From Citreicella sp. C3M06 (GTDB lineage: Bacteria; Pseudomonadota; Alphaproteobacteria; Rhodobacterales; Rhodobacteraceae), in contig NZ_JAHKQA010000078.1 in NCBI RefSeq assembly GCF_018860705.1, forward strand, positions 60,925-124,924: a stretch of DNA of 64,000 nucleotides, written 5' to 3'. The notes beneath the pieces were generated by a model. It saw only the letters and a program-made list of their open reading frames with translations. It searched no databases and was not told where the DNA came from. Position numbers and translations under genes: made by a program. This document shows, piece by piece, positions 1 to 64,000 of the stretch; the stretch's first letter is position 1; every line of letters starts with the position of its first letter.

Positions 1-70
1 CGGTTCCTAGGGAGGAGGAGGGGAACCGTCGCGCTATCGAAGGCCCCAGGGAGGAGGAGAGGGGGCTTCG
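1..70 (-). ncRNA. CcsR-like 'cuckoo' sRNA unit 3 (partial, runs off window)
   Basis: Two hairpins are visible: stem 1-7/22-28 and stem 38-47/61-70 (one internal mismatch). Each loop shows GGGAGGAGGAG on the plus strand (10-20 and 49-59), i.e. CUCCUCCUCCC on the minus-strand RNA, an anti-Shine-Dalgarno motif. Known from Rhodobacter: CcsR RNAs are tandem copies downstream of a DUF1127 gene, each with two such loops. The unit lies at the window edge, so its 3' end is not seen. Confidence 0.7.
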
Positions 71-78
71 AATGCGTT

Positions 79-174
79 GGGCCGCTGAGGCCCGATGTAA
101 GGTTGCGACGATGCCCGGGAGGAGGAGAGGCAGCGTCGCTTTCTCGAAAGACCCGAGGGAGGAGAAGGTCTTCG
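79..174 (-). ncRNA. CcsR-like 'cuckoo' sRNA unit 2
   Basis: Hairpin 145-153/167-174 (one-base bulge) has loop GGGAGGAG, and hairpin 105-115/129-139 has loop GGGAGGAGGAG at 117-127. They are followed on the minus strand by a short GC hairpin 79-83/89-93 without a U tract, which is more likely a processing boundary than a terminator. The two-loop-plus-small-hairpin layout is the same as in unit 1. Confidence 0.75.
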
Positions 175-181
175 ATCTACT

Positions 182-281
182 GGACCATGTGGGTCCGCAT
201 CTGGCTGGCGACAACCCCTGGGAGGAGGAGTGGGGTTGTCGCCGAAGTTCGAAGGTCTCAGGGAGGAGGAGAAAGACCTTC
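182..281 (-). ncRNA. CcsR-like 'cuckoo' sRNA unit 1
   Basis: Hairpin 251-258/274-281 and a perfect 12-bp hairpin 207-218/232-243 both display CUCCUCCUCCC in the loop of the minus-strand RNA. A small hairpin 182-186/192-196 follows. The unit begins about 15 nt beyond the stop codon of the DUF1127 gene, so it is probably cut from the same transcript, as for CcsR1-4 of Rhodobacter sphaeroides, where the locus is driven by the RpoH-type stress sigma factors. I could not identify the promoter with confidence. Confidence 0.8.
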
Positions 282-295
282 AAACGAAAACTGTC

Positions 296-514
296 TCAGG
301 CCTCGTAGGCGGCCTGATATGCGATGCGACGGATCATCGAGCGGTTCAGCCCGAGGTCGCCCAGTTCGCGGTTGCTCAGCGCGTTCAGTTCGCGCAGTGT
401 CGCGCGGAAAAGCTTGCGGCGCTCCATGTGCTCGCGGAAGCCTGCAAAGAGCGAGGCGATGCTACCTGCGAAACCATCCTGAGCGGCTGTGCGGTTGTCG
501 GTTGCGATTGCCAT
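296..514 (-). CDS. DUF1127 small protein, CcaF1-like
   Basis: A 72-residue protein whose C-terminal half is a DUF1127 domain (LRELNALSNRELGDLGLNR, then an Arg-rich end), the size and type of Rhodobacter CcaF1, an RNA-binding protein that affects maturation of the CcsR sRNAs. The ATG at 514 is chosen because a purine-rich stretch (AAACGAGA) precedes it; in-frame ATGs at 535 and 583 have no ribosome-binding site. The gene lies directly upstream of three CcsR-like hairpin units on the same strand, which supports a shared transcript. Function is inferred from synteny and family. Confidence 0.82.
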   Translation of the reverse strand: MAIATDNRTAAQDGFAGSIASLFAGFREHMERRKLFRATLRELNALSNRELGDLGLNRSMIRRIAYQAAYEA

Positions 515-748
515 TGCTGTCTCGTTTCTGTTCATACGTTGCTGTGTTGCCGCTAACTTGGGGCAATTGCTGCAACTGCACAATCCCGCGGAACCTCAAT
601 GCCGCTATGCGTGACGCGCATGGAGTTTTGGGCCTTCCGCACAGCGTTTTCAGGGCGTTAAGTATAACAATTGGGCAGACCCCGTGTGAGCCTTGCAACA
701 GTCGCATGGTGACGTGACGTAGGTCTGCAAAAACGGAAGGGAAAATTA

Positions 749-1813
749 ATGACCGCGACTGTCGAAGCGGTGAAGGCCGCGCTTGAGCGAGTCGCCCTGC
801 CGGGCGGCGGAGACCCGGTTTCCGCGGATTTGATTCGTGCCCTGACCGTCGATGGCGGCAATGTGCGCTTTGTCATCGACGCGCCAGACCCCGAGTCGGC
901 CCGCGCGCTCGAGCCGGCGCGCGCTGCCAGCGAAGCGGCGGTGCGGGCGCTGCCCGGCGTGACCTCGGTCAGTGCCGTGCTCACCGCGCATGGCCCGGCG
1001 CCCAAGGCTCCCTCGCTGAAGATGGGCGGCCACATGAAGCCGCAGGCCGAACGGATGAACCCGCCGGGGGTCAAGAGCATCATCGCCATCGGCTCGGGCA
1101 AGGGCGGCGTGGGCAAATCCACCGTGTCGTCGAACCTTGCCGTGGCGCTGGCGCGGGCTGGCAAACGGGTCGGGCTGCTGGACGCCGACATCCACGGCCC
1201 GTCGCAGCCGCGCATGTTCGGGCTGACCAAGCGCCCCGCCAGCCCTGACGGCAAGACCATCATCCCGCTGCAGGCCCATGGCGTGACCCTGATGTCCATC
1301 GGGCTGATGCTGCCCGAGGACAAGGCGGTGATCTGGCGCGGGCCGATGTTGATGGGGGCGCTTCAGCAGATGATGATGCAGGTCGAATGGGGCGAACTTG
1401 ACGTGCTGCTGATCGACCTGCCGCCCGGCACCGGCGACGTGCAGTTGACGCTGGGCCAGAAAAGCGATCTTGCCGGTGCCATCGTGGTGTCGACCCCGCA
1501 GGACGTGGCGATGATCGACGCCAAGAAGGCGCTGGATGCCTTTGCCTCGCTCAAGGTGCCGGTGCTGGGGCTGATCGAGAACATGTCGCTGTTCCACTGC
1601 CCCAACTGCGACCACGAATACCACATCTTCGGAGAGGGCGGCGTGCAGGCCGAAGCGGATCGGCTGGGGCTGCCGCTGCTTGCCGCGCTGCCGATCGATC
1701 TGGAAACCCGGCTTGGCGGCGACGCGGGTCGCCCGGTGGCGCTTGGCGACGGGGTGATGTCGCAGGCCTACGCCCGGCTGGCGGATAGAATGATCCAGGG
1801 CGGGGTCGTTTAA
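749..1813 (+). CDS. apbC: Mrp/ApbC/NBP35-family Fe-S cluster carrier ATPase
   Basis: A 354-residue cytosolic P-loop protein. Residues 1-80 form a MIP18/DUF59-type domain; from about residue 110 there is a deviant Walker A (GSGKGGVGKST) of the MinD/Mrp type. A CPNC motif near residue 280 is the cluster-binding CxxC of this family, which carries Fe-S clusters to apoproteins as a dimer. A strong ribosome-binding site (GGAAGGG, 736-742) precedes the ATG. The gene stands alone, divergent from the DUF1127/sRNA locus, and is followed by a hairpin at 1823-1848. Confidence 0.93.
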   Translation: MTATVEAVKAALERVALPGGGDPVSADLIRALTVDGGNVRFVIDAPDPESARALEPARAASEAAVRALPGVTSVSAVLTAHGPAPKAPSLKMGGHMKPQAERMNPPGVKSIIAIGSGKGGVGKSTVSSNLAVALARAGKRVGLLDADIHGPSQPRMFGLTKRPASPDGKTIIPLQAHGVTLMSIGLMLPEDKAVIWRGPMLMGALQQMMMQVEWGELDVLLIDLPPGTGDVQLTLGQKSDLAGAIVVSTPQDVAMIDAKKALDAFASLKVPVLGLIENMSLFHCPNCDHEYHIFGEGGVQAEADRLGLPLLAALPIDLETRLGGDAGRPVALGDGVMSQAYARLADRMIQGGVV

Positions 1814-1822
1814 TCGTTAAAC

Positions 1823-1848
1823 AAACTGGTTCACCCTTGAACCAGTTT
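1823..1848 (+). terminator. Hairpin downstream of apbC
   Basis: Perfect 11-bp inverted repeat (1823-1833 with 1838-1848) around the loop CCCT, starting 10 nt after the apbC stop. Its AT-rich arm is followed by TCTCT rather than a clean T run, so it may be a weak terminator or a 3' stabilising hairpin. Confidence 0.6.
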
Positions 1849-1983
1849 CTCTGCGTCGAAACGCGCCCCTATATATAATGTGTCTTTGCGCGGGCCCGAG
1901 CAGCGGGCTTGCGCGGACCCGCCCGCTTCGGTTATAGCGCGGGGCGAGTTTTCCAACACTGTAATATAAGGCAAGAGGCACTC

Positions 1984-2724
1984 ATGGCCGGCCATTCCAA
2001 ATGGGCAAACATCCAGCACCGCAAGGGCCGCCAGGACGCGGTTCGCGCCAAGCTGTTCTCGAAATTCTCCAAAGAGATCACCATCGCCGCCAAGATGGGC
2101 GATCCGGACCCGGAAAAGAACCCGCGCCTGCGGCTTGCGGTGAAGGAAGCGAAAAGCCAGTCCATGCCCAAGGACAACATCGAGCGCGCCATCAAGAAGG
2201 CGATCGGTGGCGACGGCGAGGATTACGAAGAAATCCGCTACGAGGGCTACGGCCCCAATGGCGTGGCGATCATCGTCGAGGCGATGACCGACAACCGCAA
2301 CCGCACCGCGTCGAACGTGCGCTCGACCTTCACCAAGAACGGTGGCAACCTCGGCGAGACCGGATCGGTGGCCTTTATGTTCGAGCGCAAAGGCGAGGTA
2401 ATTTATAAAGCCTCCGTTGGGGATGCGGACACGGTGATGATGGCGGCGATCGAGGCTGGCGCCGAGGATGTCGAAAGCGACGACGAGGCACATGTGATCT
2501 ACTGCGCCGACACCGATCTGAACGAGGTCGCCACCGCGCTCGAGGCCGAACTGGGCGAGTCGGAAACCACCAAGCTGATCTGGAAGCCGACCACCACGAC
2601 CGAGCTGGATCTCGACTCGATGCAGACGCTGATGAAGCTGGTCGATGCGCTCGAAGATGACGACGACGTGCAGCGCGTCACCACCAATTTCGAAGCCTCC
2701 GACGAGGTCATGGCGCAGCTTTAA
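1984..2724 (+). CDS. yebC: YebC/PmpR-family regulator
   Basis: A 246-residue protein starting [18 protein letters not shown], the hallmark N-terminus of the YebC/TACO1 family. Members act in transcription regulation or, as recently shown for several, in relieving ribosome stalling at proline-rich stretches; which applies here is not decidable from sequence. The start is set by the family N-terminus and an AGAGG just upstream; the longer open frame upstream has no conserved sequence. TATATAAT at 1869-1876 could be a -10 element but no good -35 was found. A strong terminator follows. Confidence 0.95.
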
Positions 2725-2743
2725 GCTTGGCGCCCCATGTATC

Positions 2744-2783
2744 GAAGGCCCCGGAGACCTCGCGCTCCGGGGCCTTCATCTTT
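2744..2783 (+). terminator. Terminator after yebC
   Basis: A perfect 13-bp GC-rich stem (2744-2756 with 2765-2777), 8-nt loop, followed by ATCTTTC. It starts 19 nt after the yebC stop codon. Confidence 0.85.
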
Positions 2784-2906
2784 CTGTGCCCTGCTGGACG
2801 GATCGGTTGTGCTGCTGTCGTCGAGACGTGAAGGTCTGGCGCGGCGGGCAGGGGTTGCCCTTCGCCGGTGCCGCGTCCAGTCTCTGCCGCAAAGACGGAG
2901 AGACAG

Positions 2907-3644
2907 ATGAGCGCCATTTCCCATCTCGACGGGCCGACCGCCCGGCTGGCCTATGCTTTCACACCCGGCGCGGGGCCGACCGTGGTGTTCCTGTCGGGCT
3001 ATAAATCCGACATGGAGGGCACCAAGGCCGTGCATCTGGAAGCCTGGGCCAAGGCGCAGGGCCGCGCCTTCCTGCGGCTGGATTATTCCGGCCACGGCCA
3101 ATCGGGCGGCAGGTTCGAGGATGGCTGCATCGGCGACTGGGCCGCTGACGCGCAGGCGGTGATCGAGGCGGTGATGCAGGGCCCGCTGGTGCTGGTCGGC
3201 TCGTCGATGGGCGGCTGGATCGCCTGTCTCCTGTCGCAGCGTTTGGCGCGGGTCGCGGGCTTTGTCGGCATCGCCGCGGCGCCGGATTTCACCGAAGACG
3301 GCTTCTGGGCCGAAATGACCGACGCGCAGAAAGCCGAAATGATGGACAGCGGCGTCTGGTATCGCCCCTCGGACTATGGCGAGCCCTACGCGGTGACCCG
3401 GCGGCTGATCGAAGACGGGCGCAGGCAGCTGGTGCTGCGCAAACCGTTGCCGATGCCCTACCCGGTGCGCCTGCTGCAGGGCACGCTGGACGAGGCCGTC
3501 AGTCGCGACACCGCGCTGCGCCTGCTCGATCACATCGACGGAGACGATGTGCGGCTGCTGCTGGTAAAAGGGGCCGACCACCGATTTTCAGAGCCAGCGA
3601 ATTTGGCCTTGATCGAGGCCGCGATCACCGAGGTGGCGGGATGA
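2907..3644 (+). CDS. Alpha/beta hydrolase, ABHD10-like
   Basis: A 245-residue alpha/beta hydrolase. The nucleophile elbow is GSSMGG with Ser100, the strand before it reads LVLV, and the C-terminal GADHRFS supplies the His; the segment YKSDMEGTKA followed by DYSGHGQSGG resembles the ABHD10/acyl-thioesterase branch. The substrate is unknown; an ester or thioester is likely. The ATG at 2907 has GGAGAGAC just upstream, while the upstream in-frame codons have none. It overlaps the next gene by 4 nt (ATGA), so the two are probably cotranslated. Confidence 0.85.
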   Translation: MSAISHLDGPTARLAYAFTPGAGPTVVFLSGYKSDMEGTKAVHLEAWAKAQGRAFLRLDYSGHGQSGGRFEDGCIGDWAADAQAVIEAVMQGPLVLVGSSMGGWIACLLSQRLARVAGFVGIAAAPDFTEDGFWAEMTDAQKAEMMDSGVWYRPSDYGEPYAVTRRLIEDGRRQLVLRKPLPMPYPVRLLQGTLDEAVSRDTALRLLDHIDGDDVRLLLVKGADHRFSEPANLALIEAAITEVAG

Positions 3645-4087
3645 CTGGGATGGAGGCGCGGATCTCACTGATCACGCTGGGGGTGCGCGACATGGCGCGG
3701 GCGACGGCGTTTTACGAATCGCTTGGCCTTGCCCGTGCCGAGGGCCCTGATGGCGTGGTGGCCTTTGATCTTCTGGGCCAGACGCTGGGCCTGTTCGACC
3801 TTGAAAAGCTGGCCGAAGACATCGGTGTGCCGGTGGACAGCCTTGGGCACGGCGGGCTGACACTGGCCCATAACGTGCCCAGCCGCGCCGAGGTCGATGC
3901 GTTGATGCGCCTTGCGGAAGATGCGGGCGCAACGGTGCTCAAACCCCCGCAAGAGGTGTTCTGGGGCGGCTATCACGGCTATTTCGCCGATCCCGAAGGT
4001 CATATCTGGGAAATCGCGCATAACCCGTTCTCGCCGCTGCGCAGCACGGATGGCGCGTTTCGCTGGCAAGGCTATCCGGGCGACTGA
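3641..4087 (+). CDS. VOC-family (glyoxalase-like) protein
   Basis: A 148-residue single-chain vicinal-oxygen-chelate fold: the N-terminal beta-alpha unit (ISLITLGVRDMARATAFYES) and the C-terminal unit ending YFADPEGHIWEIAHNP are the two halves of the module. The Glu in IWEIA is the usual metal ligand. The family includes lyases, dioxygenases and resistance proteins, and no specific activity can be assigned. The start codon overlaps the stop of the hydrolase gene (ATGA), which indicates a two-gene unit. Confidence 0.85.
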   Translation: MTGMEARISLITLGVRDMARATAFYESLGLARAEGPDGVVAFDLLGQTLGLFDLEKLAEDIGVPVDSLGHGGLTLAHNVPSRAEVDALMRLAEDAGATVLKPPQEVFWGGYHGYFADPEGHIWEIAHNPFSPLRSTDGAFRWQGYPGD

Positions 4088-4204
4088 TCCCGGCGGTCGG
4101 GAACGATTTATCAAGAATTTTGCGCAACTGTGCGGGGGCGAGGGCTGCTGCGGCCATCGCTTCCGGGGGCAGGCACGCCCTCGGCTCACTGCCAGGAGGG
4201 CGCG

Positions 4205-5200
4205 ATGCGCGAACAGGACAGCGACGATCTCGGCTTTGGGGAATTCCTGCGCCGGGTGGCAGAGACGACGTGGAACCGGCGCGGGCTCGAGGCGGCCTTG
4301 TCCGGGGTCTGTCATCCGCAGTTGATCCTGCGCAATGCTCAGGGGCTGGGCTATGGCGCGGATGCACTGCGCGCCGATGCACTGGAATTGCTGGCGGCGA
4401 TGCCGGATCTTGCCTCGCGCTCCGAAGATGTGATCTGGTCGGGCAATGGGCGCGTTGGAATGCTGGGCTCGCAGCGGCTGCTGATGCAGGGCTGTCACGA
4501 TGGGGCTGGCGTGTTCGGCGCCGCCACGGGCAAGCGCATCCGGTTTCGGGTGCTGACCGACATCTACGCCAAGGACAACCGGATTTCCGAGATATGGGCG
4601 GTGCGCGACACCGGCGCGATCCTGCGCCAGCTTGGCATCAATGTGCAGGCCTGGGCGCGGGCGCGGTTGCGGCCGGGCGATCCGGACAGCGGGCCGTTCC
4701 ACCCCGGCATCGACGAGCCCGGCCCCTATACCGGCAGCGGCAATGGCAACCAGTGGGGCATGGCCTTTGCCGGGGTGCTGGAACGGATCATGGCGCATGA
4801 TTTCTCGGAGATTGCCGAACAATACGACCCGGCGGCGCGGCTGTGCTATCCCTGCGGCGTCATCGCCGAAGGCGCGGGCGCGGCAGAACGGTTCTGGTTC
4901 GGGCTGCGCGCGGCTTTCCCCTCGGCGAAGTTCGAGATCCAGCACCGCGCCGGGCGCGAAGACCGGCTGATGCCGCCCCGCGCCGCGCTGCGCTGGTCGC
5001 TGAGCGGGCGGCACGATGGCTGGGGCGCGTTCGGCAAGCCCACCGGGGCGATGGTGCATGTGATGGGCATCAGCCACGCCGAATTCGGCCCGAACGGCAT
5101 CCGCCGCGAATGGACGCTGTATGACGAGGCGGCGATCTGGATGCAGATCCACGCCTCCGGTCTTGCGCCGATCCAGAGCCGTGCGATGGCGGCGGAATGA
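4205..5200 (+). CDS. Tandem SnoaL/NTF2-like protein (ester-cyclase-like)
   Basis: A 331-residue cytosolic protein without signal peptide. Two similar NTF2-like halves are visible: roughly residues 15-155, with YAKDNRISEIWAVRDTG near the end, and 180-320, ending in EWTLYDEAAIWMQI. Both resemble the SnoaL-like polyketide-cyclase fold often annotated as ester cyclase or nuclear transport factor 2 family. Substrate unknown. The ATG at 4205 is chosen because GGAGGG precedes it (about 4196-4201); a longer GTG start at 4130 lacks a site. It is about 117 nt after the VOC gene, so it could belong to the same unit. Confidence 0.7.
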   Translation: MREQDSDDLGFGEFLRRVAETTWNRRGLEAALSGVCHPQLILRNAQGLGYGADALRADALELLAAMPDLASRSEDVIWSGNGRVGMLGSQRLLMQGCHDGAGVFGAATGKRIRFRVLTDIYAKDNRISEIWAVRDTGAILRQLGINVQAWARARLRPGDPDSGPFHPGIDEPGPYTGSGNGNQWGMAFAGVLERIMAHDFSEIAEQYDPAARLCYPCGVIAEGAGAAERFWFGLRAAFPSAKFEIQHRAGREDRLMPPRAALRWSLSGRHDGWGAFGKPTGAMVHVMGISHAEFGPNGIRREWTLYDEAAIWMQIHASGLAPIQSRAMAAE

Positions 5201-5315
5201 CGCCGATCATCCTTCGGTAAGCGCGGCGCATTCCGGCTTTCCATCGCCCCCTGCTCTGATAGGTTGCGGTCGGGCAGACTGGGGCAGCGCATGAGTGGCA
5301 CAACACGAGACAGGC

Positions 5316-6026
5316 ATGGCTGAGGCGCTGGTTCTCTTGCCCGATGTCATGTGCGATGCCCGGCTTTGGGGGCCGCAGATTGCCGATCTGTCGCGCGACA
5401 TGGCGGTTATGGTGGCGCCGATCTCGGCTGGTGAGCGGGTCGAAGAGGTGGCCTCGGGCCTGCTCGACGTGCTGCCGCGGCGCTTTGCGCTGGCCGGCGT
5501 CGGGCTGGGCGCCGCGATCGCGATGGAGCTTCAGCGCCGCGCCCCTGATCGCGTGACGCGGCTGATGCTGATCAACGCCTCACCGATGGGCGAGACCCCG
5601 GCGCAGGCGGCGGCGCTCGATCCGCTGCTGATCAAGGCGCGCGCCGGGCGTTTGCTGGATGCGACGCGGGCGCTGATCCCTGCGACTGCGCTGTATAATG
5701 GCCCTTACCGCGCCGAGATTCAGGCGCTGCTCGATGACATGGCCCTCGGGCAGGGCATCGACATCCTGACCCGGCAGGTGCGCATGATGCAGCGCCGCCG
5801 CGACCAGCAAAGCGCGCTGCGCAAGATCCGGGTGCCAACAACCATCCTGTGCGGTCTCGAAGACGCGCAGCACCCGGTGAAGCGGCAGAGCTTTCTGGCC
5901 GATCTGATCCCCGGTGCGCGGCTTGAGGTGCTTGAGGAAGCGGGCCGTCTGCCGATGCTCGAACGCCCCGAGGCGGTGGCCGACGCGATCCGCGACTGGA
6001 TGGCCGAACCGCTGCTGCTGCGCTGA
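5316..6026 (+). CDS. Alpha/beta-hydrolase-fold protein with lost catalytic residues
   Basis: A 236-residue alpha/beta-hydrolase fold with the usual N-terminal LVLLPD-CDARLW start and a C-terminal PTTILCGLED strand. The nucleophile elbow reads GVGLG, so the expected Ser is Gly63, and the usual catalytic His in the C-terminal AGHLP-type motif is Arg211 (AGRLPMLERPE). Two of three triad residues are therefore absent, and a binding or scaffolding role is more likely than hydrolysis. The ATG at 5316 is preferred; an in-frame GTG at 5295 would add seven residues. Confidence 0.75.
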   Translation: MAEALVLLPDVMCDARLWGPQIADLSRDMAVMVAPISAGERVEEVASGLLDVLPRRFALAGVGLGAAIAMELQRRAPDRVTRLMLINASPMGETPAQAAALDPLLIKARAGRLLDATRALIPATALYNGPYRAEIQALLDDMALGQGIDILTRQVRMMQRRRDQQSALRKIRVPTTILCGLEDAQHPVKRQSFLADLIPGARLEVLEEAGRLPMLERPEAVADAIRDWMAEPLLLR

Positions 6027-6061
6027 ACGATTGACGCCCCTGCCGCCCGCGCCTATGTGGA

Positions 6062-6512
6062 CGATGCGTGGAGGGCCGGGCGGCCGCCGCCGATCGCAGG
6101 ATCGGGGGAGGAAAGTCCGGACTCACTGAAGCATCGGTGCCGGGTAACGCCCGGGCAGGGTAACCTGACGGAAAGCGCCACAGAAAACAGACCGCCGTCG
6201 CACCGGAGGTGCGCCAAGGGTTCGCCCAAGGCCAAACGAAGGGCACTGCGACGGTAAGGGTGAAACGGTGGGGTAAGAGCCCACCGCGCCCCCGGCAACG
6301 GGGGTGGCATGGCAAGCCCCACCGGGAGCAACGCCAAATAGGGACGTCGCGCGGGGCATGATCCTTTCGGGGATATCGCCGCAGGGCAGCTTTGGCCCGA
6401 GACGTCCGGGTTGGCAGCTAGAGCGCGCGAGCAATCGTGCGCCTAGAGGAATGGTCGCCGAACGGGGGCAACCCCGGGAACAGAATCCGGCTTACAGGCC
6501 CTCCACGCATTA
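6062..6512 (+). ncRNA. rnpB: RNase P RNA (class A)
   Basis: The catalytic RNA that matures tRNA 5' ends. Direct signs are the universal GAGGAAAGTCCGGACTC block at 6109-6125, the ACAGAAAACAGACC core at about 6180-6193, and a 14-bp P1 helix between 6064-6077 and 6497-6510 that closes the molecule. The length of about 450 nt is normal for alphaproteobacteria. The exact 5' and 3' ends are set from P1 and may be off by a few bases. Open frames through this stretch are chance. Confidence 0.95.
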
Positions 6513-6616
6513 TATCCGCCATTCCCGGTTGACTCGGGTGCCCGGATCAGTAAAAGGCGACTTCAAGAGATTTCACGGCCCCTGCAACACTGCGGGACCG
6601 CTGCAGGAGAAGAAAC

Positions 6617-6784
6617 ATGGCGAAGCCCACCACAATCAAGATCCGCCTGAACTCGTCGGCGGGCACGGGCCACTTCTACGTGACGAAGAAAAACGCACGT
6701 ACGATGACCGAGAAGATGACCGTGCGCAAGTACGACCCGGTTGTGCGCAAGCACGTCGAGTACAAAGAAGGCAAGATCAAGTAA
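6617..6784 (+). CDS. rpmG: 50S ribosomal protein L33
   Basis: A 55-residue protein, [18 protein letters not shown] and so on, ending in a Lys-rich VEYKEGKIK. It lacks the zinc-binding CxxC pairs, so it is the C-minus form of L33, a component of the large ribosomal subunit. AGGAGAAG stands 5-12 nt before the ATG. The gene has its own terminator just downstream and follows rnpB. Confidence 0.95.
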
Positions 6785-6810
6785 GATCTGCCTCGTCGCG
6801 ACAGTGACGA

Positions 6811-6844
6811 AGGCCGCGCGACGCCCATGGCCGCGCGGCCTTTT
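6811..6844 (+). terminator. Rho-independent terminator of rpmG
   Basis: A 9-bp all-GC stem (6812-6820 with 6832-6840), 11-nt loop, then TTTT at 6841-6844. An in-frame ATG for the next gene at 6827 lies in the loop and is therefore unlikely to be the start of pabB. Confidence 0.9.
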
Positions 6845-6868
6845 GCTTGTGTAAAGGCCGGGCCGGAC

Positions 6869-8002
6869 ATGACGCCAGACCTGCAGGACAGGATCCTTGT
6901 CGAGGATGGGCCGGGCGGCACCGCCGCGCTGTTCAAGGCCCCGCGCGAGATCATCACCGCGCAGGATGCCAGTTCGGCGCGCGCCGCGCTCAAGCGGCTG
7001 GACAGCGCCCGGCGCGACGGCGCGTGGATCGCGGGCATCGCCTTCTACGAGCTGGGCTTCGCGCTGGAGCCGTCGCTGTCAGGGCTGCTTGAACCGGACA
7101 CACCGCTGCTGTGCTTTGGCATCTTCGATGCACCGATTGCCGCGCCGCAGCCGGAAGGTACGGCGCAGGTGCGCGCGGTCACGCCGCTGTGGGATCGCGC
7201 CCGCTATGCGCAAAGCTTTGATCAGATCAAGCAGATGATCGCCCGCGGCGATCTGTATCAGGTCAATCTGACGATGCCGGTCGAGGTGGCATTCGAGGGC
7301 ACCCCCGAGGCGCTCTGGCAGGCGATGCGCCAGCATCAGCCGGTCGGGCACGGGGCGTTCCTGCGGCTTGGCGGCCACGAGGTGCTGTCGCGCTCGCCCG
7401 AGCTGTTCTTTCGCACCGACGCGCAGGGGCGCATCTCCGTCGCCCCGATGAAGGGCACCGCGCCGCGCGGCGACACCGGGCCGGATGATGACGCGCTGCG
7501 CGATGCGCTGGCCAGCGACATCAAGAACCGGGCCGAAAACATCATGATCGTCGATCTGATGCGCAACGATCTGTCACGGATCAGCCGCATCGGGTCGGTG
7601 CATGTTCCGGATCTGCTGCGGGTCGAAACCTATGCGACGGTGCACCAGATGGTCAGCCGGGTTTCGGCCGAACTTGACGCGCCGTTTGATATATCGCGCG
7701 TATTCGAGGCAATCTTTCCTTGCGGCTCGATCACCGGTGCCCCCAAGATTGCCGCGATGAAGGCGATTCACCGGCTGGAGGGCTGGCGCCGGGGCGCGTA
7801 TTGTGGCGCCATTGGCTGGGCCGCTCCGGATGGGCGCTCTTCGTTCAACGTTGCGATCCGCACCCTGACCCTGACAGCGCCCGGGCGCGCGCTCATGGGG
7901 ATTGGTGGCGGCATCGTGCATGACAGTCTCTGTGAGGCGGAATACGAGGAAGCACTTTGGAAATCTCGCTTCGTGACAGGACTGATCCCGCGCTCCGCGT
8001 GA
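6869..8002 (+). CDS. pabB: Aminodeoxychorismate synthase component I
   Basis: A 377-residue chorismate-binding enzyme that, with a glutamine amidotransferase, aminates chorismate to 4-amino-4-deoxychorismate for folate. Visible family motifs are IARGDLYQVNLTMP, SPELFF, PMKGTAPRG, the LMRNDLSRI block and FPCGSITGAPKIAAMK. It lacks a fused amidotransferase or lyase domain. The ATG at 6869 is preferred because the upstream ATG lies in the rpmG terminator. The 3' end overlaps the pabC-like gene by 46 nt. Confidence 0.9.
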   Translation: MTPDLQDRILVEDGPGGTAALFKAPREIITAQDASSARAALKRLDSARRDGAWIAGIAFYELGFALEPSLSGLLEPDTPLLCFGIFDAPIAAPQPEGTAQVRAVTPLWDRARYAQSFDQIKQMIARGDLYQVNLTMPVEVAFEGTPEALWQAMRQHQPVGHGAFLRLGGHEVLSRSPELFFRTDAQGRISVAPMKGTAPRGDTGPDDDALRDALASDIKNRAENIMIVDLMRNDLSRISRIGSVHVPDLLRVETYATVHQMVSRVSAELDAPFDISRVFEAIFPCGSITGAPKIAAMKAIHRLEGWRRGAYCGAIGWAAPDGRSSFNVAIRTLTLTAPGRALMGIGGGIVHDSLCEAEYEEALWKSRFVTGLIPRSA

Positions 8003-8601
8003 TCGAGACCATGCTGTGGCTGCCGCATTCGGGCATCGTGCGCGAGCGGCTGCATCTTGCGCGCTGCCAGCGCAGCTGCGCGGTGCTGGGGTTCGACTAC
8101 GATCCTGTGGCGGTGCTGCGGGCGCTCAACAAGATTGGTGGCGATGCGCCGCTGCGGCTGCGCATGAGCGTGGCGCAGGATGGCAGCGTGGCCATGACAT
8201 CCCAGCCTTTCGAGCTGGGCGCGCTGCCGGTGCTCAGCCGGGTTCTGGTGTCGGCGCAGCGGCTTGACCCGCGCGACCCGTTCCTGCGGCTCAAGACCAC
8301 GCGGCGCGCGCTGTATGACGATGCCTACGCAAGCCGGCCGGCGGGGATCGACGAGGTGCTGTTCTTCAATACGCAAGACGAGCTGTGCGAGGGCAGCATC
8401 AGCAATGTCTTCTTGCAGATCAATGGGCAGAAGCTGACGCCCGCGGTGTCGAGCGGTTTGCTGCCGGGCGTGCTGCGCGAAAGCCTGCTGTGCACCGGCG
8501 AGGTCAAGGAAGAGATCCTCACGCGCCATGATCTGGAACGGGCCGAGAAGCTGTGGATCGGCAATTCGCTGCGCGGGCTGATGCCAGCGGTACTGGCCTG
8601 A
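7957..8601 (+). CDS. pabC: Class IV aminotransferase-fold enzyme, likely aminodeoxychorismate lyase
   Basis: A 214-residue PLP fold-type IV protein. RLKTTRRALYDDA holds the PLP lysine, and DELCEGSISNVFL the conserved Glu. As it directly follows and overlaps pabB, the likely reaction is release of pyruvate from aminodeoxychorismate to give 4-aminobenzoate. The best start is TTG at 7957, with GAGGAAG 4-11 nt upstream and inside pabB; the first ATG (8011) would remove the conserved N-terminal strand. At 214 residues it is shorter than the typical 270-residue PabC, but this short form occurs beside pabB in relatives. Confidence 0.82.
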   Translation: MEISLRDRTDPALRVIETMLWLPHSGIVRERLHLARCQRSCAVLGFDYDPVAVLRALNKIGGDAPLRLRMSVAQDGSVAMTSQPFELGALPVLSRVLVSAQRLDPRDPFLRLKTTRRALYDDAYASRPAGIDEVLFFNTQDELCEGSISNVFLQINGQKLTPAVSSGLLPGVLRESLLCTGEVKEEILTRHDLERAEKLWIGNSLRGLMPAVLA

Positions 8602-8633
8602 CGGTTCGGTCGCGGCGCTAGCGATCAGGCATG

Positions 8634-8665
8634 AAAAAGCCCGCCGGACCAGATGGCCGGCGGGC
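8634..8665 (-). terminator. Terminator for the Bax-inhibitor-like gene
   Basis: A perfect 9-bp stem (8639-8647 with 8657-8665) with AAAAA at 8634-8638, which reads as a U tract after the hairpin on the minus strand. It sits about 25 nt beyond the minus-strand stop codon at 8691, and may also stop pabC transcripts from the other side. Confidence 0.85.
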
Positions 8666-8690
8666 GTGTGTCGCGGGGCGTAGCGATTGA

Positions 8691-9428
8691 TTACTCGCGG
8701 TTGCCCATCAGTTGCAGCAGGAACATGAACATGTTGATGAAGTTCATGTAGAGGTTCAGCGCGCCCATGATGGCGGCCTTGCCCAGCCATTCGCTGTCGC
8801 CATGCGCTGCGTGCTCAAGGTAGGTGTTCTTGATGTTCTGCGTGTCATAGGCGGTCAGACCGGCGAAGATCAGCACACCAAGGATCGAGATGGCGAACAT
8901 GATCGCCGGCGATCCGAGGAAGATGTTGATGATCGACGCCACCAGCAGACCGATGACACCCATGATCAGGAACGATCCCCAGCCCGAGATGTCTTTCTTG
9001 GTGGTGTAGCCAAAGATCGACAGGCCCGCGAAGGCGATCGAGGTCACGAGGAACACCTGCGCGATCGAGAAGCCGGTGAAGGCGACAAAGATCCACGACA
9101 GCGACAGGCCCATCACCGAGGCGAAGGCGTAGAAGAACATCTGCGCGGCAGCGGCAGACAGGCGATTGATCATCGCGCCGAAGGCGAAGATCATGATCAG
9201 CGGGGCGAACATGACGATGTAGCCAAGGATGTTCGGCGACAGGGTCATCGGGTCGCGGAACACGCTCAGCAGTTCAGGGCTCGTACCTACGGCCCATGCG
9301 ACCGCGAAGGTGAGGAGCATGCCGATGGACATGGTCCCGTAGACCTTGCTCATATGCGTGCGCAGACCTTCGTCAATCTGGGCCGCGGTCGTCCCGGCAG
9401 CGGTCCGGATTGTTCTGTATTGAGCCAT
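8691..9428 (-). CDS. Bax inhibitor-1/YccA-family membrane protein
   Basis: A 245-residue integral inner-membrane protein with seven predicted transmembrane segments after a 35-residue cytosolic N-terminus (MAQYRTIRTAAGTTAAQIDE). The C-terminal region with a paired-Asp-containing last helix (LTAYDTQNIKNTYLE) fits the TMBIM/BI-1 family, whose bacterial members are pH-sensitive calcium leak channels or FtsH-associated proteins. A GGAGG lies just upstream of the ATG. A single-gene unit with its own terminator. Confidence 0.92.
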   Translation of the reverse strand: MAQYRTIRTAAGTTAAQIDEGLRTHMSKVYGTMSIGMLLTFAVAWAVGTSPELLSVFRDPMTLSPNILGYIVMFAPLIMIFAFGAMINRLSAAAAQMFFYAFASVMGLSLSWIFVAFTGFSIAQVFLVTSIAFAGLSIFGYTTKKDISGWGSFLIMGVIGLLVASIINIFLGSPAIMFAISILGVLIFAGLTAYDTQNIKNTYLEHAAHGDSEWLGKAAIMGALNLYMNFINMFMFLLQLMGNRE

Positions 9429-9561
9429 CTATGCCTCCAAGCTGTGTGCGGATTAGGGAAGTCCGTAATATTCGTTACCGATATTGGCAGAGCGAGGAGG
9501 TATTTCAAGGCTCAAACCCAACGAAACGCGCTGTTTCCGGCGGAATATGCAGGGGATGGCG

Positions 9562-9771
9562 TCACCGCTTCCAATGCGTCGGGGCGTCCCAGGGCTTGCG
9601 ACGTAGCTCGTTTGCGACATCGGCGCGGGACAGGCCTATGTCACGCAGGGCGGCGTCATCCAGACGGGCAAGCTGGCGGCGCTGACGGGCAAGGGCAGAC
9701 CAGCGCAGCAGCGTGGTCAATGCGCTGCGGCGACGGGGCAGGGTGATGGATGGGGCGGCGTCACGAAGCAT
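9562..9771 (-). CDS. DUF1127 protein (second copy)
   Basis: A 69-residue basic protein with a DUF1127 core (RRQLARLDDAALRDIGLSRA) followed by an extended tail LRRKPWDAP. Start at ATG 9771 has AAGGA 7 nt upstream; a GTG at 9786 is an alternative. It is divergent from a LysR gene, an arrangement common for DUF1127 genes of this longer type. Unlike the copy at 296-514, no CUCCUCCC hairpins follow it. Function unknown; DUF1127 proteins can be RNA-binding. Confidence 0.75.
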   Translation of the reverse strand: MLRDAAPSITLPRRRSALTTLLRWSALARQRRQLARLDDAALRDIGLSRADVANELRRKPWDAPTHWKR

Positions 9772-9896
9772 GATGGTATCCTTCACAATTGGTGATGAGT
9801 ATTCCGCTGTTCATGTGGTTGTGTGATGGATATGCTGGTTTTAGACCCATCAGTAAAACGACCATTCCTGACGCCCCCCATCACGAAATTCGATCC

Positions 9897-10769
9897 ATGC
9901 GCAATCTCGACATCACCACGCTTCGATCCTTTGCCGCCGTCGCCGATGCAGGCGGGGTGACCCGGGCTGCGGGATTTCTCAACCTGACGCAATCGGCGGT
10001 GTCGATGCAGCTCAAGCGGCTCGAAGAGCTGCTGGATCTGTCGTTGCTCGACCGATCCGGGCGCGGTGTCAGCCTGACCCCCGCCGGAGAGCAGCTGCTG
10101 ACCTATGCCCGCCGCATGATCGAGCTGAACGACGAGATCTATTCGCGCCTGACCAACGCCGATCTGGAAGGCGAGATCGTGCTCGGCGTGCCCCATGACA
10201 TCATCTACCCGGTGATCCCGCGCGTGATGAAGGCGATGCGGCGCGATTTTCCCCGCGTGCGCCTGCAACTGCTCAGCTCTTATTCTGCCGAGCTCAAAGA
10301 GCAGTTCGGGCGCGGCGCGGTTGATGTGATCCTGACCACCGAGGCCAGCCCCGGCCCGGGCGCGGAGGCGCTGCTCGAGGTGCCGCTGCGCTGGTACGGC
10401 GCGCCGGGCGGCACTGCGTGGAAGGCGCGCCCGCTGCGGGTGGCATTTTCGCGCCGGTGCGGCTTTCGCCCCGTTGCGGCGGCCTTGCTCGACCGCGAGG
10501 GCACGGCGTGGGAGCTGGCCGTGGACAGCGAGAGCGACCGCACCATCGAAGTGTCGGTAAGCGCCGATCTGGCGGTCACCCCGGTTCTTGAAGGCCACGC
10601 GCCGGCGCATTTCGAGATGATCGCGCCGGGGGTGCTGCCAGAGCTGGGCGCGCAGAAGATCTGCCTCTATGCATCGGGCGCGCGCTCGCGCATCGTTGAC
10701 CCGCTGGTCGAGATGCTGCGCGCCGAATTCGGCTGTCTGCGCGGGCGCGGCGAAATCACAGCGCAGTAG
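9897..10769 (+). CDS. LysR-family transcriptional regulator
   Basis: A 290-residue regulator with the N-terminal winged helix-turn-helix (LDITTLRSFAAVADAGG, then LTQSAVSMQLKRLEELL) and a periplasmic-binding-like effector domain from about residue 90. Start at ATG 9897 is set by the family N-terminus; the upstream extension is not conserved-looking. It is divergent from the DUF1127 gene, so the 9772-9896 stretch probably holds its own operator, and it lies 59 nt upstream of an 8-oxoguanine deaminase gene that may be its target. The effector is unknown. Confidence 0.9.
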   Translation: MRNLDITTLRSFAAVADAGGVTRAAGFLNLTQSAVSMQLKRLEELLDLSLLDRSGRGVSLTPAGEQLLTYARRMIELNDEIYSRLTNADLEGEIVLGVPHDIIYPVIPRVMKAMRRDFPRVRLQLLSSYSAELKEQFGRGAVDVILTTEASPGPGAEALLEVPLRWYGAPGGTAWKARPLRVAFSRRCGFRPVAAALLDREGTAWELAVDSESDRTIEVSVSADLAVTPVLEGHAPAHFEMIAPGVLPELGAQKICLYASGARSRIVDPLVEMLRAEFGCLRGRGEITAQ

Positions 10770-10828
10770 GGCTTTTCTTTCGGCTGGGCGGCGGGCAGGG
10801 TGCGCCATGCGCAACCCCGGAGGCCGCC

Positions 10829-12163
10829 ATGTCCGAGATCCTGATCCGCAACGCCTGGAACATCCTGACCATGGACGACGCGGGCAGCGAGCTCGACGGC
10901 GCAGACATGATCCTGCGCGACGGCATCATCGCCGAAATCGGCAGCGATCTTGTATCCGAAGGCGAGGTGGTCGATGCCTCGCGCTGCCTTGTGACGCCGG
11001 GGCTGGTGAACACCCATCACCATCTTTACCAGACCCTGACGCGGGCGGTGCCCGGCGCACAGGATGCGCTGTTGTTCGGCTGGTTGCAGACGCTGTACCC
11101 GATCTGGGCGCGGTTTGGCCCCGAGGAAATGCGCATCTCGGCGCTGACCGGGCTGGCCGAGCTGGCGCTGTCGGGCTGCACGCTGACCTCGGATCATTTG
11201 TACCTATATCCCAACGGCGCGCGGCTTGATGACACCATCGAGGCGGCGCAGGACATCGGCCTGCGCTTTCACGCCACGCGCGGCGCCATGTCGATTGGGC
11301 AAAGCGATGGCGGCCTGCCGCCCGACGCGCTGGTTGAAACCGAGGCCGCGATCCTCGAGGATAGCATCCGGGTGATCGACCGCTTCCATGATCCGCGCGA
11401 GGGGGCGATGGTGCGCGTCGGCGTTGCGCCTTGTTCGCCGTTTTCGGTCAGCCGCGAGCTGATGCGCGACGCCGCGCTTCTGGCCCGTGACAAGGGCGTC
11501 ATGCTGCACACCCATCTGGCCGAGAATGACGAGGATATCGCCTATTCGCTGGAGAAATTCGGCTGCCGCCCGGGGCAATATGCCGAAGATCTCGGCTGGA
11601 CCGGCCCCGATGTCTGGCACGCCCATTGCGTCAAGCTCGACGGGCAGGAGATCGACCTGTTTGCAAGCTCACGCACCGGGGTGGCGCATTGCCCCTGTTC
11701 CAATTGCCGCCTTGGCTCTGGCATTGCGCCGGTGCGCGAGATGATCGATGCGGGGGTGAAGGTCGGGCTGGGGGTCGACGGTTCGGCCAGCAACGATAGC
11801 TCCAACCTGATGCTCGAGGCACGTCAGGCGATGCTGCTCCAGCGCGTCAGCCGGGGCGCAGATGCGATGAGCGCGCGTGCGGCGCTGCGCCTTGCGACGC
11901 GCGGCGGGGCCGAGGTTCTGGGCCGCCATGATTGCGGCCAGATCGCCGTGGGCAAGCGGGCGGATCTGGCGCTGTGGGACATCGGCGGCATCGACAGCGC
12001 CGGCAGCTGGGATCGCTCGGCGCTGCTGCTGGCGGGGCCATCGCGGGTGCGGCACCTGTTTGTCGAGGGGCGGCAGGTGGTGCGCGACGGGTGCGTCACC
12101 ACCATCGACCTTGGCCGGGTCATCGCGCGCCAGAACACGCTGGCCGAGCGGCTGGCGATGTAG
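10829..12163 (+). CDS. 8-oxoguanine deaminase-like amidohydrolase
   Basis: A 444-residue metal-dependent amidohydrolase of the AtzA/TrzN/8-oxoguanine deaminase branch. Metal ligands are visible in PGLVNTHHHLYQ (HxH), HTHLAEN, the HCPCSNCRL block, and VDGSASND (Asp). The HHHLYQTLTR and ASNDSSNL segments fit enzymes converting 8-oxoguanine to urate. Cytosolic purine salvage or detoxification. GGAGG lies 7 nt before the ATG. It faces guanine deaminase tail to tail, which supports a purine-catabolic role. Confidence 0.85.
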   Translation: MSEILIRNAWNILTMDDAGSELDGADMILRDGIIAEIGSDLVSEGEVVDASRCLVTPGLVNTHHHLYQTLTRAVPGAQDALLFGWLQTLYPIWARFGPEEMRISALTGLAELALSGCTLTSDHLYLYPNGARLDDTIEAAQDIGLRFHATRGAMSIGQSDGGLPPDALVETEAAILEDSIRVIDRFHDPREGAMVRVGVAPCSPFSVSRELMRDAALLARDKGVMLHTHLAENDEDIAYSLEKFGCRPGQYAEDLGWTGPDVWHAHCVKLDGQEIDLFASSRTGVAHCPCSNCRLGSGIAPVREMIDAGVKVGLGVDGSASNDSSNLMLEARQAMLLQRVSRGADAMSARAALRLATRGGAEVLGRHDCGQIAVGKRADLALWDIGGIDSAGSWDRSALLLAGPSRVRHLFVEGRQVVRDGCVTTIDLGRVIARQNTLAERLAM

Positions 12164-12203
12164 CGCCGAAACGCGCTCGCCAGAGGCCTGCCGCGCGGGG
12201 ATG

Positions 12204-13490
12204 TCAGAGCTTGCGCCCTGCCACCCATGTGCCCGCCACGGCCCGGTCGTCGCCCATCATGATGGTGGGGAACAGCGCCTCCCAGATGTCATTGGCGCGG
12301 GTGCTGCGCTGCGCGATGGCGGGGGTCGAGGCCAGATCGAGCACGGTGAAATCCGCCTCCATCCCCGGCGCAAGGTTGCCGATCAGGTGATCGCAGCGCA
12401 GCGCCCGCGCAGAGCCTTGCGTAGCCAGCCACAGCAGTTCCGATCCGTGCAGCGGGCGGTGGCGCAGCTGGGCGATCTCATAGGCGGCCGCCATGGTGCG
12501 CAGCATCGAAAACGACGAGCCGCCGCCGGTGTCGGTGGCCAGACCGACGCGCTGGCCCTCGCGCATCAACCCATCCATGTCGAACAGCCCCGAGCCGATG
12601 AAGGTGTTCGAGGTCGGGCAATGCACCAGACCGGCGCCGACCTCGCGCAGGCGGTCGCGCTCGCGCGGCTCAAGGTGGATGGCGTGGCCGTAAAGGCCGC
12701 CTTCGCCGAGCAGCCCGTGCGCCTCGTAGGTGTCGAGGTAATCGCGGGCCGCCGGGTACAGCGCCTTGACCCATGCGATTTCATCGACCTGTTCCGACAA
12801 ATGCGTCTGCATCAGGCAATCGGGATGCTCGGCCCAGAGCGCCCCCAGCGCCGACAGCTGTTCCGGGGTCGAGGTGGGCGAGAATCGCGGCGTGATGACA
12901 TAGGAGGCTCGCCCGCGCCCGTGCCAGCGGTTCAGCAGCGCAAGGCTATCGTCATAGGCCGATTGCGCCGTGTCGCGCAGGCCTTCGGGGGCGGTGTCGC
13001 GATCCATGCAGGTCTTGCCGGCAAAGATCCGCATGCTACGATCCTGCGCCGCCGTGAACAGCGCCTCGGCCGAGGCCGGATGGATGGTGCAGAAGCTGCA
13101 CACCGAGGTGGTGCCATGCGCCAGCAGCAGATCCAGATAGCGCCCCGCGATGTCAGCGGCATAGGCCGGATCGGCAAAGCGCATTTCTTCGGGAAAGGTG
13201 TAGTGGTTCAGCCAGTCGATCAGCCGTTTGCCCCAGCTCGCGATCATCGCGGTTTGCGGGTAATGCGCGTGGGCATCGACAAAGCCCGGCACGATCAGCG
13301 CCGCGCCATGATCGACCTGCGCCGCCTTCGGATGGGCGGCGCGCAGTGCATCCGCCGGGCCGACGGCGAGGATCTTGCCATGCTCGACGACCAGCGCGCC
13401 GTGCGTTTCGTGCCATGCCGCACCGGGGCCGTCTTCGAACGGGTTGCCGTCAAAGCTCAGGATCTGCCCGAGATGCAGGGTCTGTGTCAT
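12204..13490 (-). CDS. guaD: Guanine deaminase
   Basis: A 428-residue amidohydrolase. Family motifs are GFVDAHAHYPQTAMIASWG (zinc HxH), LDLLLAHGTTSVCSFCT, QTHLSEQVDEI and CPTSNTFIGSGLFD, followed by LATDTGGGSS. It converts guanine to xanthine. The ATG at 13490 has GGAGACAG just upstream; an upstream start would add 18 non-conserved residues. It is convergent with the 8-oxoguanine deaminase gene, 40 nt apart. Confidence 0.92.
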   Translation of the reverse strand: MTQTLHLGQILSFDGNPFEDGPGAAWHETHGALVVEHGKILAVGPADALRAAHPKAAQVDHGAALIVPGFVDAHAHYPQTAMIASWGKRLIDWLNHYTFPEEMRFADPAYAADIAGRYLDLLLAHGTTSVCSFCTIHPASAEALFTAAQDRSMRIFAGKTCMDRDTAPEGLRDTAQSAYDDSLALLNRWHGRGRASYVITPRFSPTSTPEQLSALGALWAEHPDCLMQTHLSEQVDEIAWVKALYPAARDYLDTYEAHGLLGEGGLYGHAIHLEPRERDRLREVGAGLVHCPTSNTFIGSGLFDMDGLMREGQRVGLATDTGGGSSFSMLRTMAAAYEIAQLRHRPLHGSELLWLATQGSARALRCDHLIGNLAPGMEADFTVLDLASTPAIAQRSTRANDIWEALFPTIMMGDDRAVAGTWVAGRKL

Positions 13491-13609
13491 GTCTGTCTCC
13501 TGATCACTGCGCGCGATTTTGTCGGCGCGGGCCGGGTTTCGCAATCCGCCCTGTTGAATTCCGGGCGGTTATCCTACTCTTTGCGGGGAGGACAGGCAGC
13601 GAGGCGCAA

Positions 13610-15013
13610 ATGACCGAAGATCAGCAAAAGACTGCCCCCGAGGACGACATCTCCGAGGATGACGACAAGAGCTGGGCGATTTCGCGCAAGGAAGCGTCGG
13701 CGATTCTGTTTGCGGTCGATGTCGGCGATCGAGACACGCTGATCGACCTGATGGAGCCGCTGCACGCCGCCGACATCGCCGACATGCTCGAGCAGATGAA
13801 CGCGTTCGACCGGATGCGGCTCATCAAGCTTTACGACAGGGAATTTGACGGCGAAATCCTGTCGGAACTTGACGAATCGATCCGCGAAGACGTGATCCGC
13901 GCCCTGACCCCGCAGGTTCTGGCCGATGCTGTGCGCGAGCTGGATTCCGATGACGTCGTCGACCTGATCGAGGATCTCGACGAGGCGCAGCAGGAAACCA
14001 TTCTGGATGCGCTGGAAGTCAGCGACCGGGTGGCGGTAGAGCAGTCGCTGGGCTACCCGGAATATTCCGCCGGTCGCCTGATGCAGCGCGAGGTGGTGAT
14101 GGCCCCCGAGCACTGGAATGTCGGCGAGGCCATCGACTATCTGCGCGCCACCGAGGATCTGCCCGAGCAGTTCTATCACATCGTGATGGTCGACCCCAAG
14201 CTGCGCCCGGTGGGCAACGTGGCGCTGGGGCGGTTGATGGCGTCGCGCCGCGAGGTGCTGCTGCGCTCGCTGATCGAAGACACGTGGCATGTCATCCCGG
14301 TGACCCGCCCCGAGGCCGAGGTCGCCTATGCGTTCAACCAGTACCACCTGATCTCGGCCCCGGTGGTCGATGAATCCGACCGGCTGGTGGGGGTGATCAC
14401 CATCGATGACGCCATGGCGGTGCTTGACGAGGAACACGAGGAAGACATCCTGCGCCTTGCCGGTGTCGGCGAGGAAAGCCGACTGTCGGACAACACGTTG
14501 GAAACCGTCAAGCAGCGGCTGCCGTGGCTGGCGGTGAACCTGCTGACGGCGGTGCTGGCCAGCCTTGTCATTGCCCAGTACGAGGACGTGATCGGCGCTG
14601 TGGTGGCGCTGGCGGTGCTCATGCCGATCGTGGCCTCGATGGGCGGCAATGCGGGCACGCAGGCGCTGACCGTGGCGGTACGGGCGCTTGCCACCAAGGA
14701 TCTGACCTCGTCGAACGTCTGGCGCATCATCGGGCGCGAGCTGACGGTGGGGCTGTTGAACGGCGTGGTCTTCGCGGTGGTGATGGGGCTGCTGGCGCTG
14801 GTCTGGTTTGGCACCCCGACGCTGGGGCTGGTGATCGCGGCGGCAATGGTCATCAACCTCGTGGTGGCGGGGTTGGCGGGGATCGGCGTGCCGGTGGTGC
14901 TTGAACGCTTCGGGGTCGACCCGGCGCTGGCCTCGGGCACGTTCGTGACCACCGTGACCGATGTCGTGGGCTTTTTCGCCTTTCTCGGGCTGGCCTCGGC
15001 CGTCTTGCTATGA
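13610..15013 (+). CDS. mgtE: Magnesium transporter MgtE
   Basis: A 467-residue inner-membrane Mg2+ channel. The layout is: acidic N-terminal MgtE N domain (about 20-140, HAADIADMLEQ), two CBS domains (about 140-265), a plug helix, and five transmembrane segments with the family signature MGGNAGTQALTVAVRALA. The cytosolic domains sense Mg2+ and close the pore. Start ATG 13610 has GAGG 5 nt upstream. The stop overlaps the next start by 4 nt. Confidence 0.95.
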   Translation: MTEDQQKTAPEDDISEDDDKSWAISRKEASAILFAVDVGDRDTLIDLMEPLHAADIADMLEQMNAFDRMRLIKLYDREFDGEILSELDESIREDVIRALTPQVLADAVRELDSDDVVDLIEDLDEAQQETILDALEVSDRVAVEQSLGYPEYSAGRLMQREVVMAPEHWNVGEAIDYLRATEDLPEQFYHIVMVDPKLRPVGNVALGRLMASRREVLLRSLIEDTWHVIPVTRPEAEVAYAFNQYHLISAPVVDESDRLVGVITIDDAMAVLDEEHEEDILRLAGVGEESRLSDNTLETVKQRLPWLAVNLLTAVLASLVIAQYEDVIGAVVALAVLMPIVASMGGNAGTQALTVAVRALATKDLTSSNVWRIIGRELTVGLLNGVVFAVVMGLLALVWFGTPTLGLVIAAAMVINLVVAGLAGIGVPVVLERFGVDPALASGTFVTTVTDVVGFFAFLGLASAVLL

Positions 15014-15567
15014 GCCTGAGCGCCGCCAAACAGGCCGCCCGCGAGGCTGCCTTTGCGCGTCGCCGCGCGGCGTTCGACGCCGACATGGGCACCGGGGCAG
15101 GGCGCCTGTCGGAACTGCTCGCCGGGCACCGGGGCGTGCCGGTGGCGGGCTACCTGCCGATCCGCAGCGAAATCGACCCGCGCGCTGCCATGGCCGAAGC
15201 CTCGGCCCATGGCCCGGTCATGGTGCCGCTGATCGAGGCCAAGGCAACGCCGCTGCGCTTTGCCCTTTGGGAGCCTGACATGGCGCTGGTGCCCGGCCCG
15301 TTCGGGGCCGAGGTTCCCGCCGATCCGGTGTTTGCCGTGCCACAGATCGTCATCGTGCCGCTGGTTGCCTTCACCCGCGCTGGCGCGCGGCTGGGCTACG
15401 GCGGGGGGTTCTACGACCGCACGCTTCAGGCGCTGCGCGCCAGCGGCCCGGTGCTGGCCGTCGGTTTCGCCTTTGCCGCGCAAGAGGCCGAGGCGCTGCC
15501 CCATGACCCGAATGACCAGCCGCTGGACATGATCGTCACCGAGCGTGAAATTCTATCTCCGCGCTGA
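15010..15567 (+). CDS. 5-formyltetrahydrofolate cyclo-ligase
   Basis: A 185-residue enzyme that converts 5-formyl-THF to 5,10-methenyl-THF with ATP. The family signature LGYGGGFYDRTL is present at about residue 118, and GYLPIRSEIDPR earlier. An ATGA overlap couples it to mgtE, although the functions are unrelated. Size is normal for bacterial MTHFS. Confidence 0.92.
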   Translation: MSLSAAKQAAREAAFARRRAAFDADMGTGAGRLSELLAGHRGVPVAGYLPIRSEIDPRAAMAEASAHGPVMVPLIEAKATPLRFALWEPDMALVPGPFGAEVPADPVFAVPQIVIVPLVAFTRAGARLGYGGGFYDRTLQALRASGPVLAVGFAFAAQEAEALPHDPNDQPLDMIVTEREILSPR

Positions 15568-15670
15568 TGGAACCTGCGCTGCGGGTCTGCGTTTCCTATC
15601 CGAAGCCGGCACAGCGCCGGGCTGCCGCTGGCAGCACACGAGATTTGACCAGACCAGAGGAGCATACCCA

Positions 15671-16156
15671 ATGCCGCAGAATTTTGTCCCCTTTCTCAAA
15701 GAGAACGCCCGCAAGGACATGATCGAGGAGCTGAACGCGCGCCTCGCTGACACCATCGATCTGACCAATGCCGTCAAGCAGGCGCACTGGAATCTCAAGG
15801 GCACCGGGTTCATCGGCGTGCACGAATTGCTCGATGACGTGGCGGCGCATCTGCGCGAAGGGTCGGACCTGATGGCCGAACGCGTCGTCATGATGGGCGG
15901 GCTGGCACAGGGCACCTCGCAGACCGTTGCCAAGGAAAGCACGCTCAAGGCCTACCCGACCGACAAGGTCGATATTCAGGATCACGTTGCCGCGCTGGTC
16001 GAGCGTTTCAACAGCTACACGGTGAACCTGCGCAAGGGCATCGAGGCCGCAGACGAGGCGGGCGATGAAGACACCGCCGATCTGTTCACCGAAGTGAGCC
16101 GCACCGCCGAAAAGGATGCATGGTTCATCGGATCGAACAGCGCAAAGGCCGCATGA
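15671..16156 (+). CDS. dps: Dps-family ferritin-like DNA-protection protein
   Basis: A 161-residue Dps protein forming a dodecameric iron store that binds or shields DNA during starvation and oxidative stress. Ferroxidase-site residues lie in KQAHWNLKG (His) and HELLDDVAAHLREGSD (Asp/Glu). Start ATG 15671 has GAGGAG upstream. It is a single gene closed by a strong terminator at 16196-16221. Confidence 0.93.
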   Translation: MPQNFVPFLKENARKDMIEELNARLADTIDLTNAVKQAHWNLKGTGFIGVHELLDDVAAHLREGSDLMAERVVMMGGLAQGTSQTVAKESTLKAYPTDKVDIQDHVAALVERFNSYTVNLRKGIEAADEAGDEDTADLFTEVSRTAEKDAWFIGSNSAKAA

Positions 16157-16194
16157 GACTGCGCTGAAATTGCGCGAAATGACATGCACGACGA

Positions 16195-16221
16195 GGGCTG
16201 GCCGATCGTGGCCAGCCTTTT
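16195..16221 (+). terminator. Terminator after dps
   Basis: A perfect 8-bp stem (16196-16203 with 16210-16217), 6-nt loop, TTTT at 16218-16221. Confidence 0.88.
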
Positions 16222-16374
16222 GCGTGTTTGCACCGGCACGGAAACGATTTTTTAACGCTATGTAGAAAAGGATTTCTATGCGACCCTGCCGGGAAAGCTG
16301 GTAATCTGCTCCTGTATCAGGTTGTGCGCGGCATGTGGTGCCGAAGCGATGAGTAACGAGTTTTAGGAGTCTTC

Positions 16375-17007
16375 ATGAAGACGATCGTTTCCCTTTTGGC
16401 ATTGGCCGTTGCGGCCCCGGCGCAGGCCGCAACCCTGATCACGCTGGGCGATTTCAGCGCCCCGTATACCGAGACCTTCGACAGCGTTGCGACCGGCGTT
16501 CTGACCGGAAGCGAAACGTTTCTGGGCGATCTCGGGATTTCGGCGATCGAGGTTTCGGGGGCTGGGCCGGGCGAATTCATCTACCCTGCCAGCCAGACCG
16601 GGCAGGGGCTTGGGGCGACCTCGGAGAACGAGGCAACGATCATTGCGCCGGGCAGCGAAGGCAGTCTGATCTCGCTGTTCCTTGCCTTCAGCGCGCCGCA
16701 AACCAAGCTGGCCTTCGATCTTTATGCGTCAGAATCCACCGAGACCTTTACGGTGGATTTCCTGTCTGCCTTCAGTATCATCGACAGCTACGATTTCACC
16801 ACCAGCGGCGCGGGTAATTATTTTGTCGGGCTGGCTGCCGACAGCAGCTTTGATGCGATCAATGTGACGGGCCTCGACAAGGCCGTGCTGCAAAGCCTGA
16901 CGGTCGAAATCAGCGCCGTTCCGCTGCCCGCCGCGCTGCCGCCGATGCTTGCCCTGCTAAGCGGGATGGGCGCAATCGCCCTGCGCCGCCGCCGCCGTCG
17001 CGCCTGA
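16375..17007 (+). CDS. Secreted VPLPA-CTERM protein
   Basis: A 210-residue exported protein: a signal peptide (MKTIVSLLALAVAAPAQA, cleavage after AQA), a beta-rich acidic body, and a C-terminal tripartite sorting tail, VPLPAALPPMLALLSG followed by a run of seven Arg-rich residues. This is the VPLPA-CTERM class found in Rhodobacterales, thought to be processed by a dedicated exosortase. The body has no domain I recognise. AGGAG stands 8 nt before the ATG. No exosortase gene is in the window. Confidence 0.88.
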   Translation: MKTIVSLLALAVAAPAQAATLITLGDFSAPYTETFDSVATGVLTGSETFLGDLGISAIEVSGAGPGEFIYPASQTGQGLGATSENEATIIAPGSEGSLISLFLAFSAPQTKLAFDLYASESTETFTVDFLSAFSIIDSYDFTTSGAGNYFVGLAADSSFDAINVTGLDKAVLQSLTVEISAVPLPAALPPMLALLSGMGAIALRRRRRRA

Positions 17008-17351
17008 CGCTTTAGCGGCTGCAAGCAGGCCGCCCGAGCCTCATGCGCGCCATAAGGCGCAAGGTCGCCATGCCCCGCGCGTGACCCATCGGGCTGAGCG
17101 CGGGTTTCGGATCGCGCATGTAGGCCCTGCGCGCCGAACGCTGTATTCGGCAACCGGTCGCCACGTCACAACGATGTAGCGCCAGCCCGTTGGCGATGGG
17201 GCGCTGCCGGTGCAAAGCGGCGGAGCGGGCACAGACAGACCGGTTTGCTGCCCTACAGACCGGCCCGCCTGCGCCGCCCCCGGCCAAAGGCAGGGCACGG
17301 CGATGGCGCATCAAAGGACCGGCGCACCTGCGCGAACAGGTCCGAACAGGG
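17008..17351. other. Gene-free stretch between the VPLPA-CTERM gene and purD
   Basis: 344 bases with no convincing gene. Open frames here use uneven codons and have no recognisable domain; several short GC inverted repeats occur, but none followed by a T run on either strand. I see no tRNA or known RNA. Confidence 0.5.
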
Positions 17352-18614
17352 TCAAAGCGCCCGCCAGCCGATGTCGCGCCGGCAGAAACCTTCGGGCCAA
17401 TCGACCTCGTCGACCAGCGCATAAGCCCGCTGCGCGGCCTCGGCCAGCGTCGCGCCGCGCGCCGTGGCGTTCAGCACCCGCCCGCCGGTTGCGACCACCT
17501 TGCCATCCACTTCGGCGGTGCCCGCGTGGAACATCTGGGTAAAGCTGTCTTCGGTGAGCCCGTTCAGCCCGCCAATCACCGAGCCCTTGGCATAGTCGCC
17601 GGGATAGCCCTGTGTCGCCAGCACGACGGTCATGGCGTGATCGTCGGCCCATGTGACCTGCGCACCGGCCAGACGGCCCTCGGCGCAGGCATGGATCAGG
17701 TCAAGCGCCTGCGCGCCCAGCCGCATCATCAGCACCTGACATTCGGGATCGCCGAAGCGCGCGTTGTATTCCACCAGCCGCGGCACCCCGTTCTCGATCA
17801 TCAGCCCGGCGTAAAGCACCCCCGAATAGGGCGTGCCGCGACGGGCCATCTCGGCCATGGTCGGGCGGATGATCTCGTCCAGCGCTTTTTGCGCGATCTC
17901 GTCGGTCAGCACCGGGGCGGGGGAATAGGCGCCCATTCCGCCGGTATTAGGGCCGGTGTCGCCCTCGCCGACGCGCTTGTGATCCTGCGCGGTGCCGATA
18001 GGAAGGATATCCGTGCCGTCGACCAGCACGAAGAACGACGCTTCCTCGCCGGTCATGAATTCCTCGATCACCACCTCGGCGCCCGCGCCGCCAAAGGCCC
18101 CGCCGAACATGTCGTCGATGGCTTCCTCGGCCTCGGCCACGGTTGTCGCGATGATCACGCCCTTGCCCGCCGCCAGCCCGTCGGCCTTGACCACGATCGG
18201 CGCGCCCTGCCGGGCGACATAGGCCTTGGCGCTGGCCGCATCGGTGAAATGGCCATAGCCTGCGGTGGGCGCATTCGCCGCCTTGCAGATCTCCTTGGTG
18301 AAGCTTTTCGAAACCTCGAGCCGCGCCGCCTCTTTCGACGGGCCGAACACCGGGATGCCCGCATCGCGCAGAGCATCGGCCACGCCCGCCGCCAGCGGCG
18401 CCTCGGGCCCGACGATCACCAGCTCGATGGCGTTCTCGCCGGCGAATTCGACCACCACGCCGCCATCCTCGACATCGAGCACGGCACATTCGGCGATCTG
18501 CGCAATTCCGGCGTTGCCGGGGGCGACGATCAGCTTGTCGCATTTGGGGTTCTGCATCACCGCCCAGGCCAGCGCATGCTCGCGCCCGCCGCCGCCGAGA
18601 ATAAGGATGTTCAT
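17352..18614 (-). CDS. purD: Phosphoribosylamine-glycine ligase
   Basis: A 420-residue ATP-grasp enzyme of purine synthesis that joins glycine to 5-phosphoribosylamine. The N-terminus MNILILGGGGREHALAWA and the ATP-grasp segments (VVKADGLAAGKGVIIA, HDHKRVGEGDTGPNTGGMG-like block, and EYNARFGDPECQ) are diagnostic. Start ATG 18614 has GAAGG upstream; the frame stays open further but reads antisense to xseA there. It is divergent from xseA with 81 nt between. Confidence 0.95.
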   Translation of the reverse strand: MNILILGGGGREHALAWAVMQNPKCDKLIVAPGNAGIAQIAECAVLDVEDGGVVVEFAGENAIELVIVGPEAPLAAGVADALRDAGIPVFGPSKEAARLEVSKSFTKEICKAANAPTAGYGHFTDAASAKAYVARQGAPIVVKADGLAAGKGVIIATTVAEAEEAIDDMFGGAFGGAGAEVVIEEFMTGEEASFFVLVDGTDILPIGTAQDHKRVGEGDTGPNTGGMGAYSPAPVLTDEIAQKALDEIIRPTMAEMARRGTPYSGVLYAGLMIENGVPRLVEYNARFGDPECQVLMMRLGAQALDLIHACAEGRLAGAQVTWADDHAMTVVLATQGYPGDYAKGSVIGGLNGLTEDSFTQMFHAGTAEVDGKVVATGGRVLNATARGATLAEAAQRAYALVDEVDWPEGFCRRDIGWRAL

Positions 18615-18695
18615 CTGCCTTCGGTCTCCTGCCTTGGCCTCGCCTGTCGCGCGTTCTAAGGTCAGGCCAAGCGTTAGGCAAGCGAGCAGCCCATA

Positions 18696-20168
18696 ATGGA
18701 CCTTTTCGAAGACGAGCAGGGCAATACGCCCGAATTCACCGTATCCGAGCTTTCGGGCGCGGTAAAACGCACCATCGAGGGCGAATTCGCCCATGTCCGC
18801 GTGCGCGGCGAGGTCGGGCGTGTGTCGACGCCGCGCTCGGGGCACATCTACCTCGATCTCAAGGATGATCGCGCGGTGATCTCGGGCGTGGTCTGGAAAG
18901 GCGTGGCCGGGCGCCTTGCCCAGCAGCCCGAGGAAGGCATGGAAGTGATCGCGACGGGGCGGCTGACCACTTTTCCGGGCCAGTCGAAATACCAGATCGT
19001 GATTGATGACATCCGCCCGGCGGGGGTCGGCGCGCTGATGGCGATGCTGGAAAAACGTAAGGCGGCGTTGCAGGCCGAGGGCCTGTTCGACGAGACGCGC
19101 AAACGCCCGCTGCCCTACCTGCCCGAGATCATCGGCGTGATTACCTCGCCGTCCGGGGCGGTGATCCGCGACATCCTGCACCGGCTGCGCGAGCGCTTTC
19201 CGCGCAAGGTGCTGATCTGGCCGGTGGCGGTGCAAGGGCAAAGCTGCGCCCCGGAGGTCGTGCGCGCCATCGAAGGCTTCAACCGCCTGACGCCGGGAGG
19301 CTCGCTTCCGCGCCCCGACCTGCTGATCGTCGCGCGCGGCGGCGGCTCGGTCGAGGATCTGTGGGGCTTCAACGAAGAAGCCGTGGCGCGGGCGGCCGCG
19401 GCCTCTACGATCCCACTGATCTCGGCCGTCGGGCACGAAACCGACACTACGCTGATCGACTTCGTCTCCGACCGGCGCGCGCCCACGCCGACCGCCGCCG
19501 CCGAAATCGCGGTTCCGGTGCGGCTTGACCTGCTGAGCTGGACCGGCGAGCAGGGCAGCCGCATGACCCGTGCCATGCAGCAGCGCATCGAGACCCGGAC
19601 GCAGCGTTTGCGCGATCTGTCCCGCGCGATGCCCCGCGCCGAAACGCTGCTGGAAAGCCCCCGTCAACGGCTCGACCTGTTGTCGACGCGGCTGCCAGTG
19701 GCGCTGAGCCGGGGCACAGAAAAGCGCCGCGTTCAATTGTCTGACCGAGCGGGCGCGCTGCGCCCCTCGCTTCTGGCGCGGGTCATTGCCCATGGGCACG
19801 AAAGCCTTGGGCGGCGCACCGACCGCCTGTCGCTGCGCCCGATCCTCCGTGACATCACGCTTGGCCGCGACCGTCTCGGCACATTGGCCGCGCGGCTGGA
19901 TGCGGCGTGCGCGCGTCGGCTCGAAGACCCGCGCACGCGTCTGGGCAGTCTTGCGCGGCTGCTGGAGACGCTCAGTTACAAAGGAACGCTGGCGCGCGGC
20001 TACGCGGTGGTGCGCAGCGGCGAAGGGCGCATTCTGACCGCCAAGGCCGAGGCCGAGGCCGCAGCCGGCCTCGTGATCGAATTTGCCGATGGCCGGCTTG
20101 CGCTGGGCGGCGCCGCGCCCCGCCCGAAGCGCAAGGGAGAGCCCCCGGAACAGGGCAATCTGTTCTGA
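18696..20168 (+). CDS. xseA: Exodeoxyribonuclease VII large subunit
   Basis: A 490-residue subunit of exonuclease VII, which degrades single-stranded DNA with the XseB small subunit. It has an N-terminal OB fold (FTVSELSGAVKRTIEGEF), the catalytic domain with GVITSPSGAVIRDILHR and ARGGGSVEDLWGFNEE, and a long alpha-helical C-terminal region. No xseB in the window. It ends just before an inverted pair of dispersed repeats and a terminator-like hairpin. Confidence 0.94.
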   Translation: MDLFEDEQGNTPEFTVSELSGAVKRTIEGEFAHVRVRGEVGRVSTPRSGHIYLDLKDDRAVISGVVWKGVAGRLAQQPEEGMEVIATGRLTTFPGQSKYQIVIDDIRPAGVGALMAMLEKRKAALQAEGLFDETRKRPLPYLPEIIGVITSPSGAVIRDILHRLRERFPRKVLIWPVAVQGQSCAPEVVRAIEGFNRLTPGGSLPRPDLLIVARGGGSVEDLWGFNEEAVARAAAASTIPLISAVGHETDTTLIDFVSDRRAPTPTAAAEIAVPVRLDLLSWTGEQGSRMTRAMQQRIETRTQRLRDLSRAMPRAETLLESPRQRLDLLSTRLPVALSRGTEKRRVQLSDRAGALRPSLLARVIAHGHESLGRRTDRLSLRPILRDITLGRDRLGTLAARLDAACARRLEDPRTRLGSLARLLETLSYKGTLARGYAVVRSGEGRILTAKAEAEAAAGLVIEFADGRLALGGAAPRPKRKGEPPEQGNLF

Positions 20169-20200
20169 CGGACGTCGCGCGAGAGGATGGCTTGGATGCC

Positions 20201-20276
20201 TCCGGCGGGGATATTTCGGGCCAGAAGAAACAAGGCGCCGTGCCCTGTCTTCTTCTGGCTGGAAATATCCCGGGGG
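20201..20276. repeat. Dispersed repeat, subtype A, inverted pair (copies A1 and A2)
   Basis: Copy A1 (20201-20230, plus) reads GGGGATATTT then GGGCCAGAAGAA; copy A2 (20249-20276) is its reverse complement, so the pair can fold into a long hairpin after xseA. It is the same core seen at 36401-36433 and 60371-60405. The layout resembles a BIME/REP pair. Confidence 0.75.
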
Positions 20277-20277
20277 T

Positions 20278-20299
20278 GCGGGGGCTGGCCCCCGCTTTT
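20278..20299 (+). terminator. Terminator-like hairpin after xseA
   Basis: A 7-bp GC stem (20278-20284 with 20289-20295), 4-nt loop, followed by TTTT. It abuts repeat copy A2. GC hairpins of this type accompany every locus of the dispersed repeat. Confidence 0.7.
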
Positions 20300-20697
20300 C
20301 AAACGCCGACCTCGGGGCCGAGGCACATCATCGGCTTGTCATCCTGCCGGGCTTCATAAAGCACGGTGTTTGCGGGATCGTTCTCGAATACCGCGCGTAG
20401 TCCGGTTCCTTCTCGATAGAAGCTCCAGCATTGCGCCTCTGGCTCGTCATCGTAGACAAAGCAGATCATGCGCTGATCTTCGTACCAGAAGCCGTCCTTG
20501 CATTGCCCATCCAGAAACGACCAGCGCACCTGACGATCAGGGAGATATTCCTCGACGCCGTAGGATGACCCTTCGAGCCCGAAATACAGCGTTTTCCCGG
20601 TGACATAGCGTTCGAATTCCGCCCCAGAAAGTGGTTCGGAAGCAAGGCATGGCAGGGCCAGAGGCAAAAACACTAAAAGGGCGGATAGCAATTTCAT
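20299..20697 (-). CDS. Small exported protein of unknown function
   Basis: A 132-residue protein starting MKLLSALLVFLPLALPCLA, a signal peptide probably cleaved after CLA; the Cys is preceded by Pro, so it does not look like a lipobox. The mature part has four Cys (in GQC, MIC, AQC and MMC contexts), consistent with two disulfides in the periplasm, and several Trp/Tyr. I do not recognise the family. ATG 20697 is chosen over 20703 and longer starts because the signal peptide begins there. The stop lies next to the xseA 3' hairpin; the genes are convergent. Confidence 0.65.
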   Translation of the reverse strand: MKLLSALLVFLPLALPCLASEPLSGAEFERYVTGKTLYFGLEGSSYGVEEYLPDRQVRWSFLDGQCKDGFWYEDQRMICFVYDDEPEAQCWSFYREGTGLRAVFENDPANTVLYEARQDDKPMMCLGPEVGV

Positions 20698-20798
20698 GCC
20701 CATACCCTGACAGAGTGTGTTGGGCAGGTGAAGAGGCGGCCGACCTTTGCGTGCCACATGCAACGAGCGGAATGGTTGATGGTAGTTCCTGAATAAAT

Positions 20799-20833
20799 AA
20801 GTCAAGTAATTGAAGTAAAAGACTATTTGACTT
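20799..20833. other. AT-rich inverted repeat upstream of the small exported protein
   Basis: Arms AAGTCAA (20799-20805) and TTGACTT (20827-20833) in an AT-rich stretch between a decayed alkB remnant and the exported-protein gene. On the minus strand the first arm reads TTGACTT, which could be a -35 box for that gene; no clear -10 was found. It could also be an operator. Confidence 0.3.
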
Positions 20834-20943
20834 GTCTTTCCCGGCGCGGTAGCGCTTTGTGGACGCCAGCGCGCAAGCTGTCGGGGTGACCCGGCGCCAG
20901 CCAGCCAGCAGACCCTTCGCGACTTTTCGTGTCAGATGAATGC

Positions 20944-21375
20944 TCAGGCGCGGCGTCTCATTGCCGGATCGGGGGGCTGTATCGGGCGCTTTGGCTGCCA
21001 CTGATGCGCTCTTGGGTCCATGATGCAGTGCCACAGCGCCGGGACCGGCGCGATCGCGGTCATGAACGGCAGGGACTGGGGAAGCATCGGCATCGTCGAG
21101 TGAGTGAGCGTAAGCCCGGGATGCTGTCGCGTCGGTCTGGCATGGTGATCGGAGTGACGCGGCGCGTTCAGCATCAGCACCGACGACGCCCCCTGCGGGG
21201 CGTTCCAGTTGTGCCGCGGCCCGACAGGCTGCACGTAGTCCGACAGCAGACGTTGTCCTTGCGCATAAGCGCAGGCCGCTAGCCAGGCCCCGCCGAGCCA
21301 GATCTCTGCGTCCAGCAGCGCGGCCATCCCGATGGTTGCTAGGTTGAAACCGATCAGCACCGACTTCCTGCCGCC
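20944..21375 (-). pseudogene. Remnant of alkane 1-monooxygenase (alkB)
   Basis: The minus-strand frame encodes an AlkB-like C-terminal part: a membrane segment (VLIGFNLATIGMAALL), then PVGPRHNWNAPQ, the di-iron His box LNAPRHSDHH (21156-21142 for HSDHH), and an ending like PMLPQSLPFMTA and LWHCIMDPRAHQW. The preceding NYxEHYG box is missing: a neighbouring frame reads GLRL and then the frame shifts, and no start codon with a conserved N-terminus exists. AlkB proteins are about 400 residues, so about two thirds are gone. Probably non-functional. Confidence 0.65.
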
Positions 21376-21687
21376 CTGAACGGCACCGGCTTGACGCGGC
21401 GGGATTAATTTCGAACCGCTCTCGGCGGTTGCGACAAGCCGCGCAGGGGTGGCCCCGCGCCTTGGTGTGGCTGCGGGCGAACGTTTTGTATCCTGTCGGA
21501 TCACCTTGGTCGCAGAAACCCGGCGGTTGATCGTTTCGCGCGGCACCCGCCCGAAAGTTCAAACCAAGGCAAAGCGCGAGTTGCCTGCGGCAAGTTCTGC
21601 GTCTGCGCGCTTCAGGGGCATCTCACACTTTTCTTGAGCGCCCCGGCGTATTAGGTGAAGGAGACGTTTTTCCGGGGGTCTCGCGCC
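21376..21687. other. Gene-free stretch upstream of ftsY
   Basis: About 310 bases between the alkB remnant and ftsY. The minus-strand frame stays open but shows no recognisable sequence and probably includes more decayed alkB DNA. The ftsY promoter should lie near 21600-21650, but no clear -35/-10 pair was found. Confidence 0.4.
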
Positions 21688-22959
21688 ATGTCCTTTTTCG
21701 GCAAGCTCAAGAGCAAGCTGTTCAACTCGTCCTCGAAGCTCGAGGAAGGGCTCGATGCCATCGTGCAGGATGGTGGCAACGACGCGCCAGATGTGCCGCC
21801 GCCGCCGTCCGAGCAGCCGCAGCCGCTGCCCGAAACGCCGCCCGCGCCGAATGAGGCCCCGCCCGCGCCGCCGCTCGAACATCCCGCGACGCCCGATCCG
21901 GTGCCAGCCCCGACACCGTCGGACGATCCTGGCCCGGATGTGACACCCCCCGCCGACCCGATGCCGCAGCCCGCGCCTGAAATCGCGCCGCCGCCGCCGC
22001 TTGAAATGCCTGCGCCACTCGATCCGTCTCCGCAGGTGCCGCCGCAGGAGACCCCAACGAAGGCTCCGAAGGGCGGTATCCTCGGGAGGCTGTTCGGCCG
22101 CGAGACGCCGCAGGCGCCGACGCTGCGCCGGGTGCTTGACGACGACATGCTGGAAAGCCTCGAAGAGCTGCTGATCGCCTCTGACATGGGGGTCGACACG
22201 GCGCTGCGCGTCACCGCCAATATCGCCGAGGGGCGCTATGGCCGCCGGGTATCGACGCAGGAGATCAAGGAGGCGCTTGCAGGCGAGGTGGCCCGCATCC
22301 TCGATCCGGTGGCGCGCCCGCTGCCGATCTACCCCAAAAAGCCGCAGGTGGTGCTGGTGGTTGGCGTGAACGGCTCGGGCAAGACCACGACCATCGGCAA
22401 GCTGGCCTCACAGTTCCGCGCGGCGGGCAAGACGGTGGTGATCGCGGCGGGCGATACCTTTCGCGCCGCGGCGGTCGAACAGCTTCAGGTCTGGGGCCAA
22501 CGCGCCGGGGTGCCGGTGCTGACCGCGCCCGAAGGATCGGACCCGGCGAGCCTTGCCTTCGATGCGATGACCCGCGCGCAGACGGACGGCGCCGATCTGC
22601 TGATGATCGACACTGCGGGGCGGCTTCAGAATCGGCACGACCTGATGGAAGAGCTGGCCAAGATCGTCCGGGTGATCCGCAAGAAAGACCCCGACGCGCC
22701 GCATAACACGCTGTTGGTGCTGGATGCGACTACCGGCCAGAACGCGCTGAATCAGGTCGAGATCTTCCGGCAGGTCGCGGATGTGTCGGGGCTGGTGATG
22801 ACCAAGCTGGACGGCACGGCCAAGGGCGGCGTGCTGGTGGCGCTGGCAGACCGGTTCGGGTTGCCGATCCATGCCATCGGGGTGGGAGAGCAGATCGACG
22901 ATCTGCAACCCTTCGATCCCGAGGAATTCGCCGCGGCGCTCACCGGGCTTGACCGGTGA
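21688..22959 (+). CDS. ftsY: Signal recognition particle receptor FtsY
   Basis: A 423-residue GTPase that receives SRP-ribosome complexes at the membrane. The N-terminal basic amphipathic start (MSFFGKLKSKLFNSSSKLEE) is followed by a Pro/Glu-rich A domain (about 30-140), the N domain, and the G domain with GVNGSGKTTTIGKLA, the DTFRAAA block, DTAGR and TKLDGTAKGG. The A domain is nearly pure PxP repeats. Start ATG 21688 fits the family N-terminus; a GTG at 21655 is possible but would add 11 unusual residues. Confidence 0.95.
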   Translation: MSFFGKLKSKLFNSSSKLEEGLDAIVQDGGNDAPDVPPPPSEQPQPLPETPPAPNEAPPAPPLEHPATPDPVPAPTPSDDPGPDVTPPADPMPQPAPEIAPPPPLEMPAPLDPSPQVPPQETPTKAPKGGILGRLFGRETPQAPTLRRVLDDDMLESLEELLIASDMGVDTALRVTANIAEGRYGRRVSTQEIKEALAGEVARILDPVARPLPIYPKKPQVVLVVGVNGSGKTTTIGKLASQFRAAGKTVVIAAGDTFRAAAVEQLQVWGQRAGVPVLTAPEGSDPASLAFDAMTRAQTDGADLLMIDTAGRLQNRHDLMEELAKIVRVIRKKDPDAPHNTLLVLDATTGQNALNQVEIFRQVADVSGLVMTKLDGTAKGGVLVALADRFGLPIHAIGVGEQIDDLQPFDPEEFAAALTGLDR

Positions 22960-23001
22960 GCCGGGCCCGGAAGCCTTGGCAGCACGTCCGGGCTTTCGCG
23001 T

Positions 23002-23169
23002 TCAGGTCAGAAGTTTTTCGAGGATGATCGTCAGCACAAAGCCCGCCAACCCGCAGGCGATGGCAAAGCCCGTGGCGTATTGGGCGATATCGGCAGCGTT
23101 GCCCTTGCGGCGACGGGCGGTCAGCCCGCCGAGTATCGCTCCGATCAGCACTCCGGCAATCACGATCAT
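23002..23169 (-). CDS. Two-helix small membrane protein
   Basis: A 55-residue protein with two transmembrane helices (MIVIAGVLIGAILGGLTARRR, shortened here, and a second one ending ILEKLLT) joined by a basic, cytosolic loop. No known domain; similar short proteins are widespread in Rhodobacterales genomes. Start ATG 23169 lies 7 nt after the stop of the DUF2927 lipoprotein gene, so it is the last gene of that operon. Confidence 0.65.
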   Translation of the reverse strand: MIVIAGVLIGAILGGLTARRRKGNAADIAQYATGFAIACGLAGFVLTIILEKLLT

Positions 23170-23176
23170 GGTGTCT

Positions 23177-24550
23177 TCAGCCCCCCTTGAGCGGGTTGAG
23201 CGCTGCAATTTCGCGCATCCTGTCGCGCACGGCCCAATCCGAGCCGAAGCCGTAGCGTGCCCAGCCCAGCGAGTCCAGACGCACCTGCCGCCCCTCTGAT
23301 GCCCGGCCCGACGCTTCCAGCGCCTCGGCCCGCAGCAGCATCAGCGTCGCCAGCAGCGCCGCGTTCTCGTAGCGTGCGGCGGTGTCGAGATGAGGGCCGA
23401 TTTGCGCCAGCGCCTGTCCGGGCTGGCCGCCATTCAGGGCGTGGGCCGCAAGCTGGCTTGCAACATAGGCCTGATGCAGCTCGGTGTCGGGCGCACGTTC
23501 GAAATAGCGTTTTGCCAGAACGAACTGTTCCTGCGCGGCGGTGGCGCTGCTGCCTTGCAGGATGCGCCCAAGGGCGTAATGCGAAAAGCCGCGACGGTGG
23601 TCTGTCCAGCCCAGCGTGGCGGCGATGCTCAGCGCCTCGGTGGCGGCGGCGCGGCGTTCTTCCGCAGAGGCCCCCGGCCCAAGCGCGGCCTGCACCGCGT
23701 CGATCCAGACCCGAGGGGTCTCGGGCAGGCGGCGGGCGGGGCGGGTTTCGCCGGCGGGATTGATCCGCGCGAGAATGCCCGGCAACCGCGCGGCCACGTC
23801 GCGATGCGACATGCCGCTGCGCAAGTCGGGATCGTAATAGGCGCGCAGCACCGTCATGTCATAGCCGGTCAGCACCGTGTGCACATTGTCGTCGTTGAAA
23901 ACGCTGTCGGCCAGCCGGTACAGGTCGTTGAGCGGGCCAAGCGCCTGGGCGATTTCCTCGTGCAGGCAATCGCGCAGCTCTTGCGGGGCGGCATCGGTGG
24001 GCACAAACACCGCAACCCGCTCGCGCCGGGTGATGGACGACCAGCTGACGGCGCTGGCGCGCCGCGCCGCGCGGTAGTCCTCCAGCGAAGACACGTTGGG
24101 CACCACGAAACAGGCGGCACTTGGCATGGTCTTGCGGATCTCGGCGCGCGGCACCGCCTGCACGGTGATATTGGCCACGGGCGCTGCCACGAGGCGAATG
24201 TCGATCTGCGCTTCGCTGCGCAGCCGGTGGATCAGCCGATCCAGATCGATGATCATCGCCGGGGGCGGGGTGCCGGTGACGCGCAAGGTGATCGGGCCTT
24301 CGAACCGGGTGAAGACGGCCAGCTTCTTTCCGGATTCCAGCGAGAAGGCCAGCCCGAGGATATCGCGCGCCAGATCGGCATTCGACACATGCGTCGCAAC
24401 CGGGCGCGGGGCCGAGAAGCTTTTCATCGGGGGCAGGCCGCTGTCGGAGCTGGTCATCGACACGGCGGCGCGGCTGGCGGTCTCGGGCGAGCCGACGGGC
24501 ACGCAGGCGTTTAGCGCAAGGCACAGGGGCAGCAGATAGCGCCGTTTCAC
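23177..24550 (-). CDS. DUF2927 lipoprotein
   Basis: A 457-residue exported lipoprotein: signal MKRRYLLPLCLALNAC with lipobox Cys16, then a DUF2927 domain (about 55-260), recognised by ECLHEEIAQALGPLND-like and DSVFNDDNVHTVLTGYD segments, and a C-terminal helical repeat region (TPR-like, about 290-450). The role is unknown; a metalloprotease-like fold has been suggested for the family, but no HExxH is present. The start is GTG 24550, whose GTGA overlaps the stop of the GNAT gene. Confidence 0.85.
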   Translation of the reverse strand: MKRRYLLPLCLALNACVPVGSPETASRAAVSMTSSDSGLPPMKSFSAPRPVATHVSNADLARDILGLAFSLESGKKLAVFTRFEGPITLRVTGTPPPAMIIDLDRLIHRLRSEAQIDIRLVAAPVANITVQAVPRAEIRKTMPSAACFVVPNVSSLEDYRAARRASAVSWSSITRRERVAVFVPTDAAPQELRDCLHEEIAQALGPLNDLYRLADSVFNDDNVHTVLTGYDMTVLRAYYDPDLRSGMSHRDVAARLPGILARINPAGETRPARRLPETPRVWIDAVQAALGPGASAEERRAAATEALSIAATLGWTDHRRGFSHYALGRILQGSSATAAQEQFVLAKRYFERAPDTELHQAYVASQLAAHALNGGQPGQALAQIGPHLDTAARYENAALLATLMLLRAEALEASGRASEGRQVRLDSLGWARYGFGSDWAVRDRMREIAALNPLKGG

Positions 24551-24999
24551 GGCCTTGTATATTTGATGAACGGCGTCAGCTTGCCGACCCGGTCATACAG
24601 CTGGCGGGCGGTGTCGTTGAATTCCTGCGTCATCCAGTAGACGCCGGGGGCGCCCGCATCATCGGCGGCGGCGTAGACCGCCTCGATCAGCGCCCGCCCG
24701 ACGCCCTTGCCACGCGCTTCGGGCAGGGCGTAGAGATCCTGAAGATAGCAGACGTTCTCGATCTTCCAGCAATGGCGGTGAAAGACATAATGCGTGATGC
24801 CGACGATCTTGCCGTCAAGCTCGGCCACGAGGCCGCTGAAATCCTGCGAATCCTCGCCCAACAGCCGCGCGAAGGTGCTGGCATAGACCTCTTCGGGCAC
24901 GGTGGTTTCATAAAAGGCAAGATAGGCCGTCCACAGCGACCGCCAGCTGGTTTCATCGCTTGCGGCCAGAGGCCGGACAATCACATCGCAATTGGACAT
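24547..24999 (-). CDS. GNAT-family N-acetyltransferase
   Basis: A 150-residue GNAT protein. The acetyl-CoA pyrophosphate-binding motif is ALPEARGKGVGRALIEAV (about residues 86-103) and the C-terminal half ends in ARQLYDRVG, as usual. The substrate is unknown. ATG 24999 is preferred; a start at 25062 would add 21 residues. It heads a three-gene leftward operon with the DUF2927 lipoprotein and a small membrane protein. Confidence 0.88.
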   Translation of the reverse strand: MSNCDVIVRPLAASDETSWRSLWTAYLAFYETTVPEEVYASTFARLLGEDSQDFSGLVAELDGKIVGITHYVFHRHCWKIENVCYLQDLYALPEARGKGVGRALIEAVYAAADDAGAPGVYWMTQEFNDTARQLYDRVGKLTPFIKYTRP

Positions 25000-25322
25000 T
25001 TGTTTCGAAGCCTGCCTGATCTGGTCTCGGATGCCTTCAGGTCTCCGAGGTCTTTCTGTCATTCATTCGGAAACTATACGGCAATCTCCGGGCTTTCGTA
25101 GCAAAGACGGCGTGTCCCGGAATTCTCTGAGCAGGATTTTGGGGCTTTTGTGCAATCTATTGATTTCATTGCAAAGAGCCGGTGCAAACTTGCAACAGAC
25201 CTGCGGCGGGGCGAGGCCGCACCGGGTCATCAGCGCCTATCTGGCGGCGCCGATATGCCTTGATGGTCAAGGCCAAGAAAACGGCGCGAGGCCTGAAAAC
25301 CTTGGTAAAAGCAGGCGAAAGG
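25000..25322. other. Gene-free stretch between moaA and the GNAT gene
   Basis: About 320 bases. The half next to the GNAT gene should hold its leftward promoter. Repeated TTGCAA words occur around 25170-25195 in an AT-richer patch. No RNA gene, terminator with a T run, or convincing short gene was found. Confidence 0.45.
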
Positions 25323-26327
25323 TCAGCCGCCGGTATGGCTCATGTGGCGCGAGACGCGGCCATCCACCGTCTGGCGCGAATAGTCGAAATCATGGCCCTT
25401 GGGCTTGTGCCGGATCGCCTCGCGGATCGCCTCCTGAAGCGGGGCGTCGCTGCCCGGATGGTTGCGCAGGGCAGAGCGCAGATCGGCGTTGTCTTCCTGC
25501 CCCAGACACATGAACAATTCACCGGTGCAGGTCAGCCGCACCCGGTTGCAGCTTTCGCAGAAATTATGGCTCAGCGGCGTGATGAAGCCGATCTTCTGGC
25601 CGGTTTCTTCGATCCGCACGTAGCGGGCCGGGCCGCCGGTGCTTTCGGGCAGGTCGGTCAGGGTGTAATGCTCGGCCAGCCGCGCGCGCAGATCGGTCAG
25701 TTTCCAATATTGGCCCAGCCGGTGCTCATTGCCGATGTCGCCCATCGGCATGACTTCGATCCAGGTCAGATCCATATCGCGCGACGCACACCATTCGGTC
25801 ATGCTCAGCAGCTCGTCCTCGTTGAAATCCTTCAGCGCCACGGCGTTCAGCTTGACCCGCATTCCGGCGTTTTGCGCCGCGTCGATACCGCGCAGCACTT
25901 GCGGCAGTCGGCCCCAGCGGGTGATCTGCGCGAACTTGTCGGCATCCAGCGTATCGGCCGATACGTTGACCCGCCGCACCCCTGCATCGAACAGCGGTTG
26001 CGCGAATTTCTCAAGCTGCGAGCCATTGGTGGTCAGCGTCAGCTCCTTGAGCGCGCCGCTGTCCAGATGCCGGGTCATGGCACGGAAAAACGTCAGGATG
26101 TCGCGGCGCACCAGCGGCTCGCCGCCCGTGATTCGCAGCTTTTCAACCCCCATGTGCACAAAGGCGCTGCACAGGCGATCAAGCTCTTCGAGGGTCAGCA
26201 ATTCCTTCTTGGGCAGAAAGCTCATGTTTTCCGACATGCAATAGACGCAGCGGAAATCGCAGCGGTCGGTGACCGAGACCCGAAGATAGGAAATCGGGCG
26301 GGCGAAGGGATCGATGAGCTTTTCCAT
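25323..26327 (-). CDS. moaA: GTP 3',8-cyclase MoaA
   Basis: A 334-residue radical-SAM enzyme that starts molybdopterin synthesis from GTP. The N-terminal cluster motif is Cys23-x3-Cys27-x2-Cys30 (CDFRCVYC); the C-terminal second cluster has [11 protein letters not shown] followed by another Cys; and the chain ends in the conserved Gly-Gly tail (SHTGG). The start is ATG 26327. It lies 0.7 kb from the CO-dehydrogenase-like cluster, which needs molybdenum cofactor, but is divergent from it. Confidence 0.95.
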
Positions 26328-26411
26328 GCCTGTACATCTAGACGCAAACCAGCCTTCGGGCAAGCATCACGGCGATTGCCAGCCGCCGGGCAACGCCCTA
26401 CTCTTGGCCTC

Positions 26412-26909
26412 ATGAAAGCACATCTTCTTGTTCCGATGCTGGCGCTTTGCGCCTGTTCCCAGCTGCCCTCGCTGCCGATGATGCAGCAGGAAGAGCCCGC
26501 GCCAAGCGCTTCGGCGAGCCCTGCGATGATTCCGGCCGCCCCCGAGGTCGAGACGGTGACCATCGCCCCCGCCGCGAATGCCCGCACTGCCGAGCAGTTC
26601 GACACCACCAGCGCCGCCGAGCGCGCCAAGGCCGCCGCGCCGCAGCCCGGCGGCGAGCGCAGCCTTGGCTCTGTCGTGGTGTCGCTGGGCGATCCGTCGA
26701 AACCGGGATTCTGGCTGGAAACCACGCTGGTCTCGGCCCCGACCGAGGGGCGTGTGGTGTTTCCCGCTTCCGGCAAATCGGCGAGGGTCGATCTATTGCC
26801 GATCGAGGGCGGCGGCGCGCGGATCTCGCTGGCCGCAATGCGCCTGATCGAGGCGCCGCTGACCGACCTGCCAACGCTCGAAGTCTATGCGGGCGGCGCA
26901 AATTCCTGA
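26412..26909 (+). CDS. Small exported lipoprotein of unknown function
   Basis: A 165-residue protein with a short signal MKAHLLVPMLALCACS whose second Cys fits a lipobox (LCAC). After a Pro/Ala-rich stretch, RTAEQFDTTSAAERAKAA and the final half SLGDPSKPGFWLETTLVSAP look like a conserved Rhodobacterales envelope protein. These are sometimes mislabelled as dehydratases; nothing here supports an enzymatic role. Divergent from moaA. Confidence 0.72.
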   Translation: MKAHLLVPMLALCACSQLPSLPMMQQEEPAPSASASPAMIPAAPEVETVTIAPAANARTAEQFDTTSAAERAKAAAPQPGGERSLGSVVVSLGDPSKPGFWLETTLVSAPTEGRVVFPASGKSARVDLLPIEGGGARISLAAMRLIEAPLTDLPTLEVYAGGANS

Positions 26910-27050
26910 GACTTCGCACAATTTCGAGTTGGCATCGGCGCGTGGCCGGGCCACTCTCTGGCCGGAATGATCCATTGGTCTAATAGGCGCGTCTGCGGAT
27001 GCGTGTAGGCTGACCGGGCACAGACAGGGCAAGTCGGAGGAAACCAACCC

Positions 27051-27569
27051 ATGCACATGAGCGACACGCGCGAGATCAAGGCCCCTCGCGAGGTGGTCTG
27101 GGCGGCGATTCTCGACCCCGAGGTGCTCAAGGCCTGCGTGCCGGGCTGCACCCAGATGACCGGCTCACCCGAAGACGGGTTCGAGGCAATCGTGGTGCAG
27201 AAGGTCGGCCCGGTGAAGGCGACTTTCACCGGCGTTGTCAACCTGTCCAATCGCAACGAGCCGGAAAGCCTGACCCTGTCGGGCGAGGGCAAGGGCGGGG
27301 CCGCGGGCTTTGCCAAGGGCGGCGCCGACGTGACGCTGAGCGACAAGGGCGATGGTGTGACCGAGCTGCATTACGAGGTCGAGGCCAAGGTCGGCGGCAA
27401 GCTGGCGCAGCTTGGCAGCCGCATCATCGACGGATTCGCCAAGAAGATGGCCGACCAGTTCTTCACCAACCTTCAGGAGGCCGTCGAAGGCCCCAAGGAA
27501 GAGGGCGCAGCGGATGACGCCGCCGTCGATGGCAAGAAGAAGGGCTGGTTCAAGCGGATGGTGTCCTAG
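27051..27569 (+). CDS. coxG: CoxG-family SRPBCC protein
   Basis: A 172-residue CoxG-like protein: SRPBCC fold at about 1-145 ([27 protein letters not shown]) and a charged C-terminal tail ending [11 protein letters not shown]. In Oligotropha, CoxG is thought to anchor CO dehydrogenase to the membrane; the basic, aromatic tail here fits membrane contact. GGAGG is 11 nt before the ATG at 27051. It is the first gene of the coxGSLM unit. Confidence 0.9.
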
Positions 27570-27623
27570 CGCCCCGCCCACCACGCTGAACCAAAGACAA
27601 CAGGGATACCCAGGGAGGACTGA

Positions 27624-28109
<486 letters not shown>

Positions 28110-28249
28110 GCCGACGCGCGCGCGGCGGTGACGTCAAATCAGATTGAAAGGGCCGGGGTAGGAGGAGACCCACGGCTTTGGATTCAGGGTCGGCGCGTGC
28201 CGCCGACAGGGATGATGGCGGCCAGGGCCGCCGACAGGGAGGAGGCACC

Positions 28250-30610
28250 ATGCCCAAGGATCATGGTATCGGCGCAAGCCAGAAACGCCGCGAAGACGTG
28301 CGTTTCCTGACCGGAGCCGGACAATACACCGATGACATCAACGTCTACGGTCAGACCTATTGCGTTTTCGTGCGCTCGGACGTGGCGCATGGCAAGATCG
28401 TCAGCATCGACGCCAGCGCCGCCGAGGCCATGCCGGGCGTGCTGCGGATCTTTACCGGCAAGGATTTCGAGGGCGTCGGCGGTCTGCCCTGCGGCTGGCT
28501 GATCACCGACAAAAACGGCGATCCGATGAAAGAGCCGGGCCACCCGGTTCTGGCAATTGGAAAGGTGCGCCATGTCGGCGATCCCTATGCCGCCGTCGTC
28601 GCCGAGACGCTTCAGGAAGCGCGCGACGCCGCCGAGGCCATTGTCGCCGACATCGAAGAACTTGACCCCGCCGTCGACATGAAGGCCGCGCTGGCAAGCG
28701 GCGCACCGCTGGTGCATGACGATCTGACCGACAACCTGTGCTATGACTGGCAGTTCGGCACCGACACCGAGACCGTCGATGCCGCCTTTGCCGCCGCGGC
28801 GCATGTCACCACGCTGGAATTGGTCAACAACCGCCTTGTCGCCAATCCGATGGAGCCGCGGGTGGCGCTGGGCGATTACGCGCGCGCCAACGACGAATCC
28901 ACGCTTTATACCACCAGCCAGAACCCGCATGTCATCCGCCTGCTGATGGGGGCCTTTGTGCTGGGCATCCCCGAGCACAAGCTCAAGGTGGTGGCGCCCG
29001 ACGTGGGCGGCGGCTTTGGCACCAAGATCTTTCACTACGCCGAAGAGGCGTTCGTCACCTTCGCCGCGCGCAAGCTGAACCGCCCGGTGAAATGGACCTC
29101 GACCCGCTCCGAGGCCTTCATGTCGGATGCGCATGGCCGCGATCACGTGACCAAGATCGAACTGGCGCTGGATGCCGACAACAACTTCACCGCGATCCGC
29201 ACCGATACGCTGGCCAATATGGGCGCCTATCTGTCGACCTTCTCGTCGTCGATCCCGACATGGCTGCACGGCACGCTGATGGCGGGCAACTACCGCACGC
29301 CCGCCGTGCAGGTGAACGTCAAGGCGGTGTTCACCAACACCGTGCCCGTCGATGCCTATCGCGGCGCGGGCCGCCCCGAAGCGACCTTTCAGCTCGAACG
29401 GCTTGTCGACAAGGCGGCGCGGGAACTGGGCGTTGATCCGGTGGCGCTGCGCCGGCAGAACTTCATCACCAGCTTTCCCTACGCGACCCCGGTGGCGGTG
29501 GAATACGACACCGGCAACTACGTCGCGACCATGGACAAGCTCGAAGAGATGATCGACCGCAAGGGCTTTGAGGCGCGCCGCGCCGAAAGCAAGGCGCGCG
29601 GCAAGCTGCGCGGGCTTGGCGTCAATTGCTACATCGAGGCCTGCGGCATCGCGCCATCCAACCTTGTCGGCCAGCTTGGCGCGCGGGCAGGGCTGTATGA
29701 TGCGGCAACCGTGCGGGTGAACGCCACCGGCTCGATCAGCGTCATGGTCGGCGCGCATAGCCACGGGCAGGGGCATGAAACCGCCTTTCCGCAGGTGGTC
29801 GCCGAAATGCTGGGCATTGACGAGAGCATGATCGACATCGTGCATGGTGATACGTCGAAGATCCCCTTCGGCATGGGCACCTATGGGTCGCGCTCGCTGG
29901 CGGTCTGCGGCTCGGCCATGGTGCGCGCCACCGAAAAGATCATCAACAAGGCCAAGAAGATCGCCGGCCACATGCTGGAAGCTTCCGATGCGGATATCGA
30001 ACTGAAGGACGGCCAGTTCACCGTTGCGGGCACCGACAAGTCGGTGGCGTGGGGCGATGTGACGCTGGCCGCCTATGTGCCGCACAACTACCCGCTCGAA
30101 GACATCGAGCCGGGCCTTGAAGAGACGGCCTTTTACGACCCGTCGAACTTCACCTACCCCTCGGGTGCCTATGCCTGCGAGGTCGAGGTCGATCCCGAGA
30201 CCGGGCGCGTCGAGATCCTCGATTTTGCCGCTGCCGATGATTTCGGCAATGTGGTGAACCCGATGATCGTCGAAGGGCAGGTGCATGGCGGCATCGCGCA
30301 GGGTGTCGGGCAGGCGATGCTGGAAAGCTGCATCTACGACGAAAACGGCCAGCTGCTCAGCGCCTCTTACATGGATTACGCCATGCCGCGCGCCGAGGAT
30401 CTGCCGTTCTTCAAGGTCGATCACAGCTGCGTCACGCCCTGCACCCACAACCCGCTGGGCGTGAAGGGCTGCGGCGAGGCCGGGGCGATCGGCTCGCCCC
30501 CGGCGGTGGTGAACGCGGTGCTCGATGCGCTCAACGTCGGCGGCATCAAGGTCGATCATATCGACATGCCGCTGAGCCCGCACCGGGTCTGGGCGGCGAT
30601 GCAGGGCTGA
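28250..30610 (+). CDS. coxL: CO-dehydrogenase-type molybdenum large subunit, form II
   Basis: A 786-residue xanthine-oxidase-family molybdenum subunit. [12 protein letters not shown] and the late [12 protein letters not shown] (Glu) are cofactor and catalytic motifs. The active-site loop reads AYRGAGR around residue 369, the form II signature, not AYxCSFR with the Cu-Mo-binding Cys of true CO oxidisers. Substrate is therefore uncertain: CO oxidation by form II is disputed, and another aldehyde or heterocycle is possible. GGAGGAGG precedes the ATG; 140 nt separate it from coxS. Confidence 0.92.
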
Positions 30611-30698
30611 TCTCTCGGCGGCGCTTGACCGCGCCGCCGTTCCATTGCGTAATCAGGGAAAGAAGAAAGAGCCTCGGCTCTTCGACAGGAGAACAACC

Positions 30699-31484
30699 AT
30701 GTACAGCTTTGACATCGAGACGCCGAAGACCGTTGCGGATGCGGTGGCGGCGCTCGGCAAGGACGAGGCGCAGGCGCTGGGCGGTGGTCAGACGCTGATC
30801 CCCTCGCTCAAGGCGCGGCTGGCGATGCCATCGGTGCTGGTCAGCCTTGCGCAGATCGACGAGATCAAAGGCATCTCGCAAGACGGCGATGTGCTGACCA
30901 TCGGCGGTGGCACCACCCATGCCGAGGTCGCCAAGGGGGCGGGCAGCTACCCGGCGCTGGCGGCGCTGGCGGCCAACATCGGTGATCCGGCGGTGCGCAA
31001 CCGGGGCACCATCGGCGGCAGCATCGCCAACAACGACCCGGCCGCCTGCTACCCGGCGGCGGCACTGGCATCGCGCGCGACCATCGTCACCAACAACCGC
31101 GAAATCGCCATCGACGATTATTTTCAGGGCATGTTCACCACCGCGCTCGACGAGGGCGAAATCGTCACCGCGGTGAAATTGCCGATCCCGGAAAAGGCGT
31201 CGTACCAGAAGTTCGAACAGCCCGCTTCGCGCTTTGCGCTGGTTGGCGTGTTCGTGGCGAAATACGCCGACGGGGTGCGGGTGGCAGTGACCGGCGCCTC
31301 CGAAGAAGGCGTCTTCCGCTGGGCCGAAGCCGAAGAGGCGCTGTCGGGCGATTTCTCGGCTGCGGCGCTTGAGGGGCTGACCCTGCCGGGAGATGGCATG
31401 ATCAACGATCTGCACGGGTCGGGCGCTTACCGGGCCCATCTGATCACAGTGATGACCAAGCGGGCGGTAACCGCCGCTGCCTGA
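30699..31484 (+). CDS. coxM: CO-dehydrogenase-type FAD subunit
   Basis: A 261-residue FAD-binding medium subunit. ALGGGQTLIPSLKARL and the ANIGDPAVRNRGTIGGSIANN block are the two FAD-binding motifs of the family. It completes the S-L-M heterotrimer. AGGAGAAC precedes the ATG at 30699. A strong terminator closes the operon; no accessory genes (coxD, coxE, coxF) are in the window. Confidence 0.93.
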   Translation: MYSFDIETPKTVADAVAALGKDEAQALGGGQTLIPSLKARLAMPSVLVSLAQIDEIKGISQDGDVLTIGGGTTHAEVAKGAGSYPALAALAANIGDPAVRNRGTIGGSIANNDPAACYPAAALASRATIVTNNREIAIDDYFQGMFTTALDEGEIVTAVKLPIPEKASYQKFEQPASRFALVGVFVAKYADGVRVAVTGASEEGVFRWAEAEEALSGDFSAAALEGLTLPGDGMINDLHGSGAYRAHLITVMTKRAVTAAA

Positions 31485-31503
31485 TCGCCATTCGCGGATG
31501 ACC

Positions 31504-31539
31504 AAAGCCCCCGGCGTCGCAGCGCGCCGGGGGCTTTTT
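31504..31539 (+). terminator. Terminator of the cox operon
   Basis: A perfect 13-bp stem (31504-31516 with 31525-31537), 8-nt loop, ending in TTTTT. It starts 20 nt after coxM. Confidence 0.92.
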
Positions 31540-31598
31540 CGTCCTTTCATGTCGGCGCGCCGCACCTATATGTCGGGGATGACACAGATGACCTCCCC

Positions 31599-32582
31599 AT
31601 GATCCCCGCCTCCGTCCTTGATCTTGCGCCGGTGCCCGAAGGCGGCACCGTCGGCGATGCGATGGCCAATACCGTCGCGCTGGCCCGCCATGCAGAGGCG
31701 CTTGGCTACAATCGCTACTGGCTGGCCGAGCATCACAACATGCGCGGCATTGCCTCTGCCGCGACGGCGGTGGTGATCGGTCAGGTGGCCGCCGCCACCA
31801 GCCGCATGCGCGTTGGCGCGGGCGGCATCATGCTGCCCAACCACTCGCCGCTGGTGATTGCCGAACAGTTCGGCACGCTGGAAACGCTGTTTCCGGGGCG
31901 CATCGACCTTGGCGTCGGGCGTGCGCCGGGATCGGACCAGCTGACCGCCATGGCGCTGCGGCGCAACCACGCCAGCGCCGAGCGCTTTCCCGAAGACGTG
32001 GTCGAACTGCTGGGCCTGCTGGGCAAGCCCGACGAGGCCGCGCAGGTGCGCGCGGTGCCGGGCGAGGGCACGTTTGTGCCGGTCTGGATGCTGGGATCCT
32101 CGCTGTTTGGCGCGCAGCTGGCGGCGCATCTGGGTCTGCCCTACGCCTTTGCCTCGCATTTTGCGCCGGATGCGCTGGATCAGGCCGCCGAGATCTACCG
32201 CAAGCGGTTCACCCCCGGCATCACCGATGCGCCGCGTTTCATGCTGGCGGTAAATGTCTGGGCGGCGGACAGCGGCGCCGAGGCGCGCCGGCTAATGAGC
32301 TCGCAGCAGCAGGCGTTTATCAATCTGCGATCCGGTCAACCGGGACGCCTGCCGCGCCCGGTGGCAGACATCACCCGCGCGGTGGACCCGCGGCATCTGG
32401 CGATGGCAGACCGGGCCTTGCGGATCGCGGCGGTGGGGGACCTGCCCGAGGTCACCGCCGGGCTGCGCGATCTTGTGGCGCGCTACGCCCCGGACGAGCT
32501 GCTGATTGCCAGCGCCATCCATGATCCGTTGGCGCGGCAGCGCAGCTACGACATCGCGATGCAGGCGATCAAGGCGCTTTGA
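31599..32582 (+). CDS. LLM-class flavin-dependent oxidoreductase
   Basis: A 327-residue luciferase-like monooxygenase-fold protein of the YhbW-like branch. The conserved segments are [28 protein letters not shown] and [12 protein letters not shown]. It probably binds FMN; the substrate is unknown. Start ATG 31599 has little ribosome-binding sequence. It follows the cox terminator, so it is a separate unit. Confidence 0.88.
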
Positions 32583-32708
32583 ATCCTGCCCCATGCCCCG
32601 GTGCTTGCCGCCGCCTGCCCGCAAAAGGGGGCGGTGGCTTGCAGGGGCGGACCGGGGCTGTTATCCCCCGTCTGAATTCCGATCTTTTCCATCGGGAAAG
32701 GCGAGCGC

Positions 32709-33788
32709 GTGCAGACACCCAGGCTTGAAATCCGCAATCTTGTGCGCCGCTTCGAAGGTCGGCGCGTGGTCGATGACGTCTCGCTGACGATCCAGCCCGG
32801 ACATGTCACCTGCCTGCTCGGGCCGTCCGGGTGCGGCAAGTCGACCACCTTGCGGATGATCGCCGGCGTCGACATGCAGGACGAGGGCACCATCCATGTC
32901 GATGGCGATCTGGTCTGCGACACGGTGTTCCGCGTGCCCCCCGAACGGCGCGCCATTGGGCTGATGTTTCAGGATTTCGCGCTGTTCCCGCATCTGAGCG
33001 TCGGTCAGAACGTTGCCTTTGGCCTCACCGGATCAGGGGCCGCCAAGCGCGCCCGCGCCGAAGAGCTGCTGAGCCGCGTCGGCCTGACCCATTTCATCGA
33101 CGAATATCCCCACCAGTTGTCGGGCGGCGAGCAGCAGCGCGTCGCGCTGGCCCGCGCGCTGGCGCCGCGCCCGCGCATCATGCTGATGGACGAGCCGTTT
33201 TCGGGTCTCGACAACCGGCTGCGCGACGGTATCCGCGACGAGACCCTGTCGCTGCTCAAGGAAGAGGGTGCCTCGGTTCTGCTGGTCACGCATGAACCCG
33301 AGGAAGCCATGCGCATGGCCGATGAAATCGCGCTGATGCGCGGTGGGCGGATCGTGCAGCGCGGCGCGCCCTACAACATCTACAACGCGCCGCAGGACAA
33401 GGCGGCGGTGGCGTTCTTCAGCGATATCAACGTGCTGACTGGCACTGTGCGCGGGGCGCTGACCGATACGCCCTTTGGGCAGTTTCTTGCTCCCGGCGTT
33501 CCGGATGGCCAGCAGGTCGAAATCGTGTTCCGCCCGCAGCATGTTGGCATCGATTTTGATCGCAACGGCAACCCGCCGCTGCCGACCGACCGCGCCGGCA
33601 CGCCCGCCCGCGGCGTGGTGGAGCGTGCGCGCTTCATGGGCTCGGAAAGCCTCGTGGAATTCCGCATGGATTTCCACGGCGAGCTGCTGCGCGCGACGGT
33701 GCCAAACGTGTTTCTGCCGCGGCCCGGCACGCCGATGTGGCTGACCATCCGGCGCGACCGCTGCTTTATCTTCCCGGTCAACGACTAG
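32709..33788 (+). CDS. ABC transporter ATPase, Fe3+/spermidine (FbpC) type
   Basis: A 359-residue ATPase: Walker A GPSGCGKST, signature [15 protein letters not shown], Walker B IMLMDEPF, H-loop VTHEP, then a TOBE-like C-terminal domain (about 240-359). Such ATPases serve iron(III), polyamine or sulfate importers, but no permease or binding-protein gene is adjacent, so the partner must be elsewhere. Start is GTG 32709. Its TAG stop overlaps the stop of the convergent AEC gene in the tetramer CTAG (33785-33788). Confidence 0.88.
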   Translation: MQTPRLEIRNLVRRFEGRRVVDDVSLTIQPGHVTCLLGPSGCGKSTTLRMIAGVDMQDEGTIHVDGDLVCDTVFRVPPERRAIGLMFQDFALFPHLSVGQNVAFGLTGSGAAKRARAEELLSRVGLTHFIDEYPHQLSGGEQQRVALARALAPRPRIMLMDEPFSGLDNRLRDGIRDETLSLLKEEGASVLLVTHEPEEAMRMADEIALMRGGRIVQRGAPYNIYNAPQDKAAVAFFSDINVLTGTVRGALTDTPFGQFLAPGVPDGQQVEIVFRPQHVGIDFDRNGNPPLPTDRAGTPARGVVERARFMGSESLVEFRMDFHGELLRATVPNVFLPRPGTPMWLTIRRDRCFIFPVND

Positions 33789-34687
33789 GCCAGCGCCGCA
33801 AGCGAAAGCAGCGACAGCACCGAGGTCCAGATGATCACCGGGGCGATGGCGTCGGTGCGGATGCCGTGCAGCATGGCGAGCGAAAACGCCATCGCGCCAG
33901 AGGGGCCCGCCGCCGTCAGCACCAGAAGGTCGTGCCATGGCCCCGAAATGCCGGCGCCCCCGAGCGCGACGAACACCATGGCCGGAAACGCCAGTAGTTT
34001 GAGCGACGTCACCCCGATCACCACGCCCGACGGGCGTAGGCCTTGCTGCGACAGGATGATGCCAAGCGCGAGCAGGAACAGCGGGGCCGCCGCACCTCCG
34101 GCAAAGCTGGCGGCGGTCAGCAGTGGCTCGGGCAGGCGCAGCCCCACGGCATTTGCCAGTATCCCGGCAAGGATGGCGATCAGCACCGGGTTGCGCCAGA
34201 TGCGGCCAAGCGCGGGGCCAACCCCGGCAGAGGGATGCGCGATCAGCTCGGTGCCGATGATGAACAGCGCAAAGGTCACCGAGGCATCCCATGCCACGAT
34301 GGCGGTCACCGGCAAGGCGGCCTCTGCGCCATAGATCAGCTGCGAGATTGGCCCGACATACAGCAGCGAATTGACGAAGACGGTGCACATCGCCAGCAGC
34401 CATGCTTCGGCCCGCTCGCGGCGGAACACCGTGGTGAGCAGGGCGTAGGCAAGGGCAAAGCACAGCGCTTCGCATCCGGCATAAAGCGCCAGCGCGGCAA
34501 GGTCGAAGGCGGGCAGGGGCACGCCAGCGACAAGCTGAAAGATCAGCGCCGGTTGCATCACGAAGAATGCGATGCGGTTCGCGGCGGCGGCTTCGCCGCG
34601 CGAGAACAGGCCAGCGCGCCCCAGCGCAAAGCCAAGCGCCAGCAATGCAAAGACCGGCAGGATGTCATGGCTCAGGACGTGCAGCAT
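33785..34687 (-). CDS. AEC-family transporter
   Basis: A 300-residue membrane protein with about ten transmembrane helices in two halves, of the auxin efflux carrier family (N-terminal ILPVFALLALGFALGRAG, C-terminal half after the RIWRNPVLIAILAGI repeat). Substrates in bacteria are usually small carboxylates. ATG 34687 with GAGG upstream is chosen over an upstream TTG. Convergent with the orphan ATPase. Confidence 0.88.
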   Translation of the reverse strand: MLHVLSHDILPVFALLALGFALGRAGLFSRGEAAAANRIAFFVMQPALIFQLVAGVPLPAFDLAALALYAGCEALCFALAYALLTTVFRRERAEAWLLAMCTVFVNSLLYVGPISQLIYGAEAALPVTAIVAWDASVTFALFIIGTELIAHPSAGVGPALGRIWRNPVLIAILAGILANAVGLRLPEPLLTAASFAGGAAAPLFLLALGIILSQQGLRPSGVVIGVTSLKLLAFPAMVFVALGGAGISGPWHDLLVLTAAGPSGAMAFSLAMLHGIRTDAIAPVIIWTSVLSLLSLAALA

Positions 34688-34739
34688 CGGCGCCTCGGGA
34701 TGGTATACCAACGCACCGTGGGTGCAGCGGGCCCTGCCG

Positions 34740-35498
34740 TCAAGCCTGCCGCACCGCGCGCACCGAACTGTCGAGCAGGTGCCGCGTGTAGGGGTGTTCG
34801 GCGCTGAGCTTGCGCATCTGCGCCACGTCCAGCAGCTCGACGATGCGGCCCTGCTGCATCACCGCGATGCGCTCGCACATATGGCCGATGACGCCAAGGT
34901 CATGGCTGACCATCAGATAGGTCAGGCCACGCTCGGCGCGCAGGTCAGAGAGCAGGTTGAGGATTTCGGCCTGCACCGACACATCCAGCGCTGAGGTCGG
35001 CTCGTCCAGCAGTACGATGCGCGGCTCGGGCGCAAGGGCGCGGGCGATGGCGACCCGCTGGCGCTGGCCCCCCGACAGCTGGTGCGGATAGCGAAAGCGG
35101 AAGCCCTTGCCGAGGCCGACATCGTCGAGCAGCTTGTCGATGCGCGCGTCGATGTCGGAAAAACCGTGCAGTTTGAGCACTTCGCCCAGCACCCGGTCGA
35201 CCGTATGGCGCGGGTGCAACGAGGCGTAAGGGTCCTGAAAGACCATCTGCACCGCCTTGTAAAAGCTGCGCTCGCGGCGCCGGCCCAGCGGCTTTCCGTC
35301 AAGCTGCATGGTGCCGGCCCAGCTGTCGATCAGCCCGGAGATCGCGCGCAGCACGGTGGATTTCCCCGACCCGGATTCGCCGACCAGACCAAAGCTTTCG
35401 CCGGTGTCGACCGAGAAGCTGGCGGATTTGACCGCGTCGCTGCGCTCGGCGCCGTGGCCGAACCAGACGGTGAGATCAGAGAGGTCTATGGCACTCAT
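34740..35498 (-). CDS. Peptide ABC transporter ATPase (DppF-like)
   Basis: A 252-residue ATPase. Walker A is GESGSGKST, signature [15 protein letters not shown], Walker B IVLLDEPTSALD. The C-terminal HPYTRHLLDS is typical of oligopeptide/nickel-type ATPases. ATGA overlap with the upstream dppD-like gene shows cotranslation. Last gene of the leftward operon dipeptidase - SBP - permease - permease - ATPase - ATPase. Confidence 0.92.
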   Translation of the reverse strand: MSAIDLSDLTVWFGHGAERSDAVKSASFSVDTGESFGLVGESGSGKSTVLRAISGLIDSWAGTMQLDGKPLGRRRERSFYKAVQMVFQDPYASLHPRHTVDRVLGEVLKLHGFSDIDARIDKLLDDVGLGKGFRFRYPHQLSGGQRQRVAIARALAPEPRIVLLDEPTSALDVSVQAEILNLLSDLRAERGLTYLMVSHDLGVIGHMCERIAVMQQGRIVELLDVAQMRKLSAEHPYTRHLLDSSVRAVRQA

Positions 35499-36352
35499 GT
35501 CAGGGCGCTTACCGAAGGGGCCGCGCTCCAGGCCGGATCGCGCTTGAGCACGTCGAGCCGGGGGCGGGGATGTTGCAGGTCGGGAACCGAATTGAGCAGG
35601 CCGATGGTGTAGGGATGCTGCGCCTCGTGCAGCTTTCCGGCCTGACAGACCTCGACGATGCGGCCTGCGTACATGATCAGGATGCGGTCGCAGAACTGCG
35701 AGACGAGGTTGAGATCGTGGCTGATGAAGATCAGCCCCATGCCACGATCGGTGACGAGCCGGTCCATGATCTCGAGCACCGACAGCTGCACCGAGACATC
35801 GAGCGCCGAGGTCGGCTCGTCGGCGATGAGGATTTCCGGGTCGGGGATCAGCATCATGGCGATCATGATGCGCTGGCCCATGCCGCCCGAAACCTCGTGG
35901 GGGTACAGGCCCATGACGCGCTCGGGGTCGCGGATGGCGACGGCGTCGAGCATCTGGATGGCGCGCTTGCGGGCATCAAGGCGCGAGATCCTTTCGTGGG
36001 TGGTGAGCGCTTCGGTGATTTGCTGGCCGACGCTCATCACCGGGTTGAGCGAGAATTTCGGGTCCTGCATGATCATCGAGGCATGGCGGCCACGGATCTT
36101 GCGCATCTGCCGGTCGGAGGCGGTGCGCAGGTCGGTCTTGCCCATCTGCATGCGATCGGCGGTGACCTCGCCGGGTTTGCGGATCAGTTTGAGGATGGCG
36201 CGGCCGGTCATCGACTTGCCCGAGCCGGATTCGCCGACGATGCCGAGTCGTTCGCGGCCAAGGCTGAACGAGATGCCGCGCACCGCGTCGAAATGGCCCT
36301 GCCGGGTGGGAAAGCGCACGCGCAGGTTTTCGATGTCGAGAAGATTGGTCAT
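35495..36352 (-). CDS. Peptide ABC transporter ATPase (DppD-like)
   Basis: A 285-residue ATPase paired with the one downstream. Walker A is GESGSGKSM, with Met where Ser/Thr is usual after the Lys-Ser pair; the signature is VSGGMGQRIMIAMML, an uncommon variant of the usual LSGGQ; Walker B is ILIADEPTSALD. ATG 36352 is the likely start; the long frame upstream runs through a dispersed repeat. Confidence 0.9.
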   Translation of the reverse strand: MTNLLDIENLRVRFPTRQGHFDAVRGISFSLGRERLGIVGESGSGKSMTGRAILKLIRKPGEVTADRMQMGKTDLRTASDRQMRKIRGRHASMIMQDPKFSLNPVMSVGQQITEALTTHERISRLDARKRAIQMLDAVAIRDPERVMGLYPHEVSGGMGQRIMIAMMLIPDPEILIADEPTSALDVSVQLSVLEIMDRLVTDRGMGLIFISHDLNLVSQFCDRILIMYAGRIVEVCQAGKLHEAQHPYTIGLLNSVPDLQHPRPRLDVLKRDPAWSAAPSVSALT

Positions 36353-36377
36353 GCGTGTTGCCCGTTGCGGGGGAGGA

Positions 36378-36433
36378 GGGGGGCGCTGCCCCCCGCCTTC
36401 GGCTCCCCCCGGGATATTTGCGGCCAGAAGAAG
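36378..36433. repeat. Dispersed repeat, subtype A, single copy (A3)
   Basis: A GC hairpin (36378-36384 with 36388-36394) followed by the core CCCGGGATATTTG then CGGCCAGAAGAAG (to 36433). It lies between the permease stop (36447) and the ATPase start (36352) inside the operon. Core as at 20201 and 60371. Confidence 0.75.
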
Positions 36434-36446
36434 CTGGGGGCGCGGG

Positions 36447-37358
36447 TCATTTGCCGGCCTCTCTGGGGTCGAGCACGTCGCGCAGCCCGTCACCGAGCAG
36501 GTTGAAGGCGAGGGAGATGGTGAAGATGGCGAGGCCGGGGATGGTGGCGACCCACCAGTAATCGAGGATGTATTTGCGCCCTTCGGAGACCATGGCGCCC
36601 CATTCCGGGCTGGGTGGCTGCGCCCCGAGGCCGAGGAAGCCGAGCCCGGCGGCGGTGAGGATGATGCCCGCCATGTCGAGGGTGACGCGGATCACGAGCG
36701 ATGAGATGCACAGCGGCCAGACGTGGCGGGTGATGATGCGCAGGGGGCCAGCGCCTTGCAGCTTGATGGCGTGGATGAAATCGGAATTGCGGATGGTCAG
36801 GGTTTCGGCGCGGGCAATGCGCGCGTAGGGCGGCCAGGCGGTCAGTGAGATGGCGAGCACGGCGTTTTCGATGCCCGCGCCAAGGGCGGCGACGAAGGCC
36901 AGTGCGAGGATCAGCCGCGGGAAGGCGAGGAAGATATCGGTGAAGCGCATCAGGACCACGTCGAGGATGCCACCCGCGTAGCCCGCGACGGTGCCGATGA
37001 TCAGCCCCAGCAGCGGTGCCACCACGGCCACCAGCGCGACGATATACAGCGAGATGCGCGCGCCGTAGATGAGGCGGGACCAGATGTCGCGTCCGAGGCT
37101 GTCGGTGCCGAAGATGTGGCCGTCGGTGCCCGGCGCCAGAAGCCGGGCCCCCAGATCCTGCACGAACGGGTCTTGCGTCGCCAGCAGAGGGGCGCACAGC
37201 GCGCCGAGGATCAGCGCAATGAGCACGATCAGCCCGGCCATCGCCAGCGTGTTGCGCTTGAGTTTCAGCCAACCGGCGTACCACGCGGCGGCGCTGGCCT
37301 GACGGCGCGACTGCGGGGTGTCTGTCAGCAGCCAGTCGCGGAGGGTTTGATGGGTCAT
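36447..37358 (-). CDS. Peptide ABC transporter permease (DppC-like)
   Basis: A 303-residue inner-membrane permease with six predicted helices. The cytosolic EAA-type loop (ARAETLTIRNSDFIHAIK) and the GTDSLGRDIWSRLIYG segment are typical of DppC. The start overlaps the DppB stop by 4 nt. Confidence 0.93.
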   Translation of the reverse strand: MTHQTLRDWLLTDTPQSRRQASAAAWYAGWLKLKRNTLAMAGLIVLIALILGALCAPLLATQDPFVQDLGARLLAPGTDGHIFGTDSLGRDIWSRLIYGARISLYIVALVAVVAPLLGLIIGTVAGYAGGILDVVLMRFTDIFLAFPRLILALAFVAALGAGIENAVLAISLTAWPPYARIARAETLTIRNSDFIHAIKLQGAGPLRIITRHVWPLCISSLVIRVTLDMAGIILTAAGLGFLGLGAQPPSPEWGAMVSEGRKYILDYWWVATIPGLAIFTISLAFNLLGDGLRDVLDPREAGK

Positions 37359-38416
37359 TTCGCCCTCGGGTCGAAGAAGCGGTAGAGCAGGTCGGAAAAG
37401 ATGTTCAGACCGACAAAGATGGTGCCGATGACCACGGTGCCGCCGAGCACCGAGTTCATGTCATTGGCCAGCAGCGAGGTGGTGATGTATTGCCCGATGC
37501 CGGGCCATGCGAAGATGATCTCTGTCAGCACCGAGCCTTCGAGCAGGTTGGCATAGGCCAGTGCGATCACCGTCACCAGCTGGATGCGGATGTTGCGGAA
37601 GGCGTGGCGCCAGACCACGTTCCATTCGGACAGCCCCTTGACCCGCGCGGTGGTGATGTATTCGGCGCTGAGCTGTTCGAGCATGAAGCTGCGGGTCATC
37701 CGGCTGATATAGGCGAGGCTGAAATAGCCCAGCAGCCCGGCAGGCAGGATGATGTGGGAAAAGGCGTCCTTGAACACCGTCCAGTCGCGGGCGATAGCGG
37801 CATCGAGCAGCAGCAGCCCGCTGCGTTCAGGCACGATGCCTTGATAGAACACCCCAAGCCGCCCCGGCCCTGCGACCCAGCCAAGGATGCCGTAGAACAA
37901 CAGCAACCCCACGAGCCCCAGCCAGAAGATCGGCATGGAATAGCCCACCAGACCGACCAGCCGGGCCAGCTGGTCGATCCATGTGCCGCGATAGACGGCC
38001 GCCAGCACCCCCAGCGGCACGCCGATGAACACCCCGAACAGGGTGCCCAGCGTTGCCAGTTCCAGCGTGGCGGGGAAGACCCGCTTGATGTCATCGGATA
38101 CCAGCTGCCCGGTGCGGATCGAGCGGCCGAAATCGCCTTGCAGCACGTCGCCGACATAGATGAGAAATTGCGAGATCAGCGGTTTGTCGAGGCCCAGTTC
38201 GATGAACACCTTGTCGTATTGCGCCTGCGTGGCGCGCTCGCCAATCACTGCAAGCACCGGGTCGATGGGCATGACGCGCCCGATCATGAAGGTCACGAAG
38301 AGCAGGCCCAGCAAGGTGATGGCGATGGTCAGCACCGTGCCAAGCAGCTTGCGCAGCCAGCGCGGCATGATCGGGGCGCGCCGGGCAGGGGGCGCGGAGG
38401 TATTATCCTGAGGCAA
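37355..38416 (-). CDS. Peptide ABC transporter permease (DppB-like)
   Basis: A 353-residue permease, somewhat longer than usual DppB (about 330). N-terminal helix near residue 25-45, then periplasmic RVMPIDPVLAVIGERAT; the EAA loop is YITTARVKGLSEWNVVWRHA. The start given is TTG 38416, with a weak GGA upstream; an ATG at 38368 is the alternative. Confidence 0.88.
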   Translation of the reverse strand: MPQDNTSAPPARRAPIMPRWLRKLLGTVLTIAITLLGLLFVTFMIGRVMPIDPVLAVIGERATQAQYDKVFIELGLDKPLISQFLIYVGDVLQGDFGRSIRTGQLVSDDIKRVFPATLELATLGTLFGVFIGVPLGVLAAVYRGTWIDQLARLVGLVGYSMPIFWLGLVGLLLFYGILGWVAGPGRLGVFYQGIVPERSGLLLLDAAIARDWTVFKDAFSHIILPAGLLGYFSLAYISRMTRSFMLEQLSAEYITTARVKGLSEWNVVWRHAFRNIRIQLVTVIALAYANLLEGSVLTEIIFAWPGIGQYITTSLLANDMNSVLGGTVVIGTIFVGLNIFSDLLYRFFDPRAK

Positions 38417-38473
38417 GGGTTTTCCGGTCTTTGCGCAAGGGCGGGGCGGGCGCAGCGGCCCGCCCCATCCGAG

Positions 38474-40078
38474 TTACTTGGTGACGACCCAGTAGGACGC
38501 CGCCGTGGTGGCGCCGCCAGAGACGAAATTCTGCACGTTTTCGCGCATGCCGTGCTGTTCGATCTGCTGGAACATGATGCCGAAGGGCGAGACCTGCTGG
38601 TGCTGTTTTTGAAGCTCGATATACATTTCGGCGCGGGTCTCGGTATCGTTTTCGACAACGGCGGCAAGGGTGTCCTGTGTCATCTCGGGGATGTCCCAGG
38701 CGTTGCGCCATGCAAGGTATCCGGTGTTGCCCGACTCGTCGCTGTTGTCGGGGTTGACCGCAAAAGTGCCCGCGTTGGTGTTGGGATCGGGATAATCCGG
38801 GCCCCATGCGCCAAGGTAGATGTCATGTTCGCGCGCGCGGTAGCGGTCGAGCGTCTGCGCCCCGGTGCCGACGATCAGCGACACGTCGCAGCCCAGCTGG
38901 TTCCAGGTGTTTTGCAGCGACTGGGCGATGTCCATGCGCTCCTGCGCTTCGCGCACCGAAATCTCGATCGGGCCGCAGTCGGGGTAGCCGGATTCCGCCA
39001 GCGCGGCCTTGGCCTTGTCCATGTCGTAGGTGAACGGCTTTTCGGTCAGCGCGCCAAGGAAGGTTAGCGGCAGGAAGGCCTGATGCACGGTATATTGCCC
39101 GTTGAGGAAGCTGTCGGCCATGCCCTGATAATCGACCGCCCATTTCAGCGCCTCAAGCAGCTTGGGATCGGTGAGCATCTCTTTCTTCTGGTTGGCGGAC
39201 CAGTACATCAGACGGCCCTTGAGCTCATCGACGACCTTGAGCCCGTCCTGCTCCTTGATCGAGGCCACGTCTTCGGGCGACAGGTTGCGGGCGATGTCGA
39301 TGTCGCCGCGTTCCAGTTGCAGGCGCTGGGTGGCGGATTCCTGAATATGCTGAACGATCACCCGCTGCATCGCCGGTGTCTCGCCACCATAGCTGGGGTT
39401 GAGATCCATCAGCACCGATTCATTGGGCTTCCAGTCGACCACCTTGTAGGGGCCGGACCCCGCGGTGTTGGTGCGCAGCCATGCCGAGCCCATGTCGCCG
39501 TCGGTCTCGTTGGCCATCACCGTTTCCATGTCGACGATGCCGCCGATGGTCGCGGTCAGGCAGTTGAGCACGAAGGACACCGCGTATTTCTGATCAAGCG
39601 TGACGACCAGCGTCTTGTCATCGGTGGCCTTGATCATTTCGTCGACGTTGTCGGGGGTGAAGCCGAACTGGGTCAGGATGAAGCTCGGCGTCTTGTCGAG
39701 CTTGACGGCCCGTTGCAGCGAGAACGCCGCGTCCTTGGCTGTCACCGGGTTGCCGGAGGCAAAGACATGGCCCTCGGCCATGGTGAAGGTGATGACGGTG
39801 CCATCCTCGGACACCTCCCAGCTTTCGGCCAGTTCGGGCTGGAAGCCTGCGTCAAGGTCGAGCGGATCGAAATTCACCAGCTTTTCGTAGACGTTGCGCG
39901 ACACGTCCGCGCCAGCGAATTCAAAGCTTTCGGCCGGATCGAAGGTCTTGATGTCGTCGATGCGGTTGGCGATCACCAGCATGTTCGGCGGGGTTTCCGC
40001 CATGGCGGGCAGAGCAACGCCGCCCATCAGGGCGGCGAGCAGCGCGGCGGTGCGCAGGCTGCGGTTTGTCTTTGTCAT
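38474..40078 (-). CDS. Peptide-type ABC transporter substrate-binding protein
   Basis: A 534-residue periplasmic binding protein of the SBP family 5 (DppA/OppA fold). A signal peptide of about 28 residues (AALLAALMGGVALPAMA) precedes NRIDDIKTFDPAESFE. The fold binds peptides or related oligomers. GGGAG precedes the ATG. The neighbour dipeptidase suggests dipeptides as substrate. Confidence 0.92.
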   Translation of the reverse strand: MTKTNRSLRTAALLAALMGGVALPAMAETPPNMLVIANRIDDIKTFDPAESFEFAGADVSRNVYEKLVNFDPLDLDAGFQPELAESWEVSEDGTVITFTMAEGHVFASGNPVTAKDAAFSLQRAVKLDKTPSFILTQFGFTPDNVDEMIKATDDKTLVVTLDQKYAVSFVLNCLTATIGGIVDMETVMANETDGDMGSAWLRTNTAGSGPYKVVDWKPNESVLMDLNPSYGGETPAMQRVIVQHIQESATQRLQLERGDIDIARNLSPEDVASIKEQDGLKVVDELKGRLMYWSANQKKEMLTDPKLLEALKWAVDYQGMADSFLNGQYTVHQAFLPLTFLGALTEKPFTYDMDKAKAALAESGYPDCGPIEISVREAQERMDIAQSLQNTWNQLGCDVSLIVGTGAQTLDRYRAREHDIYLGAWGPDYPDPNTNAGTFAVNPDNSDESGNTGYLAWRNAWDIPEMTQDTLAAVVENDTETRAEMYIELQKQHQQVSPFGIMFQQIEQHGMRENVQNFVSGGATTAASYWVVTK

Positions 40079-40130
40079 GTTATACTCCCGGTTGATTATG
40101 CGATGCCGGTTTTCCGGCTTTTTGCTTGTC

Positions 40131-41186
40131 TCAGGCGCCCCAGGTCTTGCGCAGCACGCGCAGCCAGTTGCGATAGCACAGTTTTTCCATCATCTCGTCG
40201 CCGATGCCGTGGTCGACCATGGCCTGGCGCAGCGCCGGAAGCCCGGCAACGCTGCCAATGTCCTTCGGCACCAGCGCACCGTCGAAATCCGATCCAAAGC
40301 CAACCCGGTCCTCGCCCAGAATTTTTACCAGATGGTCAAGATGACGCATCATCACGTCAAGAGAAAAATCACTGTCCATCTGCCCGTCGGGCCGCAGGAA
40401 GGCCGAGGCAAAGTTGATGCCCACCATTCCATCGCTCTGTGCGATCTGGGATAGCTGCCGGTCGGTCAGGTTACGGGAATGCGGGGTAACCGCGTAGGCG
40501 TTGGAATGGGTGGCGACCAGCGGCGCGTCTGAAATCGCGGCCACGTCATCCATGCCCTTTTCGTTCAGATGGCTGAGGTCGATCATGATTTTCAGTGCGT
40601 TGCACTCTGCCACCAGCCGCTTGCCATGCTCGCTCAGCCCGTCGCCGATGTCGCCGGTCGAGGGGAAGCGGAAGGGCACGCCGTTGCCAAAGATCGTCGG
40701 GCGCGACCACACCGGACCAAGCGAGCGCAGGCTGCGGGCGTGCATCTGGTGCAGGATCTCGAACTCGGGGTCGATGGCCTCGGCGCCTTCGATATGCATG
40801 ATCGCGGCCATCTTCGGAGCGTGGATCGCGGCTTCGAGCTCGGCGACGCTGCGGCAGATGGTCAACGCGCCGGCGGCTTCGAGCGCCTCGAGCGCGTCGG
40901 CGCCTTCAAGTGTGATGCGCAGCGCCTCGGGCTGGGGGATCTGCGCGGGCAGGGGCAGGTCGTAGCTCGGGTGCGACATCTCCTCGGCCTTGGCGTCCTT
41001 GTCGACGGGCGAGGGCACGTAGATGGCGAAGAAGCCGCCGCCGAACCCGCCCGCCTGCGCCCGCGGCAGGTCGATGTGCCCGTCCTCAAGGCCCGCCGTG
41101 ACGCCTTCGGGCGTGGCGGTGCCGCGCAGCAGGCGCAGGATCAGATCGTTGTGGCCGTCAAAGATCGGCGGGCTCGTCAGGGGCAT
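40131..41186 (-). CDS. Membrane-dipeptidase-type (peptidase M19) enzyme
   Basis: A 351-residue M19 metallopeptidase: DGHNDLILR (HxD zinc ligands), MHIEGAEAI (bridging Glu), DLSHLNEKG, VATHSNAYA (His) and FGSDFDGA (Asp). These enzymes hydrolyse dipeptides, including ones with a D-residue. There is no signal peptide, so it acts in the cytosol on imported peptides. AAGGA precedes the ATG. It heads the six-gene peptide-uptake operon. Confidence 0.92.
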   Translation of the reverse strand: MPLTSPPIFDGHNDLILRLLRGTATPEGVTAGLEDGHIDLPRAQAGGFGGGFFAIYVPSPVDKDAKAEEMSHPSYDLPLPAQIPQPEALRITLEGADALEALEAAGALTICRSVAELEAAIHAPKMAAIMHIEGAEAIDPEFEILHQMHARSLRSLGPVWSRPTIFGNGVPFRFPSTGDIGDGLSEHGKRLVAECNALKIMIDLSHLNEKGMDDVAAISDAPLVATHSNAYAVTPHSRNLTDRQLSQIAQSDGMVGINFASAFLRPDGQMDSDFSLDVMMRHLDHLVKILGEDRVGFGSDFDGALVPKDIGSVAGLPALRQAMVDHGIGDEMMEKLCYRNWLRVLRKTWGA

Positions 41187-41252
41187 CGCGGGCAGTCCTT
41201 CGCGTCATTATGCGCGAAGCCTGCGTCCGGGATCGTTCGTCTGCAAGCGGTT

Positions 41253-42662
41253 TCAGGCGAAAAGGAAAGCGTAGGCCAGCACCCAGACCGGGATCACCGC
41301 CAGAAGGGCCAGCATATAGGCACCGTTCCACCCCACGCCCACCTGCCGCGCCGATACACCGCCGAACGCGCCGGTCAGCAGCGTCGTAGCGGTGAAGGGT
41401 GAACTGATGCCGCCAAGCGCCCAGCCCGACACGATGGCAAGAACAATCGCGGCGGGGGGAATGCCCAGCACGTCCGGGCTGGGCAGCAGCGGTGCAATCA
41501 GCGACACCGCAAGGATCGGGTTCATCGCGAATTGCCCAAGCAAAGGGACGATCCAGACAAGCCCAACCAGCACCAGCCATGTCGGCAGGTCTTCGGGATG
41601 AAAGCCGCTGGCCTTGACCAGCGGCGCCAGCAGCGGCGCGCCGACGGTGCCGATATAGCCCGCCATCATCAGCAGCAGCACTTCGGATTTATAGCCCGGC
41701 ATCTCGCGAAAGGCGTAATCGAACAGGCGGGTGCGCATCGGCAGGCCGCCGCTGCGGGTTTGCATCCACGTCCAGACCAGCGCCATCACCGGCACGATGA
41801 CCAGCACCAGCGCGATGATGCGCAGCCCGGTGATCCAGCCCAGCACCAGCACCGACACCACCAGCACCCCCAGAAGCCACGCCAGCGGCTTGAGTTTTTC
41901 CCAATGATTGTCCGGCGCGCCGCGCGGTGGGGCTGGGCGTTTCAGCTTCGGTTTCATCACCGTGTCCAGCCCCCAGCCGAGCAGCGTCATCAGCGCCGCC
42001 GAGATGAAGGCCGGCACAAACACCCCCGCCCATGAGCCGCCCGGAATCAGCGCCGTGGTGATGGCGATGGAAAAGCTCAGCGGCGACCACGGCAGCGAGG
42101 TGACAAAGCCGCGCTGGATCGCCAGCAGCATGCGGCGGCGGCGGTGATTGCGGATTTCCTCGTCGGGCTCTTCGCGTGCGGCGGCGGTGGCCAGCGAGCC
42201 CAGCAGCGCGATCGAGCCGTAATTGAGCAGCAAGGCAAAGCCCGTGCCACCAAGGGTCAGCGCCAGATAGCGCCGCCCCGGCGGCTGGCGGGCAAGGAAA
42301 GACCCTGCCTCGCGAATCTCGGGCGAGGGCTCGGCGGCGCTGCGCAGCGTTGCCAGCGCGGTGAAGAAGGCGGCGATGAAGGTGCCCGACACCAGCGCCC
42401 GCACCACCACCGCCTGCCAGTCCGGCACTTGCCACACCAGCAGCCCGGTCAGCACGACGGCGGCCACCACGAAGGCCCTGCGCCCCGGTTTCACCATGAC
42501 GCACAACGCCGCCACCAGCACCACCCAAAGCGCAAAGGTGATCGGATCCAGTGCCGGGGTATGCACCCATTCGCGGATCGCGACCAACACCGTGACGGCG
42601 ATCAGCAACGCCCCGGTCAGCATGTGGGTCAGGGGGACAGAGGGCGAGGGGCTGGTCTGCAT
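41253..42662 (-). CDS. Multi-pass membrane protein, unknown transporter-like
   Basis: A 469-residue protein with about twelve hydrophobic segments and a cytosolic basic loop near residue 250 (KLKRPAPPRGAPDNHWEKLK). The pattern, with a proline/glycine-rich late helix (GGISSPFTATTLLTG), looks like an ion-transporter fold, but no family motif is recognised. Start uncertain: ATG 42662 or an in-frame ATG about 39 nt further in; neither has a good ribosome-binding site. It lies 24 nt from the dipeptidase gene side only by strand, not by operon. Confidence 0.6.
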   Translation of the reverse strand: MQTSPSPSVPLTHMLTGALLIAVTVLVAIREWVHTPALDPITFALWVVLVAALCVMVKPGRRAFVVAAVVLTGLLVWQVPDWQAVVVRALVSGTFIAAFFTALATLRSAAEPSPEIREAGSFLARQPPGRRYLALTLGGTGFALLLNYGSIALLGSLATAAAREEPDEEIRNHRRRRMLLAIQRGFVTSLPWSPLSFSIAITTALIPGGSWAGVFVPAFISAALMTLLGWGLDTVMKPKLKRPAPPRGAPDNHWEKLKPLAWLLGVLVVSVLVLGWITGLRIIALVLVIVPVMALVWTWMQTRSGGLPMRTRLFDYAFREMPGYKSEVLLLMMAGYIGTVGAPLLAPLVKASGFHPEDLPTWLVLVGLVWIVPLLGQFAMNPILAVSLIAPLLPSPDVLGIPPAAIVLAIVSGWALGGISSPFTATTLLTGAFGGVSARQVGVGWNGAYMLALLAVIPVWVLAYAFLFA

Positions 42663-42760
42663 GACGCTTGGAGCTTTCGGAAGGGGGACCGGCCTCGCGG
42701 ATCGGTCAGTCTTTGCGACCTTGTACGCGGCGCAGGCGTGGATAGGCAAGCGGGCAGCCG

Positions 42761-42811
42761 CCGTCATCAAAGCTTCATTGCTGTGTCATGGTTTGGAATC
42801 AGCGCTGTCAC
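42761..42811 (+). promoter_or_regulatory. PhoB-box array upstream of phnC
   Basis: Half-sites CCGTCAT (42761-42767), GCTTCAT (42772-42778) and GTGTCAT (42783-42789) are spaced exactly 11 bp, and CTGTCAC (42805-42811) lies 22 bp later in register. This matches the PhoB consensus of CTGTCAT with 4-nt spacers. The phnC ATG is at 42869. Part of it lies inside the upstream open frame of the membrane-protein gene's non-coding leader. Confidence 0.72.
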
Positions 42812-42868
42812 GCTCTTGGCACGAAGCAGGCGCACACCCCGCCTCGGAACAAGACATCCGGGGGACAC

Positions 42869-43693
42869 ATGCTCGTCGTTGACAAGCTGACGAAGCGCTT
42901 TGGCGCGAACAATGCCGTGGACAGCGCAAGCTTCAGCGTCGATCGTCCGATGATGATCGGTATCATCGGGGCATCCGGGGCGGGCAAATCGACCTTCCTG
43001 CGCATGATGAACCGGCTGACCGACGCTTCCGAGGGCGAGCTGCGCTTTGAAGGGCGCAACGTGCTGGCACTTAGGGGGCGCGAAAAGCGCCAGTGGCAAA
43101 GCGACTGCGCGATGATCTTCCAGCAGTTCAACCTCGTGCCGCGCATGGACGTGGTGTCGAACGTGCTGCATGGCACGCTGGCGCGCCGCCCTGTCATCAG
43201 CACGATGTTCAACCTGTATCCGCAAGCCGACATTCACCGCGCCATCGACATTCTTGATCGGCTGGGCATCGCGGGCCATGCGGCAAAACGGGCCGAGGCG
43301 CTGTCGGGCGGCCAGCAACAGCGCGTCGCCATCGCGCGGGCGCTGATGCAGGACCCCAAGGTCATTCTTGCGGATGAACCCATCGCCAGCCTCGATCCGA
43401 TGAATGCGCAGATCGTGATGGAGGCGCTGCGCCGCATCCATGACGAAGACGGCCGCATGGTCATCGCCAACCTGCACACGCTTGATACCGCCCGGCGCTA
43501 TTGCGACCGGGTGATCGGAATGCGCCTTGGGCGGATCGTCTTTGACGGCACGCCCGAGCAGCTGACCACCGGCGTTGCCCGCGACATCTATGGCGCGGGG
43601 GCGGATTTCTCCGAAGACGCCACCTCTACCGAAATCCGCGACCCCGTCGCCGTTGCCCGGACAGAGATCCGGCAGGCGGAAGTCGCGGTCTGA
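42869..43693 (+). CDS. phnC: Phosphonate ABC transporter ATPase PhnC
   Basis: A 274-residue ATPase: Walker [10 protein letters not shown], signature [15 protein letters not shown], Walker [13 protein letters not shown] and H-loop NLHTL, the last typical of PhnC. It powers phosphonate uptake with PhnD and two PhnE permeases. GGGGGACAC precedes the ATG at 42869. First gene of phnCDE1E2. Confidence 0.94.
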
Positions 43694-43717
43694 TACGTCA
43701 TGACAAAGGGACAACCC

Positions 43718-44617
43718 ATGAAGCACCTCATCGCAGCCGCGCTGGCCACCTCCGCGCTTGTCTCTGCCGCCTCGGCGCAAGAGATCACCGAATTCCGCCT
43801 TGGCATCCTTGGCGGCGAAAACGCCCAGGATCGTCTGGCCAACCAGCAGTGCTATGCCGACAAGATCGCCGCGGCGCTGGGCGTCGAGGTCAAGATCTTC
43901 ACCCCCGCCGATTACAACGGCGTGATGCAGGGCCTGTTGGGCGGAACTATCGACGCGGCCTGGATGGGCGCATCGGCCTATGCCGGGACGTATATCGCCG
44001 ACCCAGAGGCGGTCGAGCCGGTGCTGGTCAAGCAGAACGAAGACGGCTCCATCGGTTATTATTCGATCGGCTTTGCCCGCAAGGACAGCGGCATCACCTC
44101 GGTCGATGACATCAAGGGCAAGACGTTCGGATTCGGCGACCCGAACTCGACCTCGGGCTACCTGATCCCGTCGGTCGAACTGGCCGAGGCCGGTTATTCG
44201 ATGCAGCCGGGCGAGTTCTTCGGGGATGTCGTGTTCACCGGCGGCCACGAGCAGACCATCGTTGCGGTCTACAATGGCGACGTCGATGCGGGCGTGACAT
44301 GGGCCGACGGTCTGGGGGCTTGGGAAGATGGCTATAACTCGGGCGCGCTGCGCCGCGCGGTGGATGCTGGTCTCGTCGACATGAACGACATGGTGCAGAT
44401 CTGGCAATCCAAGGAAATCCCCGAAGGGCCGTTCGTGCTGCGCAAGGCGCTGCCGCAGGCCGTCAAGGACAGCGTGACCGAGCTGACCGCGAACCTGTGG
44501 GAAGAAGACCCCGATTGCGCCTATGGCGTGGCCGCGGGCGATGCCAAGGATTTCATCCCGGTGACCCACGAGCAGTACAAGTCGATCGTCGCGGCCCGTC
44601 AGTCCGTGTCCAACTGA
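43718..44617 (+). CDS. phnD: Phosphonate-binding protein PhnD
   Basis: A 299-residue periplasmic binding protein with a signal peptide (MKHLIAAALATSALVSAASA). The mature part has the PhnD-typical FRLGILGGENAQDR, GGTIDAAWMGASAYA and DPNSTSGYLIPS segments that line the phosphonate pocket. The second in-frame ATG (43718) is the start, with AAAGGGA upstream. An intercistronic hairpin follows. Confidence 0.94.
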   Translation: MKHLIAAALATSALVSAASAQEITEFRLGILGGENAQDRLANQQCYADKIAAALGVEVKIFTPADYNGVMQGLLGGTIDAAWMGASAYAGTYIADPEAVEPVLVKQNEDGSIGYYSIGFARKDSGITSVDDIKGKTFGFGDPNSTSGYLIPSVELAEAGYSMQPGEFFGDVVFTGGHEQTIVAVYNGDVDAGVTWADGLGAWEDGYNSGALRRAVDAGLVDMNDMVQIWQSKEIPEGPFVLRKALPQAVKDSVTELTANLWEEDPDCAYGVAAGDAKDFIPVTHEQYKSIVAARQSVSN

Positions 44618-44634
44618 TCGCGATACGCGCTCTG

Positions 44635-44658
44635 GGGGTCCGCTTGGCGGGCCCCTTT
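44635..44658 (+). other. Intercistronic hairpin between phnD and phnE1
   Basis: A 9-bp GC-rich stem (44635-44643 with 44647-44655, one G-U pair), 3-nt loop, then TTT. In ABC operons such hairpins after the binding-protein gene stabilise the upstream mRNA or attenuate read-through, giving more binding protein than permease. Inferred from position. Confidence 0.65.
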
Positions 44659-44680
44659 CCGTTGCAGAAAGCCTTCCCAC

Positions 44681-45547
44681 ATGACCGATATTTCCGCCGA
44701 CATCGCCTCGATCCGCGAAGGCTATCTTGAGCAGGCCCGCCGCAAGCGGCTTTACGGCGGCATTCTTTTGCTGGTGTTCGTGGCGCTGATGGCGTCGGGG
44801 TTCACGCTGGCCGATGATCGCAACGCTGGCGGGTTCTGGGATGGGCTGCCGAATATCTTTGCCTTTCCGGCGGATGTGATCGCCGACACATGGCCCAAGC
44901 TGCACCTGCTGCCCGGCCATATGGCCGATTACTTTCCCGCGCTGTTGGAAACCATCAACATCGCCGCCGTCTCGACTCTGATCGGGGCCGGGTTTGCCAT
45001 GGGGCTGTCGATGCTCTCGACGCGCGGGCTGGCGCGCTGGCCGCGCCTGATCCCGGTGTTTCGCCGCGCCATGGACATCATGCGCGCTGTGCCTGAAATC
45101 GTCATCGCGCTGGTGCTGATATTTGTGCTGGGGGGCGGGCCGGTGCCCGCGGTGATCGCCATCGCCTTTCACACCGCCGGTGCGCTGGGCAAGCTGTTCT
45201 CCGAGGTCAACGAGAACGCCGATCTGAAACCCGTCGAGGGGCTGCAATCGGTCGGTGCCACATGGTTGCAACGCATGTGGCTGGGCGTGGTGCCGCAGGT
45301 TTCGCCCAACTATTTCAGCTATGCCCTGCTGCGGTTCGAAATCAACATCCGCGCCTCGGCCATCCTTGGCTTTGTCGGCGCCGGCGGCATCGGCTCCGAG
45401 CTCAAGAACGCCATGTCCTGGGGCAAGGGCCGGTTCGACGAGGCGGCGGCGATCTTCCTGCTGCTGTTCATCACCATCGTGGTGTTCGACCAGCTGTCCA
45501 GCCACGTCCGTAACCTGATGATCGCCAAAAAGGGAGGCCGGGCATGA
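44681..45547 (+). CDS. phnE: Phosphonate permease PhnE1
   Basis: A 288-residue permease with six predicted helices; EAA-type loop GLQSVGATWLQRMWLG. Typical size. Overlaps the next permease gene by 4 nt, and the two probably form a heterodimer. Confidence 0.93.
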   Translation: MTDISADIASIREGYLEQARRKRLYGGILLLVFVALMASGFTLADDRNAGGFWDGLPNIFAFPADVIADTWPKLHLLPGHMADYFPALLETINIAAVSTLIGAGFAMGLSMLSTRGLARWPRLIPVFRRAMDIMRAVPEIVIALVLIFVLGGGPVPAVIAIAFHTAGALGKLFSEVNENADLKPVEGLQSVGATWLQRMWLGVVPQVSPNYFSYALLRFEINIRASAILGFVGAGGIGSELKNAMSWGKGRFDEAAAIFLLLFITIVVFDQLSSHVRNLMIAKKGGRA

Positions 45548-46842
45548 CCGACGCCGCGCTTTACGCCGAGGCGGACCGCCTCTTTGCCCGCAAGAAACTG
45601 GCCGCCTTCGGCCTGCCCGCCGTGTTGCTGATCTACCTCGCCTATGTCTTCCTTGCCTTCGACATTCCGGGGCTGGCAGAGCGCGCCCGGCTCGACAATG
45701 CCCGCACGCTGATGTCGGACATCTGGAGCTACAAGACCCGCGTTGCGCAGGACAACCGCAATGGCGAGGTCGTGGTCGCGATCGAGGGCGAGCGCAAAGG
45801 CGAATACCCCCCCGGCACCGAGCCGGACTGGGTGCAGATGGACCCCGCCGGCACCCGGATCGACCTTGGCGACGGCCATATCGTCAGCTTTTTCCCCGAG
45901 GGCGGCTTTACCTATGCCATGCCCGGCCGCGCGCCCATCGAAGCGCGTCTTGACGGGCGCAGCGTCGTATCCAACGTCACCGATGCGCCGGACTGGATTT
46001 CCGCCTCGAACACCCGCTTTCAGCTTGAAACTTCGCATGGGCGCGTGTCGCTGACCCGCAACCGCACCGAGCTGTTCCGCTATTTTCCCGGCTGGGAGCT
46101 GTTCTTCTTCACCCTCGACAGCCCTTATCACGGCGCCTCGCTGACGCAGCTTTTCGGCGATCGCATCGATCCCACTCGCAGCAACCTGTCGGGCGCGTGG
46201 CATGATTTCTGGAACAACGCCATGTGGCGGCATTCCGACGTGGTCTGGGCGCTGTTCGAAACCGTGCTGATGGCCTTCCTTGGCACCTTTGGCGCGGCGA
46301 TCATCGCGCTGCCGGTTGCGTTCCTCGCGGCCAAGAACTTCACCCCGCTGGGCGCGCTGCGTTTCGGCGCGCGGCGGATCTTTGACTTTCTGCGCGGGGT
46401 GGACGGGCTGATCTGGACCATCGTGCTAAGCCGCGCCTTCGGGCCGGGGCCGATGACCGGCGCGCTGGCGATCCTGCTGACCGATACCGGCAGCTTTGGC
46501 AAACTGTTCTCCGAAGCGCTGGAAAACGTCGATGGCAAGCAGATCGAAGGGCTAAGCTCGACCGGGGCGCGCCCTGTTCAGCGCTACCGCTTTGGCGTGA
46601 TCCCGCAGATCACCCCGGTGCTGGTCAGTCAGGTGCTGTATTACCTCGAATCCAACACCCGCAGCGCCACCATCATCGGCGCGATCACCGGCGGCGGCAT
46701 CGGGTTGCTGCTGACGCAGGCGATGATCACACAGAAGGATTGGGAAGAGGTGAGCTATTACATCATCCTGATCGTGCTGATGGTGATGGCGATGGACAGC
46801 CTGTCGGGCTGGCTGCGCCGCAAGCTGATCCGGGGGGCGTGA
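45544..46842 (+). CDS. phnE: Phosphonate permease PhnE2 with large periplasmic insert
   Basis: A 432-residue permease, about 150 longer than PhnE1. After the first helix (about 20-40) comes a roughly 160-residue soluble segment with no helix-like hydrophobic stretch (about 45-200), then the usual permease core with GLSSTGARPVQRYRFGVIP as the EAA loop. The insert is predicted to lie in the periplasm, where it could touch PhnD. Long PhnE2 forms are known in relatives; I have no alignment to say how similar. Confidence 0.9.
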   Translation: MTDAALYAEADRLFARKKLAAFGLPAVLLIYLAYVFLAFDIPGLAERARLDNARTLMSDIWSYKTRVAQDNRNGEVVVAIEGERKGEYPPGTEPDWVQMDPAGTRIDLGDGHIVSFFPEGGFTYAMPGRAPIEARLDGRSVVSNVTDAPDWISASNTRFQLETSHGRVSLTRNRTELFRYFPGWELFFFTLDSPYHGASLTQLFGDRIDPTRSNLSGAWHDFWNNAMWRHSDVVWALFETVLMAFLGTFGAAIIALPVAFLAAKNFTPLGALRFGARRIFDFLRGVDGLIWTIVLSRAFGPGPMTGALAILLTDTGSFGKLFSEALENVDGKQIEGLSSTGARPVQRYRFGVIPQITPVLVSQVLYYLESNTRSATIIGAITGGGIGLLLTQAMITQKDWEEVSYYIILIVLMVMAMDSLSGWLRRKLIRGA

Positions 46843-47183
46843 CGGCGCGCCCCGGACCTGATCCGCAAGGTCCGCCGAAGCGCCAACTTGCCGAAGCATG
46901 GTATCAGAGGCGGTGCTGGTGGGCCCGGGGGGCCTTGCGCGAGCGCGTCTCGGCCCGATTGCCCAAGGCGTGGGTGGTCGGGCGTATTGCGCGCGGGATC
47001 AGGCGTCAGTTTGCGGGCGTCTGCCCGTTTTCAGAGCGCTTGAAATAGACGCTTTCGTTGAAAAATTCGGCTAAAAAACTATCTTCGTGAGAAGGCTGAA
47101 ACATAGCGCTGCTTTGGTGGTTGCCGTTGTGTCAACGTGTTAGGGCGAGCCTAACTCTACTTTCAGGATAGGAATCAGACGCC
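46843..47183. other. Gene-free stretch between phnE2 and the SHOCT gene
   Basis: 341 bases. A small hairpin (46853-46859 with 46868-46874) follows phnE2 without a T run. The last 140 bases are AT-richer, with a palindrome GTTAGG - 5 nt - CCTAAC (47139-47155) 29 nt before the SHOCT start codon, possibly an operator. No RNA gene seen. Confidence 0.5.
47139..47155 (+). promoter_or_regulatory. Palindrome upstream of the SHOCT gene
   Basis: Arms GTTAGG (47139-47144) and CCTAAC (47150-47155) around a 5-nt spacer. Symmetric, and 29 nt before the ATG at 47184, so it could be a repressor site or a leader hairpin. I cannot match it to a known regulator. Confidence 0.35.
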
Positions 47184-48059
47184 ATGACAAGGCTCACACA
47201 GGACGGGGCCCAGGCAGTCTCGGAGATCGCAGGACGCTACGGGGTGTCGATGGACGCCGCCGAAACGCTGCTCAACGCGCTGGCCAATGGCGGCGGCACG
47301 CAGGCGCAGTTCAGCCATAACGAGCTGGGCGGCATGGGCCAATGGTCCTTGGGCGGCATGACCATGGTCGGCGATATGTTCAACAACGGGCTCAAGGCCA
47401 CGGTCGACGGGCTGTGCACCGAGCTGTCGAACCTGATGAACCGGATGCAGGTGTTCAAGCCCGCGCCCGCGCCCTATCAGCCGCAGATGGGCAGCCAGAG
47501 CCAGTCGCAATCCAGCGGCGGCGGATCGAGCCTGTTCATTCAGGGCGGCAGCTTTGGTTCGCAATGGCCGGCCGAGCTTGGATCGCCCTCGTCCACCGGA
47601 TCGCAGAACAACCTGCGCTACGCGGTGTTCCCACAGAGCCGCCGCCTTGCCATCGACTTCGGCGGTCGGATCGAAGTGTACGATACGGGCGATCACATGA
47701 TCGGCGGCGTGTCGCAGCAGCAAAGTGGTGACATGTCGCTGACCTTCACCAGCCAGTACGGCACGGTGCGGGTGGCGGATCTGCCGCGCGTGTCGCTGAG
47801 CGGTGAGCAGCCCCAGAGCCCGCCCCAGCCGTCCTACGAGGCCCCTCAGCCGCAGTATCAGGAGCCGCAGTATCAAGAGCCGCAGTACCAGCAGCCCGAT
47901 CCTCAGCCCCAAGCGCAGCCAGCCGCCGCGCCGTCGCAGGGGGGCAATCAGGACGATGTGATCGGGCTGATCCGCAAGCTCGCCGATCTGCGAGACAGCG
48001 GCATCCTGTCGCCCGAGGAATTCGAAGCCAAGAAGCAGGATCTGCTGTCGCGGCTTTGA
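47184..48059 (+). CDS. SHOCT-domain protein with Pro/Gln repeats
   Basis: A 291-residue protein with no signal peptide. The N-terminal 100 residues are helical; then a Ser/Gly/Gln-rich stretch, a beta-type middle (RLAIDFGGRIEVYDTGDHMIGG), a repeat region PQYQE in three tandem copies (about residues 226-240), and a C-terminal SHOCT domain, DVIGLIRKLADLRDSGILS and so on. SHOCT domains are short oligomerisation helices. It lies between phnE2 and the phnM paralogue, but has no known phosphonate role. Confidence 0.75.
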   Translation: MTRLTQDGAQAVSEIAGRYGVSMDAAETLLNALANGGGTQAQFSHNELGGMGQWSLGGMTMVGDMFNNGLKATVDGLCTELSNLMNRMQVFKPAPAPYQPQMGSQSQSQSSGGGSSLFIQGGSFGSQWPAELGSPSSTGSQNNLRYAVFPQSRRLAIDFGGRIEVYDTGDHMIGGVSQQQSGDMSLTFTSQYGTVRVADLPRVSLSGEQPQSPPQPSYEAPQPQYQEPQYQEPQYQQPDPQPQAQPAAAPSQGGNQDDVIGLIRKLADLRDSGILSPEEFEAKKQDLLSRL

Positions 48060-48146
48060 CAGACACGCGCCGGTGGCCTGCCCGATGGGGCTAGGGCCAC
48101 CGGCGCGATGGCGGGCCTGGTCGCGGCAACGCTTGATGGCTGGTGC

Positions 48147-49328
48147 TTATTCCGCCGCCAGCCGGGGGCCAGCCATCGCGCCGACCAGCCGTGCCCCGGC
48201 CTCGCCCGCCAGATAGGCAAGGCGGCCACCGCTGACCGTCGCCTCGATCTCGCGGGTGGCCTCGTTGATCACCACGAAATCAGCCCGCATGCCGTGGTCG
48301 AGCCTGCCGCGATCGGCAAGGCCCATGATCTCGGCGGGCACGCGGCTGATCATGTCCCAGGCCTGTGGCAGATCGCGCACCCCCTTGTCGACCAGCACCC
48401 ACGCCGCCTCGGCAAGGCAGGGGTAATGGTAATCGGACACCAGCGCATCGCACAGTCCGCGCGAGATCAGGTGCAGCGCCGAGACGCCGCCCGACTGCGA
48501 GCCGCCGCGCACCACGTTGGGCGCCCCCATCAGCACCGGATCATTGCAGGCCCGCGCCAGTTTCGCCGCCGAGGCCGAGGTCGGAAATTCCGCGATGCGC
48601 GCGCCGATGATGCGGTAATATTCGCGGGTTTCGGCATCGGGGTCGTCGTGGCTGCCGTAGCGCACGCCCCATTCGTCAAAGCTTTCGGCCAGCGCGCACA
48701 GATGGCGCGGCACCTCGCGGGAGCGGGCCTGTGCGGCGTTCAGCAGCGACAGGAATTCGGACGGGGCGCAATTGTTGGTCGAGGCCCATTGCCCCAGCTT
48801 GTGCGGCTGGCTTGTGGCCAGTTCCAGCGCCTCGGGCAGGTGATTGTTGAACACCACGTAATCAATGCCATAACGGCGGATTGCGGTCAGCAGGCGCTGG
48901 CGCGTGTCGGGCAGATGGGTTTCGCAGCGGATCTGGATGCGTAGGTCGATCAGCGCGCGGGTGCGCTCGGCGTTCAGCGCCTCCATCACCTGTTCGGCGA
49001 ACTCGGGCGCGCGTAGCCCGCCTTCCCAGCTCCAGCATTGCGCCAGCCACGCGGTGGTGACGCCATGCGCCGCCGCCTCGCGCGCGGCCCAGCGCAGCCC
49101 GGAGCGGATCGGCATTCGCGCCGATGGGCGCGGCGCGATGTGGCGTTCGAAGGCATCGCCATGCAGGTCGATGATACCGGGCAGCAGCAGATAGCCGGAC
49201 ATGTCGACTTCGGGCAGGGGGCCCTTGGTGATCAGGCCGTTCTCGATCACCAGCGAGCGTTTCTGCAACGCGCCATCCCGCAGGATCGCAGCGCCGGTCA
49301 GGCGAAGGGGGGGAAGGGTCACGCACAT
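48147..49328 (-). CDS. PhnM-like amidohydrolase (second PhnM paralogue)
   Basis: A 393-residue amidohydrolase resembling PhnM: LLPGIIDLHGDAFERHIAPRP carries the HxD metal site, and PNVVRGGSQSGG and SDYHYP follow. The canonical PhnM at 56225 has ELHTDNLERHIQPRP instead. PhnM removes diphosphate from the ribosyl phosphonate triphosphate; whether this copy does is unknown. GAGG lies 12 nt before the ATG at 49328. It is transcribed with phnF, away from the main operon. Confidence 0.85.
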   Translation of the reverse strand: MCVTLPPLRLTGAAILRDGALQKRSLVIENGLITKGPLPEVDMSGYLLLPGIIDLHGDAFERHIAPRPSARMPIRSGLRWAAREAAAHGVTTAWLAQCWSWEGGLRAPEFAEQVMEALNAERTRALIDLRIQIRCETHLPDTRQRLLTAIRRYGIDYVVFNNHLPEALELATSQPHKLGQWASTNNCAPSEFLSLLNAAQARSREVPRHLCALAESFDEWGVRYGSHDDPDAETREYYRIIGARIAEFPTSASAAKLARACNDPVLMGAPNVVRGGSQSGGVSALHLISRGLCDALVSDYHYPCLAEAAWVLVDKGVRDLPQAWDMISRVPAEIMGLADRGRLDHGMRADFVVINEATREIEATVSGGRLAYLAGEAGARLVGAMAGPRLAAE

Positions 49329-49390
49329 GTCTGGTTGCCTCGGTTTTTCCCGTGGATAGCAGCGTTGTTTGTCACGCGCATGACGGGTGT

Positions 49391-50110
49391 TCAGCCGTTC
49401 GCCCCATCCCCGACGATCAGCGTCACCCGCTCGCCCACGAACCATGTCAGCCCGTATTCGACGGGGCGGCCCTCTGGGTCCTGATTGACGCTTTCGCTGC
49501 GCAGCAACGGCGCGCCGTCGCGCAGGCCAAGGTGCAAAGCTTGCGTTGGCGAGGCGAGGGTTGCGCTCAGCCGGGTGCTGAGGCGGGTGTAATCGGATAC
49601 GCCGTTGCGCCGCAGCGCCTCGGTGATCGAGACGACCTCGGTCAGGGTTTCGGGCAGGCCGGGCAGGGGCGCAGCGGGAAAGCAACTGATGAAATGCGCG
49701 ATGGGCATGTCTTCGGCCAGCGACAACCCCTCGTAGACGATGACCGCCTCGCCCGGCGCGAGGGACAGCGCGGCGGCCTCTTCGGTGCTGGCGGGGCGGG
49801 TTTCGATGCGCAGGCTGCGTCGGCCGGGCAGGCGGCCCGAGGCGCGGATGTTCTGGGCAAAGCGCACCTTGCCGCCGATCGGGTAATCCAGCGGCGCGGC
49901 GGTCACGAACACCCCCGCACCGCGCCGCGAATTGACGATGCCACGCGCCGCCAAATCCGCCAGCGCCCGGCGCGCGGTATGCCGGTTGACGCCAAAGCGG
50001 CGCGACAGTTCGGCCTCGGTGGGCAGCTTGTCGCCGGGGCGATACAGCCCGCGTGCAATTTCGCCTTCAAGCTCGCTGGTGATGGATTTCCAGACCGGAA
50101 TGCGGGTCAC
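49391..50110 (-). CDS. phnF: GntR-family regulator PhnF
   Basis: A 239-residue HutC-type GntR protein: N-terminal winged helix (AELSRRFGVNRHTARRALAD) and a C-terminal UTRA effector domain. PhnF represses phosphonate genes in other bacteria. The best start is GTG 50110, with AGGAGG six nt upstream; a GTG at 50128 is an alternative. It is divergent from phnG, sharing the 115-bp region with a Pho box and a palindrome. Confidence 0.92.
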   Translation of the reverse strand: MTRIPVWKSITSELEGEIARGLYRPGDKLPTEAELSRRFGVNRHTARRALADLAARGIVNSRRGAGVFVTAAPLDYPIGGKVRFAQNIRASGRLPGRRSLRIETRPASTEEAAALSLAPGEAVIVYEGLSLAEDMPIAHFISCFPAAPLPGLPETLTEVVSITEALRRNGVSDYTRLSTRLSATLASPTQALHLGLRDGAPLLRSESVNQDPEGRPVEYGLTWFVGERVTLIVGDGANG

Positions 50111-50121
50111 GGTGGCCCTCC

Positions 50122-50139
50122 TTGTCACTGAAACTTCAT
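50122..50139 (+). promoter_or_regulatory. PhoB box upstream of phnG
   Basis: Half-sites TTGTCAC (50122-50128) and ACTTCAT (50133-50139), 11 bp apart, a two-unit PhoB box for the phnG operon. It overlaps the leader of divergent phnF, so PhoB could repress or activate that gene too. Confidence 0.6.
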
Positions 50140-50179
50140 GCGGGGGTGGCTTGTCTGAGCGACAGAATCAGCGCATGAT

Positions 50180-50207
50180 TTGTCTAGTTGTATAGGAAGC
50201 TAGACAA
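50180..50207 (+). promoter_or_regulatory. Candidate PhnF operator
   Basis: A perfect palindrome, TTGTCTAG (50180-50187) and CTAGACAA (50200-50207), around a 12-nt AT-rich spacer. It sits between the Pho box and the phnG start and fits GntR/HutC-type sites, which have TnGTCTA-like half-sites. No binding data; inferred from position and symmetry. Confidence 0.6.
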
Positions 50208-50237
50208 GTCGGCAAGGTTGTCCAGATGGGAACAGAC

Positions 50238-50672
50238 ATGACGGAAACGGCAGAGCGGCAGAGCTGGATGGGCCTACTGGCCCGCGCCCCGGCAGAGCGG
50301 CTGGCGGCGTTGATGCCGCAGGCGCCGGAGTTTGACTGGCTGCGGGTGCCCGAGATCGGCGGAGTGATGATGCGCGGGCGGGCCGGGGGCACCGGCGCCC
50401 CCTTCAACCTTGGCGAGATGACCGTCACGCGCTGCGCGCTGCGGCTTGGCAGCGGCGAGGTCGGCCATGCCTGCGTGATGGGGCGCGACAAGGCGCATGC
50501 GCAGCGCGCGGCGCTGGTCGATGCGCTGATGCAGGGGGCGACGGCAGCGGCGATCCGCGCGCAGGTTCTGGACCCGCTGGCGCAGGACGAAGACGCCCGC
50601 CGCAGCGCCCGCGCGGCACGAGCGGCGGCAACAAAGGTGGATTTCTTCACCATGGTCAGAGGAGAGGCATGA
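50238..50672 (+). CDS. phnG: C-P lyase subunit PhnG
   Basis: A 144-residue core subunit of carbon-phosphorus lyase (the PhnGHIJ complex). The TETAERQSWMGLLARAPAERL start and the central EIGGVMMRGRAGGTGAPFNL and NLGEMTVTRCALRL segments fit the family. ATG 50238 or 50226 (four residues longer). It overlaps phnH by 4 nt. Confidence 0.92.
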   Translation: MTETAERQSWMGLLARAPAERLAALMPQAPEFDWLRVPEIGGVMMRGRAGGTGAPFNLGEMTVTRCALRLGSGEVGHACVMGRDKAHAQRAALVDALMQGATAAAIRAQVLDPLAQDEDARRSARAARAAATKVDFFTMVRGEA

Positions 50673-51241
50673 TGCGGCAGGACAGCCTGACCGGCGGGTT
50701 CACCGACGCACCGCAGCAAGGAGCGCGCGCCTTTCGCGCCGCGCTCGAGGCGATGGCCCGCCCCGGCACAATTCACGAGGTCGCGGGCGCACAGGCCCCC
50801 GCGCCGGTCAGCCCTGCCGCCGCCGTGCTGCTGCTGACGCTGTGCGATCGCGAAACCCCGCTGTATCTTGCCCCGGGCCATGACGGGCAGGCGGTGCGCG
50901 ACTGGATCGGTTTTCACATCGGCGCGCCGCTGACGACGCCCGAAGCGGCGATGTTCGCGCTTGGCGGCTGGGACGCGCTTGGCCCCAAGGATCGCTACCG
51001 CATCGGTACGCCGGATTACCCTGACCGCTCGGTGATGCTGATCTGCGAGACAGACACGCTGGCCGCCAGCGGCGCGCGGCTCACTGGCCCCGGCATTCGC
51101 GATGTGGCGCATCTGTCGCTGCCCGAGATCGCGGCGTTTCGCGCCAATCACGCGCTGTTCCCGCTGGGCTGGGATTGCTTATTCACCTGCGGCACGCGGC
51201 TGGCCGCGCTGCCCCGCACCAGCATCGTGGAGGCATCGTAA
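50669..51241 (+). CDS. phnH: C-P lyase subunit PhnH
   Basis: A 190-residue subunit with a PLP-transferase-like fold but no cofactor. DSLTGGFTDAPQQGARAFR near the N-terminus and ARPGTIHEV are family motifs. It starts within the phnG stop (ATGATG) and its TAA overlaps the phnI ATG by one base (TAATG). Confidence 0.92.
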   Translation: MMRQDSLTGGFTDAPQQGARAFRAALEAMARPGTIHEVAGAQAPAPVSPAAAVLLLTLCDRETPLYLAPGHDGQAVRDWIGFHIGAPLTTPEAAMFALGGWDALGPKDRYRIGTPDYPDRSVMLICETDTLAASGARLTGPGIRDVAHLSLPEIAAFRANHALFPLGWDCLFTCGTRLAALPRTSIVEAS

Positions 51242-52326
51242 TGTATGTTGCGGTAAAGGGCGGCGAGCGCGCCATCGACGCAGCCCATGACTGGCTGGCC
51301 GAGGAACGCCGGGGCGATCCGGCCATCCCCGAGCTGAGCATCGCGCAGATCCGCGAGCAGATGGCGCTGGCGGTGAACCGTGTGATGGCCGAGGGCTCGC
51401 TCTATGATCCAGATCTGGCGGCGCTGGCGATCAAGCAGGCGCGCGGCGACCTGATCGAGGCGATCTTTCTGATCCGCGCCTATCGCACCACGCTGCCGCG
51501 CTTTGGCGCCTCAAAGCCGCTCGACACCGCCGCGATGCGCTGCGATCGGCGCATCAGCGCGACCTTCAAGGATGCGCCGGGCGGGCAGGTGCTGGGGCCG
51601 ACCTTTGACTATACCCACCGGTTGCTGGATTTCGCGCTGGCCGCCGAGGGCGAGGCCCCGGTGGCGCGGCAGGGCGATCCGGTGGCGGGAGACACGCCCC
51701 GCATCATGGACTTCCTCAATGCCGACGGGCTGATCCAGCAAGAACCGCCATCAGACGACACCCCGGCCGATCTGACCCGCGAGCCGCTGGAATTCCCGGC
51801 GGGCCGCGATCTGCGGCTACAGGCGCTGAGCCGCAGCGACGAGGGCTTCGTGCTTGGCATGGCCTACAGCACCCAGCGCGGTTACGGGCGAAACCACCCT
51901 TTTGTGGGCGAGCTGCGCATCGGCGCCGTCGAGGTGGTGATGGACATCCCCGAGCTGGGCTTTGACATCTGCATCGGCGAGGTCACCCTGACCGAATGCG
52001 AGACGGTCAACCAGTTCACCGGGTCAAAGAGCGAACCGGCGCAGTTCACCCGCGGCTATGGGCTGGTCTTTGGCCAGAGCGAACGCAAGGCGATTTCCAT
52101 GGCGCTGGTCGACCGGGCGCTGCGCTGGGATGAGCTGGGCGAGGAAGACGTTGGCGCCCCGGCGCAGGACGCGGAATTCGTGCTGGCGCATGGCGACAAC
52201 ATTCAGGCGACGGGGTTTCTCGAACATATCAAGCTGCCCCATTACGTCGATTTCCAGTCAGAGCTGGAACTGGTGCGCCGGATGCGCCGCGAGGCGATGG
52301 GCGAGATGAAGGAGGCGGCGCAATGA
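51241..52326 (+). CDS. phnI: C-P lyase subunit PhnI
   Basis: A 361-residue subunit, a purine nucleosidase/phosphonate ribosyltransferase that joins phosphonate to the ribose of ATP with release of adenine (with PhnG, H and L). MYVAVKGGERAIDAAH and the later GMAYSTQRGYGRNHPF and EITLTECETVNQFTGSK-like blocks are family hallmarks. The C-terminus KEAAQ ends in the GAGGCGGCGCAATGA motif, which is repeated 260 nt later at the phnJ start. Confidence 0.92.
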   Translation: MYVAVKGGERAIDAAHDWLAEERRGDPAIPELSIAQIREQMALAVNRVMAEGSLYDPDLAALAIKQARGDLIEAIFLIRAYRTTLPRFGASKPLDTAAMRCDRRISATFKDAPGGQVLGPTFDYTHRLLDFALAAEGEAPVARQGDPVAGDTPRIMDFLNADGLIQQEPPSDDTPADLTREPLEFPAGRDLRLQALSRSDEGFVLGMAYSTQRGYGRNHPFVGELRIGAVEVVMDIPELGFDICIGEVTLTECETVNQFTGSKSEPAQFTRGYGLVFGQSERKAISMALVDRALRWDELGEEDVGAPAQDAEFVLAHGDNIQATGFLEHIKLPHYVDFQSELELVRRMRREAMGEMKEAAQ

Positions 52327-52586
52327 GCTCAGTCTCCGTCCTCTCCGCCGTCCTCTCCTCTGTCACAGGCTCGGTCGGGCTCGCTGAGGTCGCCGCCCGT
52401 GTCGGGGCCGTCGCCGCGGAAATAGCCAAAGGCGTGGGCGATCAGGAAGCCTACCACCGCAAGGAAGCACAAGGTCTCTACAAGGTTTTCATCGACAAGG
52501 TCGAACAGATCGAATGGGGTCATCGGGCGGGCTCTTGCTTGGGGGCGATGGTTGCACCCTTTCACAAAATCGAGGCGGCGCAATGA
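52312..52586. repeat. Exact 15-bp direct repeat around an insert
   Basis: GAGGCGGCGCAATGA occurs at 52312-52326 (end of phnI) and again at 52572-52586 (start of phnJ); the flanking bases differ. It includes a Shine-Dalgarno-like GAGGCGG and the ATGA stop/start overlap. The arrangement suggests that a 245-bp segment entered the phnI-phnJ junction, with duplication of the junction. Confidence 0.8.
52323..52586 (+). CDS. Small ORF inserted between phnI and phnJ
   Basis: An 87-residue reading frame, starting MSSVSVLSAVLSSVTGSV, whose start overlaps the phnI stop and whose stop overlaps the phnJ start (ATGA on both sides). GC at third positions is near 71%, lower than the neighbours, suggesting foreign or young DNA. 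A competing 64-residue minus-strand frame starts at 52523 (MTPFDLFDLVDENLVE, with a transmembrane segment and an Asp/Gly-rich acidic tail), so the coding strand is not certain. No family is recognised. Confidence 0.4.
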   Translation: MSSVSVLSAVLSSVTGSVGLAEVAARVGAVAAEIAKGVGDQEAYHRKEAQGLYKVFIDKVEQIEWGHRAGSCLGAMVAPFHKIEAAQ

Positions 52587-53455
52587 CCCTTCATGATCCG
52601 AATTACAACTTTGCCTATCTGGACGAGCAGACCAAGCGGATGATCCGCCGCGCGCTGCTCAAGGCGCTGGCGATCCCCGGCTATCAGGTGCCCTTTGCCA
52701 GCCGCGAAATGCCGATGCCTTACGGCTGGGGCACCGGCGGCGTGCAGGTCACGGCGGCTTGCCTGACGCCCGAAGATACGCTCAAGGTCATCGACCAAGG
52801 GGCCGACGACACCACCAACGCGGTGTCGATCCGCAAGTTCTTTCAACGCACGGCGGGGGTCGCCGTGACCGAGCAGACCGCGCAGGCGAGCGTGATCCAG
52901 ACCCGTCACCGCATCCCCGAAACCCCGCTGATCGAGGGGCAGATCCTTGTCTATCAGGTGCCGATCCCGGAACCGCTGCGCTTTCTCGAACCGCGCGAGA
53001 CAGAAACCCGGCGGATGCACGCGCTGGAGGAATATGGGCTCATGCATGTCAAGCTCTACGAAGACATCGCCCATAATGGCGAGATTTCAACCGCCTATGC
53101 CTATCCGGTCAAGGTCGAAGGGCGCTACGTCATGGACCCGTCGCCGATCCCGAAATTCGACAACCCGAAGCTGGAAAGCGCCGCGATCCAGCTGTTCGGT
53201 GCCGGGCGCGAACAGCGGATTTACGCGCTGCCGCCCTATTGCCGGGTGACCAGCCTTGATTTTGAGGATCACCCGTTCGAGGCCAGCAAGGCCGACCACG
53301 ACTGCGATCTGTGCGGCTGCGCCACCAGCTATCTCGACGAGGTGATCGTGGATGATGCGGGCGGGCGGATGTTCGTCTGCTCGGATACCGATTTCTGCAC
53401 CGGACGGCGCGAGGGTGGCCATCGCGGCAGGCTCTCGCCGGAGGATATGGCATGA
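52583..53455 (+). CDS. phnJ: C-P lyase radical-SAM subunit PhnJ
   Basis: A 290-residue catalytic subunit that splits the C-P bond by a radical mechanism. The Cys cluster is at residues 241, 244, 266 and 272 (CDLC, then FVCSDTDFC), the numbering used for the E. coli enzyme: three bind the 4Fe-4S cluster and the last forms the thiyl radical. Gly33 in AIPGYQVPF is the likely glycyl site. Products are an alkane and the cyclic ribosyl phosphate. It overlaps phnK by 4 nt. Confidence 0.95.
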   Translation: MTLHDPNYNFAYLDEQTKRMIRRALLKALAIPGYQVPFASREMPMPYGWGTGGVQVTAACLTPEDTLKVIDQGADDTTNAVSIRKFFQRTAGVAVTEQTAQASVIQTRHRIPETPLIEGQILVYQVPIPEPLRFLEPRETETRRMHALEEYGLMHVKLYEDIAHNGEISTAYAYPVKVEGRYVMDPSPIPKFDNPKLESAAIQLFGAGREQRIYALPPYCRVTSLDFEDHPFEASKADHDCDLCGCATSYLDEVIVDDAGGRMFVCSDTDFCTGRREGGHRGRLSPEDMA

Positions 53456-54222
53456 CCCCGTTGCTACAGGCCCGTGGCCTGACCAAACATTACGGCGCGC
53501 GGCTGGGCTGCGGCAATGTCAGCTTTGATCTCTATCCCGGCGAGGTGATGGGCATCGTCGGGGAAAGCGGGTCGGGCAAGTCGACGCTGCTGAGCTGCCT
53601 TGCAGGGCATCTGAGCCCGGATGCGGGCGAGGTGATTTTCGATACGCGCGATCATGGCCCGCAGGACGTGCTGCGCATGTCGGAACCGGCGCGGCGGATG
53701 CTGGGGCGCACCGACTGGGCGTTCGTGCATCAGAACGCCCGCGACGGGCTGCGCATGGGCGTCAGCGCTGGCGCGAACGTGGGCGAGCGGCTGATGGCCG
53801 TGGGGGCGCGCCATTACGGCGACATTCGCGAACAGGCCACCGACTGGCTGGGCCGGGTGGAAATTGCCGCGGATCGCATCGACGATCGCCCGCGCGCCTT
53901 TTCCGGCGGCATGCAGCAACGGCTGCAGATCGCGCGCAATCTGGTGACCGGGCCGCGGTTGGTGTTCATGGACGAGCCGACGGGCGGGCTTGATGTCAGC
54001 GTGCAGGCGCGGCTGCTCGACCTGCTGCGCGGGCTGGTGCGCGAGATGGGGCTGAGCGCCATCGTGGTGACGCATGACCTTGCCGTGGTGCGCCTGCTGG
54101 CCGATCGGCTGATGGTGATGAAGGGCGGCGCGGTGGTCGAGGCGGGGCTGACCGATCAGGTGCTGGACGATCCGCAGCATGGCTATACGCAGCTGCTGGT
54201 GTCCAGCGTTTTGCAGGTTTGA
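53452..54222 (+). CDS. phnK: C-P lyase system ATPase PhnK
   Basis: A 256-residue ABC-type ATPase bound to the C-P lyase core rather than a transporter. Walker [10 protein letters not shown], signature [15 protein letters not shown], Walker [15 protein letters not shown] repeat copy (B1) lies between it and phnL. Confidence 0.92.
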
Positions 54223-54234
54223 GAGGGCAGCGCC

Positions 54235-54286
54235 GGGGGGCTTTCCGCCCCCCGGACCCCCCGGAGAGTTTAAGGGCAAGATGAAA
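54235..54286. repeat. Dispersed repeat, subtype B (copy B1), overlapping the phnL start
   Basis: A GC hairpin (54235-54240 with 54248-54253) followed by the core CCCCCGGAGAGTTTAAGGGC and AAGATGAA. The core ends inside phnL: its AAGGGCAAG and ATG appear to be the ribosome-binding site and start codon of phnL (54281). Confidence 0.75.
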
Positions 54287-54967
54287 ATGATACGGGTTTC
54301 GGACGTCTCGAAGAGTTTCGTGCTGCACAATCAGGGCGGCGCGGTGATCCCGGTGATGGCGGGGGCGGAGCTGTCGGTGGCGCCCGGTGAATGCGTGGCG
54401 CTGGTGGGCAATTCGGGGGCGGGCAAGTCGACCCTGATGCGGATGATCTGGGGCAACTACCTGTGCGGTTCCGGCGCGATCACCGTTGGCGATGTCGACG
54501 TGGCGCGGGCCGAGCCGCGCGAGGTGCTGCGGATGCGCCGCGAGTTGATGGGGTATGTCAGCCAGTTTCTGCGGGTGGTGCCCCGGGTACCCACGCTTGA
54601 GGTGGTGGCTGAGCCGGCGCTGAGGGCAGGGGTTGCGCGCGAGGTGGCGCTGTCGCGGGCACGATCGTTGCTGGCGCGGCTGAACCTGCCAGAACCGCTC
54701 TGGGCGCTGTCGCCCACCACGTTTTCGGGCGGTGAACAGCAGCGGGTCAATATCGCGCGCGGCTTTGTTCATGACTTCCCGGCGATGCTTCTGGATGAGC
54801 CGACCGCCTCGCTGGATGCGACCAACCGCGCTGTGGTGCTCGATCTGATCCGCGAGGCCAAGGCGCGCGGCGCCGCCATCGTCGGCATCTTTCACGACGA
54901 GGCGGCGCGGGCCGAGATCTGCGATCGTGAAATCGACGTCAGCCGGTTCGCCCCGGGGGCGGCATGA
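54281..54967 (+). CDS. phnL: C-P lyase system ATPase PhnL
   Basis: A 228-residue ATPase: Walker [10 protein letters not shown], signature [15 protein letters not shown], Walker [13 protein letters not shown]. With PhnGHI it catalyses ribosylation of phosphonate. The start is ATG 54281, part of repeat copy B1; ATG 54287 is an alternative. It overlaps phnN by 4 nt. Confidence 0.92.
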
Positions 54968-55506
54968 GCGGGCGCTTTGTCGCGGTGATCGGCCCGTCTG
55001 GCGTGGGCAAGGACACGCTGATGGTGGCGGTGGCTGCGCGCCTGCCGGGGCTCGGCCTTGTGCGCCGGGTCATCACCCGCAAGGCTGACGCCGGGGGGGA
55101 GGAGTTCGACGCTGTCAGCGAAGACGGCTTTGCCCGCAGGGTCGCCGAGGGGGCCTTTGCGCTGCATTGGCGGGCGCATGGGCTGGGCTACGGCATTCCC
55201 GTATCGGTCCTGTCGCGCGTGGCGCATGGCGAGCAAGTGTTGTGCAACCTGTCGCGCGGCGCGCTGCTGCAGGCGGCAGAGCGGTTTCCCGGCATGGCGG
55301 TGCTGCATGTCACCGCGCGCCCCGAGGTGCTGGCGGCGCGATTGGCGGCGCGTGGCCGCGAGGACGACGCGCAGATCGCTGCCCGGCTGGCCCGTGCCGT
55401 AAAGCCATTGCCCGAGGGGATAGAGGCTACGCAGATCGATAATTCCGGCCCGCTGGATGCGGCCGTTGCAGCGATGCTGCACGCGCTTCAGCCGGAAAGG
55501 GCGTAG
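54964..55506 (+). CDS. phnN: Ribose 1,5-bisphosphate phosphokinase PhnN
   Basis: A 180-residue guanylate-kinase-fold enzyme that phosphorylates ribose 1,5-bisphosphate to PRPP, recycling the sugar of C-P lysis. Walker A is GPSGVGKDT; the Asp after the Lys is normal for PhnN. It overlaps the convergent DUF1045 gene by 19 nt (55488-55506). Confidence 0.93.
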
Positions 55507-56171
55507 CGATGCAGCAGGTGAAAGCTTCCGTCGTGATCCTCGCCGAACAGACACAGCGCATCTACGCGAAAGGGCTCTGGCAGCAGCGACGTGAGCAGCG
55601 GGCGAAGTGCGACTTCGGTCTGCGTTGCCTCGCGCGGGGTGAGTTTGCCGGTCAGCGTCAGGTGAAAGCGGAAGTCGCCCATCACATAGGGATAGCCCCA
55701 GCGTACAAGGTTGGCATCTTGCGCCGGGCTCAAGCGCGCCTTGCGGCGCCGCTCCAGCTCGGCCTCGGAGGGGGGGGCGCGGTGGATATCCAGCGCGCGC
55801 ACGGTTTCGGCGGCAAGCTGCGCCAGCGGGGCGGTGTCACCGGTTGGGGTCAGGGCGAGGAACGCGCCGAGGCGCGCAAGCGTGAGGCCCGGCATTTCGG
55901 CGGGGCAGAGCCTTGCGGCGAGGGCTTCGAGATCCTGTTCCAGCGCGGCGCGGCTGCCGGTCAGTCGGAAGGGCGGCTTGAGCGTGCCGTGAAAGCCGTA
56001 TTTGCGCGGCGTGGCGGTGATCTCGGTCACGGGGCGCGGCAGGCCGGCGATCTGCGGATGCGGCGCGGGCATACCGCGCGCTGCATCCCAGCCCAGCCAG
56101 CTTGCGCAGAGATCCGCGAACGGGCCGGGCTCGGGAGCGTAGTAGACGGCGAAACGAGTGTATTCAGGCAT
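55488..56171 (-). CDS. DUF1045 2H-phosphoesterase-like protein of phn clusters
   Basis: A 227-residue protein with the paired HxT/S signatures of 2H phosphoesterases: HGTLK (His61, Thr63) and HLTLT (His170, Thr172). DUF1045 occurs with phn genes and is annotated only as phosphonate metabolism protein. As PhnP, the cyclic phosphodiesterase, is absent from the window, a role in opening ribosyl cyclic phosphate is a reasonable inference. ATG 56171 is preferred; ATG 56183 lies within a Pho-box half-site. Confidence 0.85.
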   Translation of the reverse strand: MPEYTRFAVYYAPEPGPFADLCASWLGWDAARGMPAPHPQIAGLPRPVTEITATPRKYGFHGTLKPPFRLTGSRAALEQDLEALAARLCPAEMPGLTLARLGAFLALTPTGDTAPLAQLAAETVRALDIHRAPPSEAELERRRKARLSPAQDANLVRWGYPYVMGDFRFHLTLTGKLTPREATQTEVALRPLLTSLLPEPFRVDALCLFGEDHDGSFHLLHRYALSG

Positions 56172-56176
56172 GGCTG

Positions 56177-56194
56177 TGGTCATAATGCAGTCAT
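56177..56194 (+). promoter_or_regulatory. PhoB box upstream of phnM
   Basis: Half-sites TGGTCAT (56177-56183) and CAGTCAT (56188-56194) 11 bp apart, 31 nt before the phnM ATG. Together with the other two boxes it suggests Pho control of all phn units. Confidence 0.6.
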
Positions 56195-56224
56195 GTCACG
56201 GGCAGATGACAACAGGAAGAGCAG

Positions 56225-57403
56225 ATGATGGGCGATATGAGCGTGGGCCACCAGATGGCAGTCGGAGAGATGGCGCTGCGAAACGCGCGACTGGTGCTGG
56301 AGGGCGAGGTTGTCTCTGGCTCTGTGCTGGTGCGCGACGGGCGTATCGCAGCGGTGGATGCGGGCCCGGTGGCGCCGCCGGGGGCGCTGGATTGCGAGGG
56401 CGATCTGCTGATCCCCGGGCTGATCGAGCTGCATACGGACAATCTTGAACGGCATATCCAGCCGCGCCCCAAGGTGGATTGGCCGCATATGGCGGCGATC
56501 CTTGCCCATGACGCTGAGCTGGCTGGAACCGGCATCACCACGGTGTTCGATGCGATGCGGGTGGGATCGGTCATCTCGGACGGAACCGGGGAGTATCGCA
56601 AATATGCGCGCGCCGTGGCGTCCGAGGTGATGGCGGCGCGCGGGCGGGGGATGCTGAAGATCTCGCACCTGCTGCATCTGCGGGCCGAAGTCTGTTCGGA
56701 AACGCTGCTCGAAGAGCTGGACGAATTCACCGAGGCGGACCGGGTCGGCATATTGTCGATCATGGATCACACCCCCGGACAGCGGCAATTCCGCGATATC
56801 TCGAAGCTGAAGGACTATGTCTGCGGCAAGCATGGCATGTCAGAGGCGCAATTTGCCGATCATGTCGCCGGGCTGACAGCGATCCATGCTCGGCTGGGCA
56901 CAGCGCATGAGGCCGGCGCCGTGGCGGCGGCGCGCCGGCTTGGCGCGGTGCTGGCGAGCCATGACGACACCGAGCGCGGCCATGTGGAAGTCAGCGCCGG
57001 GCATGGTGTGCGGCTGGCGGAATTCCCGACCACGCTCGAGGCGGCGCAGGCTTGTCATGACCACGGTATCGCAGTGATGATGGGCGCGCCGAACCTGATC
57101 CGGGGCGGTTCGCATTCTGGCAACGTGGCGGCGGCGGAACTGGCCGGGGCGGGGCTGCTGGATATCCTCAGCTCGGACTACGTGCCTTCGGCGCTGATGA
57201 CGGCGGCGTTCCGGCTTGCCGGGTTGTGGGATGATCTGCCAAGGGCGGTGGCCACGGTCACCGCCGCACCGGCGCGGGCTACGGGGCTGACCGACCGGGG
57301 TCGCATCGCGCCCGGCTTGCTGGCGGATATGGTCCGCGTGCGGCTGGTGGACGGGGTGCCGGTGATCCGGGGCGTGTGGAGCCACGGCCGGCAGGTTGGC
57401 TGA
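56225..57403 (+). CDS. phnM: Ribosyl phosphonate triphosphate diphosphatase PhnM
   Basis: A 392-residue amidohydrolase that removes diphosphate from alpha-D-ribose 1-methylphosphonate 5-triphosphate. The metal motif is IELHTDNLERHIQPRP as in the E. coli enzyme; SHDDTERGHV and PNLIRGGSHSGN follow. AGGAAGAG precedes the ATG at 56225. It is a separate rightward unit ending in an inverted pair of repeats. Confidence 0.94.
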   Translation: MMGDMSVGHQMAVGEMALRNARLVLEGEVVSGSVLVRDGRIAAVDAGPVAPPGALDCEGDLLIPGLIELHTDNLERHIQPRPKVDWPHMAAILAHDAELAGTGITTVFDAMRVGSVISDGTGEYRKYARAVASEVMAARGRGMLKISHLLHLRAEVCSETLLEELDEFTEADRVGILSIMDHTPGQRQFRDISKLKDYVCGKHGMSEAQFADHVAGLTAIHARLGTAHEAGAVAAARRLGAVLASHDDTERGHVEVSAGHGVRLAEFPTTLEAAQACHDHGIAVMMGAPNLIRGGSHSGNVAAAELAGAGLLDILSSDYVPSALMTAAFRLAGLWDDLPRAVATVTAAPARATGLTDRGRIAPGLLADMVRVRLVDGVPVIRGVWSHGRQVG

Positions 57404-57418
57404 TCTTGAGGGGGCAGA

Positions 57419-57525
57419 GGGGGGCCAGCCCCCCGCCTGCGGCTCCCCCCGGAGTTTACCGGGCAAGATGAAGCAGGTGCGCGGCGCCTGATCTTCATCT
57501 TGCCAAATAAACTCCCGCCGGAGGC
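57419..57525. repeat. Dispersed repeat, subtype B, inverted pair (copies B2 and B3)
   Basis: A GC hairpin at 57419-57435 and copy B2 (57437-57473) with CCCCGGAGTTTACC then GGGCAAGATGAAG, and its reverse complement B3 (57493-57525). A long hairpin can form after phnM, and may act as a terminator for phnM and for hisH, which faces it. Confidence 0.75.
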
Positions 57526-57547
57526 AGTCGCAAGTTTGCGGGCAGGC

Positions 57548-58183
57548 TCAGGGTTTCCAGTTGAGGAAATTGGCAATCATGCGCAGGCCGGTGGCAGCGG
57601 ATTTTTCCGGGTGGAATTGCAGGCCGATCACGGTGTCTCTGGCGACGATGGCGGTGACATCTCCGGCGTAATCCACATGGGCGACGCGCTGCGACAGGTC
57701 GGTCATCGCCATCTGGTAGGAATGCACGAAATAAGCGTGATCGCCGGTTGCAATGCCGTCCAGAACCGGGTGCGCATGGTCGATCACCAGATCGTTCCAG
57801 CCCATGTGGGGGATCTTGAAGGCGGGGTCGGAGGGGGCGATGCGGGTGACCTCGCCATCGATCCAGCCGAGGCCGTCGGTCTGTTCGTACTCGTGGCCCT
57901 TGCGGGCCAGAAGCTGCATGCCGACGCAGATGCCGAGGAAAGGCACGCCGCGGGTTTCGACCGCCTCTATCATCGCCTGAAAGCAGCCCGACTGGCGCAG
58001 GGCCCGGGCGCAGGACGGGAAAGCCCCGTCACCGGGCAGCACGATGCGATCGGCCTTGGCGACCGTTTCGGGATCGGTGGTCACAACGACCTTGCCAGCC
58101 TTGGTTTCCGCTGCCATGCGCTGAAACGCCTTTTCGGCGGAATGCAGGTTGCCGCTTTCGTAGTCGATGATGGCGGTCAGCAT
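57548..58183 (-). CDS. hisH: Imidazole glycerol phosphate synthase subunit HisH
   Basis: A 211-residue glutamine amidotransferase of histidine synthesis. Catalytic Cys86 in GICVGMQLL, and HPEKS holds the His/Glu. It works with HisF, which is not in the window. AGGAGCG precedes the ATG. It is the last gene after fabI on the minus strand, with 14 nt between. Confidence 0.94.
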   Translation of the reverse strand: MLTAIIDYESGNLHSAEKAFQRMAAETKAGKVVVTTDPETVAKADRIVLPGDGAFPSCARALRQSGCFQAMIEAVETRGVPFLGICVGMQLLARKGHEYEQTDGLGWIDGEVTRIAPSDPAFKIPHMGWNDLVIDHAHPVLDGIATGDHAYFVHSYQMAMTDLSQRVAHVDYAGDVTAIVARDTVIGLQFHPEKSAATGLRMIANFLNWKP

Positions 58184-58197
58184 GGCGCGCTCCTGCG

Positions 58198-58989
58198 TCA
58201 GAGGTTTTCGTATTGCGGCATGCCGAGCACGTGGAAGCCACCGTCGACGTGGATGATCTCGCCGGTGGTGCAGGCGCCATGATCGGACACGAGGTAGACC
58301 GCCGTGCCGCCGACCGCGTCGAGCGTGGCGTTGGCGCGCATCGGGGCGTTCATGTCGGTGTGTTTGTAGGTCTTGCGCGCGCCCCCGATGGCGGCCCCGG
58401 CGAGGGTCTTCATCGGGCCGGGCGAGATGGCGTTGACCCGGATGCCTTCGGGGCCAAGATCGTTGGCAAGGTAGCGCGTCGCCGATTCCAGCGCTGCCTT
58501 GGCCACGCCCATGACGTTGTAATTGGGCACGACGCGCTGCGAGCCCTCATAGGTGAGGGTGATCAGTGTGCCGCCGTTCTCGACCATCAGCGGGTGGGCG
58601 CGGCGCGCCACCTCGATGAAACTGTAGCACGAGATGTCGAGCGAGTTGCGGAAGTTGGCGCGCGAGGTGTTCAGGATGCGCCCCGTCAGTTCCGATTTGT
58701 CGGAAAACGCGATGGCATGCACCACGAAATCGATCGTGGGCCAGCGCGCCCCAAGCTGTTCGAAGGCCGCATCCAGCGAGGCATCGTCGGTCACATCGAC
58801 ATCGACCATGAAATCGCTGCCGACCGAGGCGGCCAGCGGTTCGAGCCGCTTGCCGAAAGCGTCGCCCTGATAGGTGAAGGCCAGCTCGGCCCCCGCGCCA
58901 TGCAGGGCCTTTGCGATACCCCACGCGATGGAGCGGTCATTGGCCACCCCCATGACAAGCCCGCGCTTGCCCTTCAAGAGCTCCGACAT
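58198..58989 (-). CDS. fabI: Enoyl-ACP reductase FabI
   Basis: A 263-residue short-chain dehydrogenase/reductase that reduces enoyl-ACP with NADH, the last step of each fatty-acid elongation cycle. GVANDRSIAWGIAKAL is the FabI-type nucleotide motif; the catalytic Tyr/Lys are in YNVMGVAKAALE. The gene is 17 nt from fabB. Confidence 0.95.
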   Translation of the reverse strand: MSELLKGKRGLVMGVANDRSIAWGIAKALHGAGAELAFTYQGDAFGKRLEPLAASVGSDFMVDVDVTDDASLDAAFEQLGARWPTIDFVVHAIAFSDKSELTGRILNTSRANFRNSLDISCYSFIEVARRAHPLMVENGGTLITLTYEGSQRVVPNYNVMGVAKAALESATRYLANDLGPEGIRVNAISPGPMKTLAGAAIGGARKTYKHTDMNAPMRANATLDAVGGTAVYLVSDHGACTTGEIIHVDGGFHVLGMPQYENL

Positions 58990-59006
58990 GTGCTGCTTTC
59001 CGCCTG

Positions 59007-60236
59007 TTAGTCTTTGAACCGGCTCAGCAGCATCGACCCGTTGGTCCCGCCGAAGCCGAAGGAATTGGTCATCACCGTATCGAGCCCGGCATTGTCGACG
59101 CGCGCGGTGGCGATTTCGGCCGGCTTGAGCGCGGGGTCGAGCGTTTCGACGTTGATCGAGGGGATGATGAAATCATTGTCGAGCGCCAGCAGGCAGTAGA
59201 TTGCCTCTTGTGCGCCGGTGGCACCCTGACTGTGGCCGGTCATCGATTTTGTCGAGGAGACGGGCGGGGTCGTTCCTTCGCCAAAGACGCGGCGGACGGC
59301 CTCGATCTCGCCGACATCGCCGACCGGGGTCGAGGTGCCATGGGCGTTGATGTAGCTGACCTTGCGGCCCTCAGGGAGCGATTGCAGCGCAAGGCGCATG
59401 GCGCGCTCGCCGCCCTCGCCTGAGGGGGCGACCATGTCGTGACCATCGGAGGTGGCGGCAAAGCCGGTGACCTCGGCGTAAATCTTGGCGCCGCGGGCCC
59501 GGGCGTGTTCGAGTTCCTCGAGCACGAGGATGCCGCCGCCTGCCGAGATGACGAAGCCGTCGCGCCCGGCGTCGAAGGCGCGCGAGGCTTTTTCCGGGGT
59601 GTCGTTGTACTTCGAGGACATCGCGCCCATCGCATCAAACAGGCAGGACAGGGTCCAGTCGAGTTCCTCGCCGCCGCCAGCGAACATCACGTCCTGCTTG
59701 CCCATCATGATCTGTTCGGCGGCACTGCCGATGCAATGCAGCGAGGTCGAGCAGGCCGAGGTGATGGAGTAGTTGATGCCTTTGATCTTATGCGCGGTCG
59801 ACAGGTTCGCGCTAACCGTAGAGCACATCGCCTTGGGCACCGCGAAGGGCCCGACGCGCTTGGTGCTGCCGGTCTTGAGCACGGTCTGCTGCGCGGTCAG
59901 CAGCGCCGAGGTTGACGGCCCGCCCGATCCGGCGATGAGCCCGGTGCGCGGGTTGACGATGTCTGACTCTTCAAGCCCGCTGTCGGCGATCGCCTGTTTC
60001 ATGGAGATATGGGCATAGGCGGCGCCCGGCCCCATGAAGCGCAGCGTGCGCTTGTCGACATGCGCGGCCAGATCGAGGTTGATGGCCCCGGCGATCTGGC
60101 TGCGGAAGCCGTGTTCCTGCATTTGCTCGTTGGCGGTGATGCCGGAGCGGCCTGCCTTGAGCGAGGCGAGAACCTCTTCGGCGTTGTTGCCGATGGACGA
60201 TACGATGCCCAGTCCGGTGACGACGACGCGGCGCAT
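59007..60236 (-). CDS. fabB: 3-oxoacyl-ACP synthase I FabB
   Basis: A 409-residue condensing enzyme for unsaturated fatty acids. Catalytic triad: Cys in TSACSTSLHC, His in INAHGTSTPVGD, His in MTGHSQGATGA. Start ATG 60236 has AAGGGAGG upstream. It follows fabA after 190 nt containing repeat A4; the pair makes the unsaturated-acyl branch. Confidence 0.95.
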   Translation of the reverse strand: MRRVVVTGLGIVSSIGNNAEEVLASLKAGRSGITANEQMQEHGFRSQIAGAINLDLAAHVDKRTLRFMGPGAAYAHISMKQAIADSGLEESDIVNPRTGLIAGSGGPSTSALLTAQQTVLKTGSTKRVGPFAVPKAMCSTVSANLSTAHKIKGINYSITSACSTSLHCIGSAAEQIMMGKQDVMFAGGGEELDWTLSCLFDAMGAMSSKYNDTPEKASRAFDAGRDGFVISAGGGILVLEELEHARARGAKIYAEVTGFAATSDGHDMVAPSGEGGERAMRLALQSLPEGRKVSYINAHGTSTPVGDVGEIEAVRRVFGEGTTPPVSSTKSMTGHSQGATGAQEAIYCLLALDNDFIIPSINVETLDPALKPAEIATARVDNAGLDTVMTNSFGFGGTNGSMLLSRFKD

Positions 60237-60352
60237 GTGGCCTCCCTTGCGTTGGTTGGGGGCTATGTAGGGCAAGGGGCAGGGGGGACGCAAGCGGGGG
60301 ATGACGCTGTTTTGCAGCGCGGGGCGCGTTGGTCTGCTGCGGCGGTGCCGGA

Positions 60353-60405
60353 GGGGGCGCTGCCCCCGCCCTTCGGGCCCCCGGGATATTTGGGGCCAGA
60401 AGAAA
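60353..60405. repeat. Dispersed repeat, subtype A, single copy (A4)
   Basis: GC hairpin (60353-60358 with 60362-60367) plus core GGGCCCCCGGGATATTTG and GGGCCAGAAGAAAC (60371-60405), between fabB and fabA. Confidence 0.75.
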
Positions 60406-60426
60406 CCGGGGCGGCGCGAGGTCGGG

Positions 60427-60936
60427 TCAGTTTTCGCTGAGCGCGACCTTCATGTCCTTGACCTGATAGATCACTTCGCCGTCGGCTTCGACGATGCCGT
60501 CGGCGACGCCCATGGTCAGGCGGCGGGTCTGGATCGCCTTGGTGAAGTCGATCTTGTAGGTCAGCAGCTTGCGATCGGGGCGGACCATGCCGGTCAGCTT
60601 GACCTCGCCGACGCCAAGCGCGTAGCCGCGCCCGAGCCAGCCGCGCCAGCCGAGGTTGAAGCCGGTCAGCTGCCACAGCCCGTCAAGCCCGAGGCAGCCG
60701 GGCATGATCGGGTTGCCGGGGAAGTGGCACTCGAAGAACCACAGGTCGGGGGTGATGTCGAATTCCGCCACGACGTGGCCCTTGCCGTGCGCGCCGCCAT
60801 CGCCCGAGATCTCGGTGATGCGGTCCATCATCAGCATGGGCGGGGCCGGAAGCTGGGCGTTGCCCGGCCCGAACAGCTCGCCGCGCGCACATTTCAGAAG
60901 GTCATCCTTGCCGAAGCTGGTGGGGTAGTCGGCCAT
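60427..60936 (-). CDS. fabA: 3-hydroxydecanoyl-ACP dehydratase/isomerase FabA
   Basis: A 169-residue hot-dog-fold enzyme that makes the first cis double bond of unsaturated fatty acids. The active-site His is in [20 protein letters not shown]. Start ATG 60936 is set by [13 protein letters not shown], typical of the family. Divergent from irr. Confidence 0.95.
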
Positions 60937-61127
60937 GGGTGAAGGCCCTCTCGTTCCTTGAATGTCTGGTTGCGCCCCCTCTAGCATCGTGCCCGCGCAG
61001 CTTGCAACCCTGCGCCCATGTCCCGCAGTGGTGCGGGCCATGGCGGATTCGAATTGAAATCCGGGGCGCATCTTCCCTATATATACAGAATGTGCGGGAT
61101 TTCTTGAATCGACGTCAGGCGAGACAG

Positions 61128-61547
61128 ATGACAGCAAATGCAATGACACGGGGCACGCAATGGCTGGGGCAGGCCGGGCTGCGCCCGACGAAACAGCGCC
61201 TTGCCTTGGCTGCGCTGCTCATCGGCGACGGTCGAAACCGGCATGTCACCGCGGAAAGCCTGTTTGCCGCCGCGCAGGACAAGGGCGAGAGCGTTTCGCT
61301 GGCCACCGTCTACAACACGCTGCGCGCCTTTTGCGAGGCCGGGCTGATGCAGGAAGTCACCGTCGATGGCTCGCGCAGCTATTTCGATACCAACACCCAT
61401 GAGCATCCGCATTTCTTCTGGGAGGATGACGGGCATCTGACCGATGCCCCGTCCGAACAGCTGGTGATCACACGCCTGCCCGATGCCCCCGAGGGGGCCG
61501 AGATTGCCTCGGTCGATGTCGTGATCCGCCTGCGCCGCAAGGACTGA
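61128..61547 (+). CDS. irr: Iron response regulator Irr (Fur family)
   Basis: A 139-residue Fur-family protein with winged helix in 10-80 ([14 protein letters not shown], then [17 protein letters not shown]) and the His-rich [14 protein letters not shown]. In alphaproteobacteria Irr senses haem or iron and controls haem and iron genes. The N-terminal haem regulatory motif of Bradyrhizobium Irr is absent. Start ATG 61128. Divergent from fabA, a conserved arrangement in Rhodobacterales. TATATATA at 61077-61084 may be part of its -10. Confidence 0.9.
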
Positions 61548-61615
61548 GCGTTTCGGCGGCTGCGCGGAACCTAGGTGCGGCGGCGGTCGTTGTTCCTGCA
61601 CAAGGAGGCAACGAC

Positions 61616-62302
61616 ATGACCACCACGCTTACGATCCGCGCCGTCGAGGCGATCACCCACGACACCCAGCGCGTGACCTTTGACAAGCCAGACGGCTTTC
61701 GCCATGTGCCCGGCCAGGCCGCGCATATCGCGCTGGACAAGGACGGCTGGCGGGATGTGTGGAAGTCCTTCACCATGACCTCGCTGCCCGAGGATGAGGC
61801 GCTTGAGTTCGTCATCAAGAGTTATCCCGAAGAGGCCGAGGGCCATGACGGGGTCTCGCAGCGGATTGCCCGGTTGCAGCCGGGCGACACGATGGTTCTC
61901 AAGGATGTCTGGGGCGCCATCGACGACGAGGGCGACGGCGTGTTCATCGCGGGCGGTGCCGGGGTGACGCCCTTCATCGCGATTCTGCGCGAAAAGCTGG
62001 AGAAGACCGGCTCGCTCAAGGGCAACACGCTGATCTTCTCGAACAAGGCCGAGCGCGATATCCTGCTGCGCGACGAGTTCGACAAGATGCCGGGGCTTCA
62101 GACGCGCTACATCGTCACCGATGAGCCGGACAGCCCGCTGTATCGTGATCGCATCGACGAAGCGCTGCTGAAAAAGTATGTCGAGCCGTCGCGCGACACC
62201 TGCTATGTTTGCGGGCCGCCGCCGATGCTGGACGATATTTCGAAGCAGCTGAAGCAGATCGGCGTGCCAGAACAACGCATCGTCATGGAACAGTTCGACT
62301 GA
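61616..62302 (+). CDS. Ferredoxin/flavodoxin reductase-like FAD protein
   Basis: A 228-residue ferredoxin-NADP reductase fold: FAD-binding segment WKSFTMTSLP, NAD(P)-binding FIAGGAGVTPFIAIL and the C-terminal CYVCGPPPMLDDI. No extra iron-sulfur domain. Likely moves electrons between NAD(P)H and a flavodoxin or ferredoxin; the partner is unknown. Downstream of irr on the same strand, so possibly iron-controlled. Confidence 0.88.
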   Translation: MTTTLTIRAVEAITHDTQRVTFDKPDGFRHVPGQAAHIALDKDGWRDVWKSFTMTSLPEDEALEFVIKSYPEEAEGHDGVSQRIARLQPGDTMVLKDVWGAIDDEGDGVFIAGGAGVTPFIAILREKLEKTGSLKGNTLIFSNKAERDILLRDEFDKMPGLQTRYIVTDEPDSPLYRDRIDEALLKKYVEPSRDTCYVCGPPPMLDDISKQLKQIGVPEQRIVMEQFD

Positions 62303-62330
62303 TCGGCGAAGGGTCCCTGCCGGGGCTTGC

Positions 62331-63200
62331 TCAGAACCATTGCCCCGGCTCCATCAGGCCGAGATCCATCAGCTGGCGCGAATGCCACTCGAAGGCCACC
62401 GAATTGTGCCAGCGGAATGTCGGGATGTCGAAGGTGCTGCCCGGGTTGCGCTTGAGCGCCTTGGCGGTGCGGAACGACGCCAGCACGGCCGTCAGGTTGT
62501 TGTGCCACGGGCAGGCGTAAGTGTTGTATTCCTCGTCATTGAAGCTGTGATCGTCGCGCAGCGTCAGGCCCGGCTTGGCGCGAAACAGCGCCACGCGGTC
62601 GATCTTGCGGCGCGGGGCGGGGATGTGTTCCTCGTAGCGCCAGCGCAGACCGCCGAAGAAATCCAGCTGCCGGTCCTTGGGGTGGTTGTGGTTCGACGGG
62701 TCGGGCCGCGCCAGCGCGTAATAGCCCGAGCGATCGATGAAGGCCTCGTCCAGCGATACCGCATCGGGAAAACGCTGTAGGTCGCCGGCATAGAGGTCGA
62801 TGACATAGGCCAGCATGGCGTTGCGTCGCTCTTCGGCGTGAAACCCCAGCATTTCGGTGACCGAGCGGGTCTCGCAGAACGGGTAGAACAGGTATTCGGC
62901 GTTGTAGCACCAGAACATCCACAGCCCCGGCCCGGCCTCGTTCACCGCCTTGACGGCGCGCGGCACCGCGCCGTCGCTGGTCAGCGTGTAATCGATCCGG
63001 TGCACCCGCGCCGCCACGTCGCGGGCCAGCGGAAAATGCGGCGGCATGAAGGCCAGAACGCAGCGAAAGCCGCATTGCAGATGGTGGCGCAGGGTGGTGT
63101 CGATCTCGGTCTCGTCCTCGCAGAACACCATGGCGACGGGGCCGGTGCCAAGGGCAACGCGCGCTTGCGCCAGGAATCTGTCCAGACCGGAATGGTGCAT
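62331..63200 (-). CDS. Conserved protein, possibly glycosyltransferase-like
   Basis: A 289-residue cytosolic protein rich in Trp, Tyr and His. VAMVFCEDETEIDTTLRHHL near the start and FFGGLRWRYEEHIPAPRRKIDRV in the second half are distinctive, but I do not recognise a catalytic motif. Similar Rhodobacterales proteins have been called glycosyltransferase family 2, without proof. GAGGCAGG precedes the ATG. Confidence 0.65.
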   Translation of the reverse strand: MHHSGLDRFLAQARVALGTGPVAMVFCEDETEIDTTLRHHLQCGFRCVLAFMPPHFPLARDVAARVHRIDYTLTSDGAVPRAVKAVNEAGPGLWMFWCYNAEYLFYPFCETRSVTEMLGFHAEERRNAMLAYVIDLYAGDLQRFPDAVSLDEAFIDRSGYYALARPDPSNHNHPKDRQLDFFGGLRWRYEEHIPAPRRKIDRVALFRAKPGLTLRDDHSFNDEEYNTYACPWHNNLTAVLASFRTAKALKRNPGSTFDIPTFRWHNSVAFEWHSRQLMDLGLMEPGQWF

Positions 63201-63334
63201 CGCCTGCCTCTATGCGCTTTTCTGGTGAAGACTCCGTCAATTTCGCACAGGGTGCAAGCGCACAGCGGTCTTTCCTCGCGGGCGTATTTGCGCTATGCGC
63301 CGCCACTTGAACCGCCCGATGCCGAAGGTGCCCC

Positions 63335-64000
63335 ATGTCCGATGCCAAGAAGCTTTTCATCAAGACCTATGGCTGTCAGATGAACGTCTACGACAGCGAA
63401 CGCATGGCCGAGGCGATGGGCGGGCAGGGTTATGTCGCGACCGACAGCCCTGCTGATGCCGACATGATCCTGCTGAACACCTGCCACATCCGTGAAAAGG
63501 CGGCGGAAAAGGTTTATTCGGAGCTGGGCCGTTACAAAGGCCTCAAAGACGCGCGCCCTGATCTCAAGATCGGCGTGGCGGGCTGCGTTGCACAGGCCGA
63601 AGGGCAGGAGATCATGCGTCGCCAGCCGCTGGTCGATCTGGTGGTCGGCCCGCAAAGCTATCATCGCCTGCCGGATCTGCTGGCGCGCACCAACGCGGGC
63701 GGCAAGGCGCTCGACACCGATTTCCCTGAAGAAGACAAGTTCGACCATCTGAGCGCGCGCCCCAAGGCTAAGCGCGGCCCGACCGCCTTTCTGACCGTGC
63801 AGGAAGGCTGCGACAAGTTCTGCGCCTTCTGCGTGGTGCCCTATACGCGCGGGGCCGAGGTGTCACGCCCTGCCGAGCGTGTGCTGGCCGAGGCGCGCGA
63901 TCTGGTCGAGCGCGGCGTGCGCGAGATCACCCTGCTGGGACAGAACGTCAACGCCTATCACGGCCATGACGGCGGGCTGGCGGGGCTGATCTTTGCCCTG
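63335..64000 (+). CDS. miaB: tRNA methylthiotransferase MiaB (3' end outside window)
   Basis: The first 222 residues of the radical-SAM enzyme that methylthiolates i6A37 in tRNA. Residue 14 (KTYGCQMN), Cys50 (NTCHIREKA) and the Cys in [11 protein letters not shown] bind the auxiliary cluster; CDKFCAFC is the radical-SAM motif. It runs off the end of the window. GAAGG precedes the ATG. Confidence 0.95.

Follow-up and report, generated by a model that had tools for sequence, protein, structure and literature searches.

A variable slot between phnI and phnJ in Rhodobacteraceae, with a candidate antisense membrane-peptide gene and a putative translational relay frame in Citreicella sp. C3M06

Results

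The phnI-phnJ junction of C3M06

The window analysed covers 64 kb of contig C51 of Citreicella sp. C3M06. It contains a phn operon in which phnI and phnJ, encoding subunits of a single complex, C-P lyase, are 256 nt apart. The features at the junction are given below, with positions counted from the first base of the window.

51241-52326, + strand: phnI (Pfam PhnI, E 2.6e-164)
52312-52326, + strand: left copy of the 15-mer, comprising the phnI tail and ATGA (exact)
52323-52586, + strand: bridging frame, 87 codons plus stop (from ORF reading; read as a putative relay and not as a conserved protein)
52327-52571, no strand: insert of 245 bp between the two 15-mers (from sequence and repeat search)
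52329-52523, - strand: candidate antisense small gene, 64 aa (from pN/pS against S. aestuarii and hydropathy)
52572-52586, + strand: right copy of the 15-mer, comprising the phnJ start and the bridging-frame stop (exact)
52583-53455, + strand: phnJ, with its ATG at 52583 (Pfam PhnJ, E 3.1e-142)

Amidohydrolase-family genes (Pfam) flank the operon at 48147-49685 on the - strand and at 56225-57403 on the + strand, and from their look we take both to be PhnM-like.

PhnI ends in EAAQ, followed by a TGA stop (52324-52326) that overlaps an ATG as ATGA, and such ATGA overlaps are found at each end of the 87-codon bridging frame. The first-pass annotation had described a 245-bp insert flanked by an exact 15-bp direct repeat, GAGGCGGCGCAATGA, and both the repeat and its coordinates were confirmed. 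The frame said to link phnI to phnJ is indeed open from 52323 to 52586, and the phnI stop and phnJ start both still look usable, in keeping with the seamless insertion that had been proposed. Zero-mismatch copies of the 15-mer within the window are confined to 52312-52326 and 52572-52586. Since one more exact copy is present elsewhere in the C3M06 genome (C38:9969-9983, E 4.2; 5.01 Mb in 106 contigs searched), a single 15-mer is unremarkable while the pair is remarkable.

Slot contents within Salipiger and the direct repeat

The junction query was matched in all 20 genomes of the genus, Salipiger. The insert of C3M06 was found in two of these, S. aestuarii (G003) being the sole sharer. Junctions of at most 5 bp were present in five genomes (G004, G005, G006, G016 and G019), junctions of 29 or 52 bp in two, a DUF559 gene in three and the gene of an acidic protein in eight, contents other than the C3M06 type or an empty junction thus occurring in 13/20. 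All five short junctions carry a single copy resembling the 15-mer, as had been anticipated for relatives lacking the insert, and the claim of an insertion is upheld. In a phnI+phnJ tree C3M06 and S. aestuarii were sisters (99/98), the three DUF559 genomes formed one clade (100/100), and 7 of the 8 acidic-gene genomes (100/100) and 4 of the 5 genomes with an empty junction (98/93) likewise fell into one clade each. As the contents follow the clades of the tree, slot contents turn over between Salipiger clades.

The acidic slot protein is encoded on the forward strand, comprises roughly 130 residues and is conserved (L012, L015, L020, L021, L024, L025, L027 and L028); one representative gave no Pfam or NCBIfam match. 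Upstream of the DUF559 inserts (L011, L016 and L018) lie GC-rich palindromic stretches, CCCTCCCC ... GGGGAGGG, which by eye have the look of a dispersed repeat.

Outside the shared ATGA, the two copies of the repeat match at 11/11 positions in C3M06 and at 9/11 in S. aestuarii, where 13 of the 15 bases of the full 15-mer are identical. The exactness of the repeat is recent, as the sister S. aestuarii has GAGGCGGCGGAATGA and GGGGCGGCGCAATGA. Left and right copies in 105 inserts matched beyond ATGA at a mean of 4.11 positions against 4.10 for cross-locus pairs, among which 10 matches were reached in 0.33% and 11 in none; nine or more matching bases were seen only in the C3M06 and S. aestuarii pairs. 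The idea that slot inserts in general are marked by a direct repeat was rejected on account of this cross-locus level of matching. Many single-copy junctions in other Alphaproteobacteria have phnI tails resembling the left copy (GAGGCnGCnGAATGA), and the left copy is a recurrent functional junction and not random sequence. Since junctions outside the family are tight and many have a similar phnI tail, the 15-mer is best read as an ancestral coupling junction.

The first-pass annotation had considered a miniature mobile element. Insertion of such an element with a target-site duplication of 15 bp would also fit the exact repeat and the empty sites in congeners, the 15-mer being paired in C3M06 and single in 5/20 congeners. 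Multiple copies and terminal inverted repeats were, however, both lacking. The search for further insert copies in the 5.01-Mb genome returned one copy only (next best E 0.34), and no pair of inverted repeats of at least 12 bp was found in 51800-53200. In the searches run, relatives were limited to one other species, and the high matching of repeat copies was limited to these two among the 105 inserts. Searches of phage and plasmid DNA gave short weak matches covering at most 17% of the query, with no match at the protein level. A mobile element was consequently rejected and is regarded as extremely unlikely. Phage origin was also rejected, as the antisense frame had one PHROGs match at E 0.058 and no relative was found among viral contigs.

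The slot across Rhodobacteraceae

Of 394 family genomes sampled (393 genera), PhnJ was present in 192 (191 genera). Junctions were taken from 156 of these (C3M06 and L100-L254), the 36 outside the count including the lowest-scoring and unlisted ones. Together with the 20 genus loci this gave 175 loci, with G006 counted twice (L019 and L100), of which 170 were measurable; the start could not be located in L011, L016, L028, L202 and L230, three of which are Salipiger loci with known cargo. The distance between phnI and phnJ exceeded 60 bp at 106/170 junctions and was at most 10 bp at 56/170, a small number of HAD loci (L211 and L244 among them) having a start wrongly placed inside the gene. Excluding Salipiger, the corresponding counts were 96 and 50 of 152, and 48 of those 50 short junctions are exact 4-nt overlaps. 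An insert at this position is therefore common in the family and not unusual, as it had first been called. The phnH/phnI junction exceeded 60 bp in 0/134 cases. For phnJ/phnK the count was 8/72, five of these exceeding 400 bp, and a second, rarer slot may therefore exist there. Outside the family, 29 alphaproteobacterial genomes with PhnJ were sampled, 28 of them with a readable locus; phnI and phnJ were at most 17 bp apart in 28/28 and overlapped by 4 nt in 18/28, the value of -58 for L301 probably reflecting a misplaced phnI stop. The junction of phnI and phnJ is a slot that varies in Rhodobacteraceae, and the variation is local. In G599, the one congener of G102 obtained, the aligned phnI and phnJ pieces are 8 bp apart, which left no insert pair for pN/pS.

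The 106 inserts longer than 60 bp comprised 32 with a HAD gene, 10 with DUF559, 7 with the Salipiger acidic protein of 134 aa, one with a glyoxalase, one of 1230 bp (L127) and 55 without a recognised forward gene, HAD and glyoxalase cargo being named by Pfam on one HAD protein and the glyoxalase. The 55 inserts span 61-650 bp and match none of five forward-gene seeds, L127 being excluded; two are from one genus (C3M06 and S. aestuarii) and the others represent one genome per genus, although inserts from related genera are not fully independent. The commonest forward cargo is a HAD-type hydrolase of about 198 aa (L102, L105, L107, L113, L119 and others), possibly an accessory phosphonate enzyme. 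Decay of a HAD gene as the source of the C3M06 insert was rejected, with weak short matches only.

The coding strand of the insert

C3M06 and S. aestuarii align at 84% over positions 1-875 of the junction query. The phnI-phnJ gap of S. aestuarii is 244 bp compared to 256 bp, and its insert is likewise open on both strands. Between the two, the 64-aa antisense frame has a pS of 0.62 and a pN of 0.13, giving a pN/pS of 0.21 (0.16 over the first 48 codons), and its third positions take 29 of 45 differences (p 1.9e-5). The forward 87-codon frame has a pN/pS of 1.25, and 35 of its 68 differences fall in first codon positions, which are the third positions of the antisense frame. Compared with the flanking genes (PhnI, pS 0.40 and pN 0.07; PhnJ, pS 0.44 and pN 0.05), the antisense frame looks like a protein-coding gene on which constraint is somewhat weaker. 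The antisense frame is accordingly the better-supported candidate coding frame of the insert, a strand call based on two sequences (G000, which is C3M06, and G003), as the protein was found in these alone. It is present in 2/20 genus genomes and, in a scan of GTDB contigs, in S. aestuarii only. No convincing further match was obtained among 394 family genomes (next best E 8e-4, within a frame of 856 aa) in a search that scored at most 15 candidates per genome and may thus have overlooked weak relatives.

A single hydrophobic segment (18-residue mean 2.12) and a tail rich in Gly and Asp characterise the antisense protein. No match in Pfam or NCBIfam was obtained for it or for the forward frame. 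Using a codon table of ten window genes, the minus frame scored 0.003 against 0.018 for the facing forward frame, native genes scoring 0.32-0.48; with a table of phnI only the values were 0.10 and -0.13. The minus ORF is preceded by what reads as a weak ribosome-binding site, and neither a sigma-70-like promoter nor a terminator-like site was seen in 52250-52900.

Forward and antisense codons share the same triplets in this insert, so that a forward stop requires a TTA, CTA or TCA codon on the antisense strand, and in GC-rich DNA a long forward shadow frame is therefore likely. If the assignment were reversed, the 87-codon forward frame would encode a new operon protein (phnI-X-phnJ) and the antisense frame would be its shadow. 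This reading would agree with the perfect operon register, the ATGA overlaps at both ends and the HAD, DUF559, acidic and glyoxalase genes that fill the slot in the forward direction elsewhere. It is contradicted by the pN/pS of 1.25, the concentration of differences in first positions and the searches for relatives, which gave none that was convincing for the forward 87-aa protein among 295 genomes of the family (best other E 0.005). Across insert pairs, moreover, pN/pS was lower on the minus than on the plus strand in 10 of 12 pairs, with the reverse order in two, both involving L135; these pairs share members, and the minus stretch of L175 has just 22 codons. The forward ORF was rejected as the gene, and a forward operon protein is considered distinctly unlikely. 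The new small gene suggested by the first-pass annotation is thus probably present, only not as the forward frame that it had pointed to. The contrary case, in which the whole order would keep this interval as a gene, is not what is observed.

Antisense peptides in other slots

A hydrophobic antisense ORF (at least 20 aa, with a hydropathy cut-off of 1.6 that was set after seeing the data) was found in 31 of the 55 inserts, compared to 2 of 275 phnI-internal stretches of equal length, 40 of 1100 shuffled inserts and 7 of 55 forward strands. Codon usage favoured the minus strand in 27 of the 31 (Wilcoxon p 2.6e-6). The antisense codons were aligned with those of the bridging frame in 24/31 (6e-7 against one in three), which is what one would predict if inserts survive only with an open bridge.

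One subfamily, GPGGW, has the tail LPDxxAGPGGWLIDTG and the consensus ITFDQIAxSxxxxxxLREAMIxxLPDxIAGPGGWLIDTG, and its model matched 36 of 248 Rhodobacteraceae genomes at E <= 0.01. Among 29 of 30 loci inspected (L256-L284, e.g. L260, L261 and L268; L285 was left out), five were in the phn slot, eight beside truA, whose TruA domain was confirmed, and 16 elsewhere. As 24/29 loci lie outside phn, GPGGW genes form a family that stands on its own and occasionally occupies the slot; members in the slot include L155, L194, L143 and L242. Five members (alignment A3) gave no Pfam match. The model had no match in the C3M06 genome at E <= 0.01, and the C3M06 protein resembles this subfamily only in its size, its hydrophobic stretch and its acidic tail.

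The size of the antisense peptide, its single hydrophobic stretch and its full overlap with the operon would also be compatible with a type I toxin-like membrane peptide for which the phn mRNA serves as silencing antisense RNA. In addition, the slot peptide of L248 resembles the Pfam family YxzE, 'putative bacteriocin', albeit below the cut-off (32.6 vs 40 bits, E 1.7e-7). An acidic tail is nevertheless untypical of short toxic helices, as is the soluble motif conserved in the sister subfamily, and 24 of the 29 GPGGW genes inspected are away from phn. A toxin of this type is therefore held to be very unlikely.

The bridging frame

The bridging frame, defined by restart at the phnI ATGA, was free of stops in 50 of the 55 inserts, while the other two forward frames were stop-free in 17/55 each and composition shuffles expect 11.6. 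In the five that were not strictly open the stops lie at most 38 nt from phnJ. In 44/55 inserts the bridging stop and the phnJ start overlap, the overlap being 4 nt in 28 of them and 8 nt in 16; three bridging frames fuse in frame with phnJ, and the remaining eight stops range from 38 nt before to 20 nt past the phnJ start. Delivery to the phnJ start, scored as a stop within -40 to +20 of it or an in-frame fusion in a window set after seeing the data, occurred in 55/55 bridging frames compared to 11/55 and 21/55 for the other frames and 16.4 in shuffles.

The bridge was strictly open in 7/7 inserts whose antisense ORF lacks codon alignment and in 24/24 inserts without a hydrophobic antisense ORF, and is therefore not merely a by-product of the antisense gene. 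For GPGGW genes outside phn, the codon-aligned opposite frame was open in 14/20, against 9 and 1 for the other registers. This default openness weakens the 24 aligned cases but affects neither the seven unaligned ones nor the 24 without such an ORF.

A 114-bp insert on the Ruegeria sp. TM1040 megaplasmid (L315, 1481-1594), hairpin-like by eye, also has an open bridging frame. Two plasmid records of Paracoccus point further to a relay. In Paracoccus yeei (L319) the slot holds an 80-aa frame, the hypothetical protein WP_120443694.1, with 4-nt overlaps to both neighbours; by eye both ends resemble those of the HAD gene with the middle absent, and there was no Pfam match. In Paracoccus sp. TOH (L321) 85 bp are left, with a HAD-like tail by eye and an open bridge.

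These two apparent HAD remnants with the bridge kept, together with the 24/55 inserts that bridge without a hydrophobic antisense ORF and the weak codon usage of the C3M06 insert, are what would be expected of decaying neutral passengers in which coupling alone keeps the forward frame open and any antisense ORF is accidental. Such decay does not account for the excess of antisense differences in third positions (29/45), the pN/pS of 0.21 or the hydrophobic antisense ORFs exceeding every control. For C3M06 a neutral passenger is judged unlikely.

Discussion

The insert of C3M06 is probably an antisense membrane-peptide gene in a tolerated slot, with a forward shadow frame that would act as a translational relay. 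The slot, the antisense coding signal and the excess of open bridging frames are shown by the sequences; translation of the relay, transcription of the small gene, the membrane location of its product and mutual antisense control are inferred. The small gene would oppose the phn operon and encode a predicted one-helix membrane peptide with an acidic tail. According to the proposed mechanism, Rhodobacteraceae refill the phnI-phnJ slot repeatedly with different cargo, which would be retained only if a ribosome stopping at phnI can restart at once. The restarted ribosome would translate the whole insert as a single open frame, terminating at the phnJ start. The 87-codon frame would in this manner be a relay whose openness is kept while its protein sequence is not, and insertion in the common ancestor of C3M06 and S. 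aestuarii would have duplicated the old coupling junction, giving the 15-bp repeat. We propose that ribosomes pass from phnI to phnJ along the forward strand, which would keep the PhnI and PhnJ subunits in balance.

Translational coupling via termination-reinitiation at ATGA overlaps is described in PMC6728339 and PMC10666635, and gene overlaps are enriched among complex subunits (PMC10666635). The locus has in common with such systems the short stop/start overlaps, seen here as ATGA at both bridge ends, the 4-nt phnI/phnJ overlap at most empty sites and two genes whose products belong to one complex. It differs in that the genes are 256 nt apart and joined by a frame without a conserved protein. 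As reported in the same source for reporters in E. coli and Haloferax, a spacing of about 20 nt nearly abolishes reinitiation (PMC10666635), and inserts would therefore need a bridge.

The opposite-strand candidate ORF at 52329-52523 between phnI and phnJ further resembles the noncontiguous operon menE-menC-MW1733-ytkD-MW1731 of S. aureus, as outlined in a review (PMC7154746). In both cases an opposite-strand gene lies inside an operon, so that the mRNAs would overlap. The internal mRNA stretch is described as untranslated in S. aureus, whereas here the forward strand is an open joining frame. Overlap between the operon mRNA and that of the small gene would probably let each of them dampen the other, as in noncontiguous operons (PMC7154746). 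Open frames on both strands of one stretch are also known from ano, laoB and pop of E. coli O157, which are described as antisense genes embedded within annotated protein genes; here, by contrast, the forward frame encodes no conserved protein, and many genera show the arrangement. No description of the phnI-phnJ slot or of an unconserved bridging frame was found in the literature searched, which consisted of titles, abstract openings and passages and included few subscription journals.

For the family as a whole, the chances appear about even that the phnI-phnJ junction is a natural relay site, at which open frames, selected irrespective of their protein and solely to carry ribosomes between two coupled subunits, let unrelated genes nest in a core operon, many of these being antisense membrane-peptide genes, with both strands constrained at once. 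Should this reading hold, an operon frame would be conserved for the act of translation and not for a protein, which would explain some 'hypothetical' ORFs that are fixed in place but not in sequence. The dozens of different inserts constitute a natural experiment on how coupling limits the cargo of an operon, and they flag antisense membrane-peptide genes, including a Pfam-unmatched family that is free-standing in many genera.
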